A DNA stretch of 64,000 nucleotides, from contig LDXJ01000061.1 in the NCBI GenBank assembly GCA_001029295.1, forward strand, positions 62,001 to 126,000. The letters are read 5' to 3'. Positions within the stretch are counted from its first letter, which is position 1. The number at the start of each line of letters is the position of its first letter. Origin of the DNA: Peptococcaceae bacterium CEB3 (GTDB lineage Bacteria; Bacillota; Desulfitobacteriia; Desulfitobacteriales; Desulfitobacteriaceae). The position numbers and the translations under genes are program-made. Shown here piece after piece: positions 1 to 64,000 of this stretch. Below the pieces are notes generated by a model, which was not told where the DNA came from, did no database searches, and was given only the letters and a program-made list of their open reading frames with translations.

Positions 1-237
1 CCCAAACCCCAGCCTGAGATTTTTCACTATGCTCTGAGCCTGGCGGGCTGCCGGGCCGATGAAGCCGTTTACATCGGCGACGATCCGGTAAATGACGTTC
101 GGGCCGCCCAGGTCTTGGGCTGGCGCACCATCTTCTACAATCCGGCGGATGAGCGGCAGGCTTGTTTTTCCGCGCCGCCGGACGCTGTCGTCAGGCATTT
201 AAGAGAAATTGCCCGCCTACTGCCGGATTTCACTTGA
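1..237 (+). CDS. HAD-family hydrolase, C-terminal part (5' end outside window)
   Basis: The frame is open from the first base and ends at TGA 235-237, giving 78 residues. The stretch KPQPEIF followed by YIGDDPVNDV is the HAD motif III lysine and motif IV acidic cluster that binds magnesium, so this is the C-terminal end of a HAD-superfamily phosphatase of the phosphoglycolate or pyrophosphatase type. Substrate cannot be told from this part. Its stop overlaps the end of the convergent FAH-family gene by 8 bases. Confidence 0.85.
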   Translation, partial: PKPQPEIFHYALSLAGCRADEAVYIGDDPVNDVRAAQVLGWRTIFYNPADERQACFSAPPDAVVRHLREIARLLPDFT

Positions 238-985
238 CCCGGTTCCGCAGCTCACCGATCCCCTCGATTTGAACGATCACCTGATCGCCTGAACGCATGG
301 GACCGACCCCTTCCGGCGTACCGGTCATAACAATATCTCCCGGGCTCAGCGTCATGACCTGGGAAATAAAGCTCAGCAGTTTGGGCAGGGGATTGAGAAA
401 GTGTCGCGTATTAGAGGACTGCTTGACTTCTCCGTTGAGTAGGGTCCGAATCGCGGCCGCCTTCGGATCAAAATCCGTGACCACCCAGGGACCGATGGGG
501 CAGAAGGTGTCAAAAGATTTGGCCCGAGTCCACTGCCCGTCTTTTTGCTGCAAATCGCGGGCGGTCACATCGTTTCCGCAGGTATACCCGAAAACGGCCG
601 CCATAGCCTCTTCTTCCGCAGCCTTGCTCACTTTCCTGCCCATGACCACGACGAGTTCCCCCTCGTAATCCACCCGTCGGCTCATAGCCGGACGCTCAAT
701 CTCGCCTTCCGGGTTCAGCAGGGCCGAAGGCGGCTTCAAGAAAAGCACCGGGTCTTCCGGAAGATCGTGGTTCATCTCCCGCGCATGCTGAGCGTAATTC
801 ACACCCACGCACACCACTTTGCCGGGCACTACCGGAGCCAAGAGAGAAACCCTGTCCAGGGCCGTAACTTCACCATTCGGCTTGCTGCTCGGGTCAAGGA
901 AAGGCCCGTTCAAAACCCGGATTTGATCCCCCGCCACCACTCCGTATTTCACCTGTTCTTCCTGCCAAAAGCGCACATACTTCAC
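230..985 (-). CDS. Fumarylacetoacetate hydrolase (FAH) family protein
   Basis: About 251 residues from a GTG at 985 with AAGG upstream; a longer frame runs back to 1087 but its first 34 residues do not look like the family and overlap nth. Family signatures are RVDYEGEL (acidic metal ligands), GNDVTARDLQ, KSFDTFCPIGPWV and the C-terminal TGTPEGVG. Members are magnesium- or manganese-dependent and act on 2-oxo/enol diacids (isomerase, hydratase, oxaloacetate decarboxylase or acylpyruvase). No aromatic-degradation genes lie nearby, so the substrate is open. Cytosolic. Confidence 0.85.
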   Translation of the reverse strand: MKYVRFWQEEQVKYGVVAGDQIRVLNGPFLDPSSKPNGEVTALDRVSLLAPVVPGKVVCVGVNYAQHAREMNHDLPEDPVLFLKPPSALLNPEGEIERPAMSRRVDYEGELVVVMGRKVSKAAEEEAMAAVFGYTCGNDVTARDLQQKDGQWTRAKSFDTFCPIGPWVVTDFDPKAAAIRTLLNGEVKQSSNTRHFLNPLPKLLSFISQVMTLSPGDIVMTGTPEGVGPMRSGDQVIVQIEGIGELRNRVK

Positions 986-1088
986 GACATCATTCCATCC
1001 CTTCTGCACATTTTGCAACCAGCCTACCCAAGAAAAGAAAACTCTTAAAGAGGCGATCATCATCAAAAACCCGTCAGAGGTAGCCACA

Positions 1089-1721
1089 ATTCTGGAACTT
1101 CTTGGTCAAGCCTATCCCCAAGCACATTGCGAACTAAACTTTACCACTCCGTTCGAACTCCTGTTGGCGACAGTGCTGAGCGCTCAGTCAACCGATCAAA
1201 GAGTCAATAAGGTGACGGCAAGGCTCTTCGCCCAATATCGGTCTCCCGCAGAATTTCTGCGCTTGAGCCAGGCGGACTTGGAGACGGAAATCAAAGAAAT
1301 TGGCCTCTTCCGCAGCAAAGCCAAGAATATTTTAGCGGCCTGCCGGGTCTTGGAGGAAGAATTCGGCGGAGACGTTCCCCGCACTTTGTCCGAACTTACG
1401 ACCTTGCCCGGCGTCGGACGGAAAACCGCCAAGGTCGTACTCAGTAATGCTTTCGGCATACCCGCTTTGGCCGTCGATACCCACGTTTTCAGAGTGGCGA
1501 ACCGTCTGGGCCTGGCCCACTCGACCCGGGTCGAAGAGGTGGAGCGGCAGCTTGAGGATGTGATCCCGCGCGAAGAATGGATCCGGACGCATCACCGGCT
1601 GATCTGGCACGGCCGGCGCCGCTGCGGCGCGCGCAAACCGGCTTGCGAAAGTTGCACCCTGCGGGCTCACTGTGAATATTTCTATGACGCAACAGGTGCT
1701 ATAATATTAAAGGTTAATTAA
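1089..1721 (+). CDS. nth: Endonuclease III (DNA N-glycosylase/AP lyase), start codon unclear
   Basis: Removes oxidised pyrimidines and nicks AP sites. Visible: TVLSAQSTD near the N-terminus, hairpin-helix-hairpin LPGVGRKTA with the catalytic lysine, VDTHVFR with the catalytic aspartate, and the Cys-x6-Cys-x2-Cys-x5-Cys iron-sulfur loop at the C-terminus. The frame is open and family-like well upstream of the first TTG (1164): residues ILELLGQAYPQAHCELNFTTPFELLLA are typical Nth N-terminus. No ATG, GTG or TTG exists in that part. ATT at 1089 follows AGAGG by 7 bases and is used here provisionally; 1164 would cut off about 25 conserved residues. Confidence 0.85.
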   Translation: MLELLGQAYPQAHCELNFTTPFELLLATVLSAQSTDQRVNKVTARLFAQYRSPAEFLRLSQADLETEIKEIGLFRSKAKNILAACRVLEEEFGGDVPRTLSELTTLPGVGRKTAKVVLSNAFGIPALAVDTHVFRVANRLGLAHSTRVEEVERQLEDVIPREEWIRTHHRLIWHGRRRCGARKPACESCTLRAHCEYFYDATGAIILKVN

Positions 1722-1737
1722 TTACCCGGAAGGGTAA
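1700..1737 (+). promoter_or_regulatory. Extended -10 promoter and hairpin ahead of the TSUP gene
   Basis: TGCTATAAT (TATAAT 1700-1705, TG one base upstream) fits an extended -10 promoter; no good -35 is seen. It lies inside the end of nth. Downstream, TTACCC-GGAA-GGGTAA (1722-1737) is a perfect inverted repeat that could be a small hairpin with a GNRA loop or a regulator site just after the transcription start. Confidence 0.45.
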
Positions 1738-1753
1738 CAAAGGGGCAACCGCC

Positions 1754-2509
1754 ATGGTCCTGACTCTTATCACTGTTTGTCTGGCCGGTTTTCTGGCCGC
1801 TACCGTCGACGCCATCGCCGGTGGTGGCGGACTGATCAGCCTGCCGGCACTTTTGCTGGTTGGCATACCGCCGCAACTGGCCTTGGGCACCAATAAATTC
1901 GCGTCCACGACCGCTTCTTTCAACAGTTCCTTTACATACTCGCGTTCGGGCAAAGTCTACTTTCCCTTGGTTAAACGACAAGTTTTTTTTACGTTCCTTG
2001 GCGCTTGTCTTGGAGTATGGTCCGTGTTACACATCGGCACAGACTTTCTGAACAAGATCGTCTTCTTTCTGATTCTCTTTGTAGGAATTTACACAGTGAT
2101 CCGCAAAGATCTGGGCATGGAGGACCACTTTCGGGGACTTAAACCGTCCGGCATCGCCTGGGGAATGGCCTTTGCTTTCGTCTTAGGGTTTTACGACGGT
2201 TTTTTTGGACCCGGCACAGGTTCTTTTCTCATTTTCGCCTTCATCGCACTCTACGGTTTTGATTTCGTCACGGCTTCCGCCAACGCCAAAGTTCTTAACT
2301 TCACCAGTAACCTCGCCTCTTTGCTTCTCTTTGCCTGGATGGGCAAAATTGTTTACCTTTATGCCCTGCCCATGGCTTTAGCCATGATCACAGGCTCCCG
2401 CCTGGGAACCCGCTTGGCCGTCAGGCGCGGGGCCACCCTTGTCAAACCCGTCTTTTTGACCATGTCCCTCCTGGTCGCCGTCAAGCTGGTCTGGCAGGTA
2501 CTGAGATGA
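1754..2509 (+). CDS. TSUP (TauE/SafE/YfcA) family membrane exporter
   Basis: 251 residues, ATG preceded by AAAGGGG. Hydrophobic throughout, with about seven to eight membrane segments in two related halves; the glycine-rich AIAGGGGLISLPALL and the matching GFFGPGTGSFL in the second half are the TSUP repeats. Family members export sulfite, sulfoacetate or other sulfur and organic anions across the cytoplasmic membrane. No sulfur genes flank it, so the substrate is unknown. It sits 32 bases behind nth but has its own candidate promoter. Confidence 0.85.
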   Translation: MVLTLITVCLAGFLAATVDAIAGGGGLISLPALLLVGIPPQLALGTNKFASTTASFNSSFTYSRSGKVYFPLVKRQVFFTFLGACLGVWSVLHIGTDFLNKIVFFLILFVGIYTVIRKDLGMEDHFRGLKPSGIAWGMAFAFVLGFYDGFFGPGTGSFLIFAFIALYGFDFVTASANAKVLNFTSNLASLLLFAWMGKIVYLYALPMALAMITGSRLGTRLAVRRGATLVKPVFLTMSLLVAVKLVWQVLR

Positions 2510-2520
2510 AGGCTGCTCCT

Positions 2521-2547
2521 TATTCAGCTGAAGCTGAACGAGTTCAC
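2521..2547. repeat. Dispersed repeat GTGAACTCGTTCAG, copy A
   Basis: On the minus strand reads GTGAACTCGTTCAGCTT then an inverted partner CAGCTGAA. It begins in the stop codon of the PRC-barrel gene and fills the gap between two convergent genes. A near-identical copy is at 18121-18147 and a shorter one at 19106-19125. Confidence 0.6.
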
Positions 2548-3305
2548 TTTTGCAAATGAGCCGTAATCTCCATCAGAGTCTTGTGTTTGGATATGTTCTT
2601 GAGAACCTCCGGCGTCATGGTTTTCCCGGCCGGCCAGGTTTCACCGTTGTCCAAGACGATATCTCTTTCGACCATTTTCCCGAGAAAGTACTCCAATTGT
2701 TTCCGTTCAAAGGGATTGAAGCCGCTTTCTTTCTCCGCCGCCCCCGGACCGGCGTTTTCCCCGGCTTCCGGCGATCTGTCCGAACTTGCGGCCCGGCCCG
2801 CAGCCGACTCTGACTCCGGGATTCGCGCGGGAATATCCGCTGGCGGCACCTCAACAATTAACAGGTCTTTACCGTAAGTGATGATCTGGTCCGCCGGGAC
2901 TTCTAAATGCTGTCCGTCCGGCGTGCGGTAAAGGCAGGCGGCAATCTTGCCCGCTTTCTCGTCGAAAACCACTTCCTCTACCTCTCCGATCAACTGCCCT
3001 GTTTTCGTCAAAACCCGAGTAGCTTTGACCCGCACACCCTCTCCGAGCAGTTCCTGCGCCGCCGCATTGTGAGCCACATCTTGAATCACTTGGGGAGAGG
3101 GAATGGTCAGCGCAAATTCCCCTATCCCTAAGATGTCGGCAAAAGCGATGACTTTGGCCCCGAAATAAGCACTCGGCCGGTCCAAAATGACAAATTCCAA
3201 TGAGCCGCCCTGGGCACTCAAAACCAGTTCTTCAACCAGCCCCATGTCCGTACCGTCTGCTATACTGATAATGCGCAAACCGATGATCTCCTGACTCGTT
3301 TTCAC
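2544..3305 (-). CDS. PRC-barrel domain protein
   Basis: 253 residues from GTG 3305, which follows GGAGG by 7 bases; an upstream in-frame ATG would overlap the divergent gene and adds non-homologous sequence. Two PRC-barrel domains: residues about 1-75 (IIGLRIISIADGTDMGLVEELVL) and 80-160 (GQLIGEVEEVVFDEKAGKIAACLYR). Then comes an acidic, alanine- and proline-rich linker and a C-terminal helical piece ending in EITAHLQK. PRC barrels are RNA- or protein-binding folds also found in RimM and photosynthetic reaction centres; no specific function is assigned. Probably cytosolic. Divergent from the diguanylate cyclase gene. Confidence 0.8.
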   Translation of the reverse strand: MKTSQEIIGLRIISIADGTDMGLVEELVLSAQGGSLEFVILDRPSAYFGAKVIAFADILGIGEFALTIPSPQVIQDVAHNAAAQELLGEGVRVKATRVLTKTGQLIGEVEEVVFDEKAGKIAACLYRTPDGQHLEVPADQIITYGKDLLIVEVPPADIPARIPESESAAGRAASSDRSPEAGENAGPGAAEKESGFNPFERKQLEYFLGKMVERDIVLDNGETWPAGKTMTPEVLKNISKHKTLMEITAHLQK

Positions 3306-3564
3306 CGCCCAACCTCCATACCTAACAAATTTTGCGCCGCAACGACCCCTACTTCCGCTCCTTTCGGCGTCATCCGCAACGGAAGAAAGCCCCCAGCGCC
3401 AGGGCATTCGCAACGATATTCGACGGCCGCTCCGTTTTCTCCTTCTTCTCGTAGCCCATTGAACTTTCTGCCGGAGCAAAACTGCCCTTGAAAGAGGATT
3501 CCGGCGTTGTGAGGCGAATAATAAACTAAGTTTAGTCTGCCCATGGCCGGGAGGATCGAAGGAC

Positions 3565-4629
3565 ATGTCTGAGTCAGAACAGCGATCCGGGAACGGGCTC
3601 ATCGAACGCCTGCAAACCCGAATCTCCGAGTTGGAAACCCAACTTCAGGAGGTAACCCTGCATAACCACGTGTTGCTGGACATCGCACGCGCTCTAAACG
3701 CGTCCCTGGATCCGCAGGTCATCGCCGCCAATATCATTAGTGCCATTTCTTCTTTGATCGCGATCGACAAGGCCAGCGTCCTGCTCTACCGCGAGAAAAG
3801 CGAAACGTTCCGGGTGATCGGCGTCTTTGACTCTTCCACCCTGTCCCCCCAATTACCCGCAGACTTTGACCTGTCCTTTGCTCTCAAGGTTTTACATTCG
3901 GGAAAACCCTATTATCTTGACACAGACCGCCTTCGCCATTCTCTTATGGCTTGGGATTGGATCTGCTGCCTGCCCCTGCACAACGCCCAGAGAAAGATCG
4001 GTGCCATTAACATTCACGCGATTCGTCAGACGGAAATCAGCAGCGCTCAAAGGGACTTCTTGGAAACGGTGGCCGGGCACGCGGCCTCCGCTTTGGAAAA
4101 TGCCATCCTTTACGGAATCGTTCAACAGGAATCCGTCACAGACGGTTTGACCGGAATCTACAACCATCGCTATTTTCAGAAACGTCTGCGTGAATATGTT
4201 TCCCTCTCACAGCGGCGCCGGGCTCAAGGACCCTTCGGCCTTCTCATCATTGATGTGGACTACTTCAAACCTTTTAATGATCGCTATGGCCACCCCTTCG
4301 GGGATCTTGTCCTGAAAACGGTCGTCCAAACATTGGCCAGGAATCTGCGTCAAGAGGACGTCTTGGCGCGCTATGGCGGGGAAGAATTCGTTCTTCTCAC
4401 ACCCGGCACCAATGAAAAGGCCATTCAGCTGATCAGCGAGAAAGTGCGGAAAGTAGTGGAGCAAACCAAAATCTTCAACCCCGCCACCGGGGAGGAACTT
4501 TCGATAACCGTCAGCATCGGAGCCACAACTTGGCATCCGTCAGACACTCCGGCTTCTCTGTTGTCCCGGGCCGACCAGGCCCTCTACCAAGCCAAACAGA
4601 TGGGCCGTAACCTAAGCGTTTTCCTCTAA
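3565..4629 (+). CDS. GAF-GGDEF diguanylate cyclase
   Basis: 354 residues, no membrane segment. An N-terminal coiled coil (about 8-35), a GAF sensor domain (about 40-185) and a GGDEF domain (about 190-354). The active site is GGEEF at 271-275, intact for GTP cyclisation to c-di-GMP. The RxxD inhibitory site is present five residues upstream (R262-QE-D265), so product inhibition is expected. The GAF ligand is unknown. Standalone gene with ATG after a purine-rich GAAGGA. No c-di-GMP effector or riboswitch was seen in the window. Confidence 0.92.
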   Translation: MSESEQRSGNGLIERLQTRISELETQLQEVTLHNHVLLDIARALNASLDPQVIAANIISAISSLIAIDKASVLLYREKSETFRVIGVFDSSTLSPQLPADFDLSFALKVLHSGKPYYLDTDRLRHSLMAWDWICCLPLHNAQRKIGAINIHAIRQTEISSAQRDFLETVAGHAASALENAILYGIVQQESVTDGLTGIYNHRYFQKRLREYVSLSQRRRAQGPFGLLIIDVDYFKPFNDRYGHPFGDLVLKTVVQTLARNLRQEDVLARYGGEEFVLLTPGTNEKAIQLISEKVRKVVEQTKIFNPATGEELSITVSIGATTWHPSDTPASLLSRADQALYQAKQMGRNLSVFL

Positions 4630-4634
4630 AAGGG

Positions 4635-5279
4635 TTAGGCCTTTTGCTCAAGGTCTGCGGCGGTCCCGGCCCAGACGACACCCTCTTCCTCGCTCGAAAC
4701 CTGCCCCCCCGCAAACTCTTCCAGCCAGGCTTTGAACCGCTCGGTCTCCGCTTGGGGCACCCATACAGCCAGTTCCACATCCTCCCGGAATATTTCATCT
4801 TTGACCGGCCATGCCCGGCCCCGCAGGTGGTACTTTACGTTCTCATACCAAGAGTAGGGCACTTTCAGACGGTAAGCGACATGAGGAGTCAGCAGAGTCA
4901 CGCCGGTCTTGGCCAGGAGTTCCTTAACCGTCCCGCCGTAGGCTCGCGTCAGACCGCCCGTGCCCAGCAAGATCCCCCCGAAATAACGCACGACCACGAC
5001 GAGAACATCCCACAGCTCTCGGTACTGCAGGATCTCAAGGATCGGCCGCCCGCCCGTTCCCTGCGGCTCCCCGTCATCCGAGGATTTTTCCGCCTTTCCT
5101 TCGACCAAGCGATAAGCATAGACGTAATGCTTGGCCGCGGGGTATTGGGCGCGCACTTCGCGCCTGGCCGCTTCGATCTCCCCCAAGCCCGCGACCGGAT
5201 AGACAACGCCAATGAAGCGGGACTTTTCAATCACCTGCTCCCACACCCCTTTTTCCGGGGCGGTATAATATCCTTTCAC
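4635..5279 (-). CDS. YigZ/IMPACT family (UPF0029) protein
   Basis: 214 residues from GTG 5279 (AGGGG 10 bases upstream); a TTG seven codons earlier is an alternative. Hallmarks are KSRFIG, the family motif DDGEPQGTGGRP and VVVVRYFGGILLGTGGLTRAYG. The C-terminal DUF1949-like ferredoxin fold is also present. Bacterial YigZ proteins are proposed to act in translation or stress control, like yeast Yih1/IMPACT, but their biochemical role is not settled. Convergent with the cyclase gene with 5 bases between. Confidence 0.88.
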   Translation of the reverse strand: MKGYYTAPEKGVWEQVIEKSRFIGVVYPVAGLGEIEAARREVRAQYPAAKHYVYAYRLVEGKAEKSSDDGEPQGTGGRPILEILQYRELWDVLVVVVRYFGGILLGTGGLTRAYGGTVKELLAKTGVTLLTPHVAYRLKVPYSWYENVKYHLRGRAWPVKDEIFREDVELAVWVPQAETERFKAWLEEFAGGQVSSEEEGVVWAGTAADLEQKA

Positions 5280-5318
5280 TTTGCGAATTCCCCTTTTCAA
5301 CCAACCGAGCCGGCGGCT

Positions 5319-5714
5319 TCACCGCTCTGCCCCCGGCGTCGTTTTCGCGTACGCTTTTTTCAGAAAAGCCTCGTCTTGGATCAAAAAGCGTTCATGCCGT
5401 CCTTCGCCGATCTTCTCCACTTCATCGAAAGCCTCCACAGAGAAAATCAGGCGTCTCCGCTCCGTCTCAATGAGTTGAGCGACAGCCCACACCCGCATAC
5501 CGAGCGGGGTTGCGGCCAGGTGCTTAACATCAAGCGCCGTCCCGACACTGGATGCTTGATAAGGCTCCAAGGCTTGGACAGCGGCCCCCTCCATCAGGGC
5601 AATCATGGCTGGGGTGGCGAAAACCTCCAGCGATCCGCTGCCCATAGCTTTAGCCGTGTTGCTCACGCTGACTTCGGCACTCCTCTCACCCTTGATTCCC
5701 AACGGCAAATCCAT
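5319..5714 (-). CDS. Hotdog-fold thioesterase, FlK-like
   Basis: 131 residues; ATG 5714 preceded by GGGAGGGGAACTGTG. The pattern ATPAMIALMEGAA, then GTALDVKHLAATPLG, then an alternating strand FSVEAFDE matches single-domain thioesterases of the fluoroacetyl-CoA thioesterase type. The threonine/glutamate/histidine set of that family (T36-like, E of LMEGAA, H of VKHLAA) is present. Likely hydrolyses a short acyl-CoA in the cytosol; the natural substrate is unknown. Upstream of yigZ in the same direction with 39 bases between, so possibly co-transcribed. Confidence 0.8.
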   Translation of the reverse strand: MDLPLGIKGERSAEVSVSNTAKAMGSGSLEVFATPAMIALMEGAAVQALEPYQASSVGTALDVKHLAATPLGMRVWAVAQLIETERRRLIFSVEAFDEVEKIGEGRHERFLIQDEAFLKKAYAKTTPGAER

Positions 5715-5757
5715 CACAGTTCCCCTCCCTGCCAAAATTCAGCTCCGGACTCTCTTT

Positions 5758-5805
5758 TCTCATTCAGTCTCTCAATCTGTCTCTCATTCTGTCTCTCATT
5801 TTATC
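5758..5805. repeat. Four imperfect 12-bp tandem units
   Basis: Units TCTCATTCAGTC, TCTCAATCTGTC, TCTCATTCTGTC and TCTCATTTTATC follow each other directly. They lie 44 bases upstream of the thioesterase start, where its promoter would be expected. Confidence 0.85.
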
Positions 5806-5929
5806 ACAACCCCGTCCCCGGAAGAAACCGTCGGGGACAAGACGCCTCAGAAAAACCGCAGTGGGTGCCGCGGTCACTCGCTTGGGTGAAGTGAGTGATG
5901 AGTCTATCGAGTGAAGTGAGTAATGTTGA

Positions 5930-5968
5930 AAAGAGAAAAGCGTTGCTTTAAGCAACGCTTTTCTCTTT
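5930..5968 (-). terminator. Long perfect hairpin, terminator of the CBS gene
   Basis: A 19-bp inverted repeat (AAAGAGAAAAGCGTTGCTT and its complement) with almost no loop sits 130 bases past the CBS stop. On the minus strand the 3' arm is T-rich (CTTTTCTCTTTT), so it can end transcription in that direction. Confidence 0.7.
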
Positions 5969-6100
5969 CATGCGCTCTTTATACTCCTCAGTCTGAAAGC
6001 TGTCCCTCGTTTCGGCACCGGAGACCCTTTGTCATCCGCGCAGGCAAAACAATCCGCCGGACTGTTTCGCCCCGCGCCTTGCCGGCTTCGCCGCCGTGCC

Positions 6101-6523
6101 CTAATGCTGAATCCCGTGGGAGATATCGCTGAGCGCCTCTCCGGCCTCATTAACATGCACGCGTTCGACCGCCAGATCGCCCAAAGCGAGCATACCGCAG
6201 ATTTCTCCGCGTTCGACCACCGGCAGGCGGCGGACCTGATGGTCGGACATGAGCGCCGAGGCTTGGTGCACATCCGTGTCCGGAGCCACAGTCACCACAT
6301 CCGTGCTCATCACCTGGCCGGCATTCAGGCTCATAGGGTTGCCATGGGAAGCAATTCCCCGTACTACAATATCACGATCCGTAACAATTCCCAAGAGCCG
6401 CTTGTTGTCACAGACCGGGACCGAACCGACATCGCTCTTCTGCATAATCTTGGCCGCCTCGAGAATCGGGGTATCCGGCCTGACACATTCAACTTCTTCC
6501 GACATGACGTCCCTGACTTTCAT
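6101..6523 (-). CDS. CBS-pair domain protein
   Basis: 140 residues; ATG 6523 follows GGGGG by about 9 bases (an in-frame upstream extension has no ribosome binding site). Nothing but two CBS motifs: MKVRDVMSEEV...GIVTDRDIVVRGIA and AGQVMSTDVVTVAPDTD...CGMLALGDLAVE. Such stand-alone CBS pairs bind adenosyl nucleotides and modulate partner enzymes or channels; the partner is not identifiable here. Single-gene unit ending in the hairpin at 5930-5968. Confidence 0.9.
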   Translation of the reverse strand: MKVRDVMSEEVECVRPDTPILEAAKIMQKSDVGSVPVCDNKRLLGIVTDRDIVVRGIASHGNPMSLNAGQVMSTDVVTVAPDTDVHQASALMSDHQVRRLPVVERGEICGMLALGDLAVERVHVNEAGEALSDISHGIQH

Positions 6524-6667
6524 TTTGCAACCCCCTTCAATGTTTCGGTCATTCATCCATTCGTCACACCCAAGATCTAGTTTGGCTGCTGCCGCCGAAA
6601 ACATGCATAGGAAACCTCAGCTACAAATTACCAGAACATTTTTTTACAAACCCGGGAACAATAAACA

Positions 6668-6729
6668 CGGAGTAAGAAAGCAGATAAAACTTCCGGGGCT
6701 CGCTTCTTATCTGACCACGGGACACTCCG
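6668..6729 (+). promoter_or_regulatory. Possible folded leader of the aminotransferase gene
   Basis: CGGAGT (6668-6673 region) pairs with ACTCCG (6724-6729), enclosing AGATAA/TTATCT. An alternative pairing AAGAAAGC with GCTTCTT would exclude the inner helix. It lies 31 bases before the ATG at 6760. No known riboswitch consensus was recognised. Confidence 0.3.
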
Positions 6730-6759
6730 AAATTAAATCAATAAAGCGAGGGTTTTAGG

Positions 6760-7962
6760 ATGAAACACGCTCAGAAACTCAATCACCTGGCACCTTACCT
6801 GTTCGCCCAAATTGACGAATTAATCGAGGAAAAGCAACGTCAAGGAAAAAAACTTTGGATTTTGTCCAAATCCGACCCCGACCGGCCAACCAACCCGGGC
6901 ATGGTCGAAACCCTGAGGGAGGAAGCGGTCGAACCGGCCAACCACCACTACCCCGATTTCGACGGCCTCATAGAGCTCCGGCAAAGGGCGGCGGCCTGGT
7001 ATCGCCACTATTATGACGTCGCACTCGATCCGGAAACCGAGATTCTGCCGCTGCTTGGCTCTAAAGAAGGAATCGCCCACTTGAGTGAGGCCCTCCTCGA
7101 CCCCGGAGACATCGCGTTGGTCCCTGATCCCGCCTTTCCCACCTACAAGACGGGTACCCTCTTGGCCGGCGCCACACCCTTTACCATGCCGCTGACCGCT
7201 CCCGACTTCTTGCCCCGCTTTGCCGATATCCCGACAGAGACGGCTCGTGCCGCCAAACTCATGTTTCTCAACTATCCTCACAACCCGTCCGGAGCTACGG
7301 TGGATCTCGCTTTCTGGCACAAGGCCTTCGATTTTGCCGAGGAAAATGACATCGTCTTAGTCAATGATCACGCCTACGCAATGACCACTTTCCGCCCGGG
7401 GGTTGCGCCGAGCCTGCTCATGGTGCCGGAAAGCAAAAGCCGCTGCCTGGAGTTTTTCACTTTTTCTAAAGCCTTTCATATGGCCGGTTGGCGCCTGGGA
7501 CTGGCCGTCGGCAACGCGGAAGTTATCCGTGCCTTAAAAATCATTGAAACTCATATAAACGCCGGTATTTTCAACCCCATCCAATACGCCGGCGCCACAG
7601 CCCTGCGCCAAGGGTTGAGACCCAGCTCCTTCCAACGCGACAATCGCGAATACGAAAAGCGGCTGACCCTGCTTGCCGGTTTCTTCAATTCCTTCGGCTG
7701 GGAGCTCACGGTTCCGGACGCCACGGTCTATTTATGGGTTCCGGCGCCTCAAGGAATGGACGGGGAAACGTTCACCCACTTCCTGCTGGACAAAGCGGAG
7801 GTGGTAGTTTCCCCCGGCAGCGGTTTCGGTGAGGAAGGCAAAGAGTATGTGCGAATTTGCGTGACATACCCGACTGAGGTCGTCGAAGGTGCCATCGAAG
7901 CCATGACTAAAGCTTTTTCCGCCTATCGCGTCACACCCCAACCCCGCCGGCACACTGCCTGA
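6760..7962 (+). CDS. Class I/II aminotransferase, LL-diaminopimelate aminotransferase-like
   Basis: 400 residues, ATG after GAGGG. PLP-fold type I signatures: NYPHNPSGA at 171-179, D203 (VNDHAY, holds the PLP ring nitrogen), K237 in FTFSKAFHMAGWRLG (Schiff-base lysine). The HYPDFDGL and SKEGIAHL stretches resemble DapL-type enzymes that make LL-diaminopimelate from tetrahydrodipicolinate, but alanine or aspartate aminotransferases of the same subclass are hard to exclude. No lysine genes are adjacent. Cytosolic, monocistronic. Confidence 0.85.
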   Translation: MKHAQKLNHLAPYLFAQIDELIEEKQRQGKKLWILSKSDPDRPTNPGMVETLREEAVEPANHHYPDFDGLIELRQRAAAWYRHYYDVALDPETEILPLLGSKEGIAHLSEALLDPGDIALVPDPAFPTYKTGTLLAGATPFTMPLTAPDFLPRFADIPTETARAAKLMFLNYPHNPSGATVDLAFWHKAFDFAEENDIVLVNDHAYAMTTFRPGVAPSLLMVPESKSRCLEFFTFSKAFHMAGWRLGLAVGNAEVIRALKIIETHINAGIFNPIQYAGATALRQGLRPSSFQRDNREYEKRLTLLAGFFNSFGWELTVPDATVYLWVPAPQGMDGETFTHFLLDKAEVVVSPGSGFGEEGKEYVRICVTYPTEVVEGAIEAMTKAFSAYRVTPQPRRHTA

Positions 7963-8026
7963 ACATAAACCCAAACCGCATATCTTGGGTCACTAGACTT
8001 CACCTTGACCACAAACCCACACCAGC

Positions 8027-8083
8027 AAGCGAAACAATCCCTACGAAGCAAAATAACTCCCAAGAAGCAAAACAATCCCCCGT
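8027..8083. repeat. Three imperfect 19-bp tandem units
   Basis: AAGCGAAACAATCCCTACG, AAGCAAAATAACTCCCAAG and AAGCAAAACAATCCCCCGT follow directly. They lie past the end of the KimA-like gene and overlap its terminator. Confidence 0.75.
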
Positions 8084-8097
8084 CGCCAAGACGGGGG
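8071..8097 (-). terminator. Terminator of the KimA-like gene
   Basis: CCCCCGTC-gccaa-GACGGGGG hairpin. Read on the minus strand it is followed by ATTGTTTT. It lies 70 bases past the stop at 8167. Confidence 0.75.
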
Positions 8098-8166
8098 AAA
8101 TTCGCTGTTCTGGGAAAAACACCGTTTATGGCTTCTGCGGAACCTGTCAACCCATCTTTACTGGCT

Positions 8167-10122
8167 TTAATGGCCCAACCCGGGTTTCGGCAAGTTTAAA
8201 TTCGCGGCCTGGCTTTCCTTAGGCACAGGGTGATAGGGCACACTGGTAACCAGAATGCTCTTGCGCAATAGGAGCATCAACTTCATGAGCTGCCCGGTTT
8301 GATTGTGCAGGATATTGTGCCACATCTTCTCCGGGACCAGCTCGGGGATAGCGACTGTGATCGTGTCGTACTTCGCTTTCTTCTCCACCTTGTCCAGATA
8401 GCCCAAAAAGTCGTGCACAGTGGCCCGATAGGGTGAGTCGACAATTTCCAAAGGAATTTCCATGTGATTTTCCGCCCAGTGGCGAAGCAATTTATTCACC
8501 CGATCCGGATCGGAACCCACGTGCACCGCCGTGACTTGCGGTGTTAAACTGTAAGCGTACTTTAAAGCTTTCAAAACGACAACATTCAAATCATAGACAG
8601 GTACGATGATCTTGTTGCGATATTCGGAAACCTCCACATGGGCCCGGCGCCGCTTCACCTTGGCCACGTGCAGATGAAAATCCGCCATGACCGCCGGAGT
8701 CACTTCAATTTCCGCCATCTCCCCGCGATAAACACAACAGATCGTCCGGAAGACCAAAAACAGTATCGGCAGGATGATCAGAACGATCCAGGCCCCCTGG
8801 GTAAACTTGGTCGTAATAAAGACCAAAAACATCAAAAAGGAAAGAGTCCCGCCAAAAGCAAAGACGGCAAGGTCAGAACGCCACTTCGTTCCTTCCTTCT
8901 CTTTCTTGGTATGTCTGGCCAGACCTATGCCCGTCAGGGAGAAAGAGAGCAGGACGCCGATGGCATACAGGGGAAGCATTAAGTGAGTGTCTCCATGGAA
9001 GAGAATGATAAGAAACAGGGAAACCAGCATCAGGGTCCAAATCCCCACACTGTAGACCAGTCGGTCACCCAGATTCTTGAAATAGCGGGGGGCATAGCCG
9101 TCCCGGGCCATCAGGCTGAGTAAGATCGGCAGCCCGGCAAACGGGGTATTGGCGGCAATGACCAGAATGGCCGCGGCACTGCCGATCAGGACAAAATAAA
9201 AGATCGTCCGGCCGAAAACCAAAAGTCCCAGTTGATTGAGAATCGTATTATTGGCAGACGGAACCAAGTGATAAGAACCGGCCAAATAGACCAAACCCGA
9301 CAAACCGACAGCGACCACGGCACCCAAGATCAAAAGCGTGCGGATTGCCCGTTTCTGGGAGGGCGTTTTAAAGGCGGTCACACCGTTGCTCACCGCCTCA
9401 ATGCCCGTAAGGGCGGTCGTTCCCCCGGCCACGGCCCGGGCGAAAAGAAACCAGGTCATCCCGCTGAGGACGGGTTCCACCATCCGGGTCGTCTTAACCG
9501 GGCTCACGCCGTGAAGCATAATTTCCACGATCCCGGACCCCACCAGGAGGACCAAGACCGATACGTAGAGATAAACCGGAATCGCAAAAAGGCGGGCCGA
9601 TTCTTTCAGACCGCGCAGATTGATCCAGGCCATGAAAAGGATAACCAGACAATCCGCAATCACTTTGTGGTCCGGAGCGGCCAACCAGGGCAGGACTCCT
9701 GTGAGGTTATCAATGGCCGAGCTCACGCTGACGGCGACCGTCAGGACGTAATCCAGCGTCAGGCTCGAAGCGGCGATGAGGCCGAAGCTCTCTCCCAAGT
9801 AAGCTTTGGCAATGGTATAAGACCCTCCGCCCTGCGGGTACTTTTGAATCGCTTTACGGTAGACCAGGATAATACTGGCCAGAAGCAATATGATAACGAT
9901 TGAAACCTGAAGGACATAGGCGTAACCCACAGCCCCGGCCAAGAGAAGTATGTAGAGTATTTCATCGGGCGCATAGCCTTCGGAGGAGATAATGTCCGAA
10001 CCGAAAATGGGGATTCCCCCCAAAACTCCGACTCGGGCATGTTCCGCGTAATTGGTCGCCAGGGGATGGCCAAAAATAAAGGTCCTGACTCTCAGCCACA
10101 AGAGTCTGTTGTTGTGGGCCAT
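8167..10122 (-). CDS. KimA-like APC-superfamily transporter with USP-like domain (probable K+/H+ symporter)
   Basis: 651 residues; ATG 10122 follows GGGAGGGTGACACG. About twelve membrane segments (residues roughly 30-480) and a cytosolic C-terminal universal-stress-protein-like domain (about 525-620). This architecture is that of KimA (YdaO), the high-affinity potassium importer inhibited by c-di-AMP. D43 and Y50 in GSDIISSEGYAPDE keep the seven-residue spacing of the potassium ligands D36 and Y43 of B. subtilis KimA. An amino-acid permease is the alternative. Follows menG by 56 bases in the same direction; no c-di-AMP riboswitch fits in that gap. Confidence 0.8.
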   Translation of the reverse strand: MAHNNRLLWLRVRTFIFGHPLATNYAEHARVGVLGGIPIFGSDIISSEGYAPDEILYILLLAGAVGYAYVLQVSIVIILLLASIILVYRKAIQKYPQGGGSYTIAKAYLGESFGLIAASSLTLDYVLTVAVSVSSAIDNLTGVLPWLAAPDHKVIADCLVILFMAWINLRGLKESARLFAIPVYLYVSVLVLLVGSGIVEIMLHGVSPVKTTRMVEPVLSGMTWFLFARAVAGGTTALTGIEAVSNGVTAFKTPSQKRAIRTLLILGAVVAVGLSGLVYLAGSYHLVPSANNTILNQLGLLVFGRTIFYFVLIGSAAAILVIAANTPFAGLPILLSLMARDGYAPRYFKNLGDRLVYSVGIWTLMLVSLFLIILFHGDTHLMLPLYAIGVLLSFSLTGIGLARHTKKEKEGTKWRSDLAVFAFGGTLSFLMFLVFITTKFTQGAWIVLIILPILFLVFRTICCVYRGEMAEIEVTPAVMADFHLHVAKVKRRRAHVEVSEYRNKIIVPVYDLNVVVLKALKYAYSLTPQVTAVHVGSDPDRVNKLLRHWAENHMEIPLEIVDSPYRATVHDFLGYLDKVEKKAKYDTITVAIPELVPEKMWHNILHNQTGQLMKLMLLLRKSILVTSVPYHPVPKESQAANLNLPKPGLGH

Positions 10123-10178
10123 CGTGTCACCCTCCCTTTTCCCGGTTCGCTCTGTGACCTTCATAAGACACAGTGATT

Positions 10179-10973
10179 TTACTCCTGCTTCCCGGTTGTG
10201 TCTAGAGGGTTTTGATGTTTTGTGCCGGCTTTTTTTGCATCTGGGACGTTCGTCCTGATAGGCTTGGTTCCCTCCACAATGGCCACCGCCCCGCCGGCCA
10301 AATTGCGGTAACGGGTATCCGTCAGCCCACACTCGGCAAAGATGGCGCTCAGATCCCGCTGGGCGGGAAATTGGACGGCAGAATCGTGCAGGTAACGATA
10401 AGCGCTTTTTTTGCCTGTGAAAATGCTTCCCAGTAAGGGAACCACCTTCTCAAAATAAAACCAGTAAACTTGTTTGAAAACAGGTAAATCCGGCTTCGCC
10501 ATGTCCAGGGAGACCACTTTCGCACCCGGTTTCACGACCCGGGCCATCTCCCGAATGCCCAAGCGCAGGTCGGGCAAATTGCGCAGACCCCAGCCCACCG
10601 TCGCCCCGTCGAAGCTTTCATCCGCAAAAGGCAAAGCCAGGGCATCCCCACGCAGGAACTCCACCCTTTGCGGCCAGGACACACACCGCAACTGTTCCCG
10701 CGCCTTGGACAGCATGTTTTCCGAAAAGTCCAGGCCCGTCACTTTTCCCCGCGGCCCGACCGCGCGGGCCAAAGCCAAAGACAATTGACCCGTTCCACAA
10801 CAAACATCGAGCATATGGGTGCCCTCTCCCGCTCCCACACACTCGACCACTCGCCGCCGCCAACGCTTGTCCATTCCCCAAGTCATCACGCTGTTCATAA
10901 AATCGTAACGCTTGGCAATCGTATTAAAAGTCTCTTTCACATAACTCGCTTTATCCTTGCCGGCGAAATCCAC
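10179..10973 (-). CDS. menG: Demethylmenaquinone methyltransferase (UbiE/MenG)
   Basis: 264 residues from GTG 10973 (GGGGGAGG 8 bases upstream). SAM-binding motif MLDVCCGTGQLSLAL, then the UbiE signatures FNTIAKRYDFMNSVMTWGMDKRWR and WGLRNLPDLRLGIREMARVVKPG. It methylates demethylmenaquinone at the inner face of the membrane in the last step of menaquinone synthesis, which points to a respiratory anaerobe. The last 30 residues are a lysine- and asparagine-rich tail beyond the usual family length. First gene of a probable two-gene unit with the KimA-like transporter. Confidence 0.92.
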   Translation of the reverse strand: MDFAGKDKASYVKETFNTIAKRYDFMNSVMTWGMDKRWRRRVVECVGAGEGTHMLDVCCGTGQLSLALARAVGPRGKVTGLDFSENMLSKAREQLRCVSWPQRVEFLRGDALALPFADESFDGATVGWGLRNLPDLRLGIREMARVVKPGAKVVSLDMAKPDLPVFKQVYWFYFEKVVPLLGSIFTGKKSAYRYLHDSAVQFPAQRDLSAIFAECGLTDTRYRNLAGGAVAIVEGTKPIRTNVPDAKKAGTKHQNPLDTTGKQE

Positions 10974-11136
10974 GTGGTCTTCCTCCCCCGCTGCATGTGC
11001 TTCTCGATCGTGTTGACAAGGTTATCCGCCAACTTTCCGTTTGTCCGCCTTCCACCAGTTTTCTTATTCGCGGCAAAACTTATACTTCCTGCCGCCACGG
11101 TTTGCACAACGCGGAAAGTTCTGCCGGGCAACAGAA

Positions 11137-11161
11137 AAGCCAGGGACTGAATCCCTGGCTT
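11137..11161 (-). terminator. Terminator of the zinc-ribbon gene
   Basis: AAGCCAGGGA and TCCCTGGCTT form a perfect 10-bp stem with a 5-base loop. On the minus strand it is followed by TTCTGTTG. It lies 122 bases past the stop, in the 309-base gap 10974-11282, in which nothing else was seen. Confidence 0.7.
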
Positions 11162-11282
11162 CCTTGTCGTCGTACTGCCGATCCGCAAAACCGGCTTCGC
11201 TCCCAAAACAGGGTGGCCTTATCTCAGCGAAATCGCGTCGATCTCATGGATCGCCTTGCCTCATCTCGCAGACAATCCGCGC

Positions 11283-11585
11283 TTAGTAGCGGCGCATCGC
11301 CTGATAGCAATCGCGGCAATAAACCGGCTTTTCGCCGGAAGGCTGGAACGGAACTTCGGTCTCGGCCCCGCAATTAGCGCACACGGCCGGATACATCTGG
11401 CGCTGCGGCCTGGAATAACCGCCGGAACTCCTCCCCGCCTGGGACTGCTTACGCGCCTGGCGGCAGGATGGGCAACGTCCGGGCTCATTCTGGAATCCCT
11501 TCTCGGCGTAAAACTCTTGTTCCCGAGCCGAAAATACGAATTCCTGACCACAGTCACGACATACCAGCACTTTGTCTTCAAACAT
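11283..11585 (-). CDS. Zinc-ribbon protein (zf-trcl type)
   Basis: 100 residues. N-terminal ribbon CRDCGQEFVFSAREQEFYAEKG followed by CPSCR, a glycine/serine/arginine linker, then a second ribbon CANCGAETEVPF and CRDC. These four CxxC pairs would bind two zinc ions. The family is common in Firmicutes and Chloroflexi and has no proven function; nucleic-acid binding is plausible. ATG follows AAGGAGG by about 10 bases, but that ribosome binding site is part of a long inverted repeat (see 11598-11660), so translation is probably regulated. Confidence 0.88.
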   Translation of the reverse strand: MFEDKVLVCRDCGQEFVFSAREQEFYAEKGFQNEPGRCPSCRQARKQSQAGRSSGGYSRPQRQMYPAVCANCGAETEVPFQPSGEKPVYCRDCYQAMRRY

Positions 11586-11597
11586 GGTAATCTTCCT

Positions 11598-11660
11598 CCT
11601 TATTAGGGTGTTCCTTGTCCCTTGGCTACTTCAATTTTCCTCCCAAGAACCCTAATAAGG
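11598..11660 (-). promoter_or_regulatory. Inverted repeat sequestering the ribosome binding site of the zinc-ribbon gene
   Basis: On the mRNA strand CCTTATTAGGGT (11660-11649) pairs perfectly with ACCCTAATAAGG (11609-11598). The second arm runs directly into AGG, so the Shine-Dalgarno AAGGAGG is half inside the stem. The stem can extend inwards through TTCTTG with CAAGGAA (one bulge). The start codon is 13 bases beyond. This is the layout of a translation-controlling hairpin. Confidence 0.75.
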
Positions 11661-11711
11661 CTGTCGGATTCCAATTTTCAATAGGCCCAAGACTTCAACA
11701 AGCACATATAG

Positions 11712-11740
11712 AGTATAGCAGAACATGCAGGCTTTGGCAA
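11712..11740 (-). promoter_or_regulatory. Promoter of the zinc-ribbon gene
   Basis: Minus strand TTGCCA (11740-11735), 17-base spacer, TATACT (11717-11712). It would give a leader of about 120 bases that contains the 11598-11660 hairpin. Confidence 0.65.
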
Positions 11741-11786
11741 ATAAATCTTTCTGACAAATTTAGACCTGTCTCGCGCCAGACCTCTA

Positions 11787-13076
11787 TCACGCACCGCCTC
11801 CGCCTTTGATGCGATTCATCAGACGCATGGAACACATCTCTCCGCACATAGTGCAGCTGTCGGAATGCGCAGGCATGGACTCTTGCCGGTAGCGTTCGGC
11901 TTTTTCGCGATCGATGGCCAGCTCAAACATCCGTCCCCAGTCCAGGGCCTGGCGCGCCCGGCTCATTTCCCGGTCCCACTCCGAGGCTCCGGGAATACCC
12001 TTGGCCACATCGGCGGCATGGGCCGCGATCTTGGCCGCGATGATCCCTTCCCGCATATCTTCCAGACTGGGCAGGCGCAAATGTTCCGCCGGGGTCACGT
12101 AACAGAGGAAGTCGGCCCCGGCCGCCCCGGCCAGAGCACCGCCGATCGCGCTGGTAATATGGTCATAGCCGGGAGCGACGTCCGTGACGAGCGGCCCCAG
12201 GACATAGAAAGGGGCACCGTGGCAAAGCTTCTTTTCCAGTTGGACATTGGCGGCGATTTCATTCAGCGGAACGTGGCCCGGACCTTCAATCATAACCTGA
12301 ACCCCTTTTTGCCAAGCCCGCTCGGTCAACTCTCCCAGGACAATCAATTCCTCAATCTGAGAGGCGTCCGTGGCGTCGGACAGGCTGCCGGGCCGGCAGG
12401 CGTCACCCAGACTTAAGGTGACATCATATTCGGCACAGATGTCCAAAAGCCTGTCAAAGTATTCGTAGAAAGGATTCTCGGCTCGGTTCATTTCCATCCA
12501 GGCATAGAGAAGAGAACCTCCCCGAGAAACGATCTGGGTAACCCGGGACGTGCGCTTAAAGTGCTCCACCGTTTGGCGGTTCAGCCCGGCGTGGATCGTC
12601 ACGAAGTCCACCCCGTCCCGGGCATGCTTGGCCACAACCGCCAGGAACTCGTCGGGAGTAATGTCTTCCAGCTTCTTGTCCAGATAACCGATAGCGTCAT
12701 ACATCGGCACCGTACCGATCAGAGCCGGGGAAAGGTCGATCAATTGCCGGCGAAAAACCGCCGTTTTGCCGTAGTTACTCAAGTCCATGATGGCCTCGGC
12801 CTTCATTGCCAAGGCCCGGCGGACTTTGTCCAGTTCGGCCTCCGTGTTGGCACAATCCTTGGAAATGCCGAGGTTGACATTGATCTTTGTCTTCAGGCCC
12901 GCCCCGATTCCCTCCGGGCTCAGGCTTGCGTGGTTACGGTTAGCGGGGATCACAACCAGGCCTTGGGCCACTTTGAGGCGAATCTCCTCCGGATCCAAGT
13001 GCTCTTTTCCCGCTACGACCCTCATCTCTTCAGTAATTTCGCCCCTTTTTGCCCTGGCCATCTGGGTATTTACCAC
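11787..13076 (-). CDS. thiC: Phosphomethylpyrimidine synthase ThiC
   Basis: 429 residues from GTG 13076 (AGGAGAGG upstream). Radical-SAM rearrangement of aminoimidazole ribotide to HMP phosphate, the thiamine pyrimidine. Substrate-site motifs include [46 protein letters not shown] and the C-terminal iron-sulfur motif CTMCGEMC. Length is that of the short bacterial ThiC form. Last gene of the thi operon, 3 bases after the thiF-thiE fusion. Confidence 0.97.
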
Positions 13077-13079
13077 GGT

Positions 13080-14372
13080 TCATTCCTCTCCTTTCACAGA
13101 CGTCGAAGCAAAATCCGCCATAATCCGCTGCAGCTTTTCAACCTTTTCTCCGATCTTGGGACTGCCGACGATTTCCGTAACCAGAGCCACGGTCGAAGCC
13201 CCGCAGGCCATCACGTCCCGCAGATTGTGCTCCTTAATTCCGCCGATCGCGACGAAAGGTATCCTGAGGCTGCCGACAACGTACTTCAAGTATTCCAGCC
13301 CCACCGGAGCGCAGACATTCTCCTTGGTCCGGGTCGCAAAGATAGGGCCGACCCCGATGTAATCGGCTCCGGCCGCGACCGCCGCCCGGGCCTGTTCGGG
13401 TGAGTGCGTGGATACCCCAAGGAGGAGGCGGGGACCGACCAGCTTACGCACCACCGGGAGGGGCAGGTCATCCTGGCCGATGTGCACCCCGTCAGCCTCT
13501 GCCGCCAGAGCTAACTCGGGATAGTCGTTCACGATCAAGAGGGCACCCGATTCCCGTGTCAGCCGGCGCAGGACCAGGCATTCTTCGTGCATCTCCTTAA
13601 ATGCCTTGCTTTTTTCCCGGTATTGCAGCACTTTGACCCCTGCCCTCAGAATTTCCGCCGCCACTTCCGGATTACTCCGTCCCAGAGAGTGCGCTGCCGA
13701 AGTTAAGGCATAGATGCCGGCCGGCAAGCGCGGGCGCGCTCCGGGGGATTCCCCGGCTCTTGGCCCGGAAACCGGGTGATCCAGAATCCAAGATAGGATG
13801 ACATCCGCCTCTTTGGCGGCCCCGATACCAACCCGCGGCGCTAAGGGCGGCAGTGCCGCGCCGACCGCGCTTTGGCGGTCGCCGACGACCGCCAGACCCG
13901 AACTCCATTGTGTCGTCGTCATGGCGTCCGTGTGACCCCAACCGGCTAAGCCGGAAGCCGCGACCACCCGCTTATGGTGCTTCAGGCCTGCCGTGACGAA
14001 CATTTTCTTGCTCTCCGCCTCGTCGAAAGCTTCCACCCAATAGCCGCAGGAGTCGAACACGGTCAGAACATTGGCCGGAGTAATGCGTTCACAAATGAGC
14101 GTCAAGTCGACATCCGGGTTGATCCGCCTCAGGTTTTCGGCAAGCGCGAAAGCTTTCATCTGCCCCACCTGGTCGCGGAAATAATACTGACGGTTCAAAT
14201 TACTGTTTTCCACCCGGTCAAAATCCGCCAGGACCAAGTGCCGGACCCCCGAGCGGACCAAATGAACAGCCGTGTTAGACCCCAGTCCGCCCAGCCCCCC
14301 GATACCGACCCTGGCCGCCCGCAGCCGGGACATCCGAGCGAGACCAAGAGCCTGCTCGAGGTAAGCTAACAC
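13080..14372 (-). CDS. ThiF-ThiE fusion: ThiS adenylyltransferase joined to thiamine phosphate synthase
   Basis: 430 residues from GTG 14372, which follows AAAGGAGG by 10 bases and overlaps the thiH stop. Residues about 1-200 are a ThiF/HesA domain with the ATP loop GIGGLGGLGSNTA and DFDRVENSNLNRQ. After a proline/alanine-rich linker, residues about 215-425 are a complete ThiE barrel: VLQYREK, VNDYPELA, DGVHIGQDD, GPIFATRTKEN and FVAIGGI. The first half activates ThiS with ATP for sulfur transfer; the second couples HMP-PP and thiazole phosphate to thiamine phosphate. The usual separate genes are fused here, which ties the two ends of the thiazole branch together. Confidence 0.92.
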   Translation of the reverse strand: MLAYLEQALGLARMSRLRAARVGIGGLGGLGSNTAVHLVRSGVRHLVLADFDRVENSNLNRQYYFRDQVGQMKAFALAENLRRINPDVDLTLICERITPANVLTVFDSCGYWVEAFDEAESKKMFVTAGLKHHKRVVAASGLAGWGHTDAMTTTQWSSGLAVVGDRQSAVGAALPPLAPRVGIGAAKEADVILSWILDHPVSGPRAGESPGARPRLPAGIYALTSAAHSLGRSNPEVAAEILRAGVKVLQYREKSKAFKEMHEECLVLRRLTRESGALLIVNDYPELALAAEADGVHIGQDDLPLPVVRKLVGPRLLLGVSTHSPEQARAAVAAGADYIGVGPIFATRTKENVCAPVGLEYLKYVVGSLRIPFVAIGGIKEHNLRDVMACGASTVALVTEIVGSPKIGEKVEKLQRIMADFASTSVKGEE

Positions 14373-15514
14373 GGTGAGCACCCCTCCTTTTGGAGTTCGC
14401 CCGCCCCTTGGCGCATATTCAACCAATCACAGAGGACCGGTTGATACCCCTGCCTGTGCAGCATGGCAATGATTTCGGCTGCGGAACGTTCATCGGCAAT
14501 CTCAAACTGGGCGCTTTCCGGATTTGGCGAACCCGTATAGCCGCCCACCGAGGTCAGGGAACCCGCCGACATACGGGTGATGCCCAACGGGACTAAGGCA
14601 TCGCGCAGAGAAGCCTTCTCACGGGTAGAAATCGTGATCCCGGCTCTGGGCAGGAACAGGCGATAAGCCAGGAGAATTTGCACCAAGCTCCGGTCGGAAA
14701 CAGGGCTCGGCGGTTGAAATTCCCCTACATGAGGTCTCATTCTGGGCAGAGAAAAAGAAACCTGGACCTCCGGATAGTGCCGCTGCAAATAGCTCCCATG
14801 CCAAGCGGTCATGAACGCTTCCCGCCGCCAATCTCCCAATCCCAAGAGGGCCCCAAGGGTCACTTCCGCCATACCGGCCCGGCAGGCCCTCTCGGGGGCA
14901 TTGAGGCGGTAGTGATAGTCCGCCTTGGGACCGCCCGGGTGCATCTCGGCATAGAGCCGTTCGTCATAAACCTCTTGAAACATCGTCAAACTGTCGACTC
15001 CGGAGAGAATCAGTTCCCTGTATTCCTCTTCTGCCAAGGGATAGACCTCAATCCCCAAAGAAGCGAAATGAGGACGGAGCTGCCTGACACAGGCTTGCAA
15101 GTAGTCCGGGCCGCTCATAGTCCGTGATTCACCCGTTAAGAGCAGCAAGTGCTGAATTCCGGTCTTGGCTATCGCTTCCCCTTCCGCCGCTGCTTGCGCC
15201 GGAGAAAGTCTTTTCCTCGGAATGCGGTTATGCGTATTGAAGCTGCAATAAACACATTGATTGGTACAATAATTGGCCAGATAGAGAGGCACGAATAAAG
15301 AAACCGAGCGGCCAAAATGCCTCAAGGTCAAGCTCCGGGCTCTGCAGGCCATCTCTTCCAGAAAACGGCCCGCGGCCGGAGAAAGAAGAATCCATAGATC
15401 TTCCGCTTCGAGGGACCCTTTGGCTAAGGAGCGCCGTACTTGAAGCGCGGAAATTTCCTCGGCGGGATGACGCTCCAGTACTCGCCGCCAAGTCCCTGAA
15501 TCCCCGTAAAACAT
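14366..15514 (-). CDS. thiH: 2-iminoacetate synthase ThiH
   Basis: 382 residues, ATG 15514 overlapping the thiG stop (TGATG). Radical SAM motif in ANYCTNQCVYCSFN; LTGESRT and EVYPLAEEEYRELI are family stretches. Cleaves tyrosine to dehydroglycine and p-cresol for thiazole formation; needs a 4Fe-4S cluster and anaerobic conditions, unlike the oxygen-using ThiO route. Third gene of the thi operon. Confidence 0.95.
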   Translation of the reverse strand: MFYGDSGTWRRVLERHPAEEISALQVRRSLAKGSLEAEDLWILLSPAAGRFLEEMACRARSLTLRHFGRSVSLFVPLYLANYCTNQCVYCSFNTHNRIPRKRLSPAQAAAEGEAIAKTGIQHLLLLTGESRTMSGPDYLQACVRQLRPHFASLGIEVYPLAEEEYRELILSGVDSLTMFQEVYDERLYAEMHPGGPKADYHYRLNAPERACRAGMAEVTLGALLGLGDWRREAFMTAWHGSYLQRHYPEVQVSFSLPRMRPHVGEFQPPSPVSDRSLVQILLAYRLFLPRAGITISTREKASLRDALVPLGITRMSAGSLTSVGGYTGSPNPESAQFEIADERSAAEIIAMLHRQGYQPVLCDWLNMRQGAGELQKEGCSPC

Positions 15515-16287
15515 CACAAGCCCTCCCCCAAAAAACCGGTCAGGGGCGAGGAGGCGTGGGCCTCTTCTCTCCGGGCACCGGGCCCCGACAGATAACCCAG
15601 GCGTCCCGCCTCAACCGCGAGCCGGAACCCCTTCGCCATCTGTACCGGATCTTCGGCCACGGCGATGGCCGTGTTGACCAGAACAGCCGCCGCGCCCATT
15701 TCCATCGCTTCCGCCGCCTCCGACGGGCGCCCCAGACCGGCGTCGACTACGATGGGCAGCGGAATTTCCTCAATGAGTATCCCGATCAGCTCTTTCGTCC
15801 TCAAGCCCCGGTTGCTGCCGATGGGCGCCCCCAGAGGCATGACCGCCGCCGCCCCGCAGTCGGCCAAACGCCGCGCGGTCCCCAGGTCCGGACTGATATA
15901 AGGCAGAACCGCGAAACCCTCTTTAACCAAGGTTTCCGTCGCCAACAGGGTTTCATAGTTGTCAGGCAAGAGATAGCGTTGGTCTTGGACCACCTCTATC
16001 TTCACCCAGTTGCCGCAGCCGCCGGCCCGGGCCAAGCGGGCGATGCGCACCGCTTCCTCTCCCGTGCGGGCTCCGGAGGTGTTCGGCAAAAGCACCACGT
16101 CGCGGGGCATGTAGTTAAGGATATTTTCCTGTGGATTTTTCCTGTCCACCCGGCGCAGGGCCATGGTGACAACCTCACTCCCCGCCGCGGCCAAAACCTC
16201 CGGTATCAATTCATAACTAAATTTTCCCGTGCCCACGAAAAGCCGGCTCCTCAAGACCTTGTCCGCCAGATGAAGCGCGTCTGTCAA
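15514..16287 (-). CDS. thiG: Thiazole synthase ThiG
   Basis: 257 residues from TTG 16287, 7 bases after GAGGAGG; the frame stays open to 16461 but the added part has no ThiG likeness and ThiG is normally about 256 residues. Signatures: [18 protein letters not shown] (K-region), [30 protein letters not shown]. Condenses deoxyxylulose phosphate, dehydroglycine and ThiS thiocarboxylate into the thiazole. It follows thiS after 204 bases, an unusually wide gap for this pair, in which I see no gene. Confidence 0.95.
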
Positions 16288-16491
16288 CTTCCATCCTCCT
16301 CTTTCCCAGGGAAACGTCAAAGTCCTGTGGCCGTTAAAAACAACTTTGACGAGATCCTGTTCTCTTTCCCCGAACTCCGTGAACTGACATCGGTTCCGCC
16401 CCGCCTGGGCGATCCGGACGCCCTCGACCTCCCCGACAGACCTAAGAAGTTCCGGCCGCACCGGGCACGCCTAGGCCGACGGAGCGGCGGC

Positions 16492-16692
16492 TCAGCCTCC
16501 CCCGACAAATTGCAAGAGTTCCAGCCTGTCCCCCTCCCGCAAAAATACCTCTCCCCACTCCTCTTCCGGGAGAATTCTCCCGTTGTACTCGACCACCAGG
16601 GCCTTAAAATCAACACCTTGCCCTTGCAGCCAGACTCCCAGGGGCGTCCCGGCACTGACCTCAGCTCGCTCACCGTTGACCGAGACATACAT
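16492..16692 (-). CDS. thiS: Sulfur carrier protein ThiS
   Basis: 66 residues, ATG 16692 with GGAGATGAGAGA upstream. Ubiquitin-like fold: MYVSVNGERAEV at the start, the middle EEWGEVFLREGDRLELL and the C-terminal Gly-Gly (FVGGG; one extra glycine). The terminal glycine is adenylated by the ThiF domain encoded downstream and then carries sulfur as thiocarboxylate to ThiG. First gene of the thi operon, 160 bases after the TPP riboswitch. Confidence 0.92.
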   Translation of the reverse strand: MYVSVNGERAEVSAGTPLGVWLQGQGVDFKALVVEYNGRILPEEEWGEVFLREGDRLELLQFVGGG

Positions 16693-16724
16693 TCTCTCAT
16701 CTCCTCTCGCCAAAAACCGCAAAT

Positions 16725-16755
16725 AAAAAAACAGCCACCACCCGGCAAGCTGCTC
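16725..16755 (-). terminator. Possible riboswitch-controlled terminator before thiS
   Basis: On the minus strand a GC-rich segment that can form a CAGC/GCTG hairpin is followed by seven T residues (16731-16725), 33 bases before the thiS ATG. The position between the TPP aptamer and thiS suggests the expression platform; the hairpin itself is not strong. Confidence 0.45.
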
Positions 16756-16847
16756 TCACTGGGGAATTCTTCCTTCGGATAAACCGACCCGGTATTGGCT
16801 TCCGGCCACTCCTATCGGTTAAACTATTGAAAAAATTCCCGGAACAT

Positions 16848-16936
16848 CGCTTCCCTACGCTGGTACTAACCAGATCAGGTTCAAAGGGATAAGAGAACTC
16901 TCTTTCTCAGCCCCTTACGGGGCACCCCCAGCAAAG
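16848..16936 (-). promoter_or_regulatory. TPP riboswitch (THI element)
   Basis: Read on the minus strand it has all conserved blocks in order: GGGGGTGCC, GGCTGAGA, CCCTTTGAACCTGATC and TAGTACCAGCGTAGGGAAG. This is the thiamine pyrophosphate aptamer. It lies between the promoter at 16959-16987 and thiS, so excess TPP should shut off the whole thiSGH(FE)C operon. Confidence 0.97.
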
Positions 16937-16958
16937 TTGCAATTGTATGATTGGCTTT

Positions 16959-16987
16959 ATCATAAGCCCTCGCCGGCGTTCTGTAAA
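16959..16987 (-). promoter_or_regulatory. Promoter of the thi operon
   Basis: Minus strand TTTACA (16987-16982), 17-base spacer, TATGAT (16964-16959), about 25 bases upstream of the riboswitch aptamer. Confidence 0.75.
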
Positions 16988-17068
16988 GGGGGCCTTGTTT
17001 AATCCGCAATTTTTCTCAACCCCAGTCATATCTTAAGGCAAACAAATAAATTGGAGGAGGAGGTCTGT

Positions 17069-18043
17069 TTGAATTCCAGCCATACCGCTCTCCGTTTGCG
17101 CGAAAAACGTCTTTGGGTCCTCGGCTACGCCGCCGAGGACTTCCCCGGCGACACCCGCGCGGCGGACAGCATTCGCTCACAAGGCTCTCACCTCGACGCT
17201 TGTGCGGATTTTGCCTTCTTCGTCCGGGACGACGCCTATTTGGCGGGATCGGTCAATGCGCCGATTCTCGACGCCGCCACAGCCCGGAACGTCGGCTATC
17301 TGGTTCTCTTCCATAATTTTGACGGTCAGCGTTTTGATCCGCGACCCCTCCATTCCATCCTCTCTTCCCCGTCCTTGCAGCGTACTTTCATCCGGAACGT
17401 TCTTGACTCCCTGCCGGCCGGATCAGCCGGGATCCAGCTCGATTTCGAAGAAGTCCAAGCGGGTGACCGCCTGCCTTATGTTCACCTTCTGGAATCTTTG
17501 CAAGCCGTCTTGCACGAAAAAGGCCTCCTGTTGACAGCCACCCTGCCGGCCAAGCGTTCTGAGGGAGAGGCCCCCGGCTATGATTTCGCCAACATCGGCC
17601 GAATATGTGATGTCATCACCCTGATGACCTATGACGAGCACTTCGCGGGTGGGGAGCCGGGCCCGATTGCCGGCCTCTCCTGGATGATTCAAGCCTTGGA
17701 CTATGCCGTCAATCTCATACCCAAGCACAAAATTTTGGTCGGAATTCCGGTTTACGGCTATGATTGGTCCGACGCACCCACCCGTATGCTGCCCATGCGG
17801 GACGTTCCCGCGTTGGTCGCCGAGACCCGGGCTCGCATTCTTTGGTCTGACCCAGCCGTCGAACCCTATTTTTATTATTGGCGCGGACGTGACAGACATA
17901 CCGTCTGGTTCGAGAACGAGCTGTCCGCCAAAATCCGCCTCGGCTTCGTCAAATCATACCACCTGCGCGGGATCGCCATCTGGAGGTTGGGCTATGAAAG
18001 CAAACGTTTCTGGGCGGCGGTGAGCACAAAACTGGGGCACTGA
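17069..18043 (+). CDS. Glycoside hydrolase family 18 protein, YaaH/YdhD-like
   Basis: About 324 residues. TTG 17069 is placed 5 bases after GGAGGAGGAGG; the TTG at 17051 lies inside that purine run. GH18 barrel features: LDFEE (catalytic glutamate of the DxE motif), VITLMTYDEH, KILVGIPVYGYDW and the C-terminal RGIAIWRLGYES. Most like spore-cortex or germination GH18 proteins but without LysM repeats and without a signal peptide. It may act in the mother cell or on cytosolic glycans. Monocistronic; convergent with the selenoprotein gene. Confidence 0.85.
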   Translation: MNSSHTALRLREKRLWVLGYAAEDFPGDTRAADSIRSQGSHLDACADFAFFVRDDAYLAGSVNAPILDAATARNVGYLVLFHNFDGQRFDPRPLHSILSSPSLQRTFIRNVLDSLPAGSAGIQLDFEEVQAGDRLPYVHLLESLQAVLHEKGLLLTATLPAKRSEGEAPGYDFANIGRICDVITLMTYDEHFAGGEPGPIAGLSWMIQALDYAVNLIPKHKILVGIPVYGYDWSDAPTRMLPMRDVPALVAETRARILWSDPAVEPYFYYWRGRDRHTVWFENELSAKIRLGFVKSYHLRGIAIWRLGYESKRFWAAVSTKLGH

Positions 18044-18060
18044 CAAAACCGGCGCACCCA

Positions 18061-18102
18061 AAGCAGAGGACCGTCATCCCTGGGGAAGGCGGCCCTCTGC
18101 TT
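18061..18102 (+). terminator. Hairpin after the GH18 gene
   Basis: AAGCAGAGG pairs with CCTCTGCTT over a 24-base loop, 18 bases past the stop. No clear T run follows, so its role as terminator is uncertain. Confidence 0.35.
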
Positions 18103-18120
18103 CTGATTATCTTGTTGTCA

Positions 18121-18147
18121 GTGAACTCGTTCAGCTTAAACTGAACA
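18121..18147. repeat. Dispersed repeat GTGAACTCGTTCAG, copy B
   Basis: Starts GTGAACTCGTTCAGCTT, identical over 17 bases with copy A at 2521-2547 and matching 24 of 27 overall. Like copy A it lies between convergent genes. Confidence 0.6.
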
Positions 18148-18226
18148 CCACGACGGTGTCCTGTGGACACTATCGCCGAACCGCAAACTTTCAAAGAATA
18201 CTTGTGCGGTGAGGATGACTTCGGGC

Positions 18227-18892
18227 CTATTCCACCGCTTGCATCAGATTCCGGACGAACACCGCCTCCGGAACCGCGCCTTCAAACTGAACCGTTTCAT
18301 TGATCACGGATTTGGGAACACCGAAAACGTTATACTGTTGGGAAAGCTCGCCAAACTCCGTCGCCTCGATACATTCCGCCTTGATGCGCGGATTGGCCAG
18401 GGCCAATTGATGAGCCGTGCGCACGGCACGGGGGCAATGGGGTCAAGTGGGGGTGACGAAAACTTTAATCGTCACATCTTTCTGCACAGCCTCAACCTGT
18501 TTGACAATATCTGGGGCTAACTTTGTTTGTCCCGCCGACAAGTCGGCCAAATCCTCGATCAGGGTACCGAACTCATAGCCGGAGGGTATACCGTAAAACC
18601 GCACCCCAGAATCCGCGTCAGCCTTTTCCAGGATCAAAGCGGGCACTCTTTGCACATCATAACGCTTCAGCTCCGCATCCTCTTTACCGGGAACTTTGTG
18701 CACCGCCAGCTTGATCTTGTCGCTGAGCTCCGAAACCTCCTCAGCAATCTGCTGCGTCTCCGTGCAGTACATACAGTCGTCCGGCTGTCCGCCGTCTTGA
18801 ACAAAGAGACGCATGGTGACGGGTTCCACCAAATTCTGGTCAAAAAAGCCCTTAATGGCCGTGGCATCCTTTTTCGATAATAATTTCGCCAA
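18227..18892 (-). CDS. Thioredoxin-fold protein disulfide oxidoreductase (PDO-like) with in-frame UGA: probable selenoprotein
   Basis: Two tandem thioredoxin/glutaredoxin-like halves, 221 residues if UGA is read as selenocysteine. TTG 18892 follows AAGGAGG by 8 bases. First active site is C40-MY-C43 with cis-proline loop RVPAL. The second reads VTPT-UGA-PHC: the UGA (18445-18443) sits exactly where the first redox cysteine of a CPHC motif belongs, and the frame goes on through GVPKSVIN (second cis-proline loop) to a normal stop at 18227. A GCCGT-GCGC-ACGGC hairpin with a G-initial loop starts 16 bases after UGA, as in bacterial SECIS elements. Likely a dithiol/selenol reductase or peroxide/persulfide-handling enzyme in the cytosol. 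A nonsense mutation is the alternative. Confidence 0.85.
18417..18430 (-). promoter_or_regulatory. SECIS-like hairpin
   Basis: GCCGTGCGCACGGC, a perfect 14-base palindrome forming a 5-bp stem with GCGC loop. The loop starts 21 bases after the UGA codon at 18445-18443, inside the accepted bacterial window, with G at the first loop position. Confidence 0.6.
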
Positions 18893-19008
18893 AATTCCTA
18901 CCTCCTTCTCCGAGCAGGTTGACACTCCTCAAACCCCAAGGCAAGGCGTGTTCAAAGCCCCTTAAACTCTGCCTTAGTCTCTCCCGGGCCGGCAAAATTT
19001 ATGTTTTT

Positions 19009-19050
19009 ATTATAAACGACCAGACCCCGGATGTATACCCCTTAGGGGTA
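19009..19050 (-). promoter_or_regulatory. Promoter with CsoR/CstR-type operator for the selenoprotein gene
   Basis: Minus-strand -10 TATAAT (19014-19009); the -35 position 17 bases further up is TATACA. The sequence TATACCCCTTAGGGGTA (19034-19050) overlaps this -35 and fits the pseudo-palindrome bound by CsoR-family repressors (copper-sensing CsoR or persulfide-sensing CstR). Repression relieved by copper or reactive sulfur is therefore likely. The rest of the 330-base gap 18893-19222 holds repeat copy C and the comFB promoter. Confidence 0.65.
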
Positions 19051-19105
19051 GATCGCGGTTAGTTAATTTCTATACATTCCATAGCCTTTCTGCTTTCTTT
19101 CATCT

Positions 19106-19125
19106 TTAGTTGAACGAGTTCACTC
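19106..19125. repeat. Dispersed repeat GTGAACTCGTTCA, copy C
   Basis: Minus strand GTGAACTCGTTCAACT; shares the 13-base core with copies at 2521-2547 and 18121-18147 but lacks the inverted second half. Confidence 0.45.
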
Positions 19126-19147
19126 CCGCCAAAGTTTTCCGGATGCC

Positions 19148-19176
19148 TTGTTCTTTTCACCCAAAATCATTATGAT
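19148..19176 (+). promoter_or_regulatory. Promoter of the ComFB gene
   Basis: TTGTTC (19148-19153), 17-base spacer, TATGAT (19171-19176), 46 bases before the ATG. Confidence 0.6.
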
Positions 19177-19222
19177 GGGGCTAAAGAGAAATATAAACCC
19201 ATATTAAGGGGGACGTAAGCAA

Positions 19223-19513
19223 ATGTTCGAACTGAATAACATCACGGAAACGGTGGTTCGTGAAGCGCTTCAAGACTATCTTCGCCAAGCCAAGCCACCC
19301 TGCAGCTGCGACCGCTGCCAGGCCGATATTTTGGCCCTGGCTCTCAACCGCCTGCCCCCGCGCTATGCCGTCACCCTGCGGGGGGAAATCCTCAGCAAGT
19401 GGGAGTCCAGAGCTTTGCCAAGCCATGCCCGCATCGTGTCGGAACTCGTCCGGGCCGCCGAACAGGTTGCGGCCGCACCTTCCCACCCTCTGCCGACAGA
19501 GAATCCCGGTTGA
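19223..19513 (+). CDS. ComFB-family protein
   Basis: 96 residues, ATG after GGGGG. Family signature VVREALQDYL...CSCDRCQADILALALNRLPPRYAVT, including a CxCxxC zinc site. ComFB was named from the late competence operon of B. subtilis; cyanobacterial members bind c-di-GMP/c-di-AMP. A receptor role for the GGDEF product elsewhere in the window is possible but only inferred. Ends 3 bases before the stop of the convergent gene. Confidence 0.9.
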   Translation: MFELNNITETVVREALQDYLRQAKPPCSCDRCQADILALALNRLPPRYAVTLRGEILSKWESRALPSHARIVSELVRAAEQVAAAPSHPLPTENPG

Positions 19514-19515
19514 TG

Positions 19516-19860
19516 TTAAGCGTAAAAACCCCACTCATAGCGGTCAAAGCGGAGCACCAGGGCGCCGGGAAAGGTCTGCGCTTCTGTGAACTGGGACAAA
19601 GGTAAGAACACCCTGACCCCCGGATCGTTGATCAATTCGAAAGAGACCGAGTCCAAGGTGAGGTGGCCCATCTCGATCCGGTCTTCCCTGCGCATAATCT
19701 CCCTGATGACGCAACCAAACTCAAGCAGCACCGTGGTCTCATCGGTTCTGAGGACCGCCTGCCAACGATGTCCCCGCAAACCGGCGAGAGCATCCGCCAA
19801 AATGCTCTCTTTCCGGCCGGAATCGCGATATTCTGTTCCTGCCAGGTAACTTTCTCCCAT
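19516..19860 (-). CDS. Conserved hypothetical protein, 114 aa
   Basis: Not recognised. ATG 19860 follows GGGGAGAG by 7 bases. No signal peptide or membrane segment; mixed alpha/beta composition with a charged N-terminal half (GRKESILADALAGLRG) and strands around TVLLEFGCVI and ALVLRFDRYEWGF. Divergent from the Crp/Fnr gene with 29 bases between starts, so they may share control. Confidence 0.6.
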   Translation of the reverse strand: MGESYLAGTEYRDSGRKESILADALAGLRGHRWQAVLRTDETTVLLEFGCVIREIMRREDRIEMGHLTLDSVSFELINDPGVRVFLPLSQFTEAQTFPGALVLRFDRYEWGFYA

Positions 19861-19889
19861 ACATATCTCTCCCCAAGGAAGTGTCAGAA

Positions 19890-20564
19890 ATGATTACAAG
19901 CCGTGAGCTTCTGCGTTTCGATCTGTTTTCTTTTCTCAGCCAGGACGATGTCTCCCCTTTCCTGCCGCATTTGCAGGAAAGGCGCTGCCGCAAAGGCCAG
20001 ATTCTTTTCGTTGAAGGTGAAATCGGTTCTACTGTTTATTTTGTCCTCCGCGGCCAGATTAAATTAAGCAAAATGAGCCCCGACGGGGAAGAACAAATCC
20101 TCGATTGGTGCGGGCCATATGACAGCTTTGCCGAAACCCTGCTCTTGGAGAACGGCTCATATCCGGCAACCGCCGAAGTGGTACGGGACGGCACCCTGCT
20201 CATTTTAAACAATAACATCATGCCGGCCCTGCTGGAGAAGCATCCCCGTCTCGCCACGGCCTTGGTTCGCACGCTCAGCAAGCGCCTGCGCCTGGCTCAG
20301 GAATTTATCCGGATCCTGACCAGTAAGTCAACGGCCGGAACTTTGGCTTCTCTCCTCTTGCGCCTGGCGCGTCCGGCCCCGTCCCCGGAGGCGCCCATCT
20401 ATATCCCACCCGGTCTGACCCACCGGGATCTGGCCGGCATGATTGGTACATCGCGGGAAGTGGTTAACCGTTGCCTCAGCGCCTGGAAAAAGTCCGGAAT
20501 CATCCGTCCGTCCGCTGACAGCCTTGAAATACTGAAGCCCCAAGAACTTGCGGACTGGCCTTAG
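19890..20564 (+). CDS. Crp/Fnr-family transcriptional regulator
   Basis: 224 residues; ATG 19890 lies 10 bases after AAGGA (a GTG three codons earlier is too close to it). N-terminal cyclic-nucleotide-type beta barrel (RRCRKGQILFVEGEIGSTVYFVLRGQIKLSK), dimerisation helix, and a winged helix-turn-helix LTHRDLAGMIGTSREVVNRCLSAWKKSGII. No cysteine cluster of the Fnr type is present, so it is not an iron-sulfur oxygen sensor; effector unknown. Possibly regulates itself and the divergent 19516-19860 gene. Confidence 0.9.
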   Translation: MITSRELLRFDLFSFLSQDDVSPFLPHLQERRCRKGQILFVEGEIGSTVYFVLRGQIKLSKMSPDGEEQILDWCGPYDSFAETLLLENGSYPATAEVVRDGTLLILNNNIMPALLEKHPRLATALVRTLSKRLRLAQEFIRILTSKSTAGTLASLLLRLARPAPSPEAPIYIPPGLTHRDLAGMIGTSREVVNRCLSAWKKSGIIRPSADSLEILKPQELADWP

Positions 20565-20581
20565 TCAACCGCCGGCGTCCG

Positions 20582-21451
20582 CTAGATGCGCACGCTGAAC
20601 ACTTGGCTTTCTTCCTCCTCGCCACCCCGTTCCAAGCGGCTGACCGAATGCCAGCACTCTTCCCAACCCACTCCGGGCTGGCGCCGCCAAAAAATCATAG
20701 CCGCCCGCAGCCGTTCGGCCGCGCCCTCTCCCATCACTCCGGCAGAGGGTTTTTTTGCACCCCAGGCATTCAGCCAATCGAGATAACATTGAACCAGTTC
20801 CGCGGATTGGCGTTTCAAATAACGCCAAGTGTAGGCGGCGACGATAGTGTGCAGCGTCGGCTCCTCCGAAGCGCGGGTAAAACCCTGACCGTCCAAATCT
20901 TGGCCGGCCGCGAGCAGCAAGAGAAAGAGAAAGTGGATACGGACCGCTTGCCGCAACTGTTCCGGATTTGCGTGGCTAATCTCCGCCAAGCGTCCCAGAG
21001 GCCGCAGATAAATCTTGACCGCGGGTTCGCGCAGGCTCAGGGTGCCAAACGCGGTCAGGGGAACCGGAAAAAGGTCCGCCAAATTGTTTTCCTGGAGTTC
21101 CGCCATCAGTTCGCTTTCGACCTGTGTCAGGCGCTGCTGGTTTTTGCTCAACCTATCCCCTGTTTCCCGCAAAAAAGTTTCGGCTTCCTGGGGACGTTCC
21201 GGCGGTTCCTCCGCCCATTCTTTGAGCCGCGAGCGGCGCGGCAAGAGGATATCCAGTATTGAGACGGTCTCCTGGTGCAGAGTTTGAAAATCTCTGCGCA
21301 CCCGCTCGGGATGGCGGTAAAAGCCGCGCATGAGGGTCTCGGCGGGCCGCGGTATTTCCAGCGATTCCTCGAAGCGTACCAGGGCCTCCCCATCGCGTTC
21401 CGGGAATTTCAATCCCATCGCCCGTTCTATATCCAAACGCAAAGACGGCAC
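20582..21451 (-). CDS. Conserved hypothetical protein, 289 aa
   Basis: Not recognised. GTG 21451 follows AAAGGGGG by about 6 bases. Highly helical and charged with no clear membrane segment; QAVRIHFLFLLLLAAG is the only hydrophobic run and may be buried. The middle (RLSKNQQRLTQVESELMAELQ) could form a coiled coil. Ends in a glutamate run and SVRI. Lies between the Crp/Fnr gene and a helicase gene; no operon partner. Confidence 0.65.
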   Translation of the reverse strand: MPSLRLDIERAMGLKFPERDGEALVRFEESLEIPRPAETLMRGFYRHPERVRRDFQTLHQETVSILDILLPRRSRLKEWAEEPPERPQEAETFLRETGDRLSKNQQRLTQVESELMAELQENNLADLFPVPLTAFGTLSLREPAVKIYLRPLGRLAEISHANPEQLRQAVRIHFLFLLLLAAGQDLDGQGFTRASEEPTLHTIVAAYTWRYLKRQSAELVQCYLDWLNAWGAKKPSAGVMGEGAAERLRAAMIFWRRQPGVGWEECWHSVSRLERGGEEEESQVFSVRI

Positions 21452-21592
21452 AATGCTTCCCCCTTTGGCCTTGTCTTTTCATAATGATCATATGGATTAG
21501 GGGGAAAGTTAAGACCACTCCCCCAAAATTTGACCCTGGGAAGGCCGTTTGTTAAAATTGGGGGGGATTTTAGGAAGCGAGTTGAACAGATC

Positions 21593-23845
21593 ATGTCCAA
21601 ACGAATATACCGCGGATATACCCTTGACCCCTTTCAACGTGAAGCCCTGGAAGCCGTGGATGCGGGCCAATCCGTCATCGTGGCCGCTCCCACGGGAACG
21701 GGGAAAACCCTGGTAGCCGACTATTTAGTGGAGAAAGCTCTCAAGACCGGAGAACGGATTATTTATACCGCTCCGATCAAAGCGCTCAGCAACCAAAAAT
21801 ACAAAGACTTCAAGGTCCGGTTCGGAGAAGAGAAAGTCGGGATCTTGACCGGAGACATCGTCTTGAACTCCGGTGCCCCCCTCTTAATTATGACCACGGA
21901 AATTTTCCGCAATCAAGTCATTACGGAAGAGCCGGGCCTGAATAACGTCAGTCATATCATCTTTGATGAGATCCATTGGCTCAACGATGAGGAGCGGGGG
22001 ACGGTCTGGGAAGAATCGATCATTTTGGCTCCTCCCCATGTGAAAATTCTGGGGCTGAGCGCCACCATCGCCAATGCCCGGGAACTCACCGCCTGGATCT
22101 CTTCCATCCGGCAGGAAGAAATCGCCTTGATCGAAGAACACAAACGCGCCGTTCCCCTTGAATACTACTACTATACCAAAGACACCGGCTTGGTCAGTTA
22201 TGAAAAACTCTGGCGCTATTACCGTGACAAGAGCAGCGCGGCCCGCGCTTTCGACGAATCACCTTTTGCCACGACCACACATCTGGATTTAATCCGCGCC
22301 ATTCAGCGTCATTATCTCCCGGTTCTCTATTTTGTCTTCAGCCGCAAACTCTGCCTGGAAAAAGCCCGGGAACTGGCCGTCAGCGCTAACTATCTGAAAC
22401 CCGCCCAACGACGCCTGGTCGAACAATCTTTCCAGGATCAGTTCGGACCGGAAGACAACTGGTCGGCCTCGACTAAACAGCTGAGGCGGGTCTGCCTGAA
22501 AGGAATCGCTTTCCACCACGCGGGCCTTCTCCCCGCCCAAAAAGTCCTGGTAGAAGAACTCTTTCAGCGGCGCCTGATTTTTGTGCTTTACTGCACCGAA
22601 ACCTTCAGCGTCGGGATCAACTACCCCGTAAAATCCGTCTGCTTTGATTCTCTGCACAAATTCGACGGCCGCGGGTTTCGTCCCCTGGCCAACCACGAGT
22701 TTTTCCAAATGTCCGGCCGGGCGGGGCGCAGGGGTATCGACGAAACCGGCTATTCTTTTGCCTTGGTGGATTTTAACTATATGGAAAAGAACCCGCCGCA
22801 GAAATTTCAACTCAACAAACTTGAACCCCTCTCCAGCCAATTCCGGCTCACCTACAATACGGTACTTAATCTTACCGCCACCCTGAATCTGGATCAAATC
22901 GAAACCTATTTCAAAAAGAGCTTTTCGGCTTTTAACGCCCACCAGAGTTCCTTAAACCTCAAGGCGGAATTGGCCGTCGCCGAAAGGGAGGCGGCCGAGG
23001 GGGGACAGGTCTGTGAACACCTGGGGTCCTACCGCTGTCCGCTCAAATATGAACCCAAACTGAAAGAACTCGAACGCTTGCGCCGTGCCTACCAAAACCT
23101 GGCGCCGCGCAAACAGAACCGGATCTACGGCCGGGAAATGGCCCGCAAGATGCGCAGCCTGGAGCGGCTCCTGGCCCACCCGCCCAACTCCTGTCCACAC
23201 CCCCGCCAGTCCCTCTGCCGCGACGCGGAAAAGACCGTCTTGCGCGCGCGACACCGGATCAGAGAACTGGAGAAGGCCATCGCCAACCTGGCCGATGAAA
23301 ACATGTTTATACGGGAATTCGAACTAAAAAAAGCCCAACTGCGTCAGATGGGCTATTTGAGGGAGGATACCCTCCTGCCGCGGGGAACCTGTGCGGCCAA
23401 AATCTACGTGCAGGAGCTTCTGGTCACAGAGTTCATCTTTTCCGGTCTCCTCGACACCCTTGATGATGATCAGTTAAACGCACTCTTGAGCGGCGTGGAT
23501 TTTGAAGCCCGCAAGAACGATCTTTTTCAGAAAACGACCATCCTCGACCCGGACCCGGTGTATGAGATCATTCATTACATCCAAGGGATCTGCGGCAAAG
23601 AGAGTGTCCTCTACGACGCCCGCGTGGCCGCCATCACTTATGCTTGGAGCCAAGGCCAACCTTTTGCCCAGGTTCAACGGCTGTGTAACTTAGACGAAGG
23701 GGACCTCATCAGCGTTTTCCGGCGCACCCTTGATTTACTGCGTCAGATTCGCGACGCGGTCACTGACTCCGCCCTGCGGGCCAGGCTCAAAAACTGTATG
23801 GAAAAACTGGACCGGGACGAGGCCTCGGTCATAGAAATTCAATGA
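21593..23845 (+). CDS. Ski2-like DEAD/DEAH-box RNA helicase
   Basis: 750 residues. Motif I APTGTGKT, motif II DEIH, motif III SAT, then Mtr4/Ski2-type motif [12 protein letters not shown] and a long helical C-terminal domain. Start [22 protein letters not shown] matches the Q-motif region at the usual place; an upstream in-frame extension to 21530 has no family likeness. Likely unwinds structured RNA for decay or ribosome processing in the cytosol. C-terminal cysteines ([18 protein letters not shown]) might bind metal. Overlaps the rubredoxin stop by 7 bases, convergent. Confidence 0.9.
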
Positions 23846-24000
23846 GCGGGCTCGAACATGTCTTTGGCCACGCCGCAAACCGGGCAGACCCAATCGTCGG
23901 GCAGATCCTCAAACGCTGTTCCGGGGGCAATCCCACCGTCAGGATCTCCCACCGCGGGATCGTAAATGTAGCCGCAAGCGCTGCATACATACTTAAGCAT
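23839..24000 (-). CDS. Rubredoxin
   Basis: 53 residues from ATG 24000, which follows GGAGGAAGGCCCT; an upstream extension would give a non-rubredoxin leader. Two iron-ligand pairs [15 protein letters not shown] and CPVCG and the conserved PDDWVCP. One-electron carrier typical of anaerobes, often feeding rubrerythrin or superoxide reductase; neither is nearby. Confidence 0.95.
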
Positions 24001-24103
24001 AGGGCCTTCCTCCATTCTCAATACTTTCATACTGCTGTCGTGTTTCATGGTAGTGTTCCTCAAGACTTCGGCCAGGGGAGGGTCAACACGCTTCCTCCGT
24101 GCC

Positions 24104-24484
24104 CTAGACTTCCAACTTGGCTATCGCTTCAATCTCCACCTTGGCGTCTTTGGGCAGCCGGGCCACCTGTACCGCCGAGCGGGCCGGCGGCTCGCCGGGG
24201 AAACTTTGGGCGTAAGTCGCATTCACAACCGCAAAATCCTGCATATCCGCCAGAAAGACCGTGGTTTTAACCACGTTGGTCAAAGAGGAACCTGCCTCTT
24301 CCAGAATGGCTTTGAGGTTTTTCAAGGCCTGAGCGGCTTGTTCTTCAACACTGCTGCCAGCCATCTCCCCATCGGGTTTCAGCCCCATCTGACCGGACAC
24401 GAAGACAAAAGACCCCGCCACGATGGCCTGTGAATACGGGCCAATGGCCGCCGGGGCTTTCGTTGTTTGGATGCTTTTCCTTTC
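24104..24484 (-). CDS. ridA: RidA family enamine/imine deaminase
   Basis: 126 residues from GTG 24484, preceded by GAGGAAGG; a longer start at 24505 is possible. Signature [32 protein letters not shown], and the catalytic arginine in [24 protein letters not shown]. It hydrolyses 2-aminoacrylate and related imines released by PLP enzymes; two PLP aminotransferases are in this window. Trimeric, cytosolic. Confidence 0.93.
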
Positions 24485-24605
24485 CACAATAAACACCTTC
24501 CTCACTTTTCTAATCCTTCCGACCCGCTCTTATGTCTCAACACCCATCTTCTCATCCCCACCCCGGACACCCCTTTCGCGCACCGGTCCGCGGAGCCGGC
24601 TTCAC

Positions 24606-25043
24606 TCATCCCGGCGTCAACGATTCCTCGTACAGTGAAATGTGGTACCTCTGCCAGACTAAACGGCGAAACTCATTGATACAATCACAGGATTCGCCGT
24701 GCCGGCAGGATCCAACTTCCAGTTTTCCCAAGAGATGATGGTGCAATACATTGAGATTGATGAACACGTGATTCACCCGACGACTGGCTTTAAGGTAATA
24801 CCGGAAGACAAGAAAAGCGCCGGCCGCGCAGAGCAGACTGAATGCGGGGTTCACGCCCAGCCAGGGCGAAGTGAAAGCCGCGGCTCCGGTCAGAACCAAC
24901 AGGAACATCAAGGTTCCTTCACGCCGGCGAGCGGCCCGCAGTTCCTCCGACCGCCTTAAATACTCCTCAAACAAACGCAGGGTGGACGGTGAAAGACCAG
25001 ACGGCCATGCCAGAGTCGCCTGGCCGGTGGTCAGCCAAAGCAC
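24606..25043 (-). CDS. Small membrane protein of unknown function
   Basis: About 145 residues from GTG 25043, 8 bases after GGGAGA; other starts are possible. Residues about 45-62 (FLLVLTGAAAFTSPWLG) and 66-84 (AFSLLCAAGAFLVFRYYL) form two membrane segments. The C-terminal cytosolic tail is rich in His and Cys (NVLHHHLLGKLEVGSCRHGESCDC) and could bind a metal. Family not recognised. Same strand as the HAD gene upstream. Confidence 0.6.
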   Translation of the reverse strand: MLWLTTGQATLAWPSGLSPSTLRLFEEYLRRSEELRAARRREGTLMFLLVLTGAAAFTSPWLGVNPAFSLLCAAGAFLVFRYYLKASRRVNHVFINLNVLHHHLLGKLEVGSCRHGESCDCINEFRRLVWQRYHISLYEESLTPG

Positions 25044-25097
25044 TTCCCGCACTCTCCCTTTAACACCGATGAGCGGATGACCCGCCACCGGGATTTT

Positions 25098-25191
25098 CCG
25101 CCTTCGGTTACAGATTACCCAGAAAAAGGCTCTGCCAATCGTCAATCCGGACGAGTTTGGCCGCCTTCGGCTACAGATTGCCCAGAAGAAG
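25098..25191. repeat. Direct repeat of the HAD gene tail
   Basis: 25161-25191 covers the last codons and stop of the HAD gene; 25098-25128 repeats it with 28 of 31 bases identical, 63 bases away. The bases between are also weakly alike, as expected for an old 63-bp tandem duplication. Confidence 0.75.
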
Positions 25192-25869
25192 CAGTTCCGT
25201 CAGTTCCGACAGATCCCCGCGGTAGTCCGTCTCCACCGCTTCCGCGGCGCCCGTCTCCAACAGAAACGTCTTCATGCCCACCTGCCGGGCCGCCAGGTCT
25301 TCAACCGGGTGATTGCCGACCATCAAACACTGTGAGGGCTCGACAGCCAGGGCCTCGGCCAGTTCACTGAAGAAACCCGGATGCGGTTTGCAAAAATGGA
25401 ACTCCTCGATCGACGGAATCACCTTGAACTGCTCGGGAGTCAATCCCGCCCAGCGGATCCGCTCTTTGATCGCTTTCAGGGGCATGACCGGGTTCGCGGC
25501 GACCGCTGTGAGATACCCCTGCCGAAGTGCCGTGTCCACCGCCTTTTTCCCTTCCGGCTTCTTCTCCACCAAATACTCCAAATTGGGAAAGTCATGTTCA
25601 TAGTATTCCTCAAAAATCGGCCAGAGAACACTGAATGGAATGCCAACCGCTTTGGAAAAATCGTCAAAAAAAGTCTGGAGATTCGTCCGGCCCGGTTTTG
25701 GTTCTTTAACCATGAAATCTGTCGAGCGCATCAGCTGTTTTGCAAATTTATCCGGTGAATAGAGGTGCGAAAAACGGGGAACAAGCAAACCCACATAGTT
25801 GCGCATGAATTCTTCGTTGTCCATAAAAGAAAGCGTGCCGTCCAAATCAAATAAAACCGCGCGAATCAA
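25171..25869 (-). CDS. HAD-family hydrolase
   Basis: 232 residues from TTG 25869, 10 bases after GGAAAGGGG; the frame stays open upstream but only from here does it fit the family. Motif I AVLFDLDGTL (nucleophile and acid aspartates), a helical cap domain, motif II in AANP, motif III lysine of FCKPHPGFF and motif IV GNHPVEDLAA. A phosphoglycolate-phosphatase-like hydrolase; substrate unknown. The nearest neighbour downstream is the small membrane protein. Confidence 0.88.
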   Translation of the reverse strand: MIRAVLFDLDGTLSFMDNEEFMRNYVGLLVPRFSHLYSPDKFAKQLMRSTDFMVKEPKPGRTNLQTFFDDFSKAVGIPFSVLWPIFEEYYEHDFPNLEYLVEKKPEGKKAVDTALRQGYLTAVAANPVMPLKAIKERIRWAGLTPEQFKVIPSIEEFHFCKPHPGFFSELAEALAVEPSQCLMVGNHPVEDLAARQVGMKTFLLETGAAEAVETDYRGDLSELTELLLLGNL

Positions 25870-25975
25870 GCCATTTTCGCCCCTTTCCCCGGCCCACGTC
25901 CGGCCCCGACCTCTCTGCCCCTTCCCTCTCGCAGACGGCGTGTTCCGGAGAAGTACAGACCCTCCGCCGCGAGAG

Positions 25976-26035
25976 ACAAACCATACTGTGACAGGCGAAC
26001 CACACCGCGAGAAGCAAACCACACCGCGAGAAGCA
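25976..26035. repeat. 19-bp tandem repeat upstream of the HAD gene
   Basis: AACCACACCGCGAGAAGCA occurs twice head to tail (25998-26035), with a degenerate copy before it. It lies in the 547-base gap 25870-26416, which also holds the terminator at 26184-26210 and an AT-rich stretch without a gene. Confidence 0.75.
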
Positions 26036-26183
26036 CTGATCACGGGGAGGTACTAATCACACATTTATATATCTCCCCGAATTATGTTTCTCCCTTTATT
26101 CTCTTTTTCCTTCTTTATCAACCGTATTTTCTTCGCTTTTTCGCATATTATTTACCCCAACCGCCAAAGGCCAAAGTGCTGAT

Positions 26184-26210
26184 AAAAAAAAAGACCCCTG
26201 GCGGGCCTTT
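26184..26210 (-). terminator. Terminator of the lut operon
   Basis: On the minus strand AAAGGCCC-gccag-GGGTCTTT hairpin followed by nine T residues, a strong intrinsic terminator. It lies about 205 bases past the 101-residue reading frame; the intervening GC-rich segment has further inverted repeats such as GGTGGTA/TACCGCC but matches no RNA family I know. Confidence 0.8.
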
Positions 26211-26416
26211 GTCCCCGAAGCCGTTGACGCGTGACAAATCATTGATCGGTGCCGCGGACTCCGGGTCTTTGCCACGGCGGTACGCTGCAGCCATACCACC
26301 GGGCTCATAATCCCAAGGCAGCCTTACTCCGGTAAACGGGCATTCCCGGAATTACAACCCCTTGAGTTGAGGAGCGGGGTGCGAACCGTTCCTGAGGTTA
26401 ATTGTACAGTTCCTGG

Positions 26417-26722
26417 TTAAAGTACTCTGCTCAACTCCGGGTCTGTTGCTCCTTCCGGGGAATTCCGAACAGGACGGGGCTCACCTCCCACCAGGGCCAG
26501 CGAAACATCCTTTCTCCTCTTCGCGCGATCTCGCTCGCTTTCGTGGCAACGCATTGCCAAATTCATGTCGTGAGATAAAAGTTTGTCCGCCGTGTATTTG
26601 GATAATTCTTCCTCAAGAGCCCGAATTCCTCGTTCGAAACTAAGGAAGTTTTCGGTTTTTTTGTCGACGACGTTTCCTCTGGTTCTGTTGTCGACAGCGA
26701 TTTCTTTGGTGCCTTCGTCCAT
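26417..26722 (-). CDS. Hypothetical protein, 101 aa
   Basis: Not recognised, and the weakest of the coding calls. Codon choice looks coding, but the ATG at 26722 lacks a ribosome binding site. Predicted soluble, helical and charged (GIRALEEELSKYTADKLL, then RDRAKRRKD). It lies 63 bases after the lutA-lutB fusion and before the operon terminator, so it would be co-transcribed with lactate genes. Confidence 0.4.
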   Translation of the reverse strand: MDEGTKEIAVDNRTRGNVVDKKTENFLSFERGIRALEEELSKYTADKLLSHDMNLAMRCHESERDRAKRRKDVSLALVGGEPRPVRNSPEGATDPELSRVL

Positions 26723-26785
26723 GGCGCTTGGTTAGCTGGTACGAGCAGGAACCGGCTTCCCGCTGACCGTGCTTGAACCGAGGAA

Positions 26786-28933
26786 TTAATCCCCGCGCTT
26801 TTCGAGCAGGATCTCGGCCGTGTGTTTGACCTTAATCGGCGAGTTGACTTGATCGAGGCCACCCGAAATCTGCATTAGGCAGCCCGGGCAATCGACCGCC
26901 ACCACGTCCGCCCCCGTCGCCTCGATGTTTTTGATTTTCTTCTCCAGGATCGGGGCTGAAATCTGGGGGAATTTAATGGAGTAGGAACCGGCAAAACCGC
27001 AACAATGATCCGATTCGTTCATCTCCACCAGTTCAATACCCGCCGTACGGCTCAGATGGGCGCGGGGTTCCAGGTAAACCCCCATTTTGCGTTTCAGATG
27101 GCAGGAATCATGATACGTCACTTTGAGGGGCCGGCCGTCGCCACCCTCCGGCAATCCTCCCAAATTGGCCAGGAGTTTGGAAAAATCCAGGGCTTTCCGG
27201 CTGAGAACAGCGGCTCTTTCCTCCCAAGCCGGGTCGCCGGCAAGCAGGGCCGGATAACTGTCCTTTAAAGCATGCGTACAGGTCGGGCAGGCCGAAACCA
27301 CATAATCCACGCTCTCGGCTTTGAGTGCTTCGATATTGAGCATGGCGGATTTCTTAGCATTGGGCTTATCTCCCATATAAACCGCCGGCGCGCCGCAGCA
27401 GGATTGCCCCTCGGCAAAGACCACCTTATAGCCCTTGTCATTCAAAACGGCGATAACCCCTTCTCCTATTTTAGGGTAGACGAAGTCCACCAGACAGCCG
27501 GCGTAAAAAGCCACCGTGCCTTTCACGTCTTTGACGTTCTGGGGAATGTCCTTGAAAATGTCCCGGAAAGGAACCGGCGCAATGGCGGGAAGACTGCGTT
27601 TTTCCGTCAAGCCCGAGAGAAACATCGGCAAGTGCCGGATAACCGGCTGTCCTTTGGTCAGCGGTTTTTGGGCGAGCGAGGCCACTCGCAGAAGAGAGTG
27701 AAAGAGACGGCGGTTGGCTACGATATCCAGCGCAAATTTCTGGGTGAAAGGCAGACCCTTTTTCTCCGCAAAACGGGTACGAAGTTCAAGGATCATCTCG
27801 GGAATATCCAGCCGTCCCGGGCAGATCTCCGCACACTTGCCACATTGCAGACATAGATTTTGCGGGTTTTCGGCAAACTTCTCCTCATTGAGAAAAGCGG
27901 TCAAGATGGTGCCTATCCCTCCGGTATAAATATGCCCGTAAACATGCCCCCCAACCAGTTGATACGCGGGACAGACGTTGAGACAGGAAGCGCAGCGAAT
28001 GCATTGGAAAGTTTTCTTGAATTTGTCGTCGGCATACATTTTGCGGCGCCCGTTGTCCATCAGGACAATGTGGAGTTCTTTGTCTTGGATGGTCCCGTCG
28101 GGCATGTACACCGGCGTCGGTCCGGTCACCATCGTGACATAACTGGTGATCGCCTGGGCGGTCGCGTTGCGGGGCAAGGTCTGCAGGATACAGCCGGCAT
28201 CCTCAAACTTCGGCACCATTTTTTCCACTCCGACCAGGAAGACGTGAATTCGCGGCAGGGTGGCGGTCAGACGGGCGTTTCCCTCATTCGTCACGACCAT
28301 GAGCGTCCCGGTTTCGGCAATGGCCATGTTGGCCCCTGAAATGCCCATATCCGCTTCCAGGAATTTCGAGCGCAATTCGGAACGCGCGGTCTTGACCAAA
28401 GCGGCGATATCCGGATCATTGATCCGGCCCAAATGGTCTGTAAAAACATCGGCTACCTGTTCCTTTGTCATGTGCAAAGCCGGCATCACCATGTGGGACG
28501 GGGTCTGGTGGCAGAGCTGGAGAATCCATTCCCCCAGGTCGGTCTCCTGGACGTCCATCCCTTTCGCCGCCAGGGCGTCATTGAGGTGGATTTCCTCGCT
28601 GGCCATGGATTTAGACTTGACAATGCTTTTAACCTTGTGCTTCAACGCCAGCTCGGAGATATAGCGATTCGCGTCCTCTCCGGTCTCCGCCCGGAATACC
28701 TTGGCCCCGCGGGCCGTCGCGGCTCGTTCAAATTGATCCAGCATCTCATCCAAGTGACTGGCCGCGTAGGATTTTACTTCTGCCACTTGATCCCGCAAAG
28801 TCTGGAAATCATATCCTTCGTAAACTTGTTCCCTGGCTTTTTCGTAAAACTCGCCGAAGCGGCCAAGCGCCCCCCTTAAGGTGGAATTATCCAGGGCCTG
28901 TTCAATTTTCCCTTTAAACTCCTTATCCGCCAT
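26786..28933 (-). CDS. Fused LutB-LutA-type lactate oxidation iron-sulfur protein (LdhH-like)
   Basis: 715 residues. Residues about 40-290 are a LUD domain (IAETGTLMVVTNEGNARL). About 300-370 carry two 4Fe-4S ferredoxin motifs CIRCASCLNVCP and CLQCGKCAEICP. The remainder has two cysteine-rich CCG domains (FYAGCLVDFVYP...SCCGAPA and YHDSCHLKRKMG...HCCGFAGSY) as in LutA/GlpC/HdrB. Together with LutC downstream of the promoter it would oxidise L-lactate to pyruvate and pass electrons to a membrane or soluble carrier. In B. subtilis these are separate LutA and LutB; the fusion resembles LdhH of sulfate reducers. ATG 28933, 2 bases after lutC. Confidence 0.92.
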   Translation of the reverse strand: MADKEFKGKIEQALDNSTLRGALGRFGEFYEKAREQVYEGYDFQTLRDQVAEVKSYAASHLDEMLDQFERAATARGAKVFRAETGEDANRYISELALKHKVKSIVKSKSMASEEIHLNDALAAKGMDVQETDLGEWILQLCHQTPSHMVMPALHMTKEQVADVFTDHLGRINDPDIAALVKTARSELRSKFLEADMGISGANMAIAETGTLMVVTNEGNARLTATLPRIHVFLVGVEKMVPKFEDAGCILQTLPRNATAQAITSYVTMVTGPTPVYMPDGTIQDKELHIVLMDNGRRKMYADDKFKKTFQCIRCASCLNVCPAYQLVGGHVYGHIYTGGIGTILTAFLNEEKFAENPQNLCLQCGKCAEICPGRLDIPEMILELRTRFAEKKGLPFTQKFALDIVANRRLFHSLLRVASLAQKPLTKGQPVIRHLPMFLSGLTEKRSLPAIAPVPFRDIFKDIPQNVKDVKGTVAFYAGCLVDFVYPKIGEGVIAVLNDKGYKVVFAEGQSCCGAPAVYMGDKPNAKKSAMLNIEALKAESVDYVVSACPTCTHALKDSYPALLAGDPAWEERAAVLSRKALDFSKLLANLGGLPEGGDGRPLKVTYHDSCHLKRKMGVYLEPRAHLSRTAGIELVEMNESDHCCGFAGSYSIKFPQISAPILEKKIKNIEATGADVVAVDCPGCLMQISGGLDQVNSPIKVKHTAEILLEKRGD

Positions 28934-28935
28934 CT

Positions 28936-29514
28936 TTATTCGCCCTCCCGAACATCTTCATCCACAAACACGGCCAAGAACCGGCCGGGTCCATGCACAC
29001 CAATCGTCAGAACCCGTTCGATATCCGCCGTGCGGCTGGGTCCGGTAATGAACCCGACAAACCCGGGAATCTGGGGCAGGCTGTGGATGAGCTTCAGGGC
29101 TTCCGCCAAAGTCGGAACGAGTTCAGACGTCTGAACCAAAGCGACATGCAGGGGAGGGAGCATAGCAAGCAAACGTTGGTCGACATCCGTTCCGATTTGA
29201 ACCAAGGTTCCCAGCTCCGCGATCCCCCATTTCAACTGAGTGATCCCGGCCCCCACGGACGGAGCGGCCTGCCGCAGGTTGTCTGTCGTCATCTCTATAC
29301 CCGCCTCCCGCAGCCGCTCAAGGAGCCTCCCTGCCCTCGTTAAGGGGCTTTCAACCAAGCCGGCCGTCCGGATCTTATTTTCTTGGAAGAAAGGAATAAG
29401 AAACGCGGCGATGTCCGCCGCCTTGCGAACCCGAACACACTCTCCCGCCATGGCGGTCAATTTCTTCTGAAACCCTTCATATAGACTCTCCGGCCGCTCC
29501 TCCTGATTTGGCAC
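28936..29514 (-). CDS. lutC: LutC/LUD domain protein of lactate utilisation
   Basis: 192 residues from GTG 29514 (AAGGAG upstream). LUD fold: GITQLKWGIAELGTLVQIGTD, LHVALVQTSELVPTLAEAL, GFITGPSRTADIERVLTIGVHGPG, the last being the classic LutC motif. Required with LutA/LutB for lactate oxidation; biochemical role of LutC is not fully known. First gene of the operon, downstream of the palindrome at 29631-29641. Confidence 0.92.
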   Translation of the reverse strand: MPNQEERPESLYEGFQKKLTAMAGECVRVRKAADIAAFLIPFFQENKIRTAGLVESPLTRAGRLLERLREAGIEMTTDNLRQAAPSVGAGITQLKWGIAELGTLVQIGTDVDQRLLAMLPPLHVALVQTSELVPTLAEALKLIHSLPQIPGFVGFITGPSRTADIERVLTIGVHGPGRFLAVFVDEDVREGE

Positions 29515-29630
29515 GTGAACCCACTCCTTACACGTTAATCTCAGCACAGGCCAGCCACCTGGACCTTATCAATCCCAGCCTCAGCCCCAGCCTTAATCTC
29601 AACCTTAGCCTCAACCGCGTCTTTAGTTAA

Positions 29631-29654
29631 TGGTCTGGCCGCCTTACCATTATA
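29631..29654 (-). promoter_or_regulatory. lut promoter -10 and LldR/FadR-type operator
   Basis: Minus-strand TATAAT (29654-29649) without a clear -35. Just downstream lies the palindrome TGGTCTGGCC (29631-29640, plus strand). A 12-base match GGCCAGACCATT is also present upstream of the lactate permease gene (38839-38849), one mismatch from the TNGTNNNACNA site of lactate-responsive GntR regulators. The 416-base gap 29515-29930 holds this, a CAGCCTCAGCCC/CAACCTTAGCCTCAACC low-complexity tract and the promoter at 29803. Confidence 0.55.
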
Positions 29655-29802
29655 CTACAGAAATAGCCAAATCGTCTGTCTTTTTGTCTTCGGGAAACAA
29701 ATTTTCTGGCTTCGCAGGTTGCCGTTCATCGTTCCTACCCCAGCGTACCCCAGCGTCGAAGCCAAGTATACAGTATAACCGCCCTCGGCCTGTTGCAATG
29801 TA

Positions 29803-29880
29803 TTGCGCCAATCTCGGTACCTGTTATATAATGCTAGTGAGAAAAGGGGCTTTGCCTCCGTAGGCAACCGGTAGGACCGG
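29803..29880 (+). promoter_or_regulatory. Promoter and two-hairpin leader of a small gene
   Basis: TTGCGC (29803-29808), 18-base spacer, TATAAT (29827-29832). In the leader, TTGCCT-ccgt-AGGCAA (29852-29867) and CCGGT-agg-ACCGG (29868-29880) are two adjacent perfect hairpins. Confidence 0.6.
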
Positions 29881-29930
29881 CTAAGTCATCGAATCTCTAA
29901 ACAGCGATTTCTAAAGAGGAGGTTGGTAGG

Positions 29931-30071
29931 ATGGAAACGAGGAAATTGGAGACTCCCGCTACCCTTGAACACATCGATCTGCAAATTGAGGAAAGTAAGA
30001 CACTGCCCAGCACGGAAGAGATGCTCTCCGTTTTACAGGCGGACCCATCCCGTTGTTTGTCTTGGCTGTGA
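29931..30071 (+). CDS. Small protein, 46 aa, own transcription unit
   Basis: ATG 29931 follows GGAGG by 8 bases; starts METRKLETPATLEHIDLQ and ends in RCLSWL. Acidic, helical, no membrane segment; family not recognised. Support for a real gene is the complete unit: sigma-A promoter, hairpin leader, strong ribosome binding site and a T9 terminator 36 bases past the stop. Another frame overlapping its end (CLGCEEQTIHEYPD) looks protein-like, so a frameshift in this gene cannot be excluded. Confidence 0.55.
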   Translation: METRKLETPATLEHIDLQIEESKTLPSTEEMLSVLQADPSRCLSWL

Positions 30072-30106
30072 AGAACAGACCATTCATGAATACCCGGACA
30101 TAGGAG

Positions 30107-30131
30107 GCGTGCGTCGGCACGCTTTTTTTTT
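30107..30131 (+). terminator. Strong terminator after the 46-aa gene
   Basis: GCGTGC-gtcg-GCACGC stem followed by nine T residues. Confidence 0.85.
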
Positions 30132-30160
30132 ACGGAAATTTCGCGGAAGCAAAACTGCCG

Positions 30161-30189
30161 TTGCCTTTCCCCCCTCCTCACGCTATAGT
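30161..30189 (+). promoter_or_regulatory. Promoter of the two-component operon
   Basis: TTGCCT (30161-30166), 17-base spacer, TATAGT (30184-30189), 63 bases before the response regulator ATG. Confidence 0.6.
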
Positions 30190-30251
30190 TGTATATAGCG
30201 ACAGGGGTTCGCCCGCTGCCGCCAGCTTACATCATCGTTAGGAGGATCCGC

Positions 30252-30932
30252 ATGCCCGGTTTTCCGTTCAGAATCCTTGTTGTCGATGACGAACCTTCCA
30301 TCCGTGAGATGCTGAGCTTTGGCCTTCGCCAAGAGGGGTATACTGTCAAAACAGCGGAACATGGGGAAAACGCCTTGGAGTTAATCCCCCGCTTCGACCC
30401 CCACGTCGTCATTTTGGACTTGATGATGCCTGTCATGGACGGGTATGACCTCTGTCAGGCCTTGCCGCAGGTCTCGCAAGCCTCCATGATCATGCTGACC
30501 GCCAAGAATACTCCGGCCGATATTGTACGGGGACTGAAAGAAGGAGCCAACGACTATTTAGTTAAACCTTTCCATTTCGAAGAGCTTCTGGCCCGCATAG
30601 AAGTCCAGCTGCGGACCCGCTTTCCGGATCTGACCGGCAAGCGTCAGATCGGTTCTTTCACCCTGGACGAGGCTTTTCACCTCATATCGTACCGCAACAA
30701 AGCGTTGTCACTTTCGCCAACGGAATACAAACTCCTGTCTCATTTCCTTTGGAATCCCGACCGGGTCTTCAGCAAAACCGCCATCCTCGACCATGTCTGG
30801 GGTTACGATTTTGCCGGAGAGGAGAATATCGTCGAAGTCTACATCCGCTACCTCCGTGACAAGCTCGGCGATAAGGAGCACAAACTGATTCAAACCGTGC
30901 GGGGAGTCGGTTATCGTTTTAACCCGGATTAA
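30252..30932 (+). CDS. OmpR/PhoB-family response regulator
   Basis: 226 residues, ATG 30252 after GGAGG. Receiver domain with acidic pair D12/D13, phosphoacceptor D56 (VVILDLMMP) and the conserved lysine in YLVKPF. C-terminal winged helix with LSPTEYKLLSHFLWNPDRVFSK and the terminal VRGVGYRF. It pairs with the kinase gene 39 bases downstream. Targets are not evident; the exporter gene downstream could be one. Confidence 0.95.
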   Translation: MPGFPFRILVVDDEPSIREMLSFGLRQEGYTVKTAEHGENALELIPRFDPHVVILDLMMPVMDGYDLCQALPQVSQASMIMLTAKNTPADIVRGLKEGANDYLVKPFHFEELLARIEVQLRTRFPDLTGKRQIGSFTLDEAFHLISYRNKALSLSPTEYKLLSHFLWNPDRVFSKTAILDHVWGYDFAGEENIVEVYIRYLRDKLGDKEHKLIQTVRGVGYRFNPD

Positions 30933-30971
30933 TTTTCGCCCAAAAATCTTGAGGACAAGGAGCTGCCGAGT

Positions 30972-32522
30972 GTGGCCGAAGCAGACGCAGATCGGGGTGC
31001 GATAGAGCCCGTACCCGCTCAGACCCATCCCTCCCCGGAAAAAAGCCGCTTTGCCGAATGGAGAAATTCCCTTTCGGCCCAGTTACTGATTCGCTTTTGG
31101 CTGAGCCTGATTGCCTTTTTTGTCATCGTCGCCCTGATTCAGTACAAAGGGCTGCAAAGTTTTCTTTTGCAACAAGAGCAAATCAACGTCAAGACGGAAA
31201 TCAACATCTTTGCCGACCGTACCTTGGACGACTGGATCGCTAAGGCCACCCACCCCGCGTCCCTGCCGGACCTACGCCCGGGTAACATCCTGATCCTGTT
31301 TTCCCCCGACGGCCAAGTGCGCGGGGTTACTACACAGCGCGCGCGCCAGAAAACCCCCGAAGTGCAAAGACTCTTGGCGTCAAGGTTGTTTCCGCGTGGG
31401 AGCAAAAGCCACGCGCCTTTCATCTGGACCGTGGCCAAGAACAAACGCTTTCTCGTCCTCTTCCGGCCGGTTCGGGCCGTTCCGGCTAAAGGCTCCGCCT
31501 TCTCCGCCCGCCCCCTGACCGGCTATGCCGCCGTGCTGGCTCCCCTCACCCAGATGGATGTCCTGCTTCAGCATGAGCTGAGACTTTATGGCATCAGTGC
31601 CTTGATCATCATGGTTCTGGGCGGCTTGGCCGCTTTTTACGTGGTCCGCAAACCGTTGAAACCCCTGCGCAGTATCTCCGATGTCTCCGCCAAAATCGCC
31701 GGCGGCGAATATAGTCTGCGCCTGCCGTTTTCGGGGGGGAGTTCCGAAATAGAACATTTGCGCCTGGCCTTGAACCACATGTTGGGAATCCTGGCAGACA
31801 CTTTGCATACAGAACAAAGCGCCCGCGAAGAAATGGCTCGTTTCATCGCGGACGCTTCGCACGAATTGCGCACTCCCCTCACTTCCATTCGGGGCTTTTT
31901 GGAGATTCTTCTGCGCAACCGGGAGACAAATCCGGAGTCTCTCCTGTCCGCTCACCGCTCCATGCTGACAGAGACAGAACGGCTGATCCGGCTCACGGAA
32001 GATCTTCTGACCTTAGACCGCCTTGCCCTCATGTCCGCCTCCAAGGAGAAGGAAGTCGTCTCCACCGCCGTCACGGAGGTTCTGAATGATCTGACTCCGC
32101 TCCTGGAATCCCTGGTTCTTCCGCGCCTCTTGACGGTCCGGGCAGAGCCCTTGACCCTTCCTCTTACGGCCAATGAGTTGAAGCAGGTTCTTTTTAACCT
32201 GGTCCAAAACGCTAGCCAACATACCCCGCCCAATGCCCGGATTGAGGTCATTCTCACCCGTGCAGCCGGGGAAATTGTCCTCTCCGTCTCGGACAACGGC
32301 GAAGGGATTGCTTCCGATGACCTGCCGCACGTCTTTGAGCGTTTTTACCGAGGCAGCCGCTCGCGCCAGCGCAGCAAAGGACAGGGCGCCGGCTTGGGTT
32401 TGGCCATTGTCCGGGAAATCGCCCGGGTCCGCGGCGGACGCGTCGGAGTCACCAGCGAACGCGGACAGGGAAGCGTTTTCAGCCTGTACCTTCCCGTACG
32501 TACTGAACCTCCCCACGGCTGA
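30972..32522 (+). CDS. Sensor histidine kinase
   Basis: 516 residues from GTG 30972 (AAGGAG upstream). Membrane segments at about 38-57 and 204-226 flank an extracytoplasmic sensor of about 145 residues, followed by HAMP, HisKA with H297 in FIADASHELRTPL, and HATPase boxes LFNLVQNASQH, DNGEGI and GQGAGLGLAIV. Phosphorylates the regulator encoded just upstream. The signal is unknown. Confidence 0.95.
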   Translation: MAEADADRGAIEPVPAQTHPSPEKSRFAEWRNSLSAQLLIRFWLSLIAFFVIVALIQYKGLQSFLLQQEQINVKTEINIFADRTLDDWIAKATHPASLPDLRPGNILILFSPDGQVRGVTTQRARQKTPEVQRLLASRLFPRGSKSHAPFIWTVAKNKRFLVLFRPVRAVPAKGSAFSARPLTGYAAVLAPLTQMDVLLQHELRLYGISALIIMVLGGLAAFYVVRKPLKPLRSISDVSAKIAGGEYSLRLPFSGGSSEIEHLRLALNHMLGILADTLHTEQSAREEMARFIADASHELRTPLTSIRGFLEILLRNRETNPESLLSAHRSMLTETERLIRLTEDLLTLDRLALMSASKEKEVVSTAVTEVLNDLTPLLESLVLPRLLTVRAEPLTLPLTANELKQVLFNLVQNASQHTPPNARIEVILTRAAGEIVLSVSDNGEGIASDDLPHVFERFYRGSRSRQRSKGQGAGLGLAIVREIARVRGGRVGVTSERGQGSVFSLYLPVRTEPPHG

Positions 32523-32638
32523 GGCGGAGTGAAGCCGGGGACCTGCGGCTGAGCTTTGTGGTCTGCCCCAGTGCGGCCGGCAGCAGGAACAGCCACTCAC
32601 TGGTCAGTTCTTACCTTTCCGCCCCGTCATCAGCCTGT

Positions 32639-32756
32639 GTCCTTTCGACGCCGAAAGGACTGCAAGACCACGCTCGCCTGTTTGTTTCTGCTCCCCCTGG
32701 GTATGCACCGGATTGTGGGTACTGTGATGTGGGTACTGCCGGAAACGTTCCGGCAG
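32639..32756. other. Two strong hairpins between the kinase and LysE genes
   Basis: GTCCTTTCG pairs with CGAAAGGAC (32639-32660) and CTGCCGGAA with TTCCGGCAG (32736-32756). Between them TGTGGGTACTG occurs twice. No T run follows, so these may be leader structures of the exporter gene rather than terminators. Confidence 0.5.
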
Positions 32757-32792
32757 AAAATAGGCAAATTTCAGAGCAGGAAGGTGATTCTC

Positions 32793-33440
32793 GTGACCTA
32801 TGGGGCCATTTTTTTGGCCAGCCTGATGATGGGCTTTTCAGGCGCGATCATGCCGGGACCCCTTCTCACCGTGACCGTCGACGCCAGTCTGAAAGAAGGG
32901 CCACTGGCCGGCCCCAAACTAATTCTGGGTCACGCTCTTTTGGAGTTTTCCCTGGTCGTGCTCATTTTTTTCGGCTTGGGTGTTTTTCTCACCTGGAACA
33001 GCGTTAAAGGCGCGATAGGAGTGATCGGAGGCCTGTTTTTGCTCTGGATGAGTTACGGTATGCTCAGAGAGTCCACTCACAAGGACCTCGCCCTTGACAG
33101 CCCTACGAACGACCGTCAACCCAAACGCCTCAATCTGATTCTGGCCGGAGCTACGGTCAGCGCCTCCAATCCCTATTGGTCGATCTGGTGGGCAACCGTA
33201 GGAGCCGGTGCCCTCATGCTGGCCGCGGGCGAGGGAGTGGCCGGAGCAGCCAGCTTTTACGCCGGGCATATCGTTTCCGACTTTCTCTGGTATTCTCTGG
33301 TCTCCACGGCCGTGGCACGAGGCCGAAAAGTCTTCACTCCGCGCCGTTACCGAATGGTTCTGGTTGTCTGCGGGGTCTTTTTGTTAGGTCTGGCCCTCTA
33401 TTTTATCCACTCGGGCATCAACTTCCTGCGCCCGCACTGA
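32793..33440 (+). CDS. LysE/RhtB-family exporter
   Basis: 215 residues from GTG 32793, 8 bases after AGGAAGG. Six membrane segments; the family start GFSGAIMPGPLLTVTVDASLKEGPLAG and ATVSASNPYWSIWWATVGAG. Exports amino acids or similar small solutes. Its last 23 bases overlap the end of cobK, convergent. Confidence 0.85.
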   Translation: MTYGAIFLASLMMGFSGAIMPGPLLTVTVDASLKEGPLAGPKLILGHALLEFSLVVLIFFGLGVFLTWNSVKGAIGVIGGLFLLWMSYGMLRESTHKDLALDSPTNDRQPKRLNLILAGATVSASNPYWSIWWATVGAGALMLAAGEGVAGAASFYAGHIVSDFLWYSLVSTAVARGRKVFTPRRYRMVLVVCGVFLLGLALYFIHSGINFLRPH

Positions 33441-34227
33441 CGGAAATTCCCCCCAGCCTTGGCTGGAGCCAAGCCATAAGCTCCCGCTCCGAATAGACTG
33501 TCAAACCAGGCAGCGGCGCCTTGCGCTTCAACAAAACCACTTCCAGCTTCAAAGCCAAAGCGGCCGAGAGTTTGGTATCCGCCCCCCCGGCAGAGCCGCT
33601 ATCTCGCATCAGCAGGATATCCGTGCCGTAAGCCTTAAAAAGAGCCCGGTTAAGTTCTTTGGAGAAAGGACCTTGCATCGCCACGATGTCGCGTGCCGCC
33701 ACCCCTATGTTTTGGCATTTTTGAACAAGGCGCCCTTCCGGCAGCACCCGGACGACAAACCTGGCCCGCGGGGCAAAAGGGGCTTGCAGAAGTGTTTCCA
33801 GTTGATGGCTGCCCGTCGTTACAAATACACTAACCGACCGGTTCCCGGCTTCCCCTTTGAGCCGGATCAATTCCGTCAACTTGGCCATGGCTTCCTCCCA
33901 CCCGGTCACCGCGTGAATGAGCGGATTTTCCCGGAAGCTCGTCTCCGGCCTTTCCAAGCGCACATATGGGATGTCTTCCCGCTCACACCAGCGGCGCAGG
34001 GGCAAAAACTCAGTTTGACAAGACGGATGGCTGGCATCCACCACGGCCGTGCAGGCTTCGTCGGCGGACCGACCGAATAAATTCCCCTCCGCCAACCGTT
34101 CCCCGCTTTCACTTAAAACGCGATCCAACGGCTGCTCGTTTGCCATCCGGATAACCGCTGCCCCCTCGGCCTTGAGTTGACGGTTGATTTCACGGGCCGC
34201 CGCCGTTTCCCCCAAAAGTACTATCAT
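33418..34227 (-). CDS. cobK: Precorrin-6A/cobalt-precorrin-6A reductase CobK/CbiJ
   Basis: 269 residues. NAD(P)H loop IVLLGETAAAREI, VVDASHPSCQTEF, YVRLERPE, ARFVVRVLPE and the C-terminal MQGPFSKELN...LLMRDSGSAGGADTKLSAALALKLEVVLLKR, all in the family order. Reduces the macrocycle in cobalamin synthesis. It stands alone; no other cobalamin gene or B12 riboswitch is in the window, so the rest of the pathway must lie elsewhere. Confidence 0.9.
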   Translation of the reverse strand: MIVLLGETAAAREINRQLKAEGAAVIRMANEQPLDRVLSESGERLAEGNLFGRSADEACTAVVDASHPSCQTEFLPLRRWCEREDIPYVRLERPETSFRENPLIHAVTGWEEAMAKLTELIRLKGEAGNRSVSVFVTTGSHQLETLLQAPFAPRARFVVRVLPEGRLVQKCQNIGVAARDIVAMQGPFSKELNRALFKAYGTDILLMRDSGSAGGADTKLSAALALKLEVVLLKRKAPLPGLTVYSERELMAWLQPRLGGISVSAGAGS

Positions 34228-34407
34228 TATAATCCCCCAAAATCCGTATATTTCACTGGCACGCGCTGCCGTTCATGCCCGCGCCGCTCATGCCGTTTTA
34301 TGTTATCAACCTCTTCCTCATATTGTCAAGAATCTTTCCGGATAGTTCTTCACCCAGCTCACAAACTAAAGGCGTACCATTCTGGCACGATAAAGGAGCT
34401 GCGGAAA

Positions 34408-35121
34408 ATGAACCTATTTGAACGCAAGCGGAGGGAACGCTTGCGGCAACACCCGGAAATTTGGCGTTCCCTCTTCTCAAATCCCGGTCAAGACACCCTG
34501 AGCACCGTCAGGGAATACCTGGTGGAACAACCCGTCGTCAACCTCGCTCCTTGGCTGTTTCCGGTCCTTCCCCTTTGGGAGCAGGAAGCCTGTGAAGGTA
34601 ACGAGCTCATCGCTCAAATTATACAGCACCTGGAAACCAGCCGGCTCAGCCCCTTACCCACTGAAAATGAGTTGCTGCGTCCCGCCTTGCAGCGAATCCG
34701 GATCTTGGCCACTACCCCGGGTCTGTTTCCGTTTTCCGTCGAGCACATCCAAAAAGACCTGGTCAAATTCCTGGAATCCGCCGAACTCCTGGCAGACTTA
34801 CCTGAGCTGGAAGTCGTCGCTTTCGGGCGTGAGGAACTCTTCCCCCTGCGGCGCGATTTAGTCAATTTTCACCTTGCCCCCTTGAGCCGGCGCTATGTGC
34901 TCCAACTTTTCCACCCCGAACGTAAAGAAGCCATCCTATCCCTTTTAGCCCATGTCGCCAAAAACTACCCGGTTCTGGGAACCTGCCGCCAAGCCTATGC
35001 CGTGATGCTCTCCCTCGAAAAAAAGGAAGTATGGAGCCAGAATCCCTTCTGTCTGCGTCTGCTGGCGAATCGCTTTTGGGAGTTTTACGCGGCGGACACA
35101 GCTTACGCGGAAGAGGTTTAG
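34408..35121 (+). CDS. Conserved hypothetical protein, 237 aa
   Basis: Not recognised. ATG 34408 follows AAGGAG by 9 bases. Almost entirely helical, leucine-rich, no membrane segment or signal peptide; repeated amphipathic helices suggest an alpha-solenoid or protein-binding scaffold. Ends at a GGCCGGG/CCCGGCC terminator hairpin. Divergent from cobK. Confidence 0.65.
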   Translation: MNLFERKRRERLRQHPEIWRSLFSNPGQDTLSTVREYLVEQPVVNLAPWLFPVLPLWEQEACEGNELIAQIIQHLETSRLSPLPTENELLRPALQRIRILATTPGLFPFSVEHIQKDLVKFLESAELLADLPELEVVAFGREELFPLRRDLVNFHLAPLSRRYVLQLFHPERKEAILSLLAHVAKNYPVLGTCRQAYAVMLSLEKKEVWSQNPFCLRLLANRFWEFYAADTAYAEEV

Positions 35122-35142
35122 GGCCGGGTCCTCCCGGCCTTT
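35122..35142 (+). terminator. Hairpin terminator
   Basis: GGCCGGG-tcct-CCCGGCC directly after the stop at 35121, followed by TTT. Confidence 0.65.
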
Positions 35143-35147
35143 CCCCC

Positions 35148-35175
35148 TTGCAACTTGGAAGTAAGATGTTACAAT
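35148..35175 (+). promoter_or_regulatory. Promoter of the CC/Se-motif gene
   Basis: TTGCAA (35148-35153), 16-base spacer, TACAAT (35170-35175), 30 bases before the ATG. Confidence 0.55.
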
Positions 35176-35204
35176 GAGGGGGACGGTAGAAAGGGGGTCT
35201 GAAA

Positions 35205-35501
35205 ATGCAATCCGCCCTTGCCTTTACCCCTCGGGCCCGAACCTACCTGGAAAAGCGCGGGGTCAGGGAAATTTATGTGGAACCGGTTAATATTCAGGAA
35301 TGTTGCATTCCTGTGATTTCACCCCCCAACGTCCGCAAAGGGACCCCGTCCAAACCGGAGAATTTTCTCATTCTGGAAGCCGACGGTATCCGGGTTTTCT
35401 ATGATAAAGATTTAATCAGGCCTGACACCCTGACTATTGATACACAGAGTTACGGCTTTGCCAAGACCCTGGTCATCAAAGACTGGCACATTTCAGTGTA
35501 A
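35205..35501 (+). CDS. CC/Se-motif (HesB-like) small protein, cysteine form
   Basis: 98 residues, ATG after AAAGGGGG. The pair ECC at residues 32-34, then GTPSKPENFLILEADGIRVFYDK, resembles the HesB-like family whose second cysteine is selenocysteine in some bacteria. Here both are cysteine codons. IscA/HesB-like fold suggested; redox or metal role unproven. Followed by a four-hairpin spacer and the aminotransferase gene on the same strand. Confidence 0.6.
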   Translation: MQSALAFTPRARTYLEKRGVREIYVEPVNIQECCIPVISPPNVRKGTPSKPENFLILEADGIRVFYDKDLIRPDTLTIDTQSYGFAKTLVIKDWHISV

Positions 35502-35519
35502 AGATCGTTTGCGCGCCTT

Positions 35520-35596
35520 AGGCTGAAAAGCCTGGGGTTACCCCAGAAACTCACGGAACACTGTCAGGATGCGAAATCCGACAGGCAGATTTTGCC
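35520..35596 (+). other. Four consecutive hairpins in the aminotransferase leader
   Basis: AGGCT-gaaa-AGCCT (35520-35533), CTGGGG-tta-CCCCAG (35532-35546), CTGTC...GACAG with inner GGAT/ATCC (35561-35584), and GGCA/TGCC (35584-35596). No long T run follows. Dense folding in a 118-base spacer suggests a regulatory leader or processing site. No known riboswitch was recognised. Confidence 0.5.
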
Positions 35597-35619
35597 GAAA
35601 AAGGTGGAGGAAAGGACAT

Positions 35620-36780
35620 ATGCCGAATAAAGAAATGCTTTTGATCCCGGGGCCAACCCCCGTAGTCGATGAGATCTACGAAGCGTTGGCAACGGAAACC
35701 TGGGCCCATACCGACCCACGTTTCGTTTCCGTTTTTTCAAACAGTCTAAAATTAACCAAACAACTCTTCAATACCGACGGTGAGGTCTTTGTCATCGCCG
35801 GTTCGGGGACCCTGGCCATGGAGATGGCCGTCGTCAATATCCTGGCACCCGGTGAAAAACTTCTGGTTATCAGCCAAGGATATTTCGGTGACCGCTTTGT
35901 TCCCTTGGCCCAAACACACGGTATTCAAGTCGAAACATTGCAGGCGGAATGGGGTCGGCAAATTGACCCCCGGGCCGTCGAAGACAAGTTGGCCCGGGAG
36001 AGCTTCAAGGCGGTCACCTTAACCCACGTGGACACCTCTACAGGCGTCGCGGCAGACTTGGCTGCCTTGGTTCCCATTATTAAGAAAAGCGGGGCCTTGC
36101 TCATCCTCGACGGCGTCTGCGCCGCCGCGGCCATAGATGAAGACATGCAAAAAGAATACGGTGCCTCCGGCTATAAAATTGATGTGGTCTTGACCGGGTC
36201 GCAGAAAGCCATCGGAGTCCCTCCCGGCTTAGCCATCGTAGCCTTCGGTCCCCGGGCCTTGGCGGCGCGGGAAGCGCGCGGGCAGATCGGCGGCTATTAC
36301 GTCGACATCAAAAACTGGCTCCCGATCATGGAAAACCCCGGCCGCTACTATGCCACTCCTCCCGTCAACATGATCTATGCCTTTAACCGAGGCATGGAGA
36401 TTGTGATGAAGGAAGGCCTGCCCCAGCGTTTCCGCCGCCATGAAGCTTTGGGCAAAGCCGTACGAGCCGCTTTGTCCACGTACGGCATGAAGCCCTTGGC
36501 GAGCGAGCAAGCCGCGGCAGCCACCCTGACCTGCTTTCTTTACCCGGAAGGCGTCGATGACCTGGCTTTCCGCCGGGCCTTGGCCGCCAAAGGCGTGGTC
36601 ATAGCCGGAGCCCTGGCCTCCCTCTCCGGAAGAGCGTTCCGCATAGGCCACATGGGAAATGTGACCGGTGAAATGTTTATCCAGGCAATCCGGCTCATGG
36701 GCGAAACTCTGACCGACATGGGGCTCGCAGTCAATATCGAGGCCGCCGTGACCAAATTCCGGGAAGTCTATCAATTCTAG
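35620..36780 (+). CDS. Class V aminotransferase, alanine/serine-glyoxylate aminotransferase type
   Basis: 386 residues, ATG 35620 after GGAGGAAAGG. LIPGPTPVV at the start, GSGTLAMEMAV (PLP phosphate loop), LILDGVCAA and the Schiff-base lysine K196 in TGSQKAIGVPPG. Family members use alanine, serine, phosphonate or ureidoglycine as amino donor with glyoxylate or pyruvate. No purine-catabolism genes are nearby, so serine/alanine metabolism is the better guess. Ends at a terminator at 36866. Confidence 0.88.
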   Translation: MPNKEMLLIPGPTPVVDEIYEALATETWAHTDPRFVSVFSNSLKLTKQLFNTDGEVFVIAGSGTLAMEMAVVNILAPGEKLLVISQGYFGDRFVPLAQTHGIQVETLQAEWGRQIDPRAVEDKLARESFKAVTLTHVDTSTGVAADLAALVPIIKKSGALLILDGVCAAAAIDEDMQKEYGASGYKIDVVLTGSQKAIGVPPGLAIVAFGPRALAAREARGQIGGYYVDIKNWLPIMENPGRYYATPPVNMIYAFNRGMEIVMKEGLPQRFRRHEALGKAVRAALSTYGMKPLASEQAAAATLTCFLYPEGVDDLAFRRALAAKGVVIAGALASLSGRAFRIGHMGNVTGEMFIQAIRLMGETLTDMGLAVNIEAAVTKFREVYQF

Positions 36781-36799
36781 AGAGACACCCGCTCACAAA

Positions 36800-36840
36800 G
36801 TGGAATAACCCTGCCTAAAGGTGGAATAATGCTGCCTAAC
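36800..36840. repeat. 21-bp tandem pair
   Basis: GTGGAATAACCCTGCCTAAA and GTGGAATAATGCTGCCTAAC lie head to tail between the aminotransferase stop and its terminator. Such pairs also occur at insertion-sequence ends, but no transposase is near. Confidence 0.65.
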
Positions 36841-36865
36841 TGAAGAGGAAAATCTGACCAACATG

Positions 36866-36893
36866 AAATCCCCGCTCGTGAGCGGGGATTTTG
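36866..36893 (+). terminator. Terminator of the aminotransferase gene
   Basis: AAATCCCCGCT-cgtg-AGCGGGGATTTT hairpin ending in TTTT. Confidence 0.85.
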
Positions 36894-37010
36894 CTTCAGG
36901 GCATTTTCCGCGAGCTCGCTTTTTGTTTGCGCGTTTGTCCCCGGGGGAGGTGCACGCGTTCCCGGTATCCAAGAAAATCTTCGTCCGAGCCTGAACCCGA
37001 GTTCATCGAA

Positions 37011-37048
37011 AGGCCTTAACACGGCTCGAAGGCCTAAACACGGCTTAA
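37011..37048. repeat. 19-bp tandem pair past the lactate permease
   Basis: GGCCTTAACACGGCT and GGCCTAAACACGGCT within a repeated context of about 19 bases, just downstream of the lctP stop. Confidence 0.6.
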
Positions 37049-37059
37049 AATGTCAGAAC

Positions 37060-38670
37060 TCAAAGTCTCATAGTCCCCGGAGCCAAGACATAGTAGAGTA
37101 CGCCAATGACAATCAGGTAAGCCAGCGCAATCAAGGTCCAGCCCATGTTGTGCCTGATGACCTCACCCTCGTTGCGGGTAAAGCCGGTGGTCGAAACCCC
37201 GACGCTGGCGGTCTGCGGGGCCACAGGCTTGCCGACTTCGGCGCCCACTGAGTTCAGAGACGGGAAGAGCAGAACCGGAGCCCCCAGCAGCTTGCCGACC
37301 ATGGCTTGGAACCCTCCGAACATGGCGTTCGTGGAAGTGTTGCTGCCGGACAGTGCCACCCCGATCCAGCCTAAAATCGGAGACAGGATGATGTAAACCG
37401 GCCCGACTTTAGAAAAACCGTAAGCCAAAGAGGAAGCCATGCCGGAGAAGTTAAAGAGATTGGCCAGGCCGAAAATGAAGAACCCGACCAACAAAGCCCC
37501 CCACATTTGGGCAAACGTCTTCTTGAACACTTCGCCCAAAACCCGAAACGATTTGTTGGCGAAGAGCAGAACGACGATCAGCCAGGATATGAGAATCCAA
37601 GTACCGCCGGCAAAAAGGTTCCAGTTGAAAGCAACCGCAACCGGCTTGTGGGTAATGGAAGAGAGCCCTTTGACCGAAGCCATGAAAAGGCTGATTCCGG
37701 GAAGTTTCGACCAAGGCCCCGTACCGGCTAAGACCACCACGACCAGGATGACAAAAGGAAGCCAGGCCTTGAACACATCCCCTGAAGACAGGGCTTCACC
37801 CTCCGCTTTCTTGATACTGGCCGGGTCGACCTCCTTGCCGCCGTAGCCCAAAATTTGTTTGGGCCGCCAGACCTTGAGGAAAAGAAGAATGCAGACAAAC
37901 GAGACAATCGCCCCGGAGATATCCGGCAGATACGGTCCCAGGTAGTGGGCGACCGGCCATTGCCCCAGGATATACGACAATGAGGCAACGATAGCCAGAG
38001 GCCAGGCATCTTTAATCCCTTTCCTGCCGGCGACCAGGTAAATGAGAATCCAGGGCGGGGCGAGAGCCAGCACGGCCACGATATTCCCCACCGAAGCTGA
38101 GAGACTCATCAGCGGCAATCCGGTCACGGCCGCCAGGGTAATAATCGGGGCCCCCATGGCACCATAGGACACCGGCGCATTATTGGCGATGGCCGTAACG
38201 CGAAGAGCGTCTAGGTCGGCAATGCCCAGGGTCATGAGGATCGGCCCCACAACCGCCCAAGGATAACCAAAGCCGACCAGGCCCTCCAACAGAGCTCCGA
38301 ACGCCCAGGCCAAAAGAATGGCCTGAACCCGGACATCCGCCGTCGCCTGCTGAATCAGCCACTTGCGGAAGATCTCGAAAAGGCCGGTGTAATTTAGAGT
38401 GTAGTACATCACAACACCCCAAAACGTGATCCAGTCGACCGCCCAGATACCGGTGAGTCCGCCCCACCAATAAGCGGCCATGCCCGTCCCGAAGGGGACG
38501 TGCCAGACCACGATGGCAATGATGACGGTCACCACGGAAGAAATGACCACCGTCAGCCAGGCTGTCATGCGCACGACGGCCATTAAAAATAAAAGCAATA
38601 CGACCGGAATGAGGGCCGCCACCAATGTGAGTCCCATATTGCCCAGCGGATTTAAAACCTGATGAAACAC
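37060..38670 (-). CDS. lctP: L-lactate permease LctP/LldP
   Basis: 536 residues from GTG 38670: the ATG six codons earlier overlaps the GGAGGAGGG that is the ribosome binding site. About 12-13 membrane segments. Family stretches: FGTGMAAYWWGGLTGI, GALLEGLVGFGYPWAVVGPIL, NNAPVSYGAMGAPI and WIGVALSGSNTSTNAMFGGFQ. Proton-coupled uptake of L-lactate (also glycolate) across the cytoplasmic membrane. It supplies the LUD lactate oxidation system 8 kb away; both have the same palindrome upstream. Confidence 0.95.
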   Translation of the reverse strand: MFHQVLNPLGNMGLTLVAALIPVVLLLFLMAVVRMTAWLTVVISSVVTVIIAIVVWHVPFGTGMAAYWWGGLTGIWAVDWITFWGVVMYYTLNYTGLFEIFRKWLIQQATADVRVQAILLAWAFGALLEGLVGFGYPWAVVGPILMTLGIADLDALRVTAIANNAPVSYGAMGAPIITLAAVTGLPLMSLSASVGNIVAVLALAPPWILIYLVAGRKGIKDAWPLAIVASLSYILGQWPVAHYLGPYLPDISGAIVSFVCILLFLKVWRPKQILGYGGKEVDPASIKKAEGEALSSGDVFKAWLPFVILVVVVLAGTGPWSKLPGISLFMASVKGLSSITHKPVAVAFNWNLFAGGTWILISWLIVVLLFANKSFRVLGEVFKKTFAQMWGALLVGFFIFGLANLFNFSGMASSLAYGFSKVGPVYIILSPILGWIGVALSGSNTSTNAMFGGFQAMVGKLLGAPVLLFPSLNSVGAEVGKPVAPQTASVGVSTTGFTRNEGEVIRHNMGWTLIALAYLIVIGVLYYVLAPGTMRL

Positions 38671-38758
38671 ATTTTGTCCCTCCTCCATAGTTCAATACCA
38701 GCCATGACATTGGAAAACAAGCGTGAACCTCCCCGGGGACAAACCCGCAACCTCCGCA

Positions 38759-38790
38759 CTAACCGCTTAGGGCCCTAACCGCTTAGGGCC
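38759..38790. repeat. Perfect 16-bp tandem duplication upstream of lctP
   Basis: CTAACCGCTTAGGGCC twice without a gap. It lies in the lctP leader, in the 472-base gap 38671-39143 that otherwise holds the operator at 38839 and an AT-richer stretch before moxR. Confidence 0.85.
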
Positions 38791-38838
38791 AGACCTCACC
38801 ACCTCCCACCTCTTGATCCAGGCTAACTATTCGCCTGG

Positions 38839-38864
38839 TGGCCAGACCATTTCACGATGATACC
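38839..38864 (-). promoter_or_regulatory. lctP operator (LldR/FadR type) with candidate -10
   Basis: TGGCCAGACCA (38839-38849), one mismatch from TNGTNNNACNA, the consensus of lactate-sensing GntR/FadR regulators. On the minus strand TATCAT lies seven bases before it, as a possible -10, with no clear -35. The extended match to the lut site is GGCCAGACCATT. Confidence 0.5.
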
Positions 38865-39143
38865 CTCCGGTATTGGAAAGACACCCCACTTGAGGTACAA
38901 TGTTTTTAGAAGGATCATACCCCAAGTCCGGAAACTTTATGCGTTCCAGAATATTCTTACCCTATCGAGGTATTCCTTCCGCAACCTCCGGCCAACCAGA
39001 CTAGATAGATTTCGACAATTTTTCGGAAAGTCCTCCCATTTTTCAATTGTGAAAAGATATTCTAGATTGTGTCTCCGGATCAAATTCTTCGATTCAACCG
39101 CTCAATTCGACGGTCCTATGAAAAAGCTGAGAGGAGTAACCCG

Positions 39144-40124
39144 ATGAGCCTGTCCAAACACAGCGAACCCAGCCTATCCGGCGTACCCGGCCCGGGGGAA
39201 CTGGACCCGGCCGTTTTTGCCCAACGTCTGGAAGAAAACATCGCCCAGGCACTGATAGGCAAGAGGAAAGCCGTACGCTTTCTGGTCATTGCATTGCTGA
39301 CTGACGGCCACGTGCTGCTGGAAGACGCCCCCGGTGTGGGGAAAACGACTCTCGTCAAAGCTCTGGCCCGTTCCCTTGGGGCCGAATTCCGGCGTATCCA
39401 GTTCACTCCGGATGTTTTGCCCAGCGATGTGACGGGAACCTCTATCTATGATCCAAAGAAAGGTGAGTTTCGTTACCACCCCGGCCCAGTCATGTCCAAT
39501 ATTCTCTTAGCCGACGAGATTAACCGCGCTTCCCCTAAAGCTCAATCCGCCCTTCTGGAGTGTATGGAGGAAAGGCAAATCACCGTGGACGGCTCCACTC
39601 ACGCCTTACCTCAACCCTTCTTTGTTCTGGCCACCCAAAATCCGCGCGAATTTCACGGTACCTTTCCCCTCCCCGAATCCCAGCTCGATCGCTTTCTCTT
39701 TTCTCTCCACTTGGGCTATCCCAGCGTGGAGGAAGAACTCGCCCTTCTCGATCGTTATCAATTCAATCAGCCGCTGGACAGCCTGTCCCAGGTGTTCCCG
39801 ATTGAGGTGCTGCCCTACCTCCAAGACAAGGTGAGACAAGTCCATGTCAGCAATTCCTTACGTCTCTACCTGGTTAAATTGGCCGAGAGTCTGCGCTCTC
39901 ACCCGGGCCTCCGGCTCGGCATCAGCCCCCGCGCCACTTTGGCCCTCTTCCGCGCGGGACAGGCCGCGGCTGCCATCCAAGGGCGGTCCTACGTCCTCCC
40001 CGACGACATCAAGGAACTGTTCCTGCCCGCCCTGCGCCATCGCGTCTTTCTCGCCGGCAACGGCAACCCGGAAGGCCTGCTGGTGGAAGTATTGCACTCC
40101 ACTCCCCCCCTGCCGCGCAACTGA
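39144..40124 (+). CDS. MoxR-family AAA+ ATPase
   Basis: 326 residues, ATG 39144 after AGAGGAG. Walker A DAPGVGKTTL, Walker B NILLADEINRASPKAQSALLE, sensor 1 FFVLATQNP, arginine finger region FPLPESQLDRF. Works as a chaperone with the DUF58 and transglutaminase-like proteins encoded next, 14 and 13 bases apart, in a membrane-linked maturation or envelope system. First gene of the operon. Confidence 0.93.
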   Translation: MSLSKHSEPSLSGVPGPGELDPAVFAQRLEENIAQALIGKRKAVRFLVIALLTDGHVLLEDAPGVGKTTLVKALARSLGAEFRRIQFTPDVLPSDVTGTSIYDPKKGEFRYHPGPVMSNILLADEINRASPKAQSALLECMEERQITVDGSTHALPQPFFVLATQNPREFHGTFPLPESQLDRFLFSLHLGYPSVEEELALLDRYQFNQPLDSLSQVFPIEVLPYLQDKVRQVHVSNSLRLYLVKLAESLRSHPGLRLGISPRATLALFRAGQAAAAIQGRSYVLPDDIKELFLPALRHRVFLAGNGNPEGLLVEVLHSTPPLPRN

Positions 40125-40138
40125 GGGAAGGTGAGCCC

Positions 40139-41233
40139 ATGATAAGCACCCTACGGCGCAACGCCTTTTTCCTCTTCTTTTTGGTTTATCTTTTCGTCTA
40201 CGCGCATTCAGAAGGAGATCGCCTGCCCGCGTTTCTCTTCATCGCTTTCACATCTCTTTGGCTGACGGAATTCCTCGGTTTCCTTTGGTTTCGCCTCCGC
40301 ACCCGGGTGACTTGGTCCTTGTCAGCCACTACTAAGGAAGCTTATTCAGACCTGTCGATGACCCTGCGCACCCATTATCCGCCCTTTGGCGCTTTAAACT
40401 TTCACTTGACTCTGCCCTGGAACCCGGCCGGTCAGGCCGACCGGACCTTATCCTTTAACCCCGAACCGGATGCGGAACAGACCTTTTCTTTTCTTCTGGG
40501 CAACCGGGGCCGCTATGACATAGGCCCCCTATCCCTGAGTTTTCGGGACCCCCTGGGGCTCTTTACCCTGGCCGGCCGAGTGGGCGAAGCGCAAGAAATC
40601 TGGGTCACTCCGCGCCTCCTGCCTATAGCGGGAGAGAGATACAGCGGCTTTGACCCCTGGGCCGGAGACCTGTCGAACCGCGGCCAACTTTCCGGCGGCG
40701 CCCGCAACTATGAATTCGGGGATCCTTGGCAGCACATCCATTGGAAGGCGACGGCCCGTACCCAAAAACTTATGGTTCGGGAATTTGAGGCGGAAAATGA
40801 TACCGACACCGTTGTCTGGCTGGACCTGTCATCCTCAAGCTATGAGGGCAATGAGCCGGCCCTGGAAACCGCCGTCTCCCTAGCCGCCTCTTTCCTGACC
40901 CATTTTGCCCAACAACACCGGCTCGTCACTTTCCTGGCCACGGCCTATGTTCCTTGGAGCCACCTGCTCACCGAAAACAACCTGCCCGAGGCCCTTCGCT
41001 ACTTGGCCGGGGCGCGCGCCGACGGCATCTCTTCCGCGGAAGAGGGAACAGACGGCCTTCCTCAGACCTCCAAGCTGCTCGTCATCACCGGCCGGGTCAC
41101 GACCCCCTTGTTGCAGAAATTAGGCCGGCGCAGCACCCTGGGTGAACAGGTGATCGTGTTTGCCACCGGTCCCGCCGGGGAATTCCCGCCTGCCATAGCC
41201 GGAGTGGAGGTGAGGCCTTATCAAACGGCTTAA
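40139..41233 (+). CDS. DUF58 (vWA-like) membrane protein
   Basis: 364 residues, ATG after GGGAAGG. Two short membrane segments at about 8-45, a beta-rich region, then the DUF58 signature DPWQHIHWKATARTQKLMVREFE. The MIDAS-like vWA fold may present a ligand to MoxR. Function unknown. Middle gene of the moxR operon. Confidence 0.88.
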   Translation: MISTLRRNAFFLFFLVYLFVYAHSEGDRLPAFLFIAFTSLWLTEFLGFLWFRLRTRVTWSLSATTKEAYSDLSMTLRTHYPPFGALNFHLTLPWNPAGQADRTLSFNPEPDAEQTFSFLLGNRGRYDIGPLSLSFRDPLGLFTLAGRVGEAQEIWVTPRLLPIAGERYSGFDPWAGDLSNRGQLSGGARNYEFGDPWQHIHWKATARTQKLMVREFEAENDTDTVVWLDLSSSSYEGNEPALETAVSLAASFLTHFAQQHRLVTFLATAYVPWSHLLTENNLPEALRYLAGARADGISSAEEGTDGLPQTSKLLVITGRVTTPLLQKLGRRSTLGEQVIVFATGPAGEFPPAIAGVEVRPYQTA

Positions 41234-41246
41234 GTTCAGTCAGAGG

Positions 41247-43448
41247 GTGGCTGCCGCCGTCTTTGTCGGAAGCTTTGCTCTCCATTTACAGGAGGTCTTT
41301 GCGCCTCGGGGTCAACTGACCTGGGCTCTGATTCTCCTTCCGCTTTTTTTCTGCCTAAGTGATTTTCCGCAAGCTCCGGCCGGACCTCTGACTCGGCTCC
41401 GGACAGCTTCCGCCTTTCTCTTGCCTATGCTTGCCACGGATCTTATAACCCGCGGCGGCACAGCCCGTTATCTCATGACTCAGGATGTTATAGCTGGGGA
41501 TGTCACAGCCCGAAATCTTAGAAGTCTTTGGCCCTGGGCCTGGAACTTTCAACATGTATCCCTGGCCGTCTATTATCCCCTTCAGGCCCTGGCTATCGGC
41601 ACCCTAATCTTTCTCGCCCTGCTGAAACGCCGGCCCAAGATCTGGCCCTGGCTCATTCTCGTGACCCTGCTCAACATGTTTTTCTTTTCTTATGTCAGGC
41701 GCGTCTGGTCTTTCACGATACCTTTGAATTTCGCCTCCGCCATCGTTTTGCAGTTCACCCTTACCCGCCAGACGAACCTTGGGCCCCGTTCGGCTTTGGC
41801 AACCGGAGCCATGCCCGGAGCGGACGGGCCGCGATCCCAGACTCATCCGGCACGCGCAAGGGTCCGCGCGCTTTGGCTTATCCCCATCACCGCCATTCCC
41901 ATCCTGCTGGGACTCACCTTGCCGACCCTCTCCCCCATTTGGTTCCAATACCCGCTCACCGTCAACTCCATCTTGGGACGAAGTTCCCGCCAAATCTCCG
42001 AGCTGGACGGCCATACCCTCTTTGCTTGGAAGACCGATCAATTGGGAGGGCCCTGGCAAGGAGACAACACCCCTCTTTTCTATGTGCAAGGGCCGTCACC
42101 GGTGTACTGGAGAAGCCAAGCGTACGATTTCTACGATCCGCGCGGCTGGTGGTCGGAGAGCGGCAGCCCGACTAGTTTTGACGCCAAGGCACCCATCCGC
42201 TTTTCCGCTCAGGGACCCGAGCGCTTCCAGGTTCTCTCCCTCCTGCCTTTAGCCCCGGACACCGGACTTCCTCTCCCCGAACAAACCACTTCTCTCGATC
42301 AGATATCCCGACCTCAGGCCGCTTTTAACTATGAGAACGCCATGGGGACCTTGTGGTCTAACCAGCTCCTGCCCGCCCATACCCTCTACACGCTCCACGC
42401 GGACCAGCCCGTTTTCAACCCCCCGGCCCTTCGCCAAAGCCAGGCCTCCGGTTTGCCCTCCTATGCCATTTACCCCAAGTGGAATCCCCATCTTATGCGC
42501 GGGGGGGACGACATCATCCGGTTAACCCACCGTCTCACAGACAAAGCCCGGACCCCTTATGACAAGATCCAGGCTCTGGTCACTTATCTAAAAACCAACA
42601 TGACTTATACCCTCGATCCTCCCCAGGCACCGAACGGGGACTTTGTCTCCAATTTTCTCCTGGTCAGCCATGAGGGCTATTGTATCCATTTCGCCTCGGC
42701 GCTTGCTGTCATGACGAAAATTCTTGGTTATCCCACCCGCCTGGTCATGGGCTTCACTGCCGGACAGCCTCTCCCCGCTACAGTCTCCAATCCCTTTCCC
42801 GGAACGGATCGGAACACAGTCCGGGTTCTCACCCGGGAAGACGCCCACAGCTGGGTGGAAGTATATTTCAGCGGCTGGGGCTGGGTCCCTTTCGAGCCCA
42901 CTCCCGGCTTCGCCATCCCCCAAAAGCCGGGGGATACCAGCCAACCGCTTGCCGACGCCGGCGCGAACCCCCGGCCGCCTGTACCCTCTGTGCCTTTGCA
43001 CCGCAACCCAAGCCCCCCCTCCGCTCCCGCCACCCCCTCACCCCCGTCTGCCTCAGACGGACGCCTGGCTTTTCTGGGGGGCGGGGCGGCTTCAGTCATC
43101 CTCATCCTCTCAGTCTTTGCCCTCGTCCGGCATTACCTGCGGCGCCGACGCTGGCGAGCCATGTCCAATCAACAGCGCCTTCTCTTCCTCTATCGGGACC
43201 TTCTGGCCCTGGCCGCCAAACACGGACTGCAACACAGGGAGGACGAGACGCCGGCGGAATTTCTGCGGCGCCTTCCGCCCTGCGGCCCGGAATGGGAGGC
43301 TGGCTGGGCCAAGGCCGCGACCCTGGTCGAAGAAGGAGTCTTCGGCAGCGGAGACGGCACAACGCAACTGCAAGACCTGATCGTTCTTAAACCAGAAATA
43401 GAGAAGATGCTAAAGCATCATTCCAGAACCTGCAAGCTCATCTTGTAG
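41247..43448 (+). CDS. TgpA-like transglutaminase-domain membrane protein
   Basis: 733 residues from GTG 41247, 13 bases after the DUF58 stop; no ATG is available and the ribosome binding site is weak. About six membrane segments at the N-terminus, an extracytoplasmic transglutaminase-like core with catalytic Cys in GYCIHFASALAVM, His in DAHSWVEVYFSGWGWVPFEPTPG, a proline/serine-rich linker, one more membrane segment (about 610-632) and a cytosolic DUF4129-like tail. Glu replaces the usual third-position Asp. Likely remodels proteins or peptides in the cell envelope. Last gene of the moxR operon. Confidence 0.9.
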   Translation: MAAAVFVGSFALHLQEVFAPRGQLTWALILLPLFFCLSDFPQAPAGPLTRLRTASAFLLPMLATDLITRGGTARYLMTQDVIAGDVTARNLRSLWPWAWNFQHVSLAVYYPLQALAIGTLIFLALLKRRPKIWPWLILVTLLNMFFFSYVRRVWSFTIPLNFASAIVLQFTLTRQTNLGPRSALATGAMPGADGPRSQTHPARARVRALWLIPITAIPILLGLTLPTLSPIWFQYPLTVNSILGRSSRQISELDGHTLFAWKTDQLGGPWQGDNTPLFYVQGPSPVYWRSQAYDFYDPRGWWSESGSPTSFDAKAPIRFSAQGPERFQVLSLLPLAPDTGLPLPEQTTSLDQISRPQAAFNYENAMGTLWSNQLLPAHTLYTLHADQPVFNPPALRQSQASGLPSYAIYPKWNPHLMRGGDDIIRLTHRLTDKARTPYDKIQALVTYLKTNMTYTLDPPQAPNGDFVSNFLLVSHEGYCIHFASALAVMTKILGYPTRLVMGFTAGQPLPATVSNPFPGTDRNTVRVLTREDAHSWVEVYFSGWGWVPFEPTPGFAIPQKPGDTSQPLADAGANPRPPVPSVPLHRNPSPPSAPATPSPPSASDGRLAFLGGGAASVILILSVFALVRHYLRRRRWRAMSNQQRLLFLYRDLLALAAKHGLQHREDETPAEFLRRLPPCGPEWEAGWAKAATLVEEGVFGSGDGTTQLQDLIVLKPEIEKMLKHHSRTCKLIL

Positions 43449-43969
43449 GCATAGATCAGTTCACGGCCATTGTCCGCCCGTTCGTCACAGTCCAAACCGT
43501 GTAAAGCCTGCCGGAGCAGTCTTTGATGGACCTCTTCCCGCCTGATCAAAAACTCCGTCATCTTGACAAGTCCCGTATCCCGCAGCTGAAGCAAAGTTTT
43601 CTCATACTTTTCCCGGGCCCGTTCCTCTGCCTTGATTGCCCTCTCCAGGATATTCTTGGGCTCACGGGCGGGATCCAGATAGCCAAGGTGCCAGGGTTCC
43701 GCCCGGGAGTTCACGTACCTGGCCGCCAACCCCAATTTGCTGACAGCCACTGACAGCATTTCCATGTGCCCGAGTTCCTCCGCCGCCAGAAGTCCGAGAA
43801 GTTCCCTCAAGTATCGGTCAGTCAGATAAGTCCGTTGGTTTAAGTAACGAACCGCCGCCGAAAACTCGCTGTCCTTGCCGGCATAGTGTTCAAGTAAGAC
43901 CTCCCCCAACTCCGGATCAGGATGGTCCACATGCACGGGAAAAAAAAGACGTTTGCGATAACTGTACAT
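43418..43969 (-). CDS. Manganese-catalase/CotJC-like ferritin-fold protein
   Basis: 183 residues, ATG 43969 after GGGGAGG. The N-terminal YRKRLFFPVHVDHPDPELGEVLLEHYAGKDSEFSAAVRYLNQR matches CotJC; dimetal ligands are in AAEELGHMEML and REEVHQRLL. Shorter than catalytic Mn-catalases and typical of spore-coat CotJC, though cotJA/cotJB are not adjacent. Overlaps the 3' end of the transglutaminase gene by 31 bases. Confidence 0.85.
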   Translation of the reverse strand: MYSYRKRLFFPVHVDHPDPELGEVLLEHYAGKDSEFSAAVRYLNQRTYLTDRYLRELLGLLAAEELGHMEMLSVAVSKLGLAARYVNSRAEPWHLGYLDPAREPKNILERAIKAEERAREKYEKTLLQLRDTGLVKMTEFLIRREEVHQRLLRQALHGLDCDERADNGRELIYAYKMSLQVLE

Positions 43970-44130
43970 GCTCTTTCCTCCCCCACCCCGTTAAAACGGG
44001 TCCTGCCTTCAATATATGAGGGCATCGGAGCAGGAGTGACCCCGGGGCGGTCAACGCCGGCCTCACAGTACACTCTTCAGCAACGGTACCCTCCGCAAGA
44101 TGAGATGCGCGGCTGCAAAGCATAATTGAC

Positions 44131-44502
44131 TTAAGAGCCGTAATAGCGGCGGATAAGCTCGATAAGTTCCGGCAGCGTAAGCCCGAGGCCCTTATAGTAT
44201 TCAATGTCTTTTTTCAGTTTCTCGACGACAAGCTCATCCCGCTTGGTTGCCCGCTCGCCCGGCAGCAAGGGCGCAACAAAGCAGCCCTTACCCACCATCG
44301 TATAGATAAAGCCTCTGTGTTCAAGCTCCTCCCAGGCCTTTTTCACCGTAATTACGCTGATCCGCAACTGTTTCGCGACGGTGCGGATGGGCGGGAGACA
44401 GAAATCCCGCTCCAGCTCTCCCTTGACGATCTGGGCGGAAACCTGCTCAAATATCTGCTGATAGATTGGTTTGTCCGATGTATTTGAAATAATAATATTC
44501 AT
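44131..44502 (-). CDS. GntR-family regulator, YtrA subfamily
   Basis: 123 residues. N-terminal winged helix PIYQQIFEQVSAQIVKGELERDFCLPPIRTVAKQLRISVITVKKAWEELEHRGF and the short YtrA-type helical tail. Such regulators control ABC exporters encoded with them and respond to cell-wall antibiotics in some species. Last gene of the operon (permease stop 3 bases before its ATG). Probable operator at 46023-46049. Confidence 0.92.
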   Translation of the reverse strand: MNIIISNTSDKPIYQQIFEQVSAQIVKGELERDFCLPPIRTVAKQLRISVITVKKAWEELEHRGFIYTMVGKGCFVAPLLPGERATKRDELVVEKLKKDIEYYKGLGLTLPELIELIRRYYGS

Positions 44503-44505
44503 CGC

Positions 44506-45153
44506 TCACAAATCTAACCTTTCAAAACGACGCGCGGATATCCTGTAAGCGAGCAGGGTCAGCGAAGCAAAGAGAATAATACCGGCGAACAATACCGGTA
44601 GTTGACTGGCCATGTGGCTCGACCCTAAACCATCGAGGCTAGCCCTGAGGACTGGAACGCTTACAACCGCCACATCGACAGCCGTGACATAAACCGCGGC
44701 CGCACAAATTGCCAAAATTATCGGCATCCCGACCTTATAAGCCGTTTTATAAAAACCCGGCAGAAAGATAAGGTTAAAGATGGCATACATCATCAAGACC
44801 AGCCCGAAAAACGCGAAATTAGTGTTCATCCCGACCATGTTACCCTTGAGGTAGACCGCATTGTTTATGACAGCGAAAGGGACCGCGACGATGATCTGCA
44901 ACAGCTCGATGATCGCCACTAAGCAGACTTTAGCCAGAACAACGTCCTTTTTACGAACGGGCAGCAAGGCCGTGAAAAAGACATCCCGGTTGGCCCTGTC
45001 GACAAAGAATAGAGTGTTAACTGGGAAAACGATGTAGCCGAAGGCGATAAAAAACGGCCAGCTCGGGAAAAGCAGAAATGTGCCGAAAAGAAGAAAAAGG
45101 AACATAGCCGGGTGCCAGCACAGCCTGAATTCCTTGTATAGTAAATCTTTCAT
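44506..45153 (-). CDS. ABC-2-type permease subunit
   Basis: 215 residues, about six membrane segments. ATG 45153 overlaps the ATPase stop by 4 bases, so translation is coupled. Family is that of small permeases partnering YtrB-type ATPases in drug or peptide export. The substrate is unknown. Confidence 0.85.
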   Translation of the reverse strand: MKDLLYKEFRLCWHPAMFLFLLFGTFLLFPSWPFFIAFGYIVFPVNTLFFVDRANRDVFFTALLPVRKKDVVLAKVCLVAIIELLQIIVAVPFAVINNAVYLKGNMVGMNTNFAFFGLVLMMYAIFNLIFLPGFYKTAYKVGMPIILAICAAAVYVTAVDVAVVSVPVLRASLDGLGSSHMASQLPVLFAGIILFASLTLLAYRISARRFERLDL

Positions 45154-46001
45154 TCCGCACGCCCCTTTTCATAGTAGATCATGATGGATTCGACGTCCGC
45201 CGCGGATACTTCAAGGCCGGTACCGCCCCGCAGGTCTGTCGTCTTCACCAGCCCTGAGAACCCAAGAGAATTCTCTTTGCAGCCGATCAGCTTGTGCCGC
45301 AGATCGTTCGTAAGCCGTTCGCCTGACCCTTTTACGATTTTGTAGGAATCAAGAAATTCGTCTTTCTCCGTGCTGGCGATGATCGCACCATCTTTAATGT
45401 AGGTAATAAAATCCGCGCATTTTTCGAGATCGGACGTGATCTGGGTGGAGAACAGGATGCTTGTCTCCCCGCCCTCAATGAGTTCTTGAAATAACTCGAG
45501 CATATCGTCCCGTGACACAGGGTCGAGACCGCTCGTGGGCTCATCCAGGATGAGCAACTGCGCGTGATGCGAGAGCGCCAGAGCCAGTGAGTATTTCACT
45601 TTCATTCCTGTAGACAGCTTCTCAACTTTTTTCTCGGGGTCCAAATCGAACCTCGCCAGATAGCCCTCATATGCCGCGTCATCCCATTCGTTATAAAAAC
45701 GTTTTACGACGTTGGTGATGGTTCTGAGCCTCTGCTTCGGATAATAAAAGATATCTCCGAACATAAGGCCGATTTTCTGTTTGCAAGCGAGTTCGTCGGA
45801 AAAATAATCTTTTCCCAGAAAAGATACGGTACCCCCATCCGCATGAACAAGGTTCAGCATCGTTTTGAGCATTGTGGTTTTACCCGCTCCGTTACGGCCG
45901 ACAAAGCCCATGATGTATCCCTTTTCAAGCGAAAAGGATACATTTTTGAGTGCAAACTTTTCGTATTTCTTATTTAGGTTGTGGACAGACAAGAGCTCCA
46001 T
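45150..46001 (-). CDS. ABC transporter ATP-binding protein
   Basis: 283 residues, ATG 46001 after GGGAGG. Walker A GRNGAGKTTML, signature LSTGMKVKYSLALAL (a degenerate LSGGQ), Walker B LLILDEPTSGLDP, H-loop as glutamine in STQIT in place of the usual His. Followed by a 60-residue C-terminal extension. First gene of the ABC/GntR operon. Confidence 0.93.
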   Translation of the reverse strand: MELLSVHNLNKKYEKFALKNVSFSLEKGYIMGFVGRNGAGKTTMLKTMLNLVHADGGTVSFLGKDYFSDELACKQKIGLMFGDIFYYPKQRLRTITNVVKRFYNEWDDAAYEGYLARFDLDPEKKVEKLSTGMKVKYSLALALSHHAQLLILDEPTSGLDPVSRDDMLELFQELIEGGETSILFSTQITSDLEKCADFITYIKDGAIIASTEKDEFLDSYKIVKGSGERLTNDLRHKLIGCKENSLGFSGLVKTTDLRGGTGLEVSAADVESIMIYYEKGRAE

Positions 46002-46022
46002 AGAGTTTCCTCCCTTAGTTGA

Positions 46023-46074
46023 TATTGTAACTATTGGATATGCACAATATAACATCCTGGTTTGTTGCTGTCAA
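46023..46074 (-). promoter_or_regulatory. Promoter and likely GntR operator of the ABC operon
   Basis: Minus-strand TTGACA (46074-46069), 17-base spacer, TATATT (46051-46046): a near-consensus promoter. TATTGT (46023-46028) and ACAATA (46044-46049) form an inverted repeat with 15 bases between, overlapping the -10, suited to a dimeric GntR regulator. Confidence 0.65.
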
Positions 46075-46169
46075 GCGCGTGCAAAACCCATTTTCTGGCT
46101 TCGCTGAAACAGGTTGATCCCGATCTCAATCATGTCTACACTGCCGCATGCCCGTTTTTCAGGCAAACT

Positions 46170-46241
46170 AAAAGAAGCCCTTAATGGACTTCCATGCTTA
46201 CCAAGTATTAAGGGTGGACTTCGCCCCCAAATTATTTAAGG
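46170..46241. repeat. Long diverged repeat, copy 1
   Basis: AAAAGAAGCCCTTAATGGACTTCC... to ...GGACTTCGCCCCCAAATTATTTAAGG. It matches 49184-49256 in order and length, with local GAAGCC/GGCTTC pairing. The 399-base gap 46002-46400 holds it and the two promoters but no gene. Confidence 0.65.
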
Positions 46242-46334
46242 CTATGTACCTTTTCCGTCGGGAGAGATCAGAATGGTGCCGTCGCGTCATAGCCGGAATT
46301 GGGGTTTGTGAAAAAATGTTCTTACAAGAAATGC

Positions 46335-46363
46335 TTGCGGTTTTCCAGAACGCCTGCTATGAT
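46335..46363 (+). promoter_or_regulatory. Promoter of mazEF
   Basis: TTGCGG (46335-46340), 17-base spacer, TATGAT (46358-46363), 37 bases before the mazE ATG. Confidence 0.65.
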
Positions 46364-46400
46364 GTAATTACAAAGTAATAACCTACGAGGAGGGGCTCCT

Positions 46401-46658
46401 ATGCAAATGGATATCATTAAAATTGGTAACTCCAAAGGAATTCGGCTTCCGGTTGCAGTCTTAAAACAATGTAAGATAGAATCAACTGTAGAGTTGGAAA
46501 TTAAGGACAACTGCATTATCATAAAACCAGTCAACACGCCTCGTCAAGGTTGGGCTGATGCTTTTGAACTCATGCGCAAAAATAACGATGACGCGTTATT
46601 AGTCCCTGATGAAATCGACAATGGCTTGTTGGAGGCGTGGGATGAACAAAAACATTGA
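46401..46658 (+). CDS. MazE-like antitoxin (AbrB fold)
   Basis: 85 residues, ATG after GGAGGGG. SpoVT/AbrB swapped-hairpin start IIKIGNSKGIRLPVAVLKQC, acidic C-terminal tail that would wrap the toxin. Overlaps mazF by 17 bases, the usual arrangement. AT-richer than the flanking chromosome. Confidence 0.9.
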   Translation: MQMDIIKIGNSKGIRLPVAVLKQCKIESTVELEIKDNCIIIKPVNTPRQGWADAFELMRKNNDDALLVPDEIDNGLLEAWDEQKH

Positions 46659-46974
46659 GCAATATTCTCTATACTGGGTAGACCTGAATCCTACACAAGG
46701 GGCAGAAATTAATAAAACCAGGCCATGTGTTATTATTTCCCCTTCGGAGATGAATGATCATCTTCGAACCGTTATTGTTGCTCCGATGACTAGCCACGGA
46801 AGGGAAGGGTATCCCACTCGAACTAAGGTAACAATAACGGATGTAACCGGCTGGATCGTGCTAGATCAGATCCGAACAATTGACAAGACTAGATTGCGTG
46901 AGAGAATTGGGGTTTTAGACACAGAACAGATTATAGAAATCAAAGGTATTATTAAGGAAATGTTAGTGGAGTGA
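46642..46974 (+). CDS. MazF-family mRNA interferase toxin
   Basis: 110 residues from ATG 46642 (GGAGGCGTGGG). MazF/PemK core YWVDLNPTQGAEINKTRPCVIISP, VAPMTSHGR and VLDQIRTID. Ribosome-independent endoribonuclease. The family arginine and threonine of the active site are present. Its end overlaps a truncated small frame on the other strand, which marks an old junction. Confidence 0.92.
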   Translation: MNKNIEQYSLYWVDLNPTQGAEINKTRPCVIISPSEMNDHLRTVIVAPMTSHGREGYPTRTKVTITDVTGWIVLDQIRTIDKTRLRERIGVLDTEQIIEIKGIIKEMLVE

Positions 46975-47070
46975 ATCGGCAGCTAGAGCTTCGTGCTTGT
47001 CCCGGTAGTAGCCGAGACATCTTAATTTGTGAGACGGGTCAAGGCTGGTTAATCCTGTGATGAAGTACAT
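46963..47070 (-). pseudogene. Truncated small mobile-element protein
   Basis: 35 codons from ATG 47070 with a good AAAGGAG ribosome binding site, starting MYFITGLTSLDP...CLGYYRDKHEAL. It resembles the start of small MYFIT-type accessory proteins that normally run to about 60-80 residues; here it stops inside the mazF 3' end. Likely a remnant cut off by insertion of mazEF. Confidence 0.45.
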
Positions 47071-47170
47071 TCTGGTTCTCCTTTCGTTCTGTTGTGGTTG
47101 CGGTGGAGTGGCTGGGATACGGCTGGAGTGGACGGACAGCACCTGGTGCGATTTGAACGAGCGTTGCATG

Positions 47171-47201
47171 AAAAAAACCCCGCTGCCGAGAACGGGGTTT
47201 T
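47171..47201 (-). terminator. Terminator of the DUF4065 operon
   Basis: AAACCCCG and CGGGGTTT stem with 10-base loop; on the minus strand followed by seven T. It overlaps the last codon of the frame above. Bidirectional use with mazF is possible. Confidence 0.75.
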
Positions 47202-47588
47202 AGCTTCTCTTTACTTTATTCCAGGGGCAGATTTCGTACGCCCGGTCAAACCACAGTATCCGAAAGACGTTGCCGGTCCGGTAGCCGAAAACTCTTTTGA
47301 CATCACAAACCCGAATTTCGTAGATCGTTTCATCGGGTGAGACTTTGCCCGGAAGTGGCTTCGACGGGTTGGAGATGGGCTTGAATCTCAACCCGTTATG
47401 CGTTCCTAGTCTGTCCCACGGCACTTGCTCCATGGTCTGCAACGCCGTAATCAACGCGGGTCCAGTTCTTTTCCGTGCCACTGAGACCGTAAGCAGCGCT
47501 GCCCGGAAACGTGTACGAACGACAATACGGGATATTGGCGGCGTGGCCCTTCCTGGACTTCGAGAAATTGCCTTTCCTTAAGTCGCAT
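47200..47588 (-). pseudogene. Frameshifted toxin-like gene in the DUF4065 operon
   Basis: Two frames overlap: ATG 47588 (MRLKERQFLEVQEGPRRQYPV...HGKELDP, stop 47451) and a downstream frame ALITALQTMEQVP...ETIYEIRVCDVKRVFGYRTGNVFRILWFDR to 47200. Joined at about 47455 they give one 130-residue protein whose C-terminal part looks like RelE/HigB-type toxins. A single-base shift would explain it. Alternatively the second frame is read alone from a GTG at 47481 without ribosome binding site. Confidence in the toxin assignment is low. Confidence 0.45.
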
Positions 47589-47772
47589 TGTCTCCCAATA
47601 TCCTCCTTGCATCATAGGAAATTTTTTGCACCGCATTTTCCGTACTATACTTCGCGAATCTTTCCACAATATCGGCAAAATCAGTCCTGTTAAGCGGCAT
47701 TCCACCACTCCAGACGAAATCCTCCAAAACCGAAAAATACTCAACTTCATAGAGCGCATCCAATTTATTCAA
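47578..47772 (-). CDS. Small protein between DUF4065 and toxin-like gene
   Basis: 64 residues from TTG 47772, overlapping the DUF4065 stop by 4 bases (TTGA), so translation would be coupled. Acidic, helical: DALYEVEYFSVLEDFVWSGG...DIVERFAKYSTENAVQKISYDARRILGD. Not recognised. Overlaps the start of the frameshifted gene by 11 bases. Could be an accessory or the true partner of the Panacea antitoxin. Confidence 0.5.
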   Translation of the reverse strand: MNKLDALYEVEYFSVLEDFVWSGGMPLNRTDFADIVERFAKYSTENAVQKISYDARRILGDNAT

Positions 47773-48431
47773 TAAACAACCAAGCCGTGTTTGTCAAGAC
47801 CTAGGCTGTAAGCTGGCTCAGTTCCCTTAAAGAATTCTAGTTGCTGTATCAGTTCATCTGTCAACGTGAGTTCGGCGGGATCATAGAAAAAAGTAACTCC
47901 GTTGATGGTTTCGTGACTTAGGTTAAGCTGTTCGGTTAGTTCGGCTGCCTTTAGCAATTCATGGATACCGTCTAAGTCATGTGCTGCAATGCTGTTAATG
48001 GTGATCTTCGCATCTTCGGTTACATGGTATCCGCCCGGTCTTGTGGAGCGAACCAGGGCATTTTTCCAGGACAAATGAAGATGGTTGAGTTTCGACAACT
48101 CCTTGGCACTGGATGAGCCAAAAATCGCACCCGTTTTCTCCAGAGTATCCAATTCCTGTCGGGTGAAAATGGACGGGTCTAATTCGCCCACATCTCTCTT
48201 GAGTTGATAATAGCATCTCTTGTAGTCCTGCCTGACATTCTCAACCACAGGACCATTCTCGAAAGCATAAATGGGATCCTTAAACAGGACCTCACCGTAC
48301 TTCGCCATGTGTATTAGTTGGGCAAAGTAGAGAAGTTTTTGCAGTTTCATGTTTCCGTCGTAGGTGTTTTGCGGAGTATCGTAGTTCTGGCTCATAAACC
48401 ACTTCGCTGCATCTAGGGCAGTTATGGCCAT
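47769..48431 (-). CDS. DUF4065 (Panacea/GepA/SocA) domain antitoxin-like protein
   Basis: 220 residues, ATG 48431 with AAGGA upstream. The Panacea signature MKLQKLLYFAQLIHMAKYGEVLF...DPIYAFENGPVVENVRQDY is intact. Panacea domains neutralise unrelated toxins encoded beside them in hyperpromiscuous toxin-antitoxin modules and are common in prophages. First gene of a three-gene unit. The C-terminal half (helical) is longer than minimal Panacea proteins. Confidence 0.85.
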   Translation of the reverse strand: MAITALDAAKWFMSQNYDTPQNTYDGNMKLQKLLYFAQLIHMAKYGEVLFKDPIYAFENGPVVENVRQDYKRCYYQLKRDVGELDPSIFTRQELDTLEKTGAIFGSSSAKELSKLNHLHLSWKNALVRSTRPGGYHVTEDAKITINSIAAHDLDGIHELLKAAELTEQLNLSHETINGVTFFYDPAELTLTDELIQQLEFFKGTEPAYSLGLDKHGLVVY

Positions 48432-48468
48432 AGAAACCATTCCTTTCTGGCTTTCTCCCTATGATCCA

Positions 48469-48497
48469 ATTATATACCTTTCCCGAAAAGGATGAAA
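48469..48497 (-). promoter_or_regulatory. Promoter of the DUF4065 operon
   Basis: Minus-strand TTTCAT (48497-48492), 17-base spacer, TATAAT (48474-48469), 38 bases before the ATG. The rest of the 361-base gap 48432-48792 shows no gene. Confidence 0.55.
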
Positions 48498-48792
48498 CTA
48501 ACTCTGGCGATTTTCTTTTGCACGGACGAGAATCACGCTGCAATGACGCTGCTTGTTGAGAGAAAAACAAACGAGCCTTCATCCGGATGCGCACTCGCTG
48601 GAGGCCGCCGGTACGTCAATTCCCTCCAGCATGGCTTATTCTGAATATCGTATTCTCCATAACTCTTCTGATTCTGGCATCCCAAGTTCTGGTTCTTGCT
48701 TTCGCTATTATTTTTAAAGCCTAACATCCGGCAAGGTAAGAAAAATACCCAGGATTAAATTGTGAAAAGATATTTTTGCTTGAGATTCCGTC

Positions 48793-49086
48793 TCACTTGA
48801 CGTGCCTTTCGAGTTTTTCCTCTTGATTTTGGAGCCTATTGTCTATACGTTTGATGTCCTCCCACACATAGTCTAAGTTATGCTTAATGTCCTTGGTATC
48901 CTTCTTTACACTCTTCATGTCGGCTTCCAGTCTGCCAAAGCGCTCATCAAATTTGCCAAACCGTTCATCTGTCCTTTTTTCAAATCTATCAAGCCGTTCC
49001 TCTGTCCTTTTCTGCCCTTCCTCCAGTTGCTTCTGTCCCTCCTGTAACTGTTCAAGAAGGGCTAGGATTTTTTCTTCATTAGTCAT
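48793..49086 (-). CDS. Coiled-coil protein, 97 aa
   Basis: ATG 49086 follows GGAGGAAG. Nearly all coiled coil with repeated Q-K-E/R-x-x-x-R-F-x-K-R elements (LLEQLQEGQKQLEEGQKRTEERLDRFEKRTDERFGKFDERFGRLE). Such short proteins are frequent in accessory regions and resemble phage or plasmid coiled-coil products; no function known. Confidence 0.6.
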   Translation of the reverse strand: MTNEEKILALLEQLQEGQKQLEEGQKRTEERLDRFEKRTDERFGKFDERFGRLEADMKSVKKDTKDIKHNLDYVWEDIKRIDNRLQNQEEKLERHVK

Positions 49087-49183
49087 GCTTACTTCCTCCA
49101 TATTCTTCCTCTCGGATTTATCTTACCATGTTGAACCTCTCTTTGTCCATTTGAATCCACCCTTTCCCGCCTTCGGGCACATA

Positions 49184-49256
49184 AAAAGAAGCCCTCAATC
49201 GGCTTCCATTCGTTGGCATTAATTTGGGGTAGGCTTCGCCCCACCTGTTATTTACC
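49184..49256. repeat. Long diverged repeat, copy 2
   Basis: AAAAGAAGCCCTCAATCGGCTTCC... to ...GGCTTCGCCCCACCTGTTATTTACC, same order as copy 1 at 46170-46241. On the minus strand it reads GAAGCC-gattgag-GGCTTC then TTTTTATG, so this copy also works as a terminator of the glycosidase gene. Confidence 0.65.
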
Positions 49257-49285
49257 TCATTTTAGCCCTTTTCGGGGAACTCTCT

Positions 49286-50032
49286 CTATTTCGGCATGAC
49301 AACAAAAGCCGTGGAAACATAACGTTCGGGAAAGATATCCCAGAGATGATTAATGATTTTACCTTGGTAAACCATTTCCGAAGAGGAACCGCCATCAAGA
49401 TTCACAGCAGTGACCGCATGATACTGCAAGAACACATTCATTAGTTGAGGAGCTGTGGCGCCCCAACTCCAAGTCGGCTGGCGCCCGTCTATCACGACCA
49501 AAATAATCGTACCGTCCGCTGTTTGGCCGATTCCCGTCCGGGGTGCAATACCAACCCCCCCATCTCCAGCCACAACCGGCTTACCGTTAGCAACCAGGAT
49601 TGGGCCGAAAAAAGTTACCGCTTCTTGAATATGGCGGGCAGCCAACTCGTTCGCCGACATGGGACCGATGACTAGTTTTCCTTGATCATCGATCCCGATA
49701 AGTTCCTCGGCTTTTTTGCTCCCAATATCATTATAAACAAGCTTCCCGCCGTGCACCGTCAAGCCTTCCGGAGAACCCCCGCTTCCTCCCCAACTGGGTC
49801 CATTGAACCCTCCCGCATTAATTCCGGCCACGGCTTCGCTCTGTTGGACCAGATGTGTCAATAATTCCCCCGCTGTGCCAAGTTGATTGGTCACCGCGAC
49901 TTTGATCCGTTTTGGGTCTTTAATCAACATGACTTTTCCTCTAAACGATTGTCCCTGGATGTTCTGGATTTTAATACCGTTATCCGAGCCGTTCGTCACC
50001 TGTTGACTGACAATGTTCGTTTGGGTATTCAC
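49286..50032 (-). CDS. Phosphodiester glycosidase (NAGPA) family protein, N-terminally truncated
   Basis: 248 residues from GTG 50032. NAGPA signatures INAGGFNGPSWGGSGGSPEGLTVHGGKLVYND, DGRQPTWSWGATAPQLMNVF and AVNLDGGSSSEMVYQG. Members are normally anchored by an N-terminal membrane segment; here the frame is open only from the blaI stop onward and no membrane segment or ribosome binding site is left. Probably a remnant or cytosolic stray product. Hydrolyses GlcNAc-phosphodiesters in relatives. Confidence 0.7.
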   Translation of the reverse strand: MNTQTNIVSQQVTNGSDNGIKIQNIQGQSFRGKVMLIKDPKRIKVAVTNQLGTAGELLTHLVQQSEAVAGINAGGFNGPSWGGSGGSPEGLTVHGGKLVYNDIGSKKAEELIGIDDQGKLVIGPMSANELAARHIQEAVTFFGPILVANGKPVVAGDGGVGIAPRTGIGQTADGTIILVVIDGRQPTWSWGATAPQLMNVFLQYHAVTAVNLDGGSSSEMVYQGKIINHLWDIFPERYVSTAFVVMPK

Positions 50033-50077
50033 TCCCAGCGCATCATACTCATGAGTAATCTTGTCAATTTCAGAACA

Positions 50078-50461
50078 TCATCTCTCCTTGCCCTTTTTGT
50101 TGGCAAGGACACGTTTGAGGTGCTCAATTTCGTTGGCCGATAACTCGTTCTCTTCAAGCAGGTTGACCACGAGCATGCTGAGTGATCCGTCATAGGCCTT
50201 TTGCAGAAAAGAGTTCCTTTCTGCCCTTCTACATTCTTGTTCCGACAGAAGGGGTGTGCAGACATACGGGGATGAACTCTTATCGACCATAACGGCCTTT
50301 TTAGTGACCAATCGACTGACGAGTGTGTAAACAGTGGTAGGTTTCCAGCCGATACGGGATTGCAAGATCTCAACCAGTGCAAGAGACGTGATGGGTGCCT
50401 TTTCCCACAATATTTTCATGACCTGCCATTCGGCATCTGTAATTCTAGGGTCTTTCTTCAT
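50078..50461 (-). CDS. BlaI/MecI/CopY-family transcriptional repressor
   Basis: 127 residues, ATG 50461 after GAGGAG. Winged helix ITDAEWQVMKILWEKAPITSLALVEILQSRIGWKPTTVYTLVSRLVTKKAV and the C-terminal dimerisation/cleavage region SMLVVNLLEENELSANEIEHLKRVLANKKG. Usually paired with a BlaR1 M56 peptidase sensor; none is present, the sensor having perhaps been lost. Target genes not evident. Confidence 0.9.
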   Translation of the reverse strand: MKKDPRITDAEWQVMKILWEKAPITSLALVEILQSRIGWKPTTVYTLVSRLVTKKAVMVDKSSSPYVCTPLLSEQECRRAERNSFLQKAYDGSLSMLVVNLLEENELSANEIEHLKRVLANKKGKER

Positions 50462-50509
50462 GAACCACATCTCCTCTACGAATGTTTAACATAGCCTTAT
50501 TCTACATGC

Positions 50510-50653
50510 ATGGAAAACCAATGTCAATACCTCCGGGCCATTAACTTTCTCATTTTCGCCGCTTTTCTGCTTTTTTGGCCACACCGCCTAGCGAGCACCC
50601 GGCTGATCGCCGCGGCCCTTGCCGTCAGCCTTCCGGCCATCGTTTTCTTCTAG
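50510..50653 (+). CDS. Small hydrophobic frame, possible gene remnant
   Basis: 47 residues MENQCQYLRAINFLIFAAFLLFW..., with two hydrophobic helices and GC-rich codons unlike the surrounding AT-rich bases. No ribosome binding site, so more likely the C-terminal remnant of a membrane protein than an expressed gene. Family not recognised. Confidence 0.3.
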   Translation: MENQCQYLRAINFLIFAAFLLFWPHRLASTRLIAAALAVSLPAIVFF

Positions 50654-50668
50654 AACTTTAATCCTTTA

Positions 50669-50714
50669 CAAAGCAAAAGCCCCCATAATCTTTCATATCA
50701 CAGATTTATGGAGG
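50669..50714 (-). terminator. Terminator after the methyltransferase fragment
   Basis: CCTCCATAAATCT pairs with AGATTATGGGGG (one bulge, one G-T), followed on the minus strand by CTTTTGCTTTG. Confidence 0.6.
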
Positions 50715-50743
50715 CGAAAAAAGCGGGCTTCTTTTAAGGGGTA

Positions 50744-50916
50744 CTACCACTTCATTCCGGGAACTAGCTTGGGTACACGCTTCCTGTATTCTACATATTG
50801 GTCTCCAAAAGTTTCTACCATGAAGCTTTCTTCTTGCCTGATTTTGATTAGCAGGATTAGCACGCTAACCAACAATATTATAATGAAGAAAACGCCATCC
50901 GAAATAGTCGAACCTA
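50744..50916 (-). pseudogene. Isoprenylcysteine carboxyl methyltransferase-like gene, C-terminal fragment
   Basis: The minus frame ends ...QEESFMVETFGDQYVEYRKRVPKLVPGMKW-stop at 50744-50746. The ETFGDxYxEYRKRVPxLxP ending is that of ICMT/phospholipid-methyltransferase-type membrane enzymes. No start codon and no upstream part exist: the frame abuts the purD stop. A decayed gene left at the edge of the accessory region. Confidence 0.65.
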
Positions 50917-52173
50917 TTACAGCCCCTTCACGCCGATATCCCGGCGGTAGTGAGCTCCGGGAAAGTCTATCTCGGCTATCAGGCCGTAAGCGCGCTCCCG
51001 CGCCTCAGCCAGGGTCCCGCCCAAGGCCGTGACAGCCAAAACCCGGCCCCCGCAGCTCACAACCTGTCCCCCTCTCAACTCCGTCCCCGCCTGAAAAACA
51101 GCTTGGCCGGGAGGGAGGGTCTCAGGCAAGCCGATGGGTATGCCTTTCGGGTAGGCCGCCGGATAACCGGGAGCCGCCATGACTACGCAGACAGCGGCTT
51201 CGTCAGACCATGTCAGCTCCTGTCCGCTTAACTGTTTCTCCGTACAGGACCAAAGGACAGGCAGAAGATCAGACTCCAGCCGCAGCATGACGACCTGGGT
51301 CTCGGGATCGCCGAAGCGAACATTGTATTCCAAAACCTTCGGCCCTTCTTGCGTGAGCATCAGTCCCAGGAAGAGCACGCCCGTAAAAGGCATTCCTTTC
51401 TCCCGCATGGTGTTCAGCGTCGGTTCCAGGATCGTCTCCCTGACGATTTTCTCCACTTCCGGAGTCCAGACGGGCGCGGGACTGTATGTACCCATGCCCC
51501 CCGTATTCAGCCCCCGGTCCCCATCCAGGGCCCGTTTGTGGTCCTGCACCGGCACCATGGGCATAGCTGTCAACCCGTCGGCAAAACAGAGTAAACTGAT
51601 TTCCTGTCCTTGCAGACACTCCTCAACCAAAATGCGCTTTCCGGCCTCCCCGAAAGCTCCCCCCATCATTTCATCCACAGCCTGAAGGGCTTCGGCCAAA
51701 CTCTGGGCCACAATGACCCCTTTTCCCGCCGCCAAGCCGTCCGCCTTTAAAACACAGGGAACTCCTAAAGTCCGGATGTAGTCTTTGGCCTTAGCCGGAT
51801 CTTCGAAAACTTCCCACCCGGCCGTCGGAATCCCAGCCTCCCTCATAATGAGCTTAGCGAAAAATTTGCTGCTTTCCAGCCTGGCTGCCGACCGCGACGG
51901 TCCGAAGATACGCAAGCCCGCCTCTTGAAAAACATCCACTATACCCTGGCTGAGGGGCTCTTCCGGTCCGACCACCGTCAAATCGATTTTTTTCTCCAGG
52001 GCAAACTTGACTAGGCCCTCCGTGTCCTGTGACGGAATCGGGACATTCCATGGCGAAGTGCCGGCATTGCCGGGGGCGACATAGAGCTCCGACAGCTCCG
52101 GACTCTGGGCCAGCTTCCAAGCCAAAGCGTGTTCCCGTCCGCCGCTGCCGACAATTAAAACTTTCTTACCCAT
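50917..52173 (-). CDS. purD: Phosphoribosylamine-glycine ligase PurD
   Basis: 418 residues, ATG 52173 after GGGGAGGAAG. ATP-grasp fold: start KKVLIVGSGGREHALAW, LKADGLAAGKGVIV, ECLQGQEISLLCFADG, GLNTGGMGTYSP, VLEYNVRFGDPETQ. Makes GAR from phosphoribosylamine, glycine and ATP (step 2). Last gene of the pur operon; the accessory region starts right after its stop. Confidence 0.98.
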   Translation of the reverse strand: MGKKVLIVGSGGREHALAWKLAQSPELSELYVAPGNAGTSPWNVPIPSQDTEGLVKFALEKKIDLTVVGPEEPLSQGIVDVFQEAGLRIFGPSRSAARLESSKFFAKLIMREAGIPTAGWEVFEDPAKAKDYIRTLGVPCVLKADGLAAGKGVIVAQSLAEALQAVDEMMGGAFGEAGKRILVEECLQGQEISLLCFADGLTAMPMVPVQDHKRALDGDRGLNTGGMGTYSPAPVWTPEVEKIVRETILEPTLNTMREKGMPFTGVLFLGLMLTQEGPKVLEYNVRFGDPETQVVMLRLESDLLPVLWSCTEKQLSGQELTWSDEAAVCVVMAAPGYPAAYPKGIPIGLPETLPPGQAVFQAGTELRGGQVVSCGGRVLAVTALGGTLAEARERAYGLIAEIDFPGAHYRRDIGVKGL

Positions 52174-52290
52174 CCGTTTCTTCCTCCCCACATACTCCGG
52201 ACTCGTTATGGAAGTTAAAGCAAATGAAATGACCAAATCAAAAAATTCGCGGCCGCCCAAGGCTCACCCCGGCTCTTCCGGAAACTGAAG

Positions 52291-53823
52291 TTAGTGTTGA
52301 AAATGCCGCCTGCGGGTAAAGAGCATAATCAAGTTCAGACGATCCGCCGCCTCGATCACGGCTTGGTCTTGCACGGATCCACCCGGCTGCACCAGGGCCC
52401 GGAGACCGGCTTTAGCCGCCTCCTCGACGGTGTCCGTAAAGAAGAAAGCATCGGAGGCCAAATAGGCTCCTTCGGCCCGGCTTCCCGCTTGGGTTAAAGC
52501 GATCCTGACCGAGCCGACCCGGTTCATCTGGCCGGCGCCGACCCCTAAAGTCTGCCCCTCCCGGCCAACGACAATGGCATTGGACTTCACGTGTTTTACG
52601 GCCTGCCAGGCAAACTCCAGCTCTTTCAGGTCCGCTTCACTCGGCCGGGCCTTGGTCACGACTTCCCAAGCGGAGGCGGGCACTGTGCCCTCATCCTCTT
52701 CTTGGACCAGGTAACCGCCGTCCACACTCCTGATCTTCCAGCCCGGTTTGCTTTGGGCTTCTCCCCGGCCCACCGCCCAAAGCCTGAGATTCACTTTTTC
52801 CTTGAGAATATCCCTGGCCTCCGGTGAAAATTCCGGCGCGATGACCACCTCATAGAAACGTTCTTTCAGGGCCGCGGCAACCGGCTCGTCCACCACCCGG
52901 TTGAAAGCCGCAATCCCTCCGAAGGCGGACACCGGGTCAGAGGCGAGAGCGCGTTCATAAGCCGCCAGAGGTGTGCCCCCCAAGGCGATGCCGCAAGGGT
53001 TCGTATGTTTGATGATCACGGCCGCCGCTTCCTGAAATTCCAGGACTGTCTTCCAGGCGGCATCCATATCCATCCAATTGTTATATGAAAGTTCTTTTCC
53101 CTGCAGTTGTTTACCCCCAGCCAAGGTCCCCGAGCCGTTGCTGGAATAGAAAGCCGCCTTTTGCTGCGGATTTTCTCCGTAACGCAGGTCCTGCACTTTT
53201 TTCGCCGTCAAACGCAGGACGGAGGGGAAGCCCCCTTTTTCCTCCAGCCTGCTCTCCAAGTAATCCGCAATCAGGCGATCGTACTCGGCCGTATGGGCAA
53301 AGGCCTCAGCCGCCAAGCGCTGCCGCACGCCGGCCGGGATTTGGCCTTTTTCCCGCAGCAAATCCAGAATTTCTCCGTAATGTTGGGGATTGACCACGAC
53401 CGTCACCCGTTCATGGTTTTTCGCCGCCGAGCGCACCATGCTCGGACCGCCGATATCTATGTTCTCCACCGCTTCTTCCAAACTGACCCCAGGTTTGGAG
53501 ATCGTCTCCCGGAAAGGATAGAGATTCACCGCCACCAAATCGATGTACTCGATGCCGTTTTTCTCCATTTGGGCCAAATGCTCTATGGACCTGCGCGCGA
53601 GAATCCCCCCATGAATTTTGGGATGAAGTGTCTTCACTCTGCCATCGAGGATTTCCGGGAAACCGGTCACTTCACTGATATACTTGACCGGCACCTCCGC
53701 TTCAACCAGCGTTTTGTAAGTACCGCCCGTTGACACCAGATCAAACCCCAACTCGACCAGTCCGCGGGCAAATTCCACAATTCCCTGCTTATCGGAGACA
53801 CTGATGACCGCTCTTCTTCCCAT
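52291..53823 (-). CDS. purH: Bifunctional AICAR formyltransferase/IMP cyclohydrolase PurH
   Basis: 510 residues, ATG after AAAGGGGG. N-terminal MGS-like IMP cyclohydrolase (VISVSDKQGIVEFARGLVELGFDLVSTGGT), C-terminal AICAR transformylase with KHTNPCG and SDAFFFTD. Catalyses the last two steps to IMP. 117 bases separate it from purD. Confidence 0.98.
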   Translation of the reverse strand: MGRRAVISVSDKQGIVEFARGLVELGFDLVSTGGTYKTLVEAEVPVKYISEVTGFPEILDGRVKTLHPKIHGGILARRSIEHLAQMEKNGIEYIDLVAVNLYPFRETISKPGVSLEEAVENIDIGGPSMVRSAAKNHERVTVVVNPQHYGEILDLLREKGQIPAGVRQRLAAEAFAHTAEYDRLIADYLESRLEEKGGFPSVLRLTAKKVQDLRYGENPQQKAAFYSSNGSGTLAGGKQLQGKELSYNNWMDMDAAWKTVLEFQEAAAVIIKHTNPCGIALGGTPLAAYERALASDPVSAFGGIAAFNRVVDEPVAAALKERFYEVVIAPEFSPEARDILKEKVNLRLWAVGRGEAQSKPGWKIRSVDGGYLVQEEDEGTVPASAWEVVTKARPSEADLKELEFAWQAVKHVKSNAIVVGREGQTLGVGAGQMNRVGSVRIALTQAGSRAEGAYLASDAFFFTDTVEEAAKAGLRALVQPGGSVQDQAVIEAADRLNLIMLFTRRRHFQH

Positions 53824-53892
53824 CTACACAACCCCCTTTAGAAATAACTTTTAAACCGCCCCAGCAATCATTCCCAAATAGAGACACTCTGC

Positions 53893-54516
53893 TTATCGGC
53901 TTCTCTCTGCCACCCGCACCCTCCTGCCGGAACGCTCCAGCCTTCCGGCAGCCAGCAGACGAACCGCTTCGGGATAAAGACGGTGCTCCACTGTGAGAAT
54001 CCGGGCTGAAAGGGTCTCTTCCGTATCCTCGGGGAGAACCGGCACAGTTTCCTGAAGAATGATCGGCCCGCTGTCCAACCCTTGGTCGACAAAATGTACC
54101 GTACAGCCGCTCACTTTCACCCCATAAGCCAGGGCCTGACGCTGGGCGTGCAGCCCGGGAAAAGCCGGCAGCAGAGACGGGTGGATATTGAGAATGGGAA
54201 AGCCGGCTCTTTGGATAAACCCTTCCCCCAGGATCCGCATGTAACCGGCCAGGAGGAGAAGCTCCATTTGCCGTTCTTTCAGCCAGGTCAACAAACTCTC
54301 TTCCCGGGCTTGGGGGGATGGGTAGTCAGCCGGGGCAAAAACCCTGACCGGAATTCCGGCAGACCGTGCCCTTGCCAATGCTTGAGCCCCTGCCTGATCT
54401 GACCCGACGGCGACCAGTTCTATGGGAAGTTCGCCTTTCTGCGCAAGGTCAATGAACATTTGGAGATTGCTGCCGCGCCCGGAAACTAAAACCCCCGTTC
54501 TCAGCGGAGTTCTCAT
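53893..54516 (-). CDS. purN: Phosphoribosylglycinamide formyltransferase PurN
   Basis: 207 residues. [45 protein letters not shown] (catalytic His) and [16 protein letters not shown]. Uses 10-formyl-THF to formylate GAR (step 3). ATG overlaps the purM stop (TGATG type, 4 bases). Confidence 0.97.
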
Positions 54517-55529
54517 CGGTAGCTCACTCCTTCGCCCGGCTCCACCCGACCCAAGATCACGGGGGCTTCTCCCCCCCGCCGGAGCAGACTGAGCACGTCC
54601 TCTGAATCCTCCGGATGGACCAGCAGAATGAAGCCGACTCCCATATTGTACGTGCGGTACATCTCCGCTTCCTCCACCTCACCCAGCTTTTGCAGGAGAC
54701 CGAAGACTCCGGGAACCGGCCAGGCGCCCCGGTCGATCTCAACCCCCAGGCCTTGCGGCAGGACGCGCGGGATGTTTTCCGTCAGTCCTCCTCCTGTAAT
54801 ATGCACCATCCCCCGGATTTTACCGCTCCCCAGCAGGGGAAGGACTGTCTTCACATAGATGCGCGTGGGACGCAGCAGAACTTCTCCCAACGGTTCACCC
54901 AGTTCGGGAAAAACCGTGCTCAAGGGATAAGGCTCCAAGATCTTCCGGGTCAAAGAATACCCGTTGCTGTGCAACCCTGAAGATTTGAGCCCGATCAGAA
55001 CATCCCCCGCTTCAATTCCTTGGCCGTCGAGCAAGCGATCCCGGTTGACGACTCCTACTGCGAAACCGGCGATATCATATTCGTCCGGCGCGTAAAAGCC
55101 GGGCATCTCCGCGGTTTCACCGCCCAGCAAAGCACAGCCGGCCTCTCGGCACCCGTCCGCCACACCGCTCACGATGCCGGCAATCCTCTCCGGCACGACC
55201 CGCCCCACGGCCAAGTAATCCAAAAAGAAAAGGGGCTCCGCTCCCTGGACCAAAACATCGTTGACACACATGGCAACGGCATCCTGCCCGATCGTCGTAT
55301 GGCGGTCCATTTGGAAGGCCAAGCGAAGTTTGGTTCCCACCCCATCGGTGCCGGAGACGAGCACCGGATCGGGATACTTGCGGGTATCCAGGGAAAAAAG
55401 CCCCCCGAAACCGCCAAGCCCTCCCAGCACTCCCGGACGCAGTGTCCGCGCCGCGATCGGTTTAAGCTTCGCCGCGGCCTCATTGCCCGCTGCGATGTCC
55501 ACCCCCGCGTCTCGGTAAGAATATCCCAT
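54513..55529 (-). CDS. purM: Phosphoribosylformylglycinamidine cyclo-ligase PurM
   Basis: 338 residues. [36 protein letters not shown] (ATP site), [34 protein letters not shown]. Closes the imidazole ring to AIR (step 5). purL/purS/purQ for step 4 are not in the window between purF and purM, where they often lie, so FGAM synthase must be encoded elsewhere. Confidence 0.98.
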
Positions 55530-55531
55530 CC

Positions 55532-56935
55532 CTATCTCCCTTTCCTTTCGAAATCATATTTCCCTTTGTTGGCGGGAATCTCAATAGGATAGTCACCGTC
55601 AAAGCAGGCCAGGCAGACCGGTTCCTCCCCCAAGGCCCTTTTCAATCCTTCCTGGGAAAGATAATGCAAAGAATCCGCCCCTACGTAAGCCCGGATGCCT
55701 TCCAGGTTGAGTTGCGCCGCGATCAGCTTCTCCCTCTCCGCCGTGTCGATACCGTAATAGCAGGGATAGAGGACGGGCGGCGAACTGATAAGCAAATGGA
55801 CTTCTTCCGCCCCGGCGCCGCGCAGGATTCCCACCAAGCGGGAGCTCGTCGTGCCCCGGACAATTGAGTCATCGATCATGACTACCCTCTTACCCCGGAT
55901 CACCGAAGCGTTGGCGTTCAATTTCAAATGCACGGCGATTTCACGCATCTCCTGGGTGGGTTGAATAAAAGTCCGCCCGATATAACGGTTCTTGATCAGC
56001 CCTTCTTCGAAGGGAATCCCCAATGCGTGTGAGTAGCCCAGAGCCGCCGCCCTGCCGGAATCGGGAACCGGAATAACTATATCCGCCTGGATCGGACATT
56101 CCGCGGCCAATTCCTGTCCCATCCGGCGGCGGGCTTCGGAGACATTGATCTTGTCTATGGTGCTGTCCGGCCGAGCGAAATAAATATACTCAAAGGCACA
56201 CCCCGCTCTGCGGGGGGAGGCGAGCCCCGGTCGAGAATGAAGCCCCTGTTCATCAATGGTCACGATCTCACCGGGTTCCACATCCCGGATGAGACGCGCC
56301 CCGATGCTGTCCAGAGCACAACTTTCCGAGGTCAGGACGTAACGTTCTCCCAGTTGACCGATACACAGGGGACGGATGCCGTAAGGATCCCGAACACCGA
56401 GCACCTTGTCCTCGGCCAGAATGACCAAAGCGTAGGCTCCCCGCAAATCCATCATGGTTTTCGTCACCGCGTCTTCCAAACAGCCGCGGCGATAGCGGGC
56501 AATCAGGTTAATAATCACCTCACTGTCCACTGTCGTCTGGAACACGGCACCATCTTTACTCAGTTCCTCGCGCAACTCGGCCGCGTTCGTGAGATTTCCG
56601 TTGTGGGCCAGGGCCATCATCCCGTTTTGGTAATGGACCACCAGCGGCTGGGCATTAGCCAACAAACTGGAACCTGTCGTTGAATAACGCACATGCCCGA
56701 TGGCCATCTTACCGCCGCTTTGCTCCATGATCCGGTCGGAAAAAACCTCCGAAACCAGTCCCATCCCTTTGTGCAACTCGATATTCCGCCCGTCGGAAAC
56801 CGCGATCCCCGCACTTTCTTGCCCCCTATGCTGCAGAGCATAAAGGCCGTAATAAGTCAGACGGGACACCTCCAGCTCCGGCGCGTAGAGGCCGAAAACA
56901 CCACACTCTTCTTTGGGCTTGTCGTCCCTCGTCAC
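55532..56935 (-). CDS. purF: Amidophosphoribosyltransferase PurF
   Basis: 467 residues from GTG 56935 (GGGGG 6 bases upstream); an ATG five codons earlier is possible. Short propeptide then the N-terminal nucleophile Cys11 in [21 protein letters not shown], and the C-terminal PRTase with [14 protein letters not shown]. Cysteines in the C-terminal part ([16 protein letters not shown]) fit the iron-sulfur-containing B. subtilis type. Commits PRPP to purine synthesis (step 1). Confidence 0.97.
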
Positions 56936-57140
56936 CTTCAACCCCCTCATTGCCGCAAAGCTCGCTTTCCGAAGCACGAAGCAGCCCAAGGTGTGAGTTC
57001 GTGCACTCCCGGCCGGCTCTGTCAGGCTTCGCGGACATTTCTATCCAATAGTGAGACTCAGGCGTCTACCAGCGTTCCGGGTAAGGTTCACCCGTGTAAT
57101 GATACTCCGCTCCTCGGTGGAACTCGTTATCATCCTCCGA

Positions 57141-57238
57141 CACCCCGGTCGGATTATTGGGGGAGAACTTTCTCATCCTGATCCGGGACAGCAATTCCAG
57201 GTATGCGCCCCGGCCGGATTATTCCGGAAGAACTTCTT
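57141..57238. repeat. Direct repeat of the purC tail
   Basis: 57206-57238 contains the last codons and stop of purC; 57141-57173 repeats it, about 26 of 33 bases matching, 65 bases away. It lies in the 283-base gap between purC and purF. Confidence 0.6.
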
Positions 57239-57935
57239 TGACCCGGCGGTAAACCTCCAAGTAGGCTTCTTCCACTTGGCCGAGGTCCCGGCGAAAACGG
57301 TCCTTATCCAGCTTTTCCCGGGTCTCCTTGTCCCAAAAACGGCAAGTGTCAGGCGAAATCTCATCCCCCAGCAAAATGGTGTCTCCCGCGAAACCGAATT
57401 CCAGTTTGAAATCAACGAGTTCAATCCCAGCTTTGTCCATAATCCCGGATAGGACCCGGTTCACTGCCAGCGCCATTTCCTGAATCCGTTCCACCGTCGC
57501 GGCATGGGCCCAACCCATAGCCTTGATGTGGGATTCGTTGACCAGGGGATCCCCCAAAGCGTCGTCCTTGTAATAAAGCTCGACGACCGGTTGGGGCAAA
57601 CGGTACCCTTCCTCCGTCCCCACTCTTTGGGCCAGGCTGCCGGCCACGACATTGCGCACCACCACTTCCAGCGGGATCATGCGCAAACGCTTTACCAGCA
57701 TCTGCCTCTCCCCCAGAGCCTCGACGAAATGGGTCGAAACCCCGGCCTTCTCCATTTCCCGGAAAAACAGAGCAGAGAGTTGATTATTCACCATCCCTTT
57801 ATCCAGGATTTGCCCCTTTTTCTGCCCGTTCAGGGCCGTGGCGTCATCTTTGTAATCCACCCAGTAATACTCCGCCTCGTCCGTGAGAAATACTTTCTTG
57901 GCTTTGCCTTCATAAAGTAACGCGCCTTTTTCCAT
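57219..57935 (-). CDS. purC: SAICAR synthetase PurC
   Basis: 238 residues, ATG after [16 protein letters not shown]-type start ([11 protein letters not shown]), [30 protein letters not shown] and [12 protein letters not shown]. Joins aspartate to CAIR (step 8). ORF context: 95 bases after purB. Confidence 0.98.
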
Positions 57936-58030
57936 AAATCAACGACCCCTTCCCTCTGGTTTTCTGCCCTGCCGCCTCTTGTTGGCCCCATTGTCAACGC
58001 ACCGCTGCGCCCGGCCGGTCTTCCAACTTA

Positions 58031-59326
58031 CTACGCCAGCCCGACCCGTTTAAAAATATCCCCCACATGTTTGGTATGGTAAGAGAAATCAAAGAGAGCC
58101 GCAATCTCCTCCTCGCTCAAGTGAGCGCGAATGCGGGAATCCCCTGTAACCAGCGTTTGGAAGTTCTCCCTCGTCTCCCAAGCTTTCATTGCTTCTTCCT
58201 GAACCCAGGCGTAAGCGGTTTCCCGGCTCACACGCTTATCGATCAAAGCCAGCAAGACCCTTTGGGAAAATATCAAGCCGTGGACTTTGGCGATATTCTC
58301 TTTCATCCGCTCGGGGAAGATCTTTAACCCTTCCAGGAGTTGAATAGTTCTGTGCAACATAAAATCCAAGCCGATCGTGCTGTCGGGCAAAATGACCCGC
58401 TCCGCGGAAGAATGAGAAATGTCCCGCTCGTGCCAAAGGGCCACGTTTTCCAGCGCCGTTACGGCATTGCCCCTGATGACCCGGGATAAACCCGAAATAT
58501 TCTCCGACATAATGGGGTTCTTTTTGTGAGGCATGGCAGAGGAACCTTTCTGCCCTTGACCGAAACCCTCTTCCACTTCATGCACATCCGTACGCTGCAA
58601 ATTGCGCACTTCGGTCGCGATTTTGTCCAGGGAACTGGCGATTCCGGCCAGGGTGGTGACAAAGAAAGCATGGCGATCCCTTTGCAGGATCTGGGTGGAT
58701 ACGGGCGCGGGTTTCAGGTTGAGTTTCCGGCAAACCGCCTCTTCCACTTCCGGCTCTACATTGGCGAACGTTCCCACGGCACCGGAGATTTTGCCATAGC
58801 GAATTTCCTCCCGGGCAAAGTTCAGGCGCCCCTTTTGCCGCCGGATTTCGTCGTACCACAAGGCGAACTTGAGCCCCAGCGTAATCGGCTCGGCATGGAT
58901 CCCGTGGGTTCGCCCCATCATTAGGGTGTCCCGGTGTTCAAGGGCCCGTTTTTTCAAAACCTCTTCCAGGCGTTCTATTTTGCCGAGCAAAATATCGGCC
59001 GCTTCCACCAGTTGCAGGGAGAGAGCCGTGTCCAAGACGTCTGAGGAAGTCATCCCCAGGTGGATGTATTTCGCTTCGTCTCCCACGTTTTCCGCCACAT
59101 TGGTCCGAAAGGCCTCGACATCATGCCGTGTCACCTGCTCGATCTCTTGGACCCTTTCCCAACTGAAAGCCGCCCGCTCCCGGATCACGTCCACAGCAGC
59201 CGCCGGTATCCGGCCCAGAGAGGCCCATCCTTCGCAGGCCGCAATCTCGATTTTCAGCCAGAGGGAGAGACGATGTTCATCAGTCCAAACCTTTCCCATC
59301 TCTGGCAGGGTATAACGTTCAATCAT
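58031..59326 (-). CDS. purB: Adenylosuccinate lyase PurB
   Basis: 431 residues. MIERYTLPEMGKVWTDEHRL start, TSSDVLDTALSLQL, MGRTHGIHAEP and the signature GSSAMPHKKNP. Splits SAICAR and adenylosuccinate, so it serves both IMP and AMP formation. Second gene of the operon. Confidence 0.98.
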   Translation of the reverse strand: MIERYTLPEMGKVWTDEHRLSLWLKIEIAACEGWASLGRIPAAAVDVIRERAAFSWERVQEIEQVTRHDVEAFRTNVAENVGDEAKYIHLGMTSSDVLDTALSLQLVEAADILLGKIERLEEVLKKRALEHRDTLMMGRTHGIHAEPITLGLKFALWYDEIRRQKGRLNFAREEIRYGKISGAVGTFANVEPEVEEAVCRKLNLKPAPVSTQILQRDRHAFFVTTLAGIASSLDKIATEVRNLQRTDVHEVEEGFGQGQKGSSAMPHKKNPIMSENISGLSRVIRGNAVTALENVALWHERDISHSSAERVILPDSTIGLDFMLHRTIQLLEGLKIFPERMKENIAKVHGLIFSQRVLLALIDKRVSRETAYAWVQEEAMKAWETRENFQTLVTGDSRIRAHLSEEEIAALFDFSYHTKHVGDIFKRVGLA

Positions 59327-59349
59327 AGGGGGCTCGCCTTCCTTCGTTT

Positions 59350-59530
59350 GCTCATTTCACAGTTTACCCAATTTCAGAGCTTACCCGCTTTCACGGCGTT
59401 ATTGGCATAGCTTACCAGTCTGTCAGCCGCGTTCGCGATAAATCCTTCGCCATGATGAATCCTTCGCCATGCCATATAGATGGTTATTACCTCGCCGCTA
59501 GCTATTATCTCGCCGCCGGCGGCATGGGCG
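59350..59530. repeat. Degenerate tandem repeats between purE and purB
   Basis: In the 213-base gap, AATCCTTCGCCATG occurs twice, TATTACCTCGCCGC and TATTATCTCGCCGC once each, and a looser TTTCACAGTTTACCC/TTTCAGAGCTTACCC pair before them. No gene; co-transcribed spacer of the operon. Confidence 0.6.
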
Positions 59531-59539
59531 CCTGCCCCT

Positions 59540-60064
59540 TTAGGATTCCCCGGCTGCCGCTTTTTCACTGAGCTTTGTCAGCAGGGCCAAGTCTTTGCGC
59601 TCCACCTCTTCCGCCAATTCCCGGCGGTAGGTCCGCAGCGCCGAGCGCAACGGCTCCCGGCCGGCGGCCAGGATTTGCACCGCCAAGAGTCCGGCATTGC
59701 GAGCCGCGCCAATACCTACGGTCGCAACCGGAACGCCCGGAGGCATTTGGACAATAGCGTAGAGCGCGTCTACGCCCGCCAGGGCACCGCTCGCGATCGG
59801 CAATCCGATCACCGGCAAACTGGTACTCCCGGCCACGACGCCCGGAAGGTGTGCCGCCAGGCCGGCGGCCGCAATGATCACCTGTCCTCCCTGGGCCTCA
59901 AAAACCTTGACCCAACTGAGAGTCCTCTCCAAAGTCCTGTGAGCGGAAGAGACTTTCACCTCATACGGTACTTTGAACTTCTGCAGAACCCTTATGGCCT
60001 CCTCAACCACCGGATAATCCGAATCACTGCCCATAACGATTCCCACTAAAGACATCTCAGACAT
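59540..60064 (-). CDS. purE: N5-carboxyaminoimidazole ribonucleotide mutase PurE
   Basis: 174 residues, ATG 60064 after AAAGGA; a start 11 codons upstream lacks a binding site. [39 protein letters not shown] and PVIGLPI. Carboxylates AIR to CAIR (step 6/7); purK is absent here, so either class II PurE activity or a distant purK. First gene of the pur operon. Confidence 0.97.
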
Positions 60065-60170
60065 CTTCACATTCCTTTCGTCAAAAAGATTAATCACTCA
60101 GTGACTTATCGACTTAGGATCGCTTAAGCCTAAAGTTGTTTCGCCGAGGTCATCCGTAAACCACTCCCAC

Positions 60171-60276
60171 GGCTTAAGCTCCGCGTTACGTCTGCCGCTG
60201 TAGGGCCCTTGAAAATTTCACCGGGGGTTCCCCGGCCGCTTTGAGCTTCATGTTATGTCTGCTCTCCGCCGCTGTA
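60171..60276. repeat. Tandem duplication in the pur operon leader
   Basis: 60171-60202 (GGCTTAAGCTCCGCGTTACG...CGCTGTA) is repeated in diverged form at 60237-60276, about 66 bases away. It makes up most of the transcribed leader of purE. Confidence 0.6.
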
Positions 60277-60279
60277 CCC

Positions 60280-60308
60280 ATTTTACAAGAGACTCTCAGA
60301 CAGGTCAA
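60280..60308 (-). promoter_or_regulatory. Promoter of the pur operon
   Basis: Minus-strand TTGACC (60308-60303), 17-base spacer, TAAAAT (60285-60280), about 210 bases before purE. Confidence 0.75.
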
Positions 60309-60312
60309 TGAT

Positions 60313-60354
60313 AAATTCGAACATTAATGGCTAATCTTTATTCAATGTTCGCCA
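60313..60354 (-). promoter_or_regulatory. PurR operator (two inverted PurBoxes)
   Basis: CGAACATT (60318-60325) and AATGTTCG (60344-60351) in inverted order with 18 bases between, within AAATTCGAACATTA and TCAATGTTCGCCAT, as for B. subtilis PurBoxes. They lie just upstream of the -35. PurR binding would repress the operon until PRPP rises. Confidence 0.8.
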
Positions 60355-60358
60355 TCTG

Positions 60359-60940
60359 TCATTTTTTGTGAGCCATCACTTTTTTCCCCCGGATAATGAT
60401 CCTATCCAACACCTCTTCGTACCGCACGACCAGCCAGCCGATCAGCCCCCCCAAGACCACTCCGCCGAGCACATCCAGAGGGTAGTGCACACCCACATAG
60501 ATACGCGAAAAGCCGATCAGGGCAGCCAAGGCAAGAGCCGCCACCCCAATGCTTTTGCTTTTGCGAAAGAGAACGGTCGCCGGAGCGAAAGACGTCGTAG
60601 TATGCCCCGACGGAAACGAATATTGGAGGGGCTTGTCCGCAAGAATTCTGACGTCCGTCCAACGCAAAAACGGTCGGGGTCGGGCCACGATGCTCTTGAG
60701 TACCTCATCGCAGAAAAACCAACCCAACATAAGGGCGACCATGGCCAGAAAAGCCGCTTTGCGGCCTCTCCCCCGCCCGAAGACAGCGAGCGCGAAAGCT
60801 ATAAAGAGCCAGATCAGGCCCCCGGCACCAAGATGGGTTAGGAAAGGCATGGTCAAATCGAAAAGCGGATTCCGCCAAGCGTGGGTCACCGTGTAAAAAA
60901 GCCTTCCGTCCATTGTCAATAGCCACTTGAAAAATACCAT
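60359..60940 (-). CDS. PAP2-family phosphatase (undecaprenyl-pyrophosphate phosphatase-like)
   Basis: 193 residues, ATG 60940 after AGGAGG. Six membrane segments and the three PAP2 motifs: KSIVARPRP, PSGH and SRIYVGVHYPLD. Probably dephosphorylates a lipid pyrophosphate such as undecaprenyl-PP at the outer face of the membrane. A 119-bp MITE ends 12 bases upstream of its ribosome binding site. Confidence 0.92.
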   Translation of the reverse strand: MVFFKWLLTMDGRLFYTVTHAWRNPLFDLTMPFLTHLGAGGLIWLFIAFALAVFGRGRGRKAAFLAMVALMLGWFFCDEVLKSIVARPRPFLRWTDVRILADKPLQYSFPSGHTTTSFAPATVLFRKSKSIGVAALALAALIGFSRIYVGVHYPLDVLGGVVLGGLIGWLVVRYEEVLDRIIIRGKKVMAHKK

Positions 60941-60960
60941 ATCTCCTCCTGCCGGCGAAC

Positions 60961-61079
60961 GTGACTATTCACCGGTTAAAAAGTTTCCGAAAAGGTCCTG
61001 TTGCCGCTGCCTGGCAACTATTTTCATGCTCTGTCGGCTGCACTTGGGCGACAGGGGAATCTACCCCCTGAATAGTTAC
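60961..61079. mobile_element. 119-bp MITE with 8-bp target duplication
   Basis: Ends GTGACTATTCA and TGAATAGTTAC are inverted repeats (10 of 11). It is flanked by CGGCGAAC (60953-60960) and CGGCAAAC (61080-61087), an 8-bp target duplication with one mismatch. Internal arms AACTATT/AATAGTT, CTGTCG/CGACAG and GGGG/CCCC allow strong folding. No coding capacity. GTAA ends with 8-bp duplication suggest mobilisation by an IS66-type transposase. Confidence 0.75.
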
Positions 61080-61121
61080 CGGCAAACAGGCCCGTCCGGT
61101 CTCACCCGTTGGCATGTTCGT

Positions 61122-62195
61122 TTAGTGGCGGACTACAAATTGACCCGCATAGAAACGGTCTTGCGGATTCCCTTTCGGAGCGATTTCAAGGGTGATGTAA
61201 TCCAGAGCCGGGCGGTCAGTCAGCGGCACCGTCAGTGAAAACTCGCCTTCCGGGCCGACGACAATATTCTTGGCAAAAATATCCCCGGAAGAGGTTTGGA
61301 TATAATAACCGCGGCCGCCCGGACGCGCCCAAAAGTGCAGGTTGGAAAAAGGCGGATCGGAATAAGAATGTGTTTGCATGAGTTGCGCCCGGGTCATCGG
61401 CTGCGGCAACTGCTCCCAAACGGCATAGACACCGGTTATCTCGTATCCCGGAAAGATCCGTCCCGTCAGGGTCACATCCGAACCTTGGGATGCGCTGTAA
61501 GGCAGGGGCTTAAGGTCCGCATAGTGGTTGGTAAACTCCTCGGCCATGGCCACCCCGTATTTGCCTACGGCTATCGTGATACCGACTCCCGTATGATGAG
61601 GGTCAAGAATATTCTTGCGGTGGCCGTCGTCCGGGGGACGCTCGTTGACCATGGCGACCTCCTGTGTCCGCACAAGGTCGTACAAAACGCCTTCGGAAAC
61701 TCCGTGAAACCCCCCGTTTGACCAGAAAGAGACGCTTTCATTCTCCTCCACGGCATTAAGGCCGCCGACCAAAGTGTACCGCTCCTGCGGTTTCATCCCG
61801 TTCATTCCCCAATGGCTGATATACCCGTTATCCGCCTCTTCCTGAACATGCTGCCGGGCTGCCCGGGCCGCCGTCTCATCCCAGACGACCGGCCGAAGTC
61901 CGGCCGCTTGCCGCTCTTGATTGATCAGAGCGAGCACTTTATGTTCGACAGCCGTAATCTGGGTCTGGCTGACCGAAGAAGCCGGCCCCAAGGAAAGCGG
62001 TAAGTTGAATAGAACGCGGGGAGCAGATGAACCAGGGTGTTCGAGCGGCGGCTGCAGAACTTTCTGCGCAGTCTGCGGAATCCGGTCCATAAGACCGGGA
62101 ATCCGGTTCATGAAAGCCGTCCGCTGCCAAAGTGGGGTGAAGACCGGATCCAGAAGAATCAAACTGAGAATGATGGCGGGAAATATCTTTCTCAT
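61122..62195 (-). CDS. CAP-domain (SCP/YkwD-like) exported protein
   Basis: 357 residues, ATG 62195 after GAGGTGC. N-terminal signal/anchor KIFPAIILSLILLDPVF, linker, CAP domain about 80-215 (EHKVLALINQERQAAGLRPVVWDETAARAARQHVQEEADNGYISHWG...HRKNILDPHHTGVGITI) and a beta-rich C-terminal domain. Secreted or membrane-attached; spore or envelope roles are known for YkwD/SafA-type relatives, molecular function unclear. Confidence 0.88.
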   Translation of the reverse strand: MRKIFPAIILSLILLDPVFTPLWQRTAFMNRIPGLMDRIPQTAQKVLQPPLEHPGSSAPRVLFNLPLSLGPASSVSQTQITAVEHKVLALINQERQAAGLRPVVWDETAARAARQHVQEEADNGYISHWGMNGMKPQERYTLVGGLNAVEENESVSFWSNGGFHGVSEGVLYDLVRTQEVAMVNERPPDDGHRKNILDPHHTGVGITIAVGKYGVAMAEEFTNHYADLKPLPYSASQGSDVTLTGRIFPGYEITGVYAVWEQLPQPMTRAQLMQTHSYSDPPFSNLHFWARPGGRGYYIQTSSGDIFAKNIVVGPEGEFSLTVPLTDRPALDYITLEIAPKGNPQDRFYAGQFVVRH

Positions 62196-62356
62196 GTGCT
62201 GCACCTCGAAAATCTGTCTTACATTATGAACGGACCGACTTCTGCTCTCCATTTCGAACCGACTTAAGTCTTGTCCTCCAGTGTCATTGTACCCAAGTTA
62301 GGGCCATCCTAGCAAGGTGCGGCCTTACCCCAGATGCATCGCGTATTCTAAAGACA

Positions 62357-62396
62357 AAGCCCCACAACCCCTGATTTATCAAGGGCTACGGGGCTT
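62357..62396 (-). terminator. Terminator of guaA
   Basis: AAGCCCC and GGGGCTT enclose a second CCCCT/AAGGG stem; on the minus strand followed by TGTCTTTAG. Confidence 0.7.
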
Positions 62397-62429
62397 CCGT
62401 GACTTATTTTGTATCCCTAAACCAATTCA

Positions 62430-63971
62430 TTATTCCCATTCTATGGTCCCGGGCGGCTTGGTCGTAATATCATAGACGACCCGATTCACCCCGGATATTT
62501 CATTGACAATGCGCGTGGAGATGCGCTCCAGGAGTTCATAAGGAAGTCTGGCCCAGTCTGCCGTCATGGCATCTTCACTGGTCACGGCGCGCAGGACAAT
62601 GGGATAAGCGTAGGTCCGCCCATCTCCCATGACCCCCACACTCTGAACCGAAGGAAGTACGGCAAAAGACTGCCAAAGTTCCCGGTAGAGGCCCGCCCGG
62701 CTAACTTCCTCCAGAATCACGGCATCCGCTTCCCGGACGATTGCCAGTTTTTCCTCCGTAACCTCGCCCAAAATGCGGATGGCCAAACCGGGACCGGGAA
62801 AGGGCTGACGCCAGACGACCTCTTCCGGCAGGCCCAGACTCAAGCCGACTTCCCGCACCTCGTCTTTAAACAACAGGCGCAGGGGCTCAATAAGCTCAAA
62901 CTCCATGTCTTCCGGGAGTCCCCCCACATTGTGATGACTCTTAATCGTTTCCGCCGTATCCGTTCCGCTCTCCACGATATCGGGATAAAGCGTCCCCTGA
63001 ACCAGAAAATCGACCTGCCCAAGTTTACGGGCCTCGTCTTCAAAGAGCCGGATGAACTCGCGACCGATGGCCTTACGCTTCGTCTCAGGGTCGCTGACGC
63101 CGCCGACTTTGTCCAGAAAACGCTGCCTGGCGTTGACAAAGATCAACTTGAGACGGAAGTGTTGGGAAAAGACCGTCTTTACGGACTCAGCCTCGTTTTT
63201 ACGCATGAAGCCGTGGTCAACAAAGACACAGGTCAACCGGTCCCCGACCGCCTTGTGCACGAGGACCGCCGCCACCGAGGAATCTACACCCCCGCTCAGG
63301 GCACAGAGAACTTTGCGCTCTCCCACTCGCTTCCTGATCTGGCTGACCTGGGATTCGATAAAGGACTCCATCGTCCAATCCCCGGTACAGCCGCAGACGT
63401 CATAGAGAAATTGCTCCAGCATGCGCTGTCCGTCCGCCGTATGCCTGACTTCCGGATGAAATTGTACCCCGTAAAAGCTCCGGGTTTGATCAAACATGGC
63501 GGCGACCGGCGAATGCCCTGTCTTTGCCGCCACCTCAAAACCTTGGGGCAGACGGGCCACCGCATCCCCGTGGCTCATCCAGCACTGCCTGACGCCGCCA
63601 AGCCCTTGCCATAGCCCGCTCTCCCGCACAATCTCGATCTCTGTCCTCCCGTATTCCCGCAAGCGGGGGGCTTCCACCTCACCGCCCAGCTGGACCGCCA
63701 TAAGCTGCATCCCGTAACAAATCCCCAAAATGGGAATCCCCAGCTGATAAATCCCGGGATCCACCTGAGGAGCCCCAACCTGCCTGACGCTGGCCGGCCC
63801 GCCCGAGAAGATGAGGCCCTTCGGATGACGGGAACGGATCTCCTCAATCGGAGTCTTATAAGATATCATTTCGGAATAAACGTGAGCTTCCCGCACCCGG
63901 CGGGCGATCAACTGATTGTATTGCCCGCCGAAATCGAGCACCAATACGACTTCCTCAGTCATGACTTTCAC
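62430..63971 (-). CDS. guaA: GMP synthase (glutamine-hydrolysing) GuaA
   Basis: 513 residues from GTG 63971 (GGAG 8 bases upstream), the usual length. Class I glutaminase with LGICYGMQ (catalytic Cys) and VQFHPEV, ATP-PPase loop [18 protein letters not shown], and the C-terminal KPPGTIEWE. Converts XMP to GMP with ATP and glutamine. Not part of the pur operon; own terminator. Confidence 0.98.
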
Positions 63972-64000
63972 ACCATTCTCTCCAGATTGCCCGCGGGCCC

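Follow-up and report, generated by a model that had tools for sequence, protein, structure and literature searches.

A conserved leader RNA with two predicted alternative folds upstream of zf_Tbcl zinc-protein genes

The zf_Tbcl locus

The window, which is the whole stretch of 64,000 nucleotides of Peptococcaceae bacterium CEB3 DNA analysed here, includes a gene of the zf_Tbcl family that specifies a protein of 100 amino acids (11283..11585, with its ATG at 11585). The protein consists of two treble-clef zinc domains, PF13451 (92.3 bits) and PF23477 (72.7 bits), with a Gly/Arg-rich linker between them. Promoter, leader, stem and gene all lie on the minus strand, an orientation that the initial annotation of this DNA did not give, and every feature below is on that strand. 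Upstream of the gene is a sigma-70-type promoter (11712..11740) with a -35 element TTGCCA (11740-11735), a 17-nt spacer, and an extended -10 element in which TG precedes TATACT (11717-11712). A promoter scan recovered this site as previously described; 0.6 such sites are expected by chance in that region, yet the -10 element is found again in relatives. The ~120 nt between promoter and gene agree with the leader length estimated earlier. The leader RNA itself runs from approximately the predicted +1 to the Shine-Dalgarno (SD) sequence (11594..11706), and the SD is AAGGAGG (11595..11601). On the 3′ side of the gene is a terminator-like hairpin with a U-rich tail (11130..11159; z = -5.1 for 46 nt) that was absent from the list of the initial feature scan, and the zf_Tbcl transcript is apparently a single-gene message.

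The thiamine-type genes of the window finish just ahead of the promoter and leader (thiC-like, 13076-11787), and a TPP riboswitch (RF00059, 84.3 bits) is found upstream of them at 16835-16939 on the minus strand.

A conserved stem predicted to sequester the Shine-Dalgarno sequence

The initial annotation described a 12-bp perfect stem that buries the ribosome binding site, and this stem, here called delta, is real. Its 5′ arm CCTTATTAGGGT (11649..11660) forms 12 of 12 pairs with the 3′ arm ACCCTAATAAGG (11598..11609), which contains the AAGG of the SD. Folding of the 83-nt stem region gives z = -3.4, with 1 of 200 shuffles equally good, and the 63-nt stem alone gives z = -3.2 (0/200 shuffles). 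The exact pair of arms occurs once in the 5.3-Mb genome and the reversed control gives zero occurrences; delta is beyond chance expectation. The 146-nt leader with the start is not unusually stable as a whole (z = -0.7, 54/200 shuffles), and whole-leader stability was dropped as evidence; a fold of the plus strand was uninformative, since zf_Tbcl is encoded on the other strand. Two details of the earlier description needed revision. An extension of the stem is predicted, but as UCUUGG/CCAAGG rather than as TTCTTG/CAAGGAA, and it is not conserved. A second GGGAGG does lie in the loop (11644-11639), but among the class A leaders of alignment A7 (described below) just 4 of 30 have it, and it is no general part of the element.

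The zf_Tbcl protein is encoded in 57 of 61 relatives, frequently as several copies, and the window's leader was met repeatedly upstream of their zf_Tbcl genes. A covariance model was built from 14 such leaders, termed class A, with the stem as the sole structure given. Searching 150 genomes with this model located the ~113-nt leader once each in 29 genomes, all in the family of the window species (probably Desulfitobacteriaceae); 45 of the genomes searched belong to that family, and 16 of these gave no match. In all 29 loci checked, the match directly precedes the start codon of a zf_Tbcl gene.

Alignment A7 holds 30 class A leaders (26 distinct sequences), including the divergent L008, and was made with a model containing delta, which biases it towards that stem. 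Across the 26 distinct sequences, 94.9% of the delta cells are paired, 4 of the 12 pairs are altered on both sides (12 cells), and the covariation score of 0.123, against 0.030 for shuffled alignments, is reached by 0 of 500 shuffles. Compensation can also be read without an alignment: the window's CCTTATTAGGGT/ACCCTAATAAGG and the CCTTATTTGGTG/CACCAAATAAGG of L080 are each perfect and three pairs differ on both sides, within the segment AGGGT/ACCCT of the window and TGGTG/CACCA of L080. An initial unbiased MAFFT/RNAalifold consensus contained just 7 delta pairs, with none compensatory, and was set aside because MAFFT had misplaced gaps. The earlier proposal was to fall if the paired arms were not conserved in relatives, and covariation in orthologous leaders was among its suggested checks; the arms are conserved, delta covaries, and the idea survived. 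With its SD in a conserved, covarying stem, the class A leader is, in predicted structure, an SD-sequestering translational cis-regulator. The reading of SD sequestration is extended by a competing fold, which would make the element bistable rather than a plain block.

A predicted competing long hairpin

The most conserved part of the leader is the 5′ half and not delta. Its first bases, from the predicted +1, are TGTGCTTGTT. Near-invariant bases form long runs outside the helices and, by comparison of the leaders, the conserved 5′ end is complementary to the delta loop. Three helices are predicted from this complementarity. Alpha pairs CTTGT (11698..11702) with the near-invariant ACAAG (11614..11618) just 5′ of the SD arm. 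Beta, TTGG(g)CCTA with TAGG(at)CCAA, is formed in the window by CTTGGGCCTA (11682..11691) and TAGCCAAG (11621..11628); it replaced a first candidate, TTGGAATCC/GGATCCAA, because it fits more rows of the alignment. Gamma, AAATT(gga)ATCC with GGAT(gat)AATTT, joins AATTGGAATCCGA (11664..11676; pairing parts AATT and TCC) to GGGAGGAAAATT (11633..11644; pairing parts GGA and AATT), within which the second GGGAGG lies. Together, alpha, beta and gamma would build one long, imperfect hairpin, whose apical loop contains the anti-SD arm.

Unprompted, ViennaRNA returned the long hairpin as the minimum free energy fold in most of the 30 members; the SD is then mostly unpaired, and the SD stem lies within a few kcal/mol of this fold. 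The window species is an exception: at 37 °C its SD stem has an advantage that ranges from 2.8 kcal/mol for 113 nt to 6.7 kcal/mol for 131 nt. The divergent members L008, L101 and L102 retain the long hairpin with different letters. In the alignment 88.5% of its cells are paired, 6 of 22 pairs are altered on both sides (matched by 0/500 shuffles), and its covariation score is reached by 4/500 shuffles. The hairpin is not stabler than shuffled sequence (mean z -0.91, 26 sequences), so that stability alone was rejected as proof, and comparative support for it is moderate. The linker between the 3′ foot of the hairpin and the SD arm is 2-3 nt, which is too short for both complete helices; on geometric grounds, therefore, the two folds should be mutually exclusive.

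Second and third leader classes

Paralogous zf_Tbcl genes are preceded by a different leader, class B, with the layout GCTCGTTAG..TGTGGATTTAC..ACCTTCTCGATTGCC..GGGAAG..CTTCCC..CGGGTAAT..GGAGGT. It was found in 69 of the 150 searched genomes, with up to 5 per genome, and extends to other families of the phylum. All 50 matches checked, among about 131 matches listed, precede zf_Tbcl, a count that includes one split gene (L137) and one truncated gene (L147). In L137 (G016:C1:2353130-2354288) an insertion element splits the zf_Tbcl gene after eight codons, and the class B leader remains in front. Taking both classes together, 79 of 79 examined matches lie before zf_Tbcl.

The class B SD stem with its anti-SD arm differs from class A in sequence and likewise covaries (36 cells, 0/500 shuffles), so that here too the SD is placed by comparative analysis in a conserved, covarying stem. 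The 5′ pairing of class B has some covariation (11 cells, 2/500 shuffles), and changes on both sides of its pairs are not in excess (165/500 shuffles). The inner helices of the predicted OFF fold, AUUGCC/GGGUAAU and GGGAAG/CUUCCC, are 90% paired with covariation not above shuffles, and, apart from delta, the OFF fold of class B thus rests on conservation. Leader class tracks the protein tree: it changes 5 times, where 24.8 changes are expected from shuffled assignments (0/200), on a tree with few columns and many open forks. The class A and class B leaders need not be homologous.

A third leader type was seen in Syntrophomonadaceae and relatives, in the last 75 nt before the start (L167, L177, L179, L186, L190, L191, L202 and L221). 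It has the layout CCTTGTTCTT..CTCCTTTTTGG..AAGTCCAAGAG..CCGAAAAGGGG and again has a long SD stem.

The initial annotation had noted no known RNA family with such a layout, and Rfam 15 scans bear this out: the window gave nothing at the gathering score (best hit 15.1 bits, snoR145, gathering 57), and the loci of 20 relatives matched no family. Literature searches of the open PMC set met no description of a leader RNA for zf_Tbcl genes, though an earlier mention may exist outside that set. The zf_Tbcl leader is apparently a new RNA family of a regulator type already known, unusual in its restriction to one gene and in reaching its structure in two or more ways. Two or more classes of structured leader that are apparently uncatalogued are thereby added, one of them present in 69 of 150 searched genomes, and an anonymous but widespread family of zinc proteins gains a testable regulatory circuit.

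A model for translational switching

On balance, these comparisons favour reading the leader as a bistable switch that would act in cis on the translation of zf_Tbcl and no other gene, and that probably sets the amount of this little-studied protein that is made. The long imperfect hairpin would form first during transcription, leaving the SD free while its apical loop contains the anti-SD arm (the ON state). After synthesis of the final 12 nt, that arm could leave the hairpin and pair with them to give the OFF state, and each fold would exclude the other. The choice between folds might be made by the zf_Tbcl protein itself, as feedback. Since the OFF fold is favoured by ~3-7 kcal/mol in the window species, a strong trigger would be needed there.

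Product feedback is the likeliest trigger, though we hold it tentatively and regard RNA binding by the protein as putative. The position of all 79 checked matches before a single protein family favours it over a metabolite; further points for it are that leader class follows protein subfamily and that a Gly/Arg-rich linker connects the zinc domains of zf_Tbcl. Such linkers are frequent in RNA-binding proteins. A fold search with the predicted zf_Tbcl structure (mean pLDDT 83.7, pTM 0.41) returned no match at E <= 0.001, and a sequence search of the PDB returned short zinc-finger stretches and nothing more. The autogenous leaders of ribosomal and other RNA-binding proteins are structured, serve one protein family, vary in structure by lineage and act on the SD, all of which they have in common with the zf_Tbcl leader. 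The element is likewise confined to genes for its proposed effector; it differs in that binding of the zf_Tbcl protein to its own leader is putative.

Alternative explanations

The main rival to product feedback is control by a ligand, in which the conserved 5′ half (TTGTTAAGACTTGGGCCTAA...AAATTGGAATCC) would be a pocket for a small molecule or metal that steadies one fold, with zinc as an obvious candidate. Near-invariant runs outside the helices are consistent with such a riboswitch, as are helices that interlock and an expression platform at the SD, which are typical traits of translational riboswitches. Class A leaders share with riboswitches of the preQ1-II and SAM-II type a 5′ strand with its pairing partner inside the SD-stem loop and conserved unpaired stretches; they differ in a linker too short for both helices. 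Metabolite and ion riboswitches generally, if not obligatorily, serve several gene families, whereas the 79 examined matches all precede zf_Tbcl rather than several unrelated genes of one pathway. This restriction and the lack of any Rfam match make a ligand unlikely, if still worth serious consideration.

A structured 5′ end that does not switch, and that mainly protects the mRNA or holds translation at a constant low rate, would fit with pairing that starts at about +1 and with a competing hairpin that is not unusually stable. It would not account for two leader classes that each conserve mutually exclusive partners and each show covariation of the anti-SD pairing, and we consider it rather unlikely.

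An RNA thermometer, in which heat melts the stem or temperature shifts the balance of folds, is improbable. The SD control is bistable and a paralogue is clustered with the genome's sole cold-shock-domain gene, but the computed ensemble of the window species keeps delta formed up to 60-65 °C (AAGG unpaired 0.05-0.09). With AAGG ~95% paired at 60 °C, there is no opening of the SD stem in the physiological range of that ensemble, and the simple heat melting suggested in the initial annotation is not supported. Cooling is computed to favour the OFF fold in the window species (a shift from -6.7 kcal/mol at 37 °C to -11.6 kcal/mol at 10 °C), and the temperature trend is inconsistent among relatives. 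A close comparison is the Escherichia coli cspA thermosensor (PMC9947658). Its whole 5′ UTR, from +1 onwards, alternates between one fold with the start region exposed and another with it hidden, as proposed for the zf_Tbcl leader, and its mRNA is similarly small and single-gene. The zf_Tbcl leader is without sequence relation to cspA, and its computed temperature trend in the window species is the opposite.

Translational attenuation, by which a ribosome on the mini-ORF TTG AAG TAG (11626..11634) downstream of the loop GGGAGG would open the stem, was rejected as highly improbable: GGGAGG-AAAA-TTG AAG TAG is well spaced, but 4 of 30 class A leaders carry the mini-ORF and the rest have no SD or start there.

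Genomic context and the raiA RNA

The window genome has three zf_Tbcl copies, and the class A leader precedes the window's copy alone. Another copy (L003, G000:C63:129383-131726) lies in the cluster comFC - zf_Tbcl - cold-shock gene - hpf, in which hpf specifies a long hibernation-promoting factor and the cold-shock gene is the only one with a cold-shock domain in the genome. In other Clostridia the raiA RNA (RF03072, ModT) takes the position directly upstream of zf_Tbcl that the leader has in the window species. Of 20 loci scanned, 12 have a raiA RNA whose end is ~30-90 nt upstream of the start of zf_Tbcl (L195, L197, L199, L203, L205, L215, L216, L220 and L228-L231; zf_Tbcl at 1501, or at 275 in L199), and L234 has one further raiA RNA directly before zf_Tbcl (1501-2002). 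The order in L233 is comFC, raiA RNA, cold-shock gene, hpf. Among 100 relatives searched, the raiA RNA was found in two, neither of them in the order of the window species.

The available passages of PMC11706538 and PMC11477304 place the raiA RNA between comFC and raiA, and the latter describes it as trans-acting. In contrast to the window's leader, it is ~209 nt long, and there is no match between that leader and RF03072. The passages of PMC11706538, PMC11477304, PMC11751092, PMC11109978 and PMC2864571 searched for 'zinc' contain no mention of a zinc protein.

By genome neighbourhood, zf_Tbcl proteins are linked with ribosome hibernation and with the raiA RNA, which is abundant. From the comFC-zf-csp-hpf cluster and the position of the raiA RNA immediately ahead of zf_Tbcl in many Clostridia comes a broader and doubtful suggestion: zf_Tbcl proteins may be RNA-binding partners of structured RNAs in a ribosome-hibernation and cold-response network. 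The leaders would then be separately evolved decoy targets by which the protein sets its own level, comprising class A, class B, the third SD-stem class of Syntrophomonadaceae and perhaps a tRNA-like element of gut Clostridia. If this were true, the zf_Tbcl family could supply a protein partner for the raiA RNA.

The tRNA-like sequence (GCCC..AGCTTAA..AGAGC..CGGTT.AA.TCCG..GGGC) is located just before zf_Tbcl, at ~1400-1470, in L196, L207, L226, L227 and L232. The copy in L226 is without an Rfam tRNA match, and that in L207, where ARAGORN calls no tRNA, scores 37.6 bits to RF00005.

Follow-up and report, generated by a model that had tools for sequence, protein, structure and literature searches.

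The question raised by this locus is whether a gene that carries a stop codon in the middle of its frame is broken, or whether the stop is read as an amino acid. The window, by which we mean the whole stretch of 64,000 nucleotides from Peptococcaceae bacterium CEB3 that was analysed, holds on its minus strand a frame leading from a TTG start to a TAG stop with a single internal stop, a TGA at codon 150 of 221 (Table 1). The initial annotation had read this gene as a two-domain protein disulfide oxidoreductase (PDO) with cysteine in the active site of domain 1 and selenocysteine (Sec) in that of domain 2, rather than as a pseudogene, and the translation bears out the otherwise uninterrupted frame on which this reading was built. 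The UGA lies in the protein context F-V-T-P-T-U-P-H-C-P, which is a CxxC motif with its first cysteine replaced. From the comparative sequence evidence set out below, we regard it as very probable indeed that the product is a two-domain PDO in which UGA150 is decoded as selenocysteine via SelB and Sec-tRNA, directed by a downstream hairpin.

Table 1. Positions in the window of the PDO gene, its sequence elements and its neighbours
Feature	Position	Strand	Remarks
PDO selenoprotein gene (predicted)	18227..18892	-	221 aa; TTG start, TAG stop; Sec at residue 150
UGA codon, first position of domain-2 UxxC motif (U150-P-H-C153), probably read as selenocysteine	18443..18445	-	
Domain-1 CxxC motif, C40-M-Y-C43	18764..18775	-	ordinary Cys codons
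Shine-Dalgarno-like GGAGG	18901..18905	-	8 nt 5' of TTG start; direct reading
Bacterial SECIS-like hairpin	18415..18431	-	6-bp stem CCGUGC/GCACGG (18431-18426 paired with 18420-18415); loop CGUGC with G18424-U18423
ComFB-like gene	19223-19513		PDO neighbour
CRP-like regulator gene	19881-20564		PDO neighbour
GH18 gene	17051-18043		PDO neighbour

The family assignment is clear from a profile search, in which the product matches the NCBIfam model TIGR02187, "PDO_seleno_TRX", with 256.4 bits (E 1.6e-76) against a curated cut-off of 185 bits, and does so over its full length (residues 7-219 against positions 2-209 of the 209 in the model). The Pyrococcus PDO structures 1J08 and 1A8L likewise match residues 4-220, with E about 1e-48. 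Two thioredoxin (Trx) folds are present in the product, each with an active site and a proline at the cis-Pro place (C40xxC43 with P84, and U150xxC153 with P193); both prolines, noted at the outset as marks of intact cis-proline loops, are unchanged across nine aligned homologues. With nine homologues as input, AlphaFold gives a model of mean pLDDT 91.7 that superposes in Foldseek on 1A8L, the PDO of P. furiosus, with a TM score of 0.94. Sequence and predicted fold together confirm the product as a two-domain, tandem thioredoxin-fold PDO, with Cys in the first domain and very probably Sec in the second as had been proposed.

The UGA is shared by relatives. A search of 101 genomes, the organism's own and 100 related ones, returned eight full-length loci at 69-100% identity, its own included, and all eight have exactly one in-frame TGA; more distant loci also have UGA at the domain-2 site. 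Among the relatives is Acididesulfobacillus acetoxydans, in whose genus the window organism is placed and whose protein is 97% identical to the window protein. A GTDB-wide scan confirmed 394 loci; the best 80, a sample skewed to the nearest kin, were combined with added loci to give 79 scored rows (four loci without the searched motif were left unscored). The codon at the site is TGA in 17 of these, TGC in 37 and TGT in 25, and no other codon occurs, so that homologues lacking Cys or Sec here, to which the initial annotation had looked as evidence against its reading, are absent from the scored set. Identity to the window protein is 93% after the UGA and 75% before it for locus L038, 86% and 62% for L042, and 97% and 98% for L037. 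Conservation downstream of the UGA roughly equals or exceeds that upstream, a pattern unlike the decay that follows a nonsense mutation.

The same comparison bears on the possibility that the UGA serves mainly as a regulatory stop yielding a product of 149 residues with a single Trx domain, and that the Sec form is either minor or conditional on selenium. In bacteria, termination competes with the insertion of Sec, and in the predicted model domain 1 appears as a complete Trx fold that ends before the UGA, so such a product is conceivable; nevertheless, the post-UGA part, C153 and P193 included, is at least as conserved as the pre-UGA part, and no homologue consisting of domain 1 alone stood out in the homologue searches. 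We regard this explanation as highly unlikely.

For decoding as selenocysteine in bacteria, the bSECIS model allows a range of 16-37 nt from the UGA. The hairpin described in the initial annotation, GCCGU-GCGC-ACGGC at 16-29 nt after the UGA, does exist as sequence, but comparison with relatives favours another register. The shifted register CCGUGC-CGUGC-GCACGG is the one that is both chosen by RNA folding and covarying. In nine distinct sequences, selected for gap-free alignment, all 54 cells of the shifted register are paired and one stem pair shows compensatory change (U-A to C-G and G-C); in the GCCGU/ACGGC register pairing holds in 40 of 45 cells and double changes are absent, with four of the nine sequences breaking one pair and one sequence breaking another. 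Three of the six pairs in the shifted register are invariant, and the covariation comes from the remaining three, two with single and one with double changes; none of 500 shuffles matches the observed hairpin in cells paired, in covariation score or in doubly changed cells. The stem starts 11 nt after the UGA and the GU-containing loop 17 nt after it, with the GU at loop positions 2 and 3 (CGUGC) unchanged in all nine sequences; the arrangement of a bacterial SECIS, a hairpin just 3' of the UGA whose small apical loop carries G or GU at its start, is thus found here.

Selection on this stretch can also be read from synonymous sites. Over the hairpin (codons 154-160), 105 of 105 synonymous-codon comparisons among six divergent sequences are identical, as against 48% gene-wide, and the freeze stops at codon 161. 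As judged from these alignments, selection at the RNA level is shown to act on the hairpin. The folding energy of the 56-nt stretch by itself does not stand out from that of its shuffles (z -0.08), and the evidence for the hairpin is for this reason one of comparison and not of stability.

The genome also encodes the means to read such an element, with all of selA, selB, selC and selD present, as the initial annotation had anticipated for a Sec-using organism. The genes selB (631 aa) and selC, a tRNA-Sec with a UCA anticodon (66.8 bits), lie on one contig (C63), and selA and selD on another (C60). selD (locus L035) carries a UGA of its own, in SG-U-GCK, which from its sequence makes it a second probable selenoprotein of this genome; because of this UGA, decoding of UGA as Sec is very probably not confined to the PDO gene. 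SelB is full length in all eight related genomes with the UGA gene. A SelA match is absent in Paradesulfitobacterium ferrireducens (G009, 90% complete; locus L008/L041) despite its UGA gene and selB, and since selB is present there, the missing selA is probably an assembly gap; in another genome (G011), SelA is a fragment, and both of these assemblies are incomplete.

It might be argued that a tRNA-Cys bearing the anticodon UCA reads the UGA as cysteine, or that the codon is read as tryptophan: opal-anticodon variants of tRNA-Cys occur in some bacteria, and Cys is what most homologues have at the site. Among 48 tRNA hits plus selC, however, the only UCA-anticodon tRNA found is tRNA-Sec, tRNA-Cys having GCA and tRNA-Trp CCA, in a genome that is 98.5% complete and for which a few expected tRNAs are absent from the list, so that a missed gene is possible. 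A conserved, covarying SECIS-like hairpin would moreover be purposeless without SelB, and we consider decoding as Cys or Trp extremely improbable. A sequencing error or a nonsense mutation in an ordinary CPHC PDO gene, for which only the general expectation that internal stops often mean decay can be cited, has a vanishingly small chance of being correct given a UGA retained by all eight close loci from several genera as well as by other lineages, purifying selection at least as strong downstream of the UGA as upstream, and synonymous sites frozen over the hairpin.

With the UGA of the window gene most probably encoding selenocysteine, the history of the site in the family can be considered. 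On a tree of 81 homologues, counted without regard to direction, Sec and Cys must have replaced each other at least six times, and well-supported branches force at least three of these changes. The window's own clade of eight is entirely Sec, and it is sister, with 98/94 support, to the protein of Carboxydothermus islandicus, likewise Sec. Two Tepidibacillus loci differ, one (L059) having Sec with the hairpin and the other (L050) Cys without the hairpin sequence, and a recent change from Sec to Cys within this genus is likely. The hairpin registers differ among the lineages of Carboxydothermus, L074 and L079. We give an even chance to the view that Cys and Sec have switched several times with SECIS registers that differ slightly between lineages, in which case the family might offer a natural series in which to follow the gain and loss of a SECIS at one codon. 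A genome of the same phylum (G089) has three PDO-like UGA genes (L010, L018 and L021), in two of which a long low-complexity linker joins the domains, and Alicyclobacillus ferrooxydans (L069), of Bacillales type, carries the putative Sec form together with a matching hairpin.

As to the physiological role and the electron donor of the PDO selenoprotein, we infer the following scheme. Once SelB and Sec-tRNA had inserted selenocysteine at the UGA, as the hairpin would direct, Sec150-Cys153 would form a fast thiol/selenol-disulfide centre that may exchange electrons with C40-C43 of domain 1. Recharging would probably fall to one of the two thioredoxin reductases in the genome, encoded at 414542-415435 of C64 and at 16798-17697 of C21, and the output could be the reduction of protein disulfides or the feeding of a peroxidase. 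In nine distant loci, of which seven are scored as Cys and two are unscored, the PDO gene has in its vicinity a thioredoxin-reductase-like gene, identified from its own sequence and not by family search; this arrangement fits a pairing of thioredoxin reductase and PDO in the window organism but supports it only loosely. Around the PDO gene itself, the ComFB, CRP-like regulator and GH18 genes recur in six related loci, and no functional hint is evident from these neighbours. Further along the window, a TPP riboswitch (16835-16939, minus strand, 84 bits) is found 5' of a series of thiamine-biosynthesis-like genes, also on the minus strand (about 16461-11787).

Tandem Trx folds of this kind are well known. 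The PDOs of Pyrococcus furiosus and P. horikoshii (1A8L, 1J08) and of Aquifex (2AYT, 2YWM) have the same two-domain fold (TM 0.90-0.94, 34-40% identity) but Cys in domain 2, where the window product is predicted to have Sec. The N-terminal domain of AhpF (1HYU, 1ZYN, 5H29) also has the tandem fold (TM about 0.76-0.86), although there the pair is fused to a flavoprotein reductase whereas the window pair stands alone; a plasmid search gave only AhpF-like and distant thioredoxin-family matches.

Sec-type PDOs were described in Carboxydothermus hydrogenoformans and Symbiobacterium thermophilum (PMC1794560), the family was also included in two further papers (PMC9312934, PMC13188914), and it was later reported in Asgard archaea (PMC11227280). 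A literature search on "PDO_seleno_TRX" gave no result. The window gene has the family model and the UxxC motif in common with the reference for this PDO or Grx-like selenoprotein family, ABB15282.1 of C. hydrogenoformans, but belongs to another lineage, that of Acididesulfobacillus and relatives. Its product and the C. islandicus protein share about 47% identity. The hairpin of C. islandicus is different (GGCUGC-AGUU-GCAGCC), with a loop G that lies 3 nt farther from the UGA than that of the window gene. Well supported as it is, the window gene adds a new member to a predicted selenoprotein family established since 2006 and is not a new kind.

The case is sound but fairly ordinary, and it leaves the picture of selenoprotein biology unchanged. 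For annotation the consequence is direct: a standard gene caller stops at the UGA, and the resulting fragment, some 150-160 residues long, lacks the second active site, whereas the correct annotation would be a full-length selenoprotein. For the family, the known range of PDO selenoproteins extends to Acididesulfobacillus and relatives, and a clean comparative SECIS is gained.
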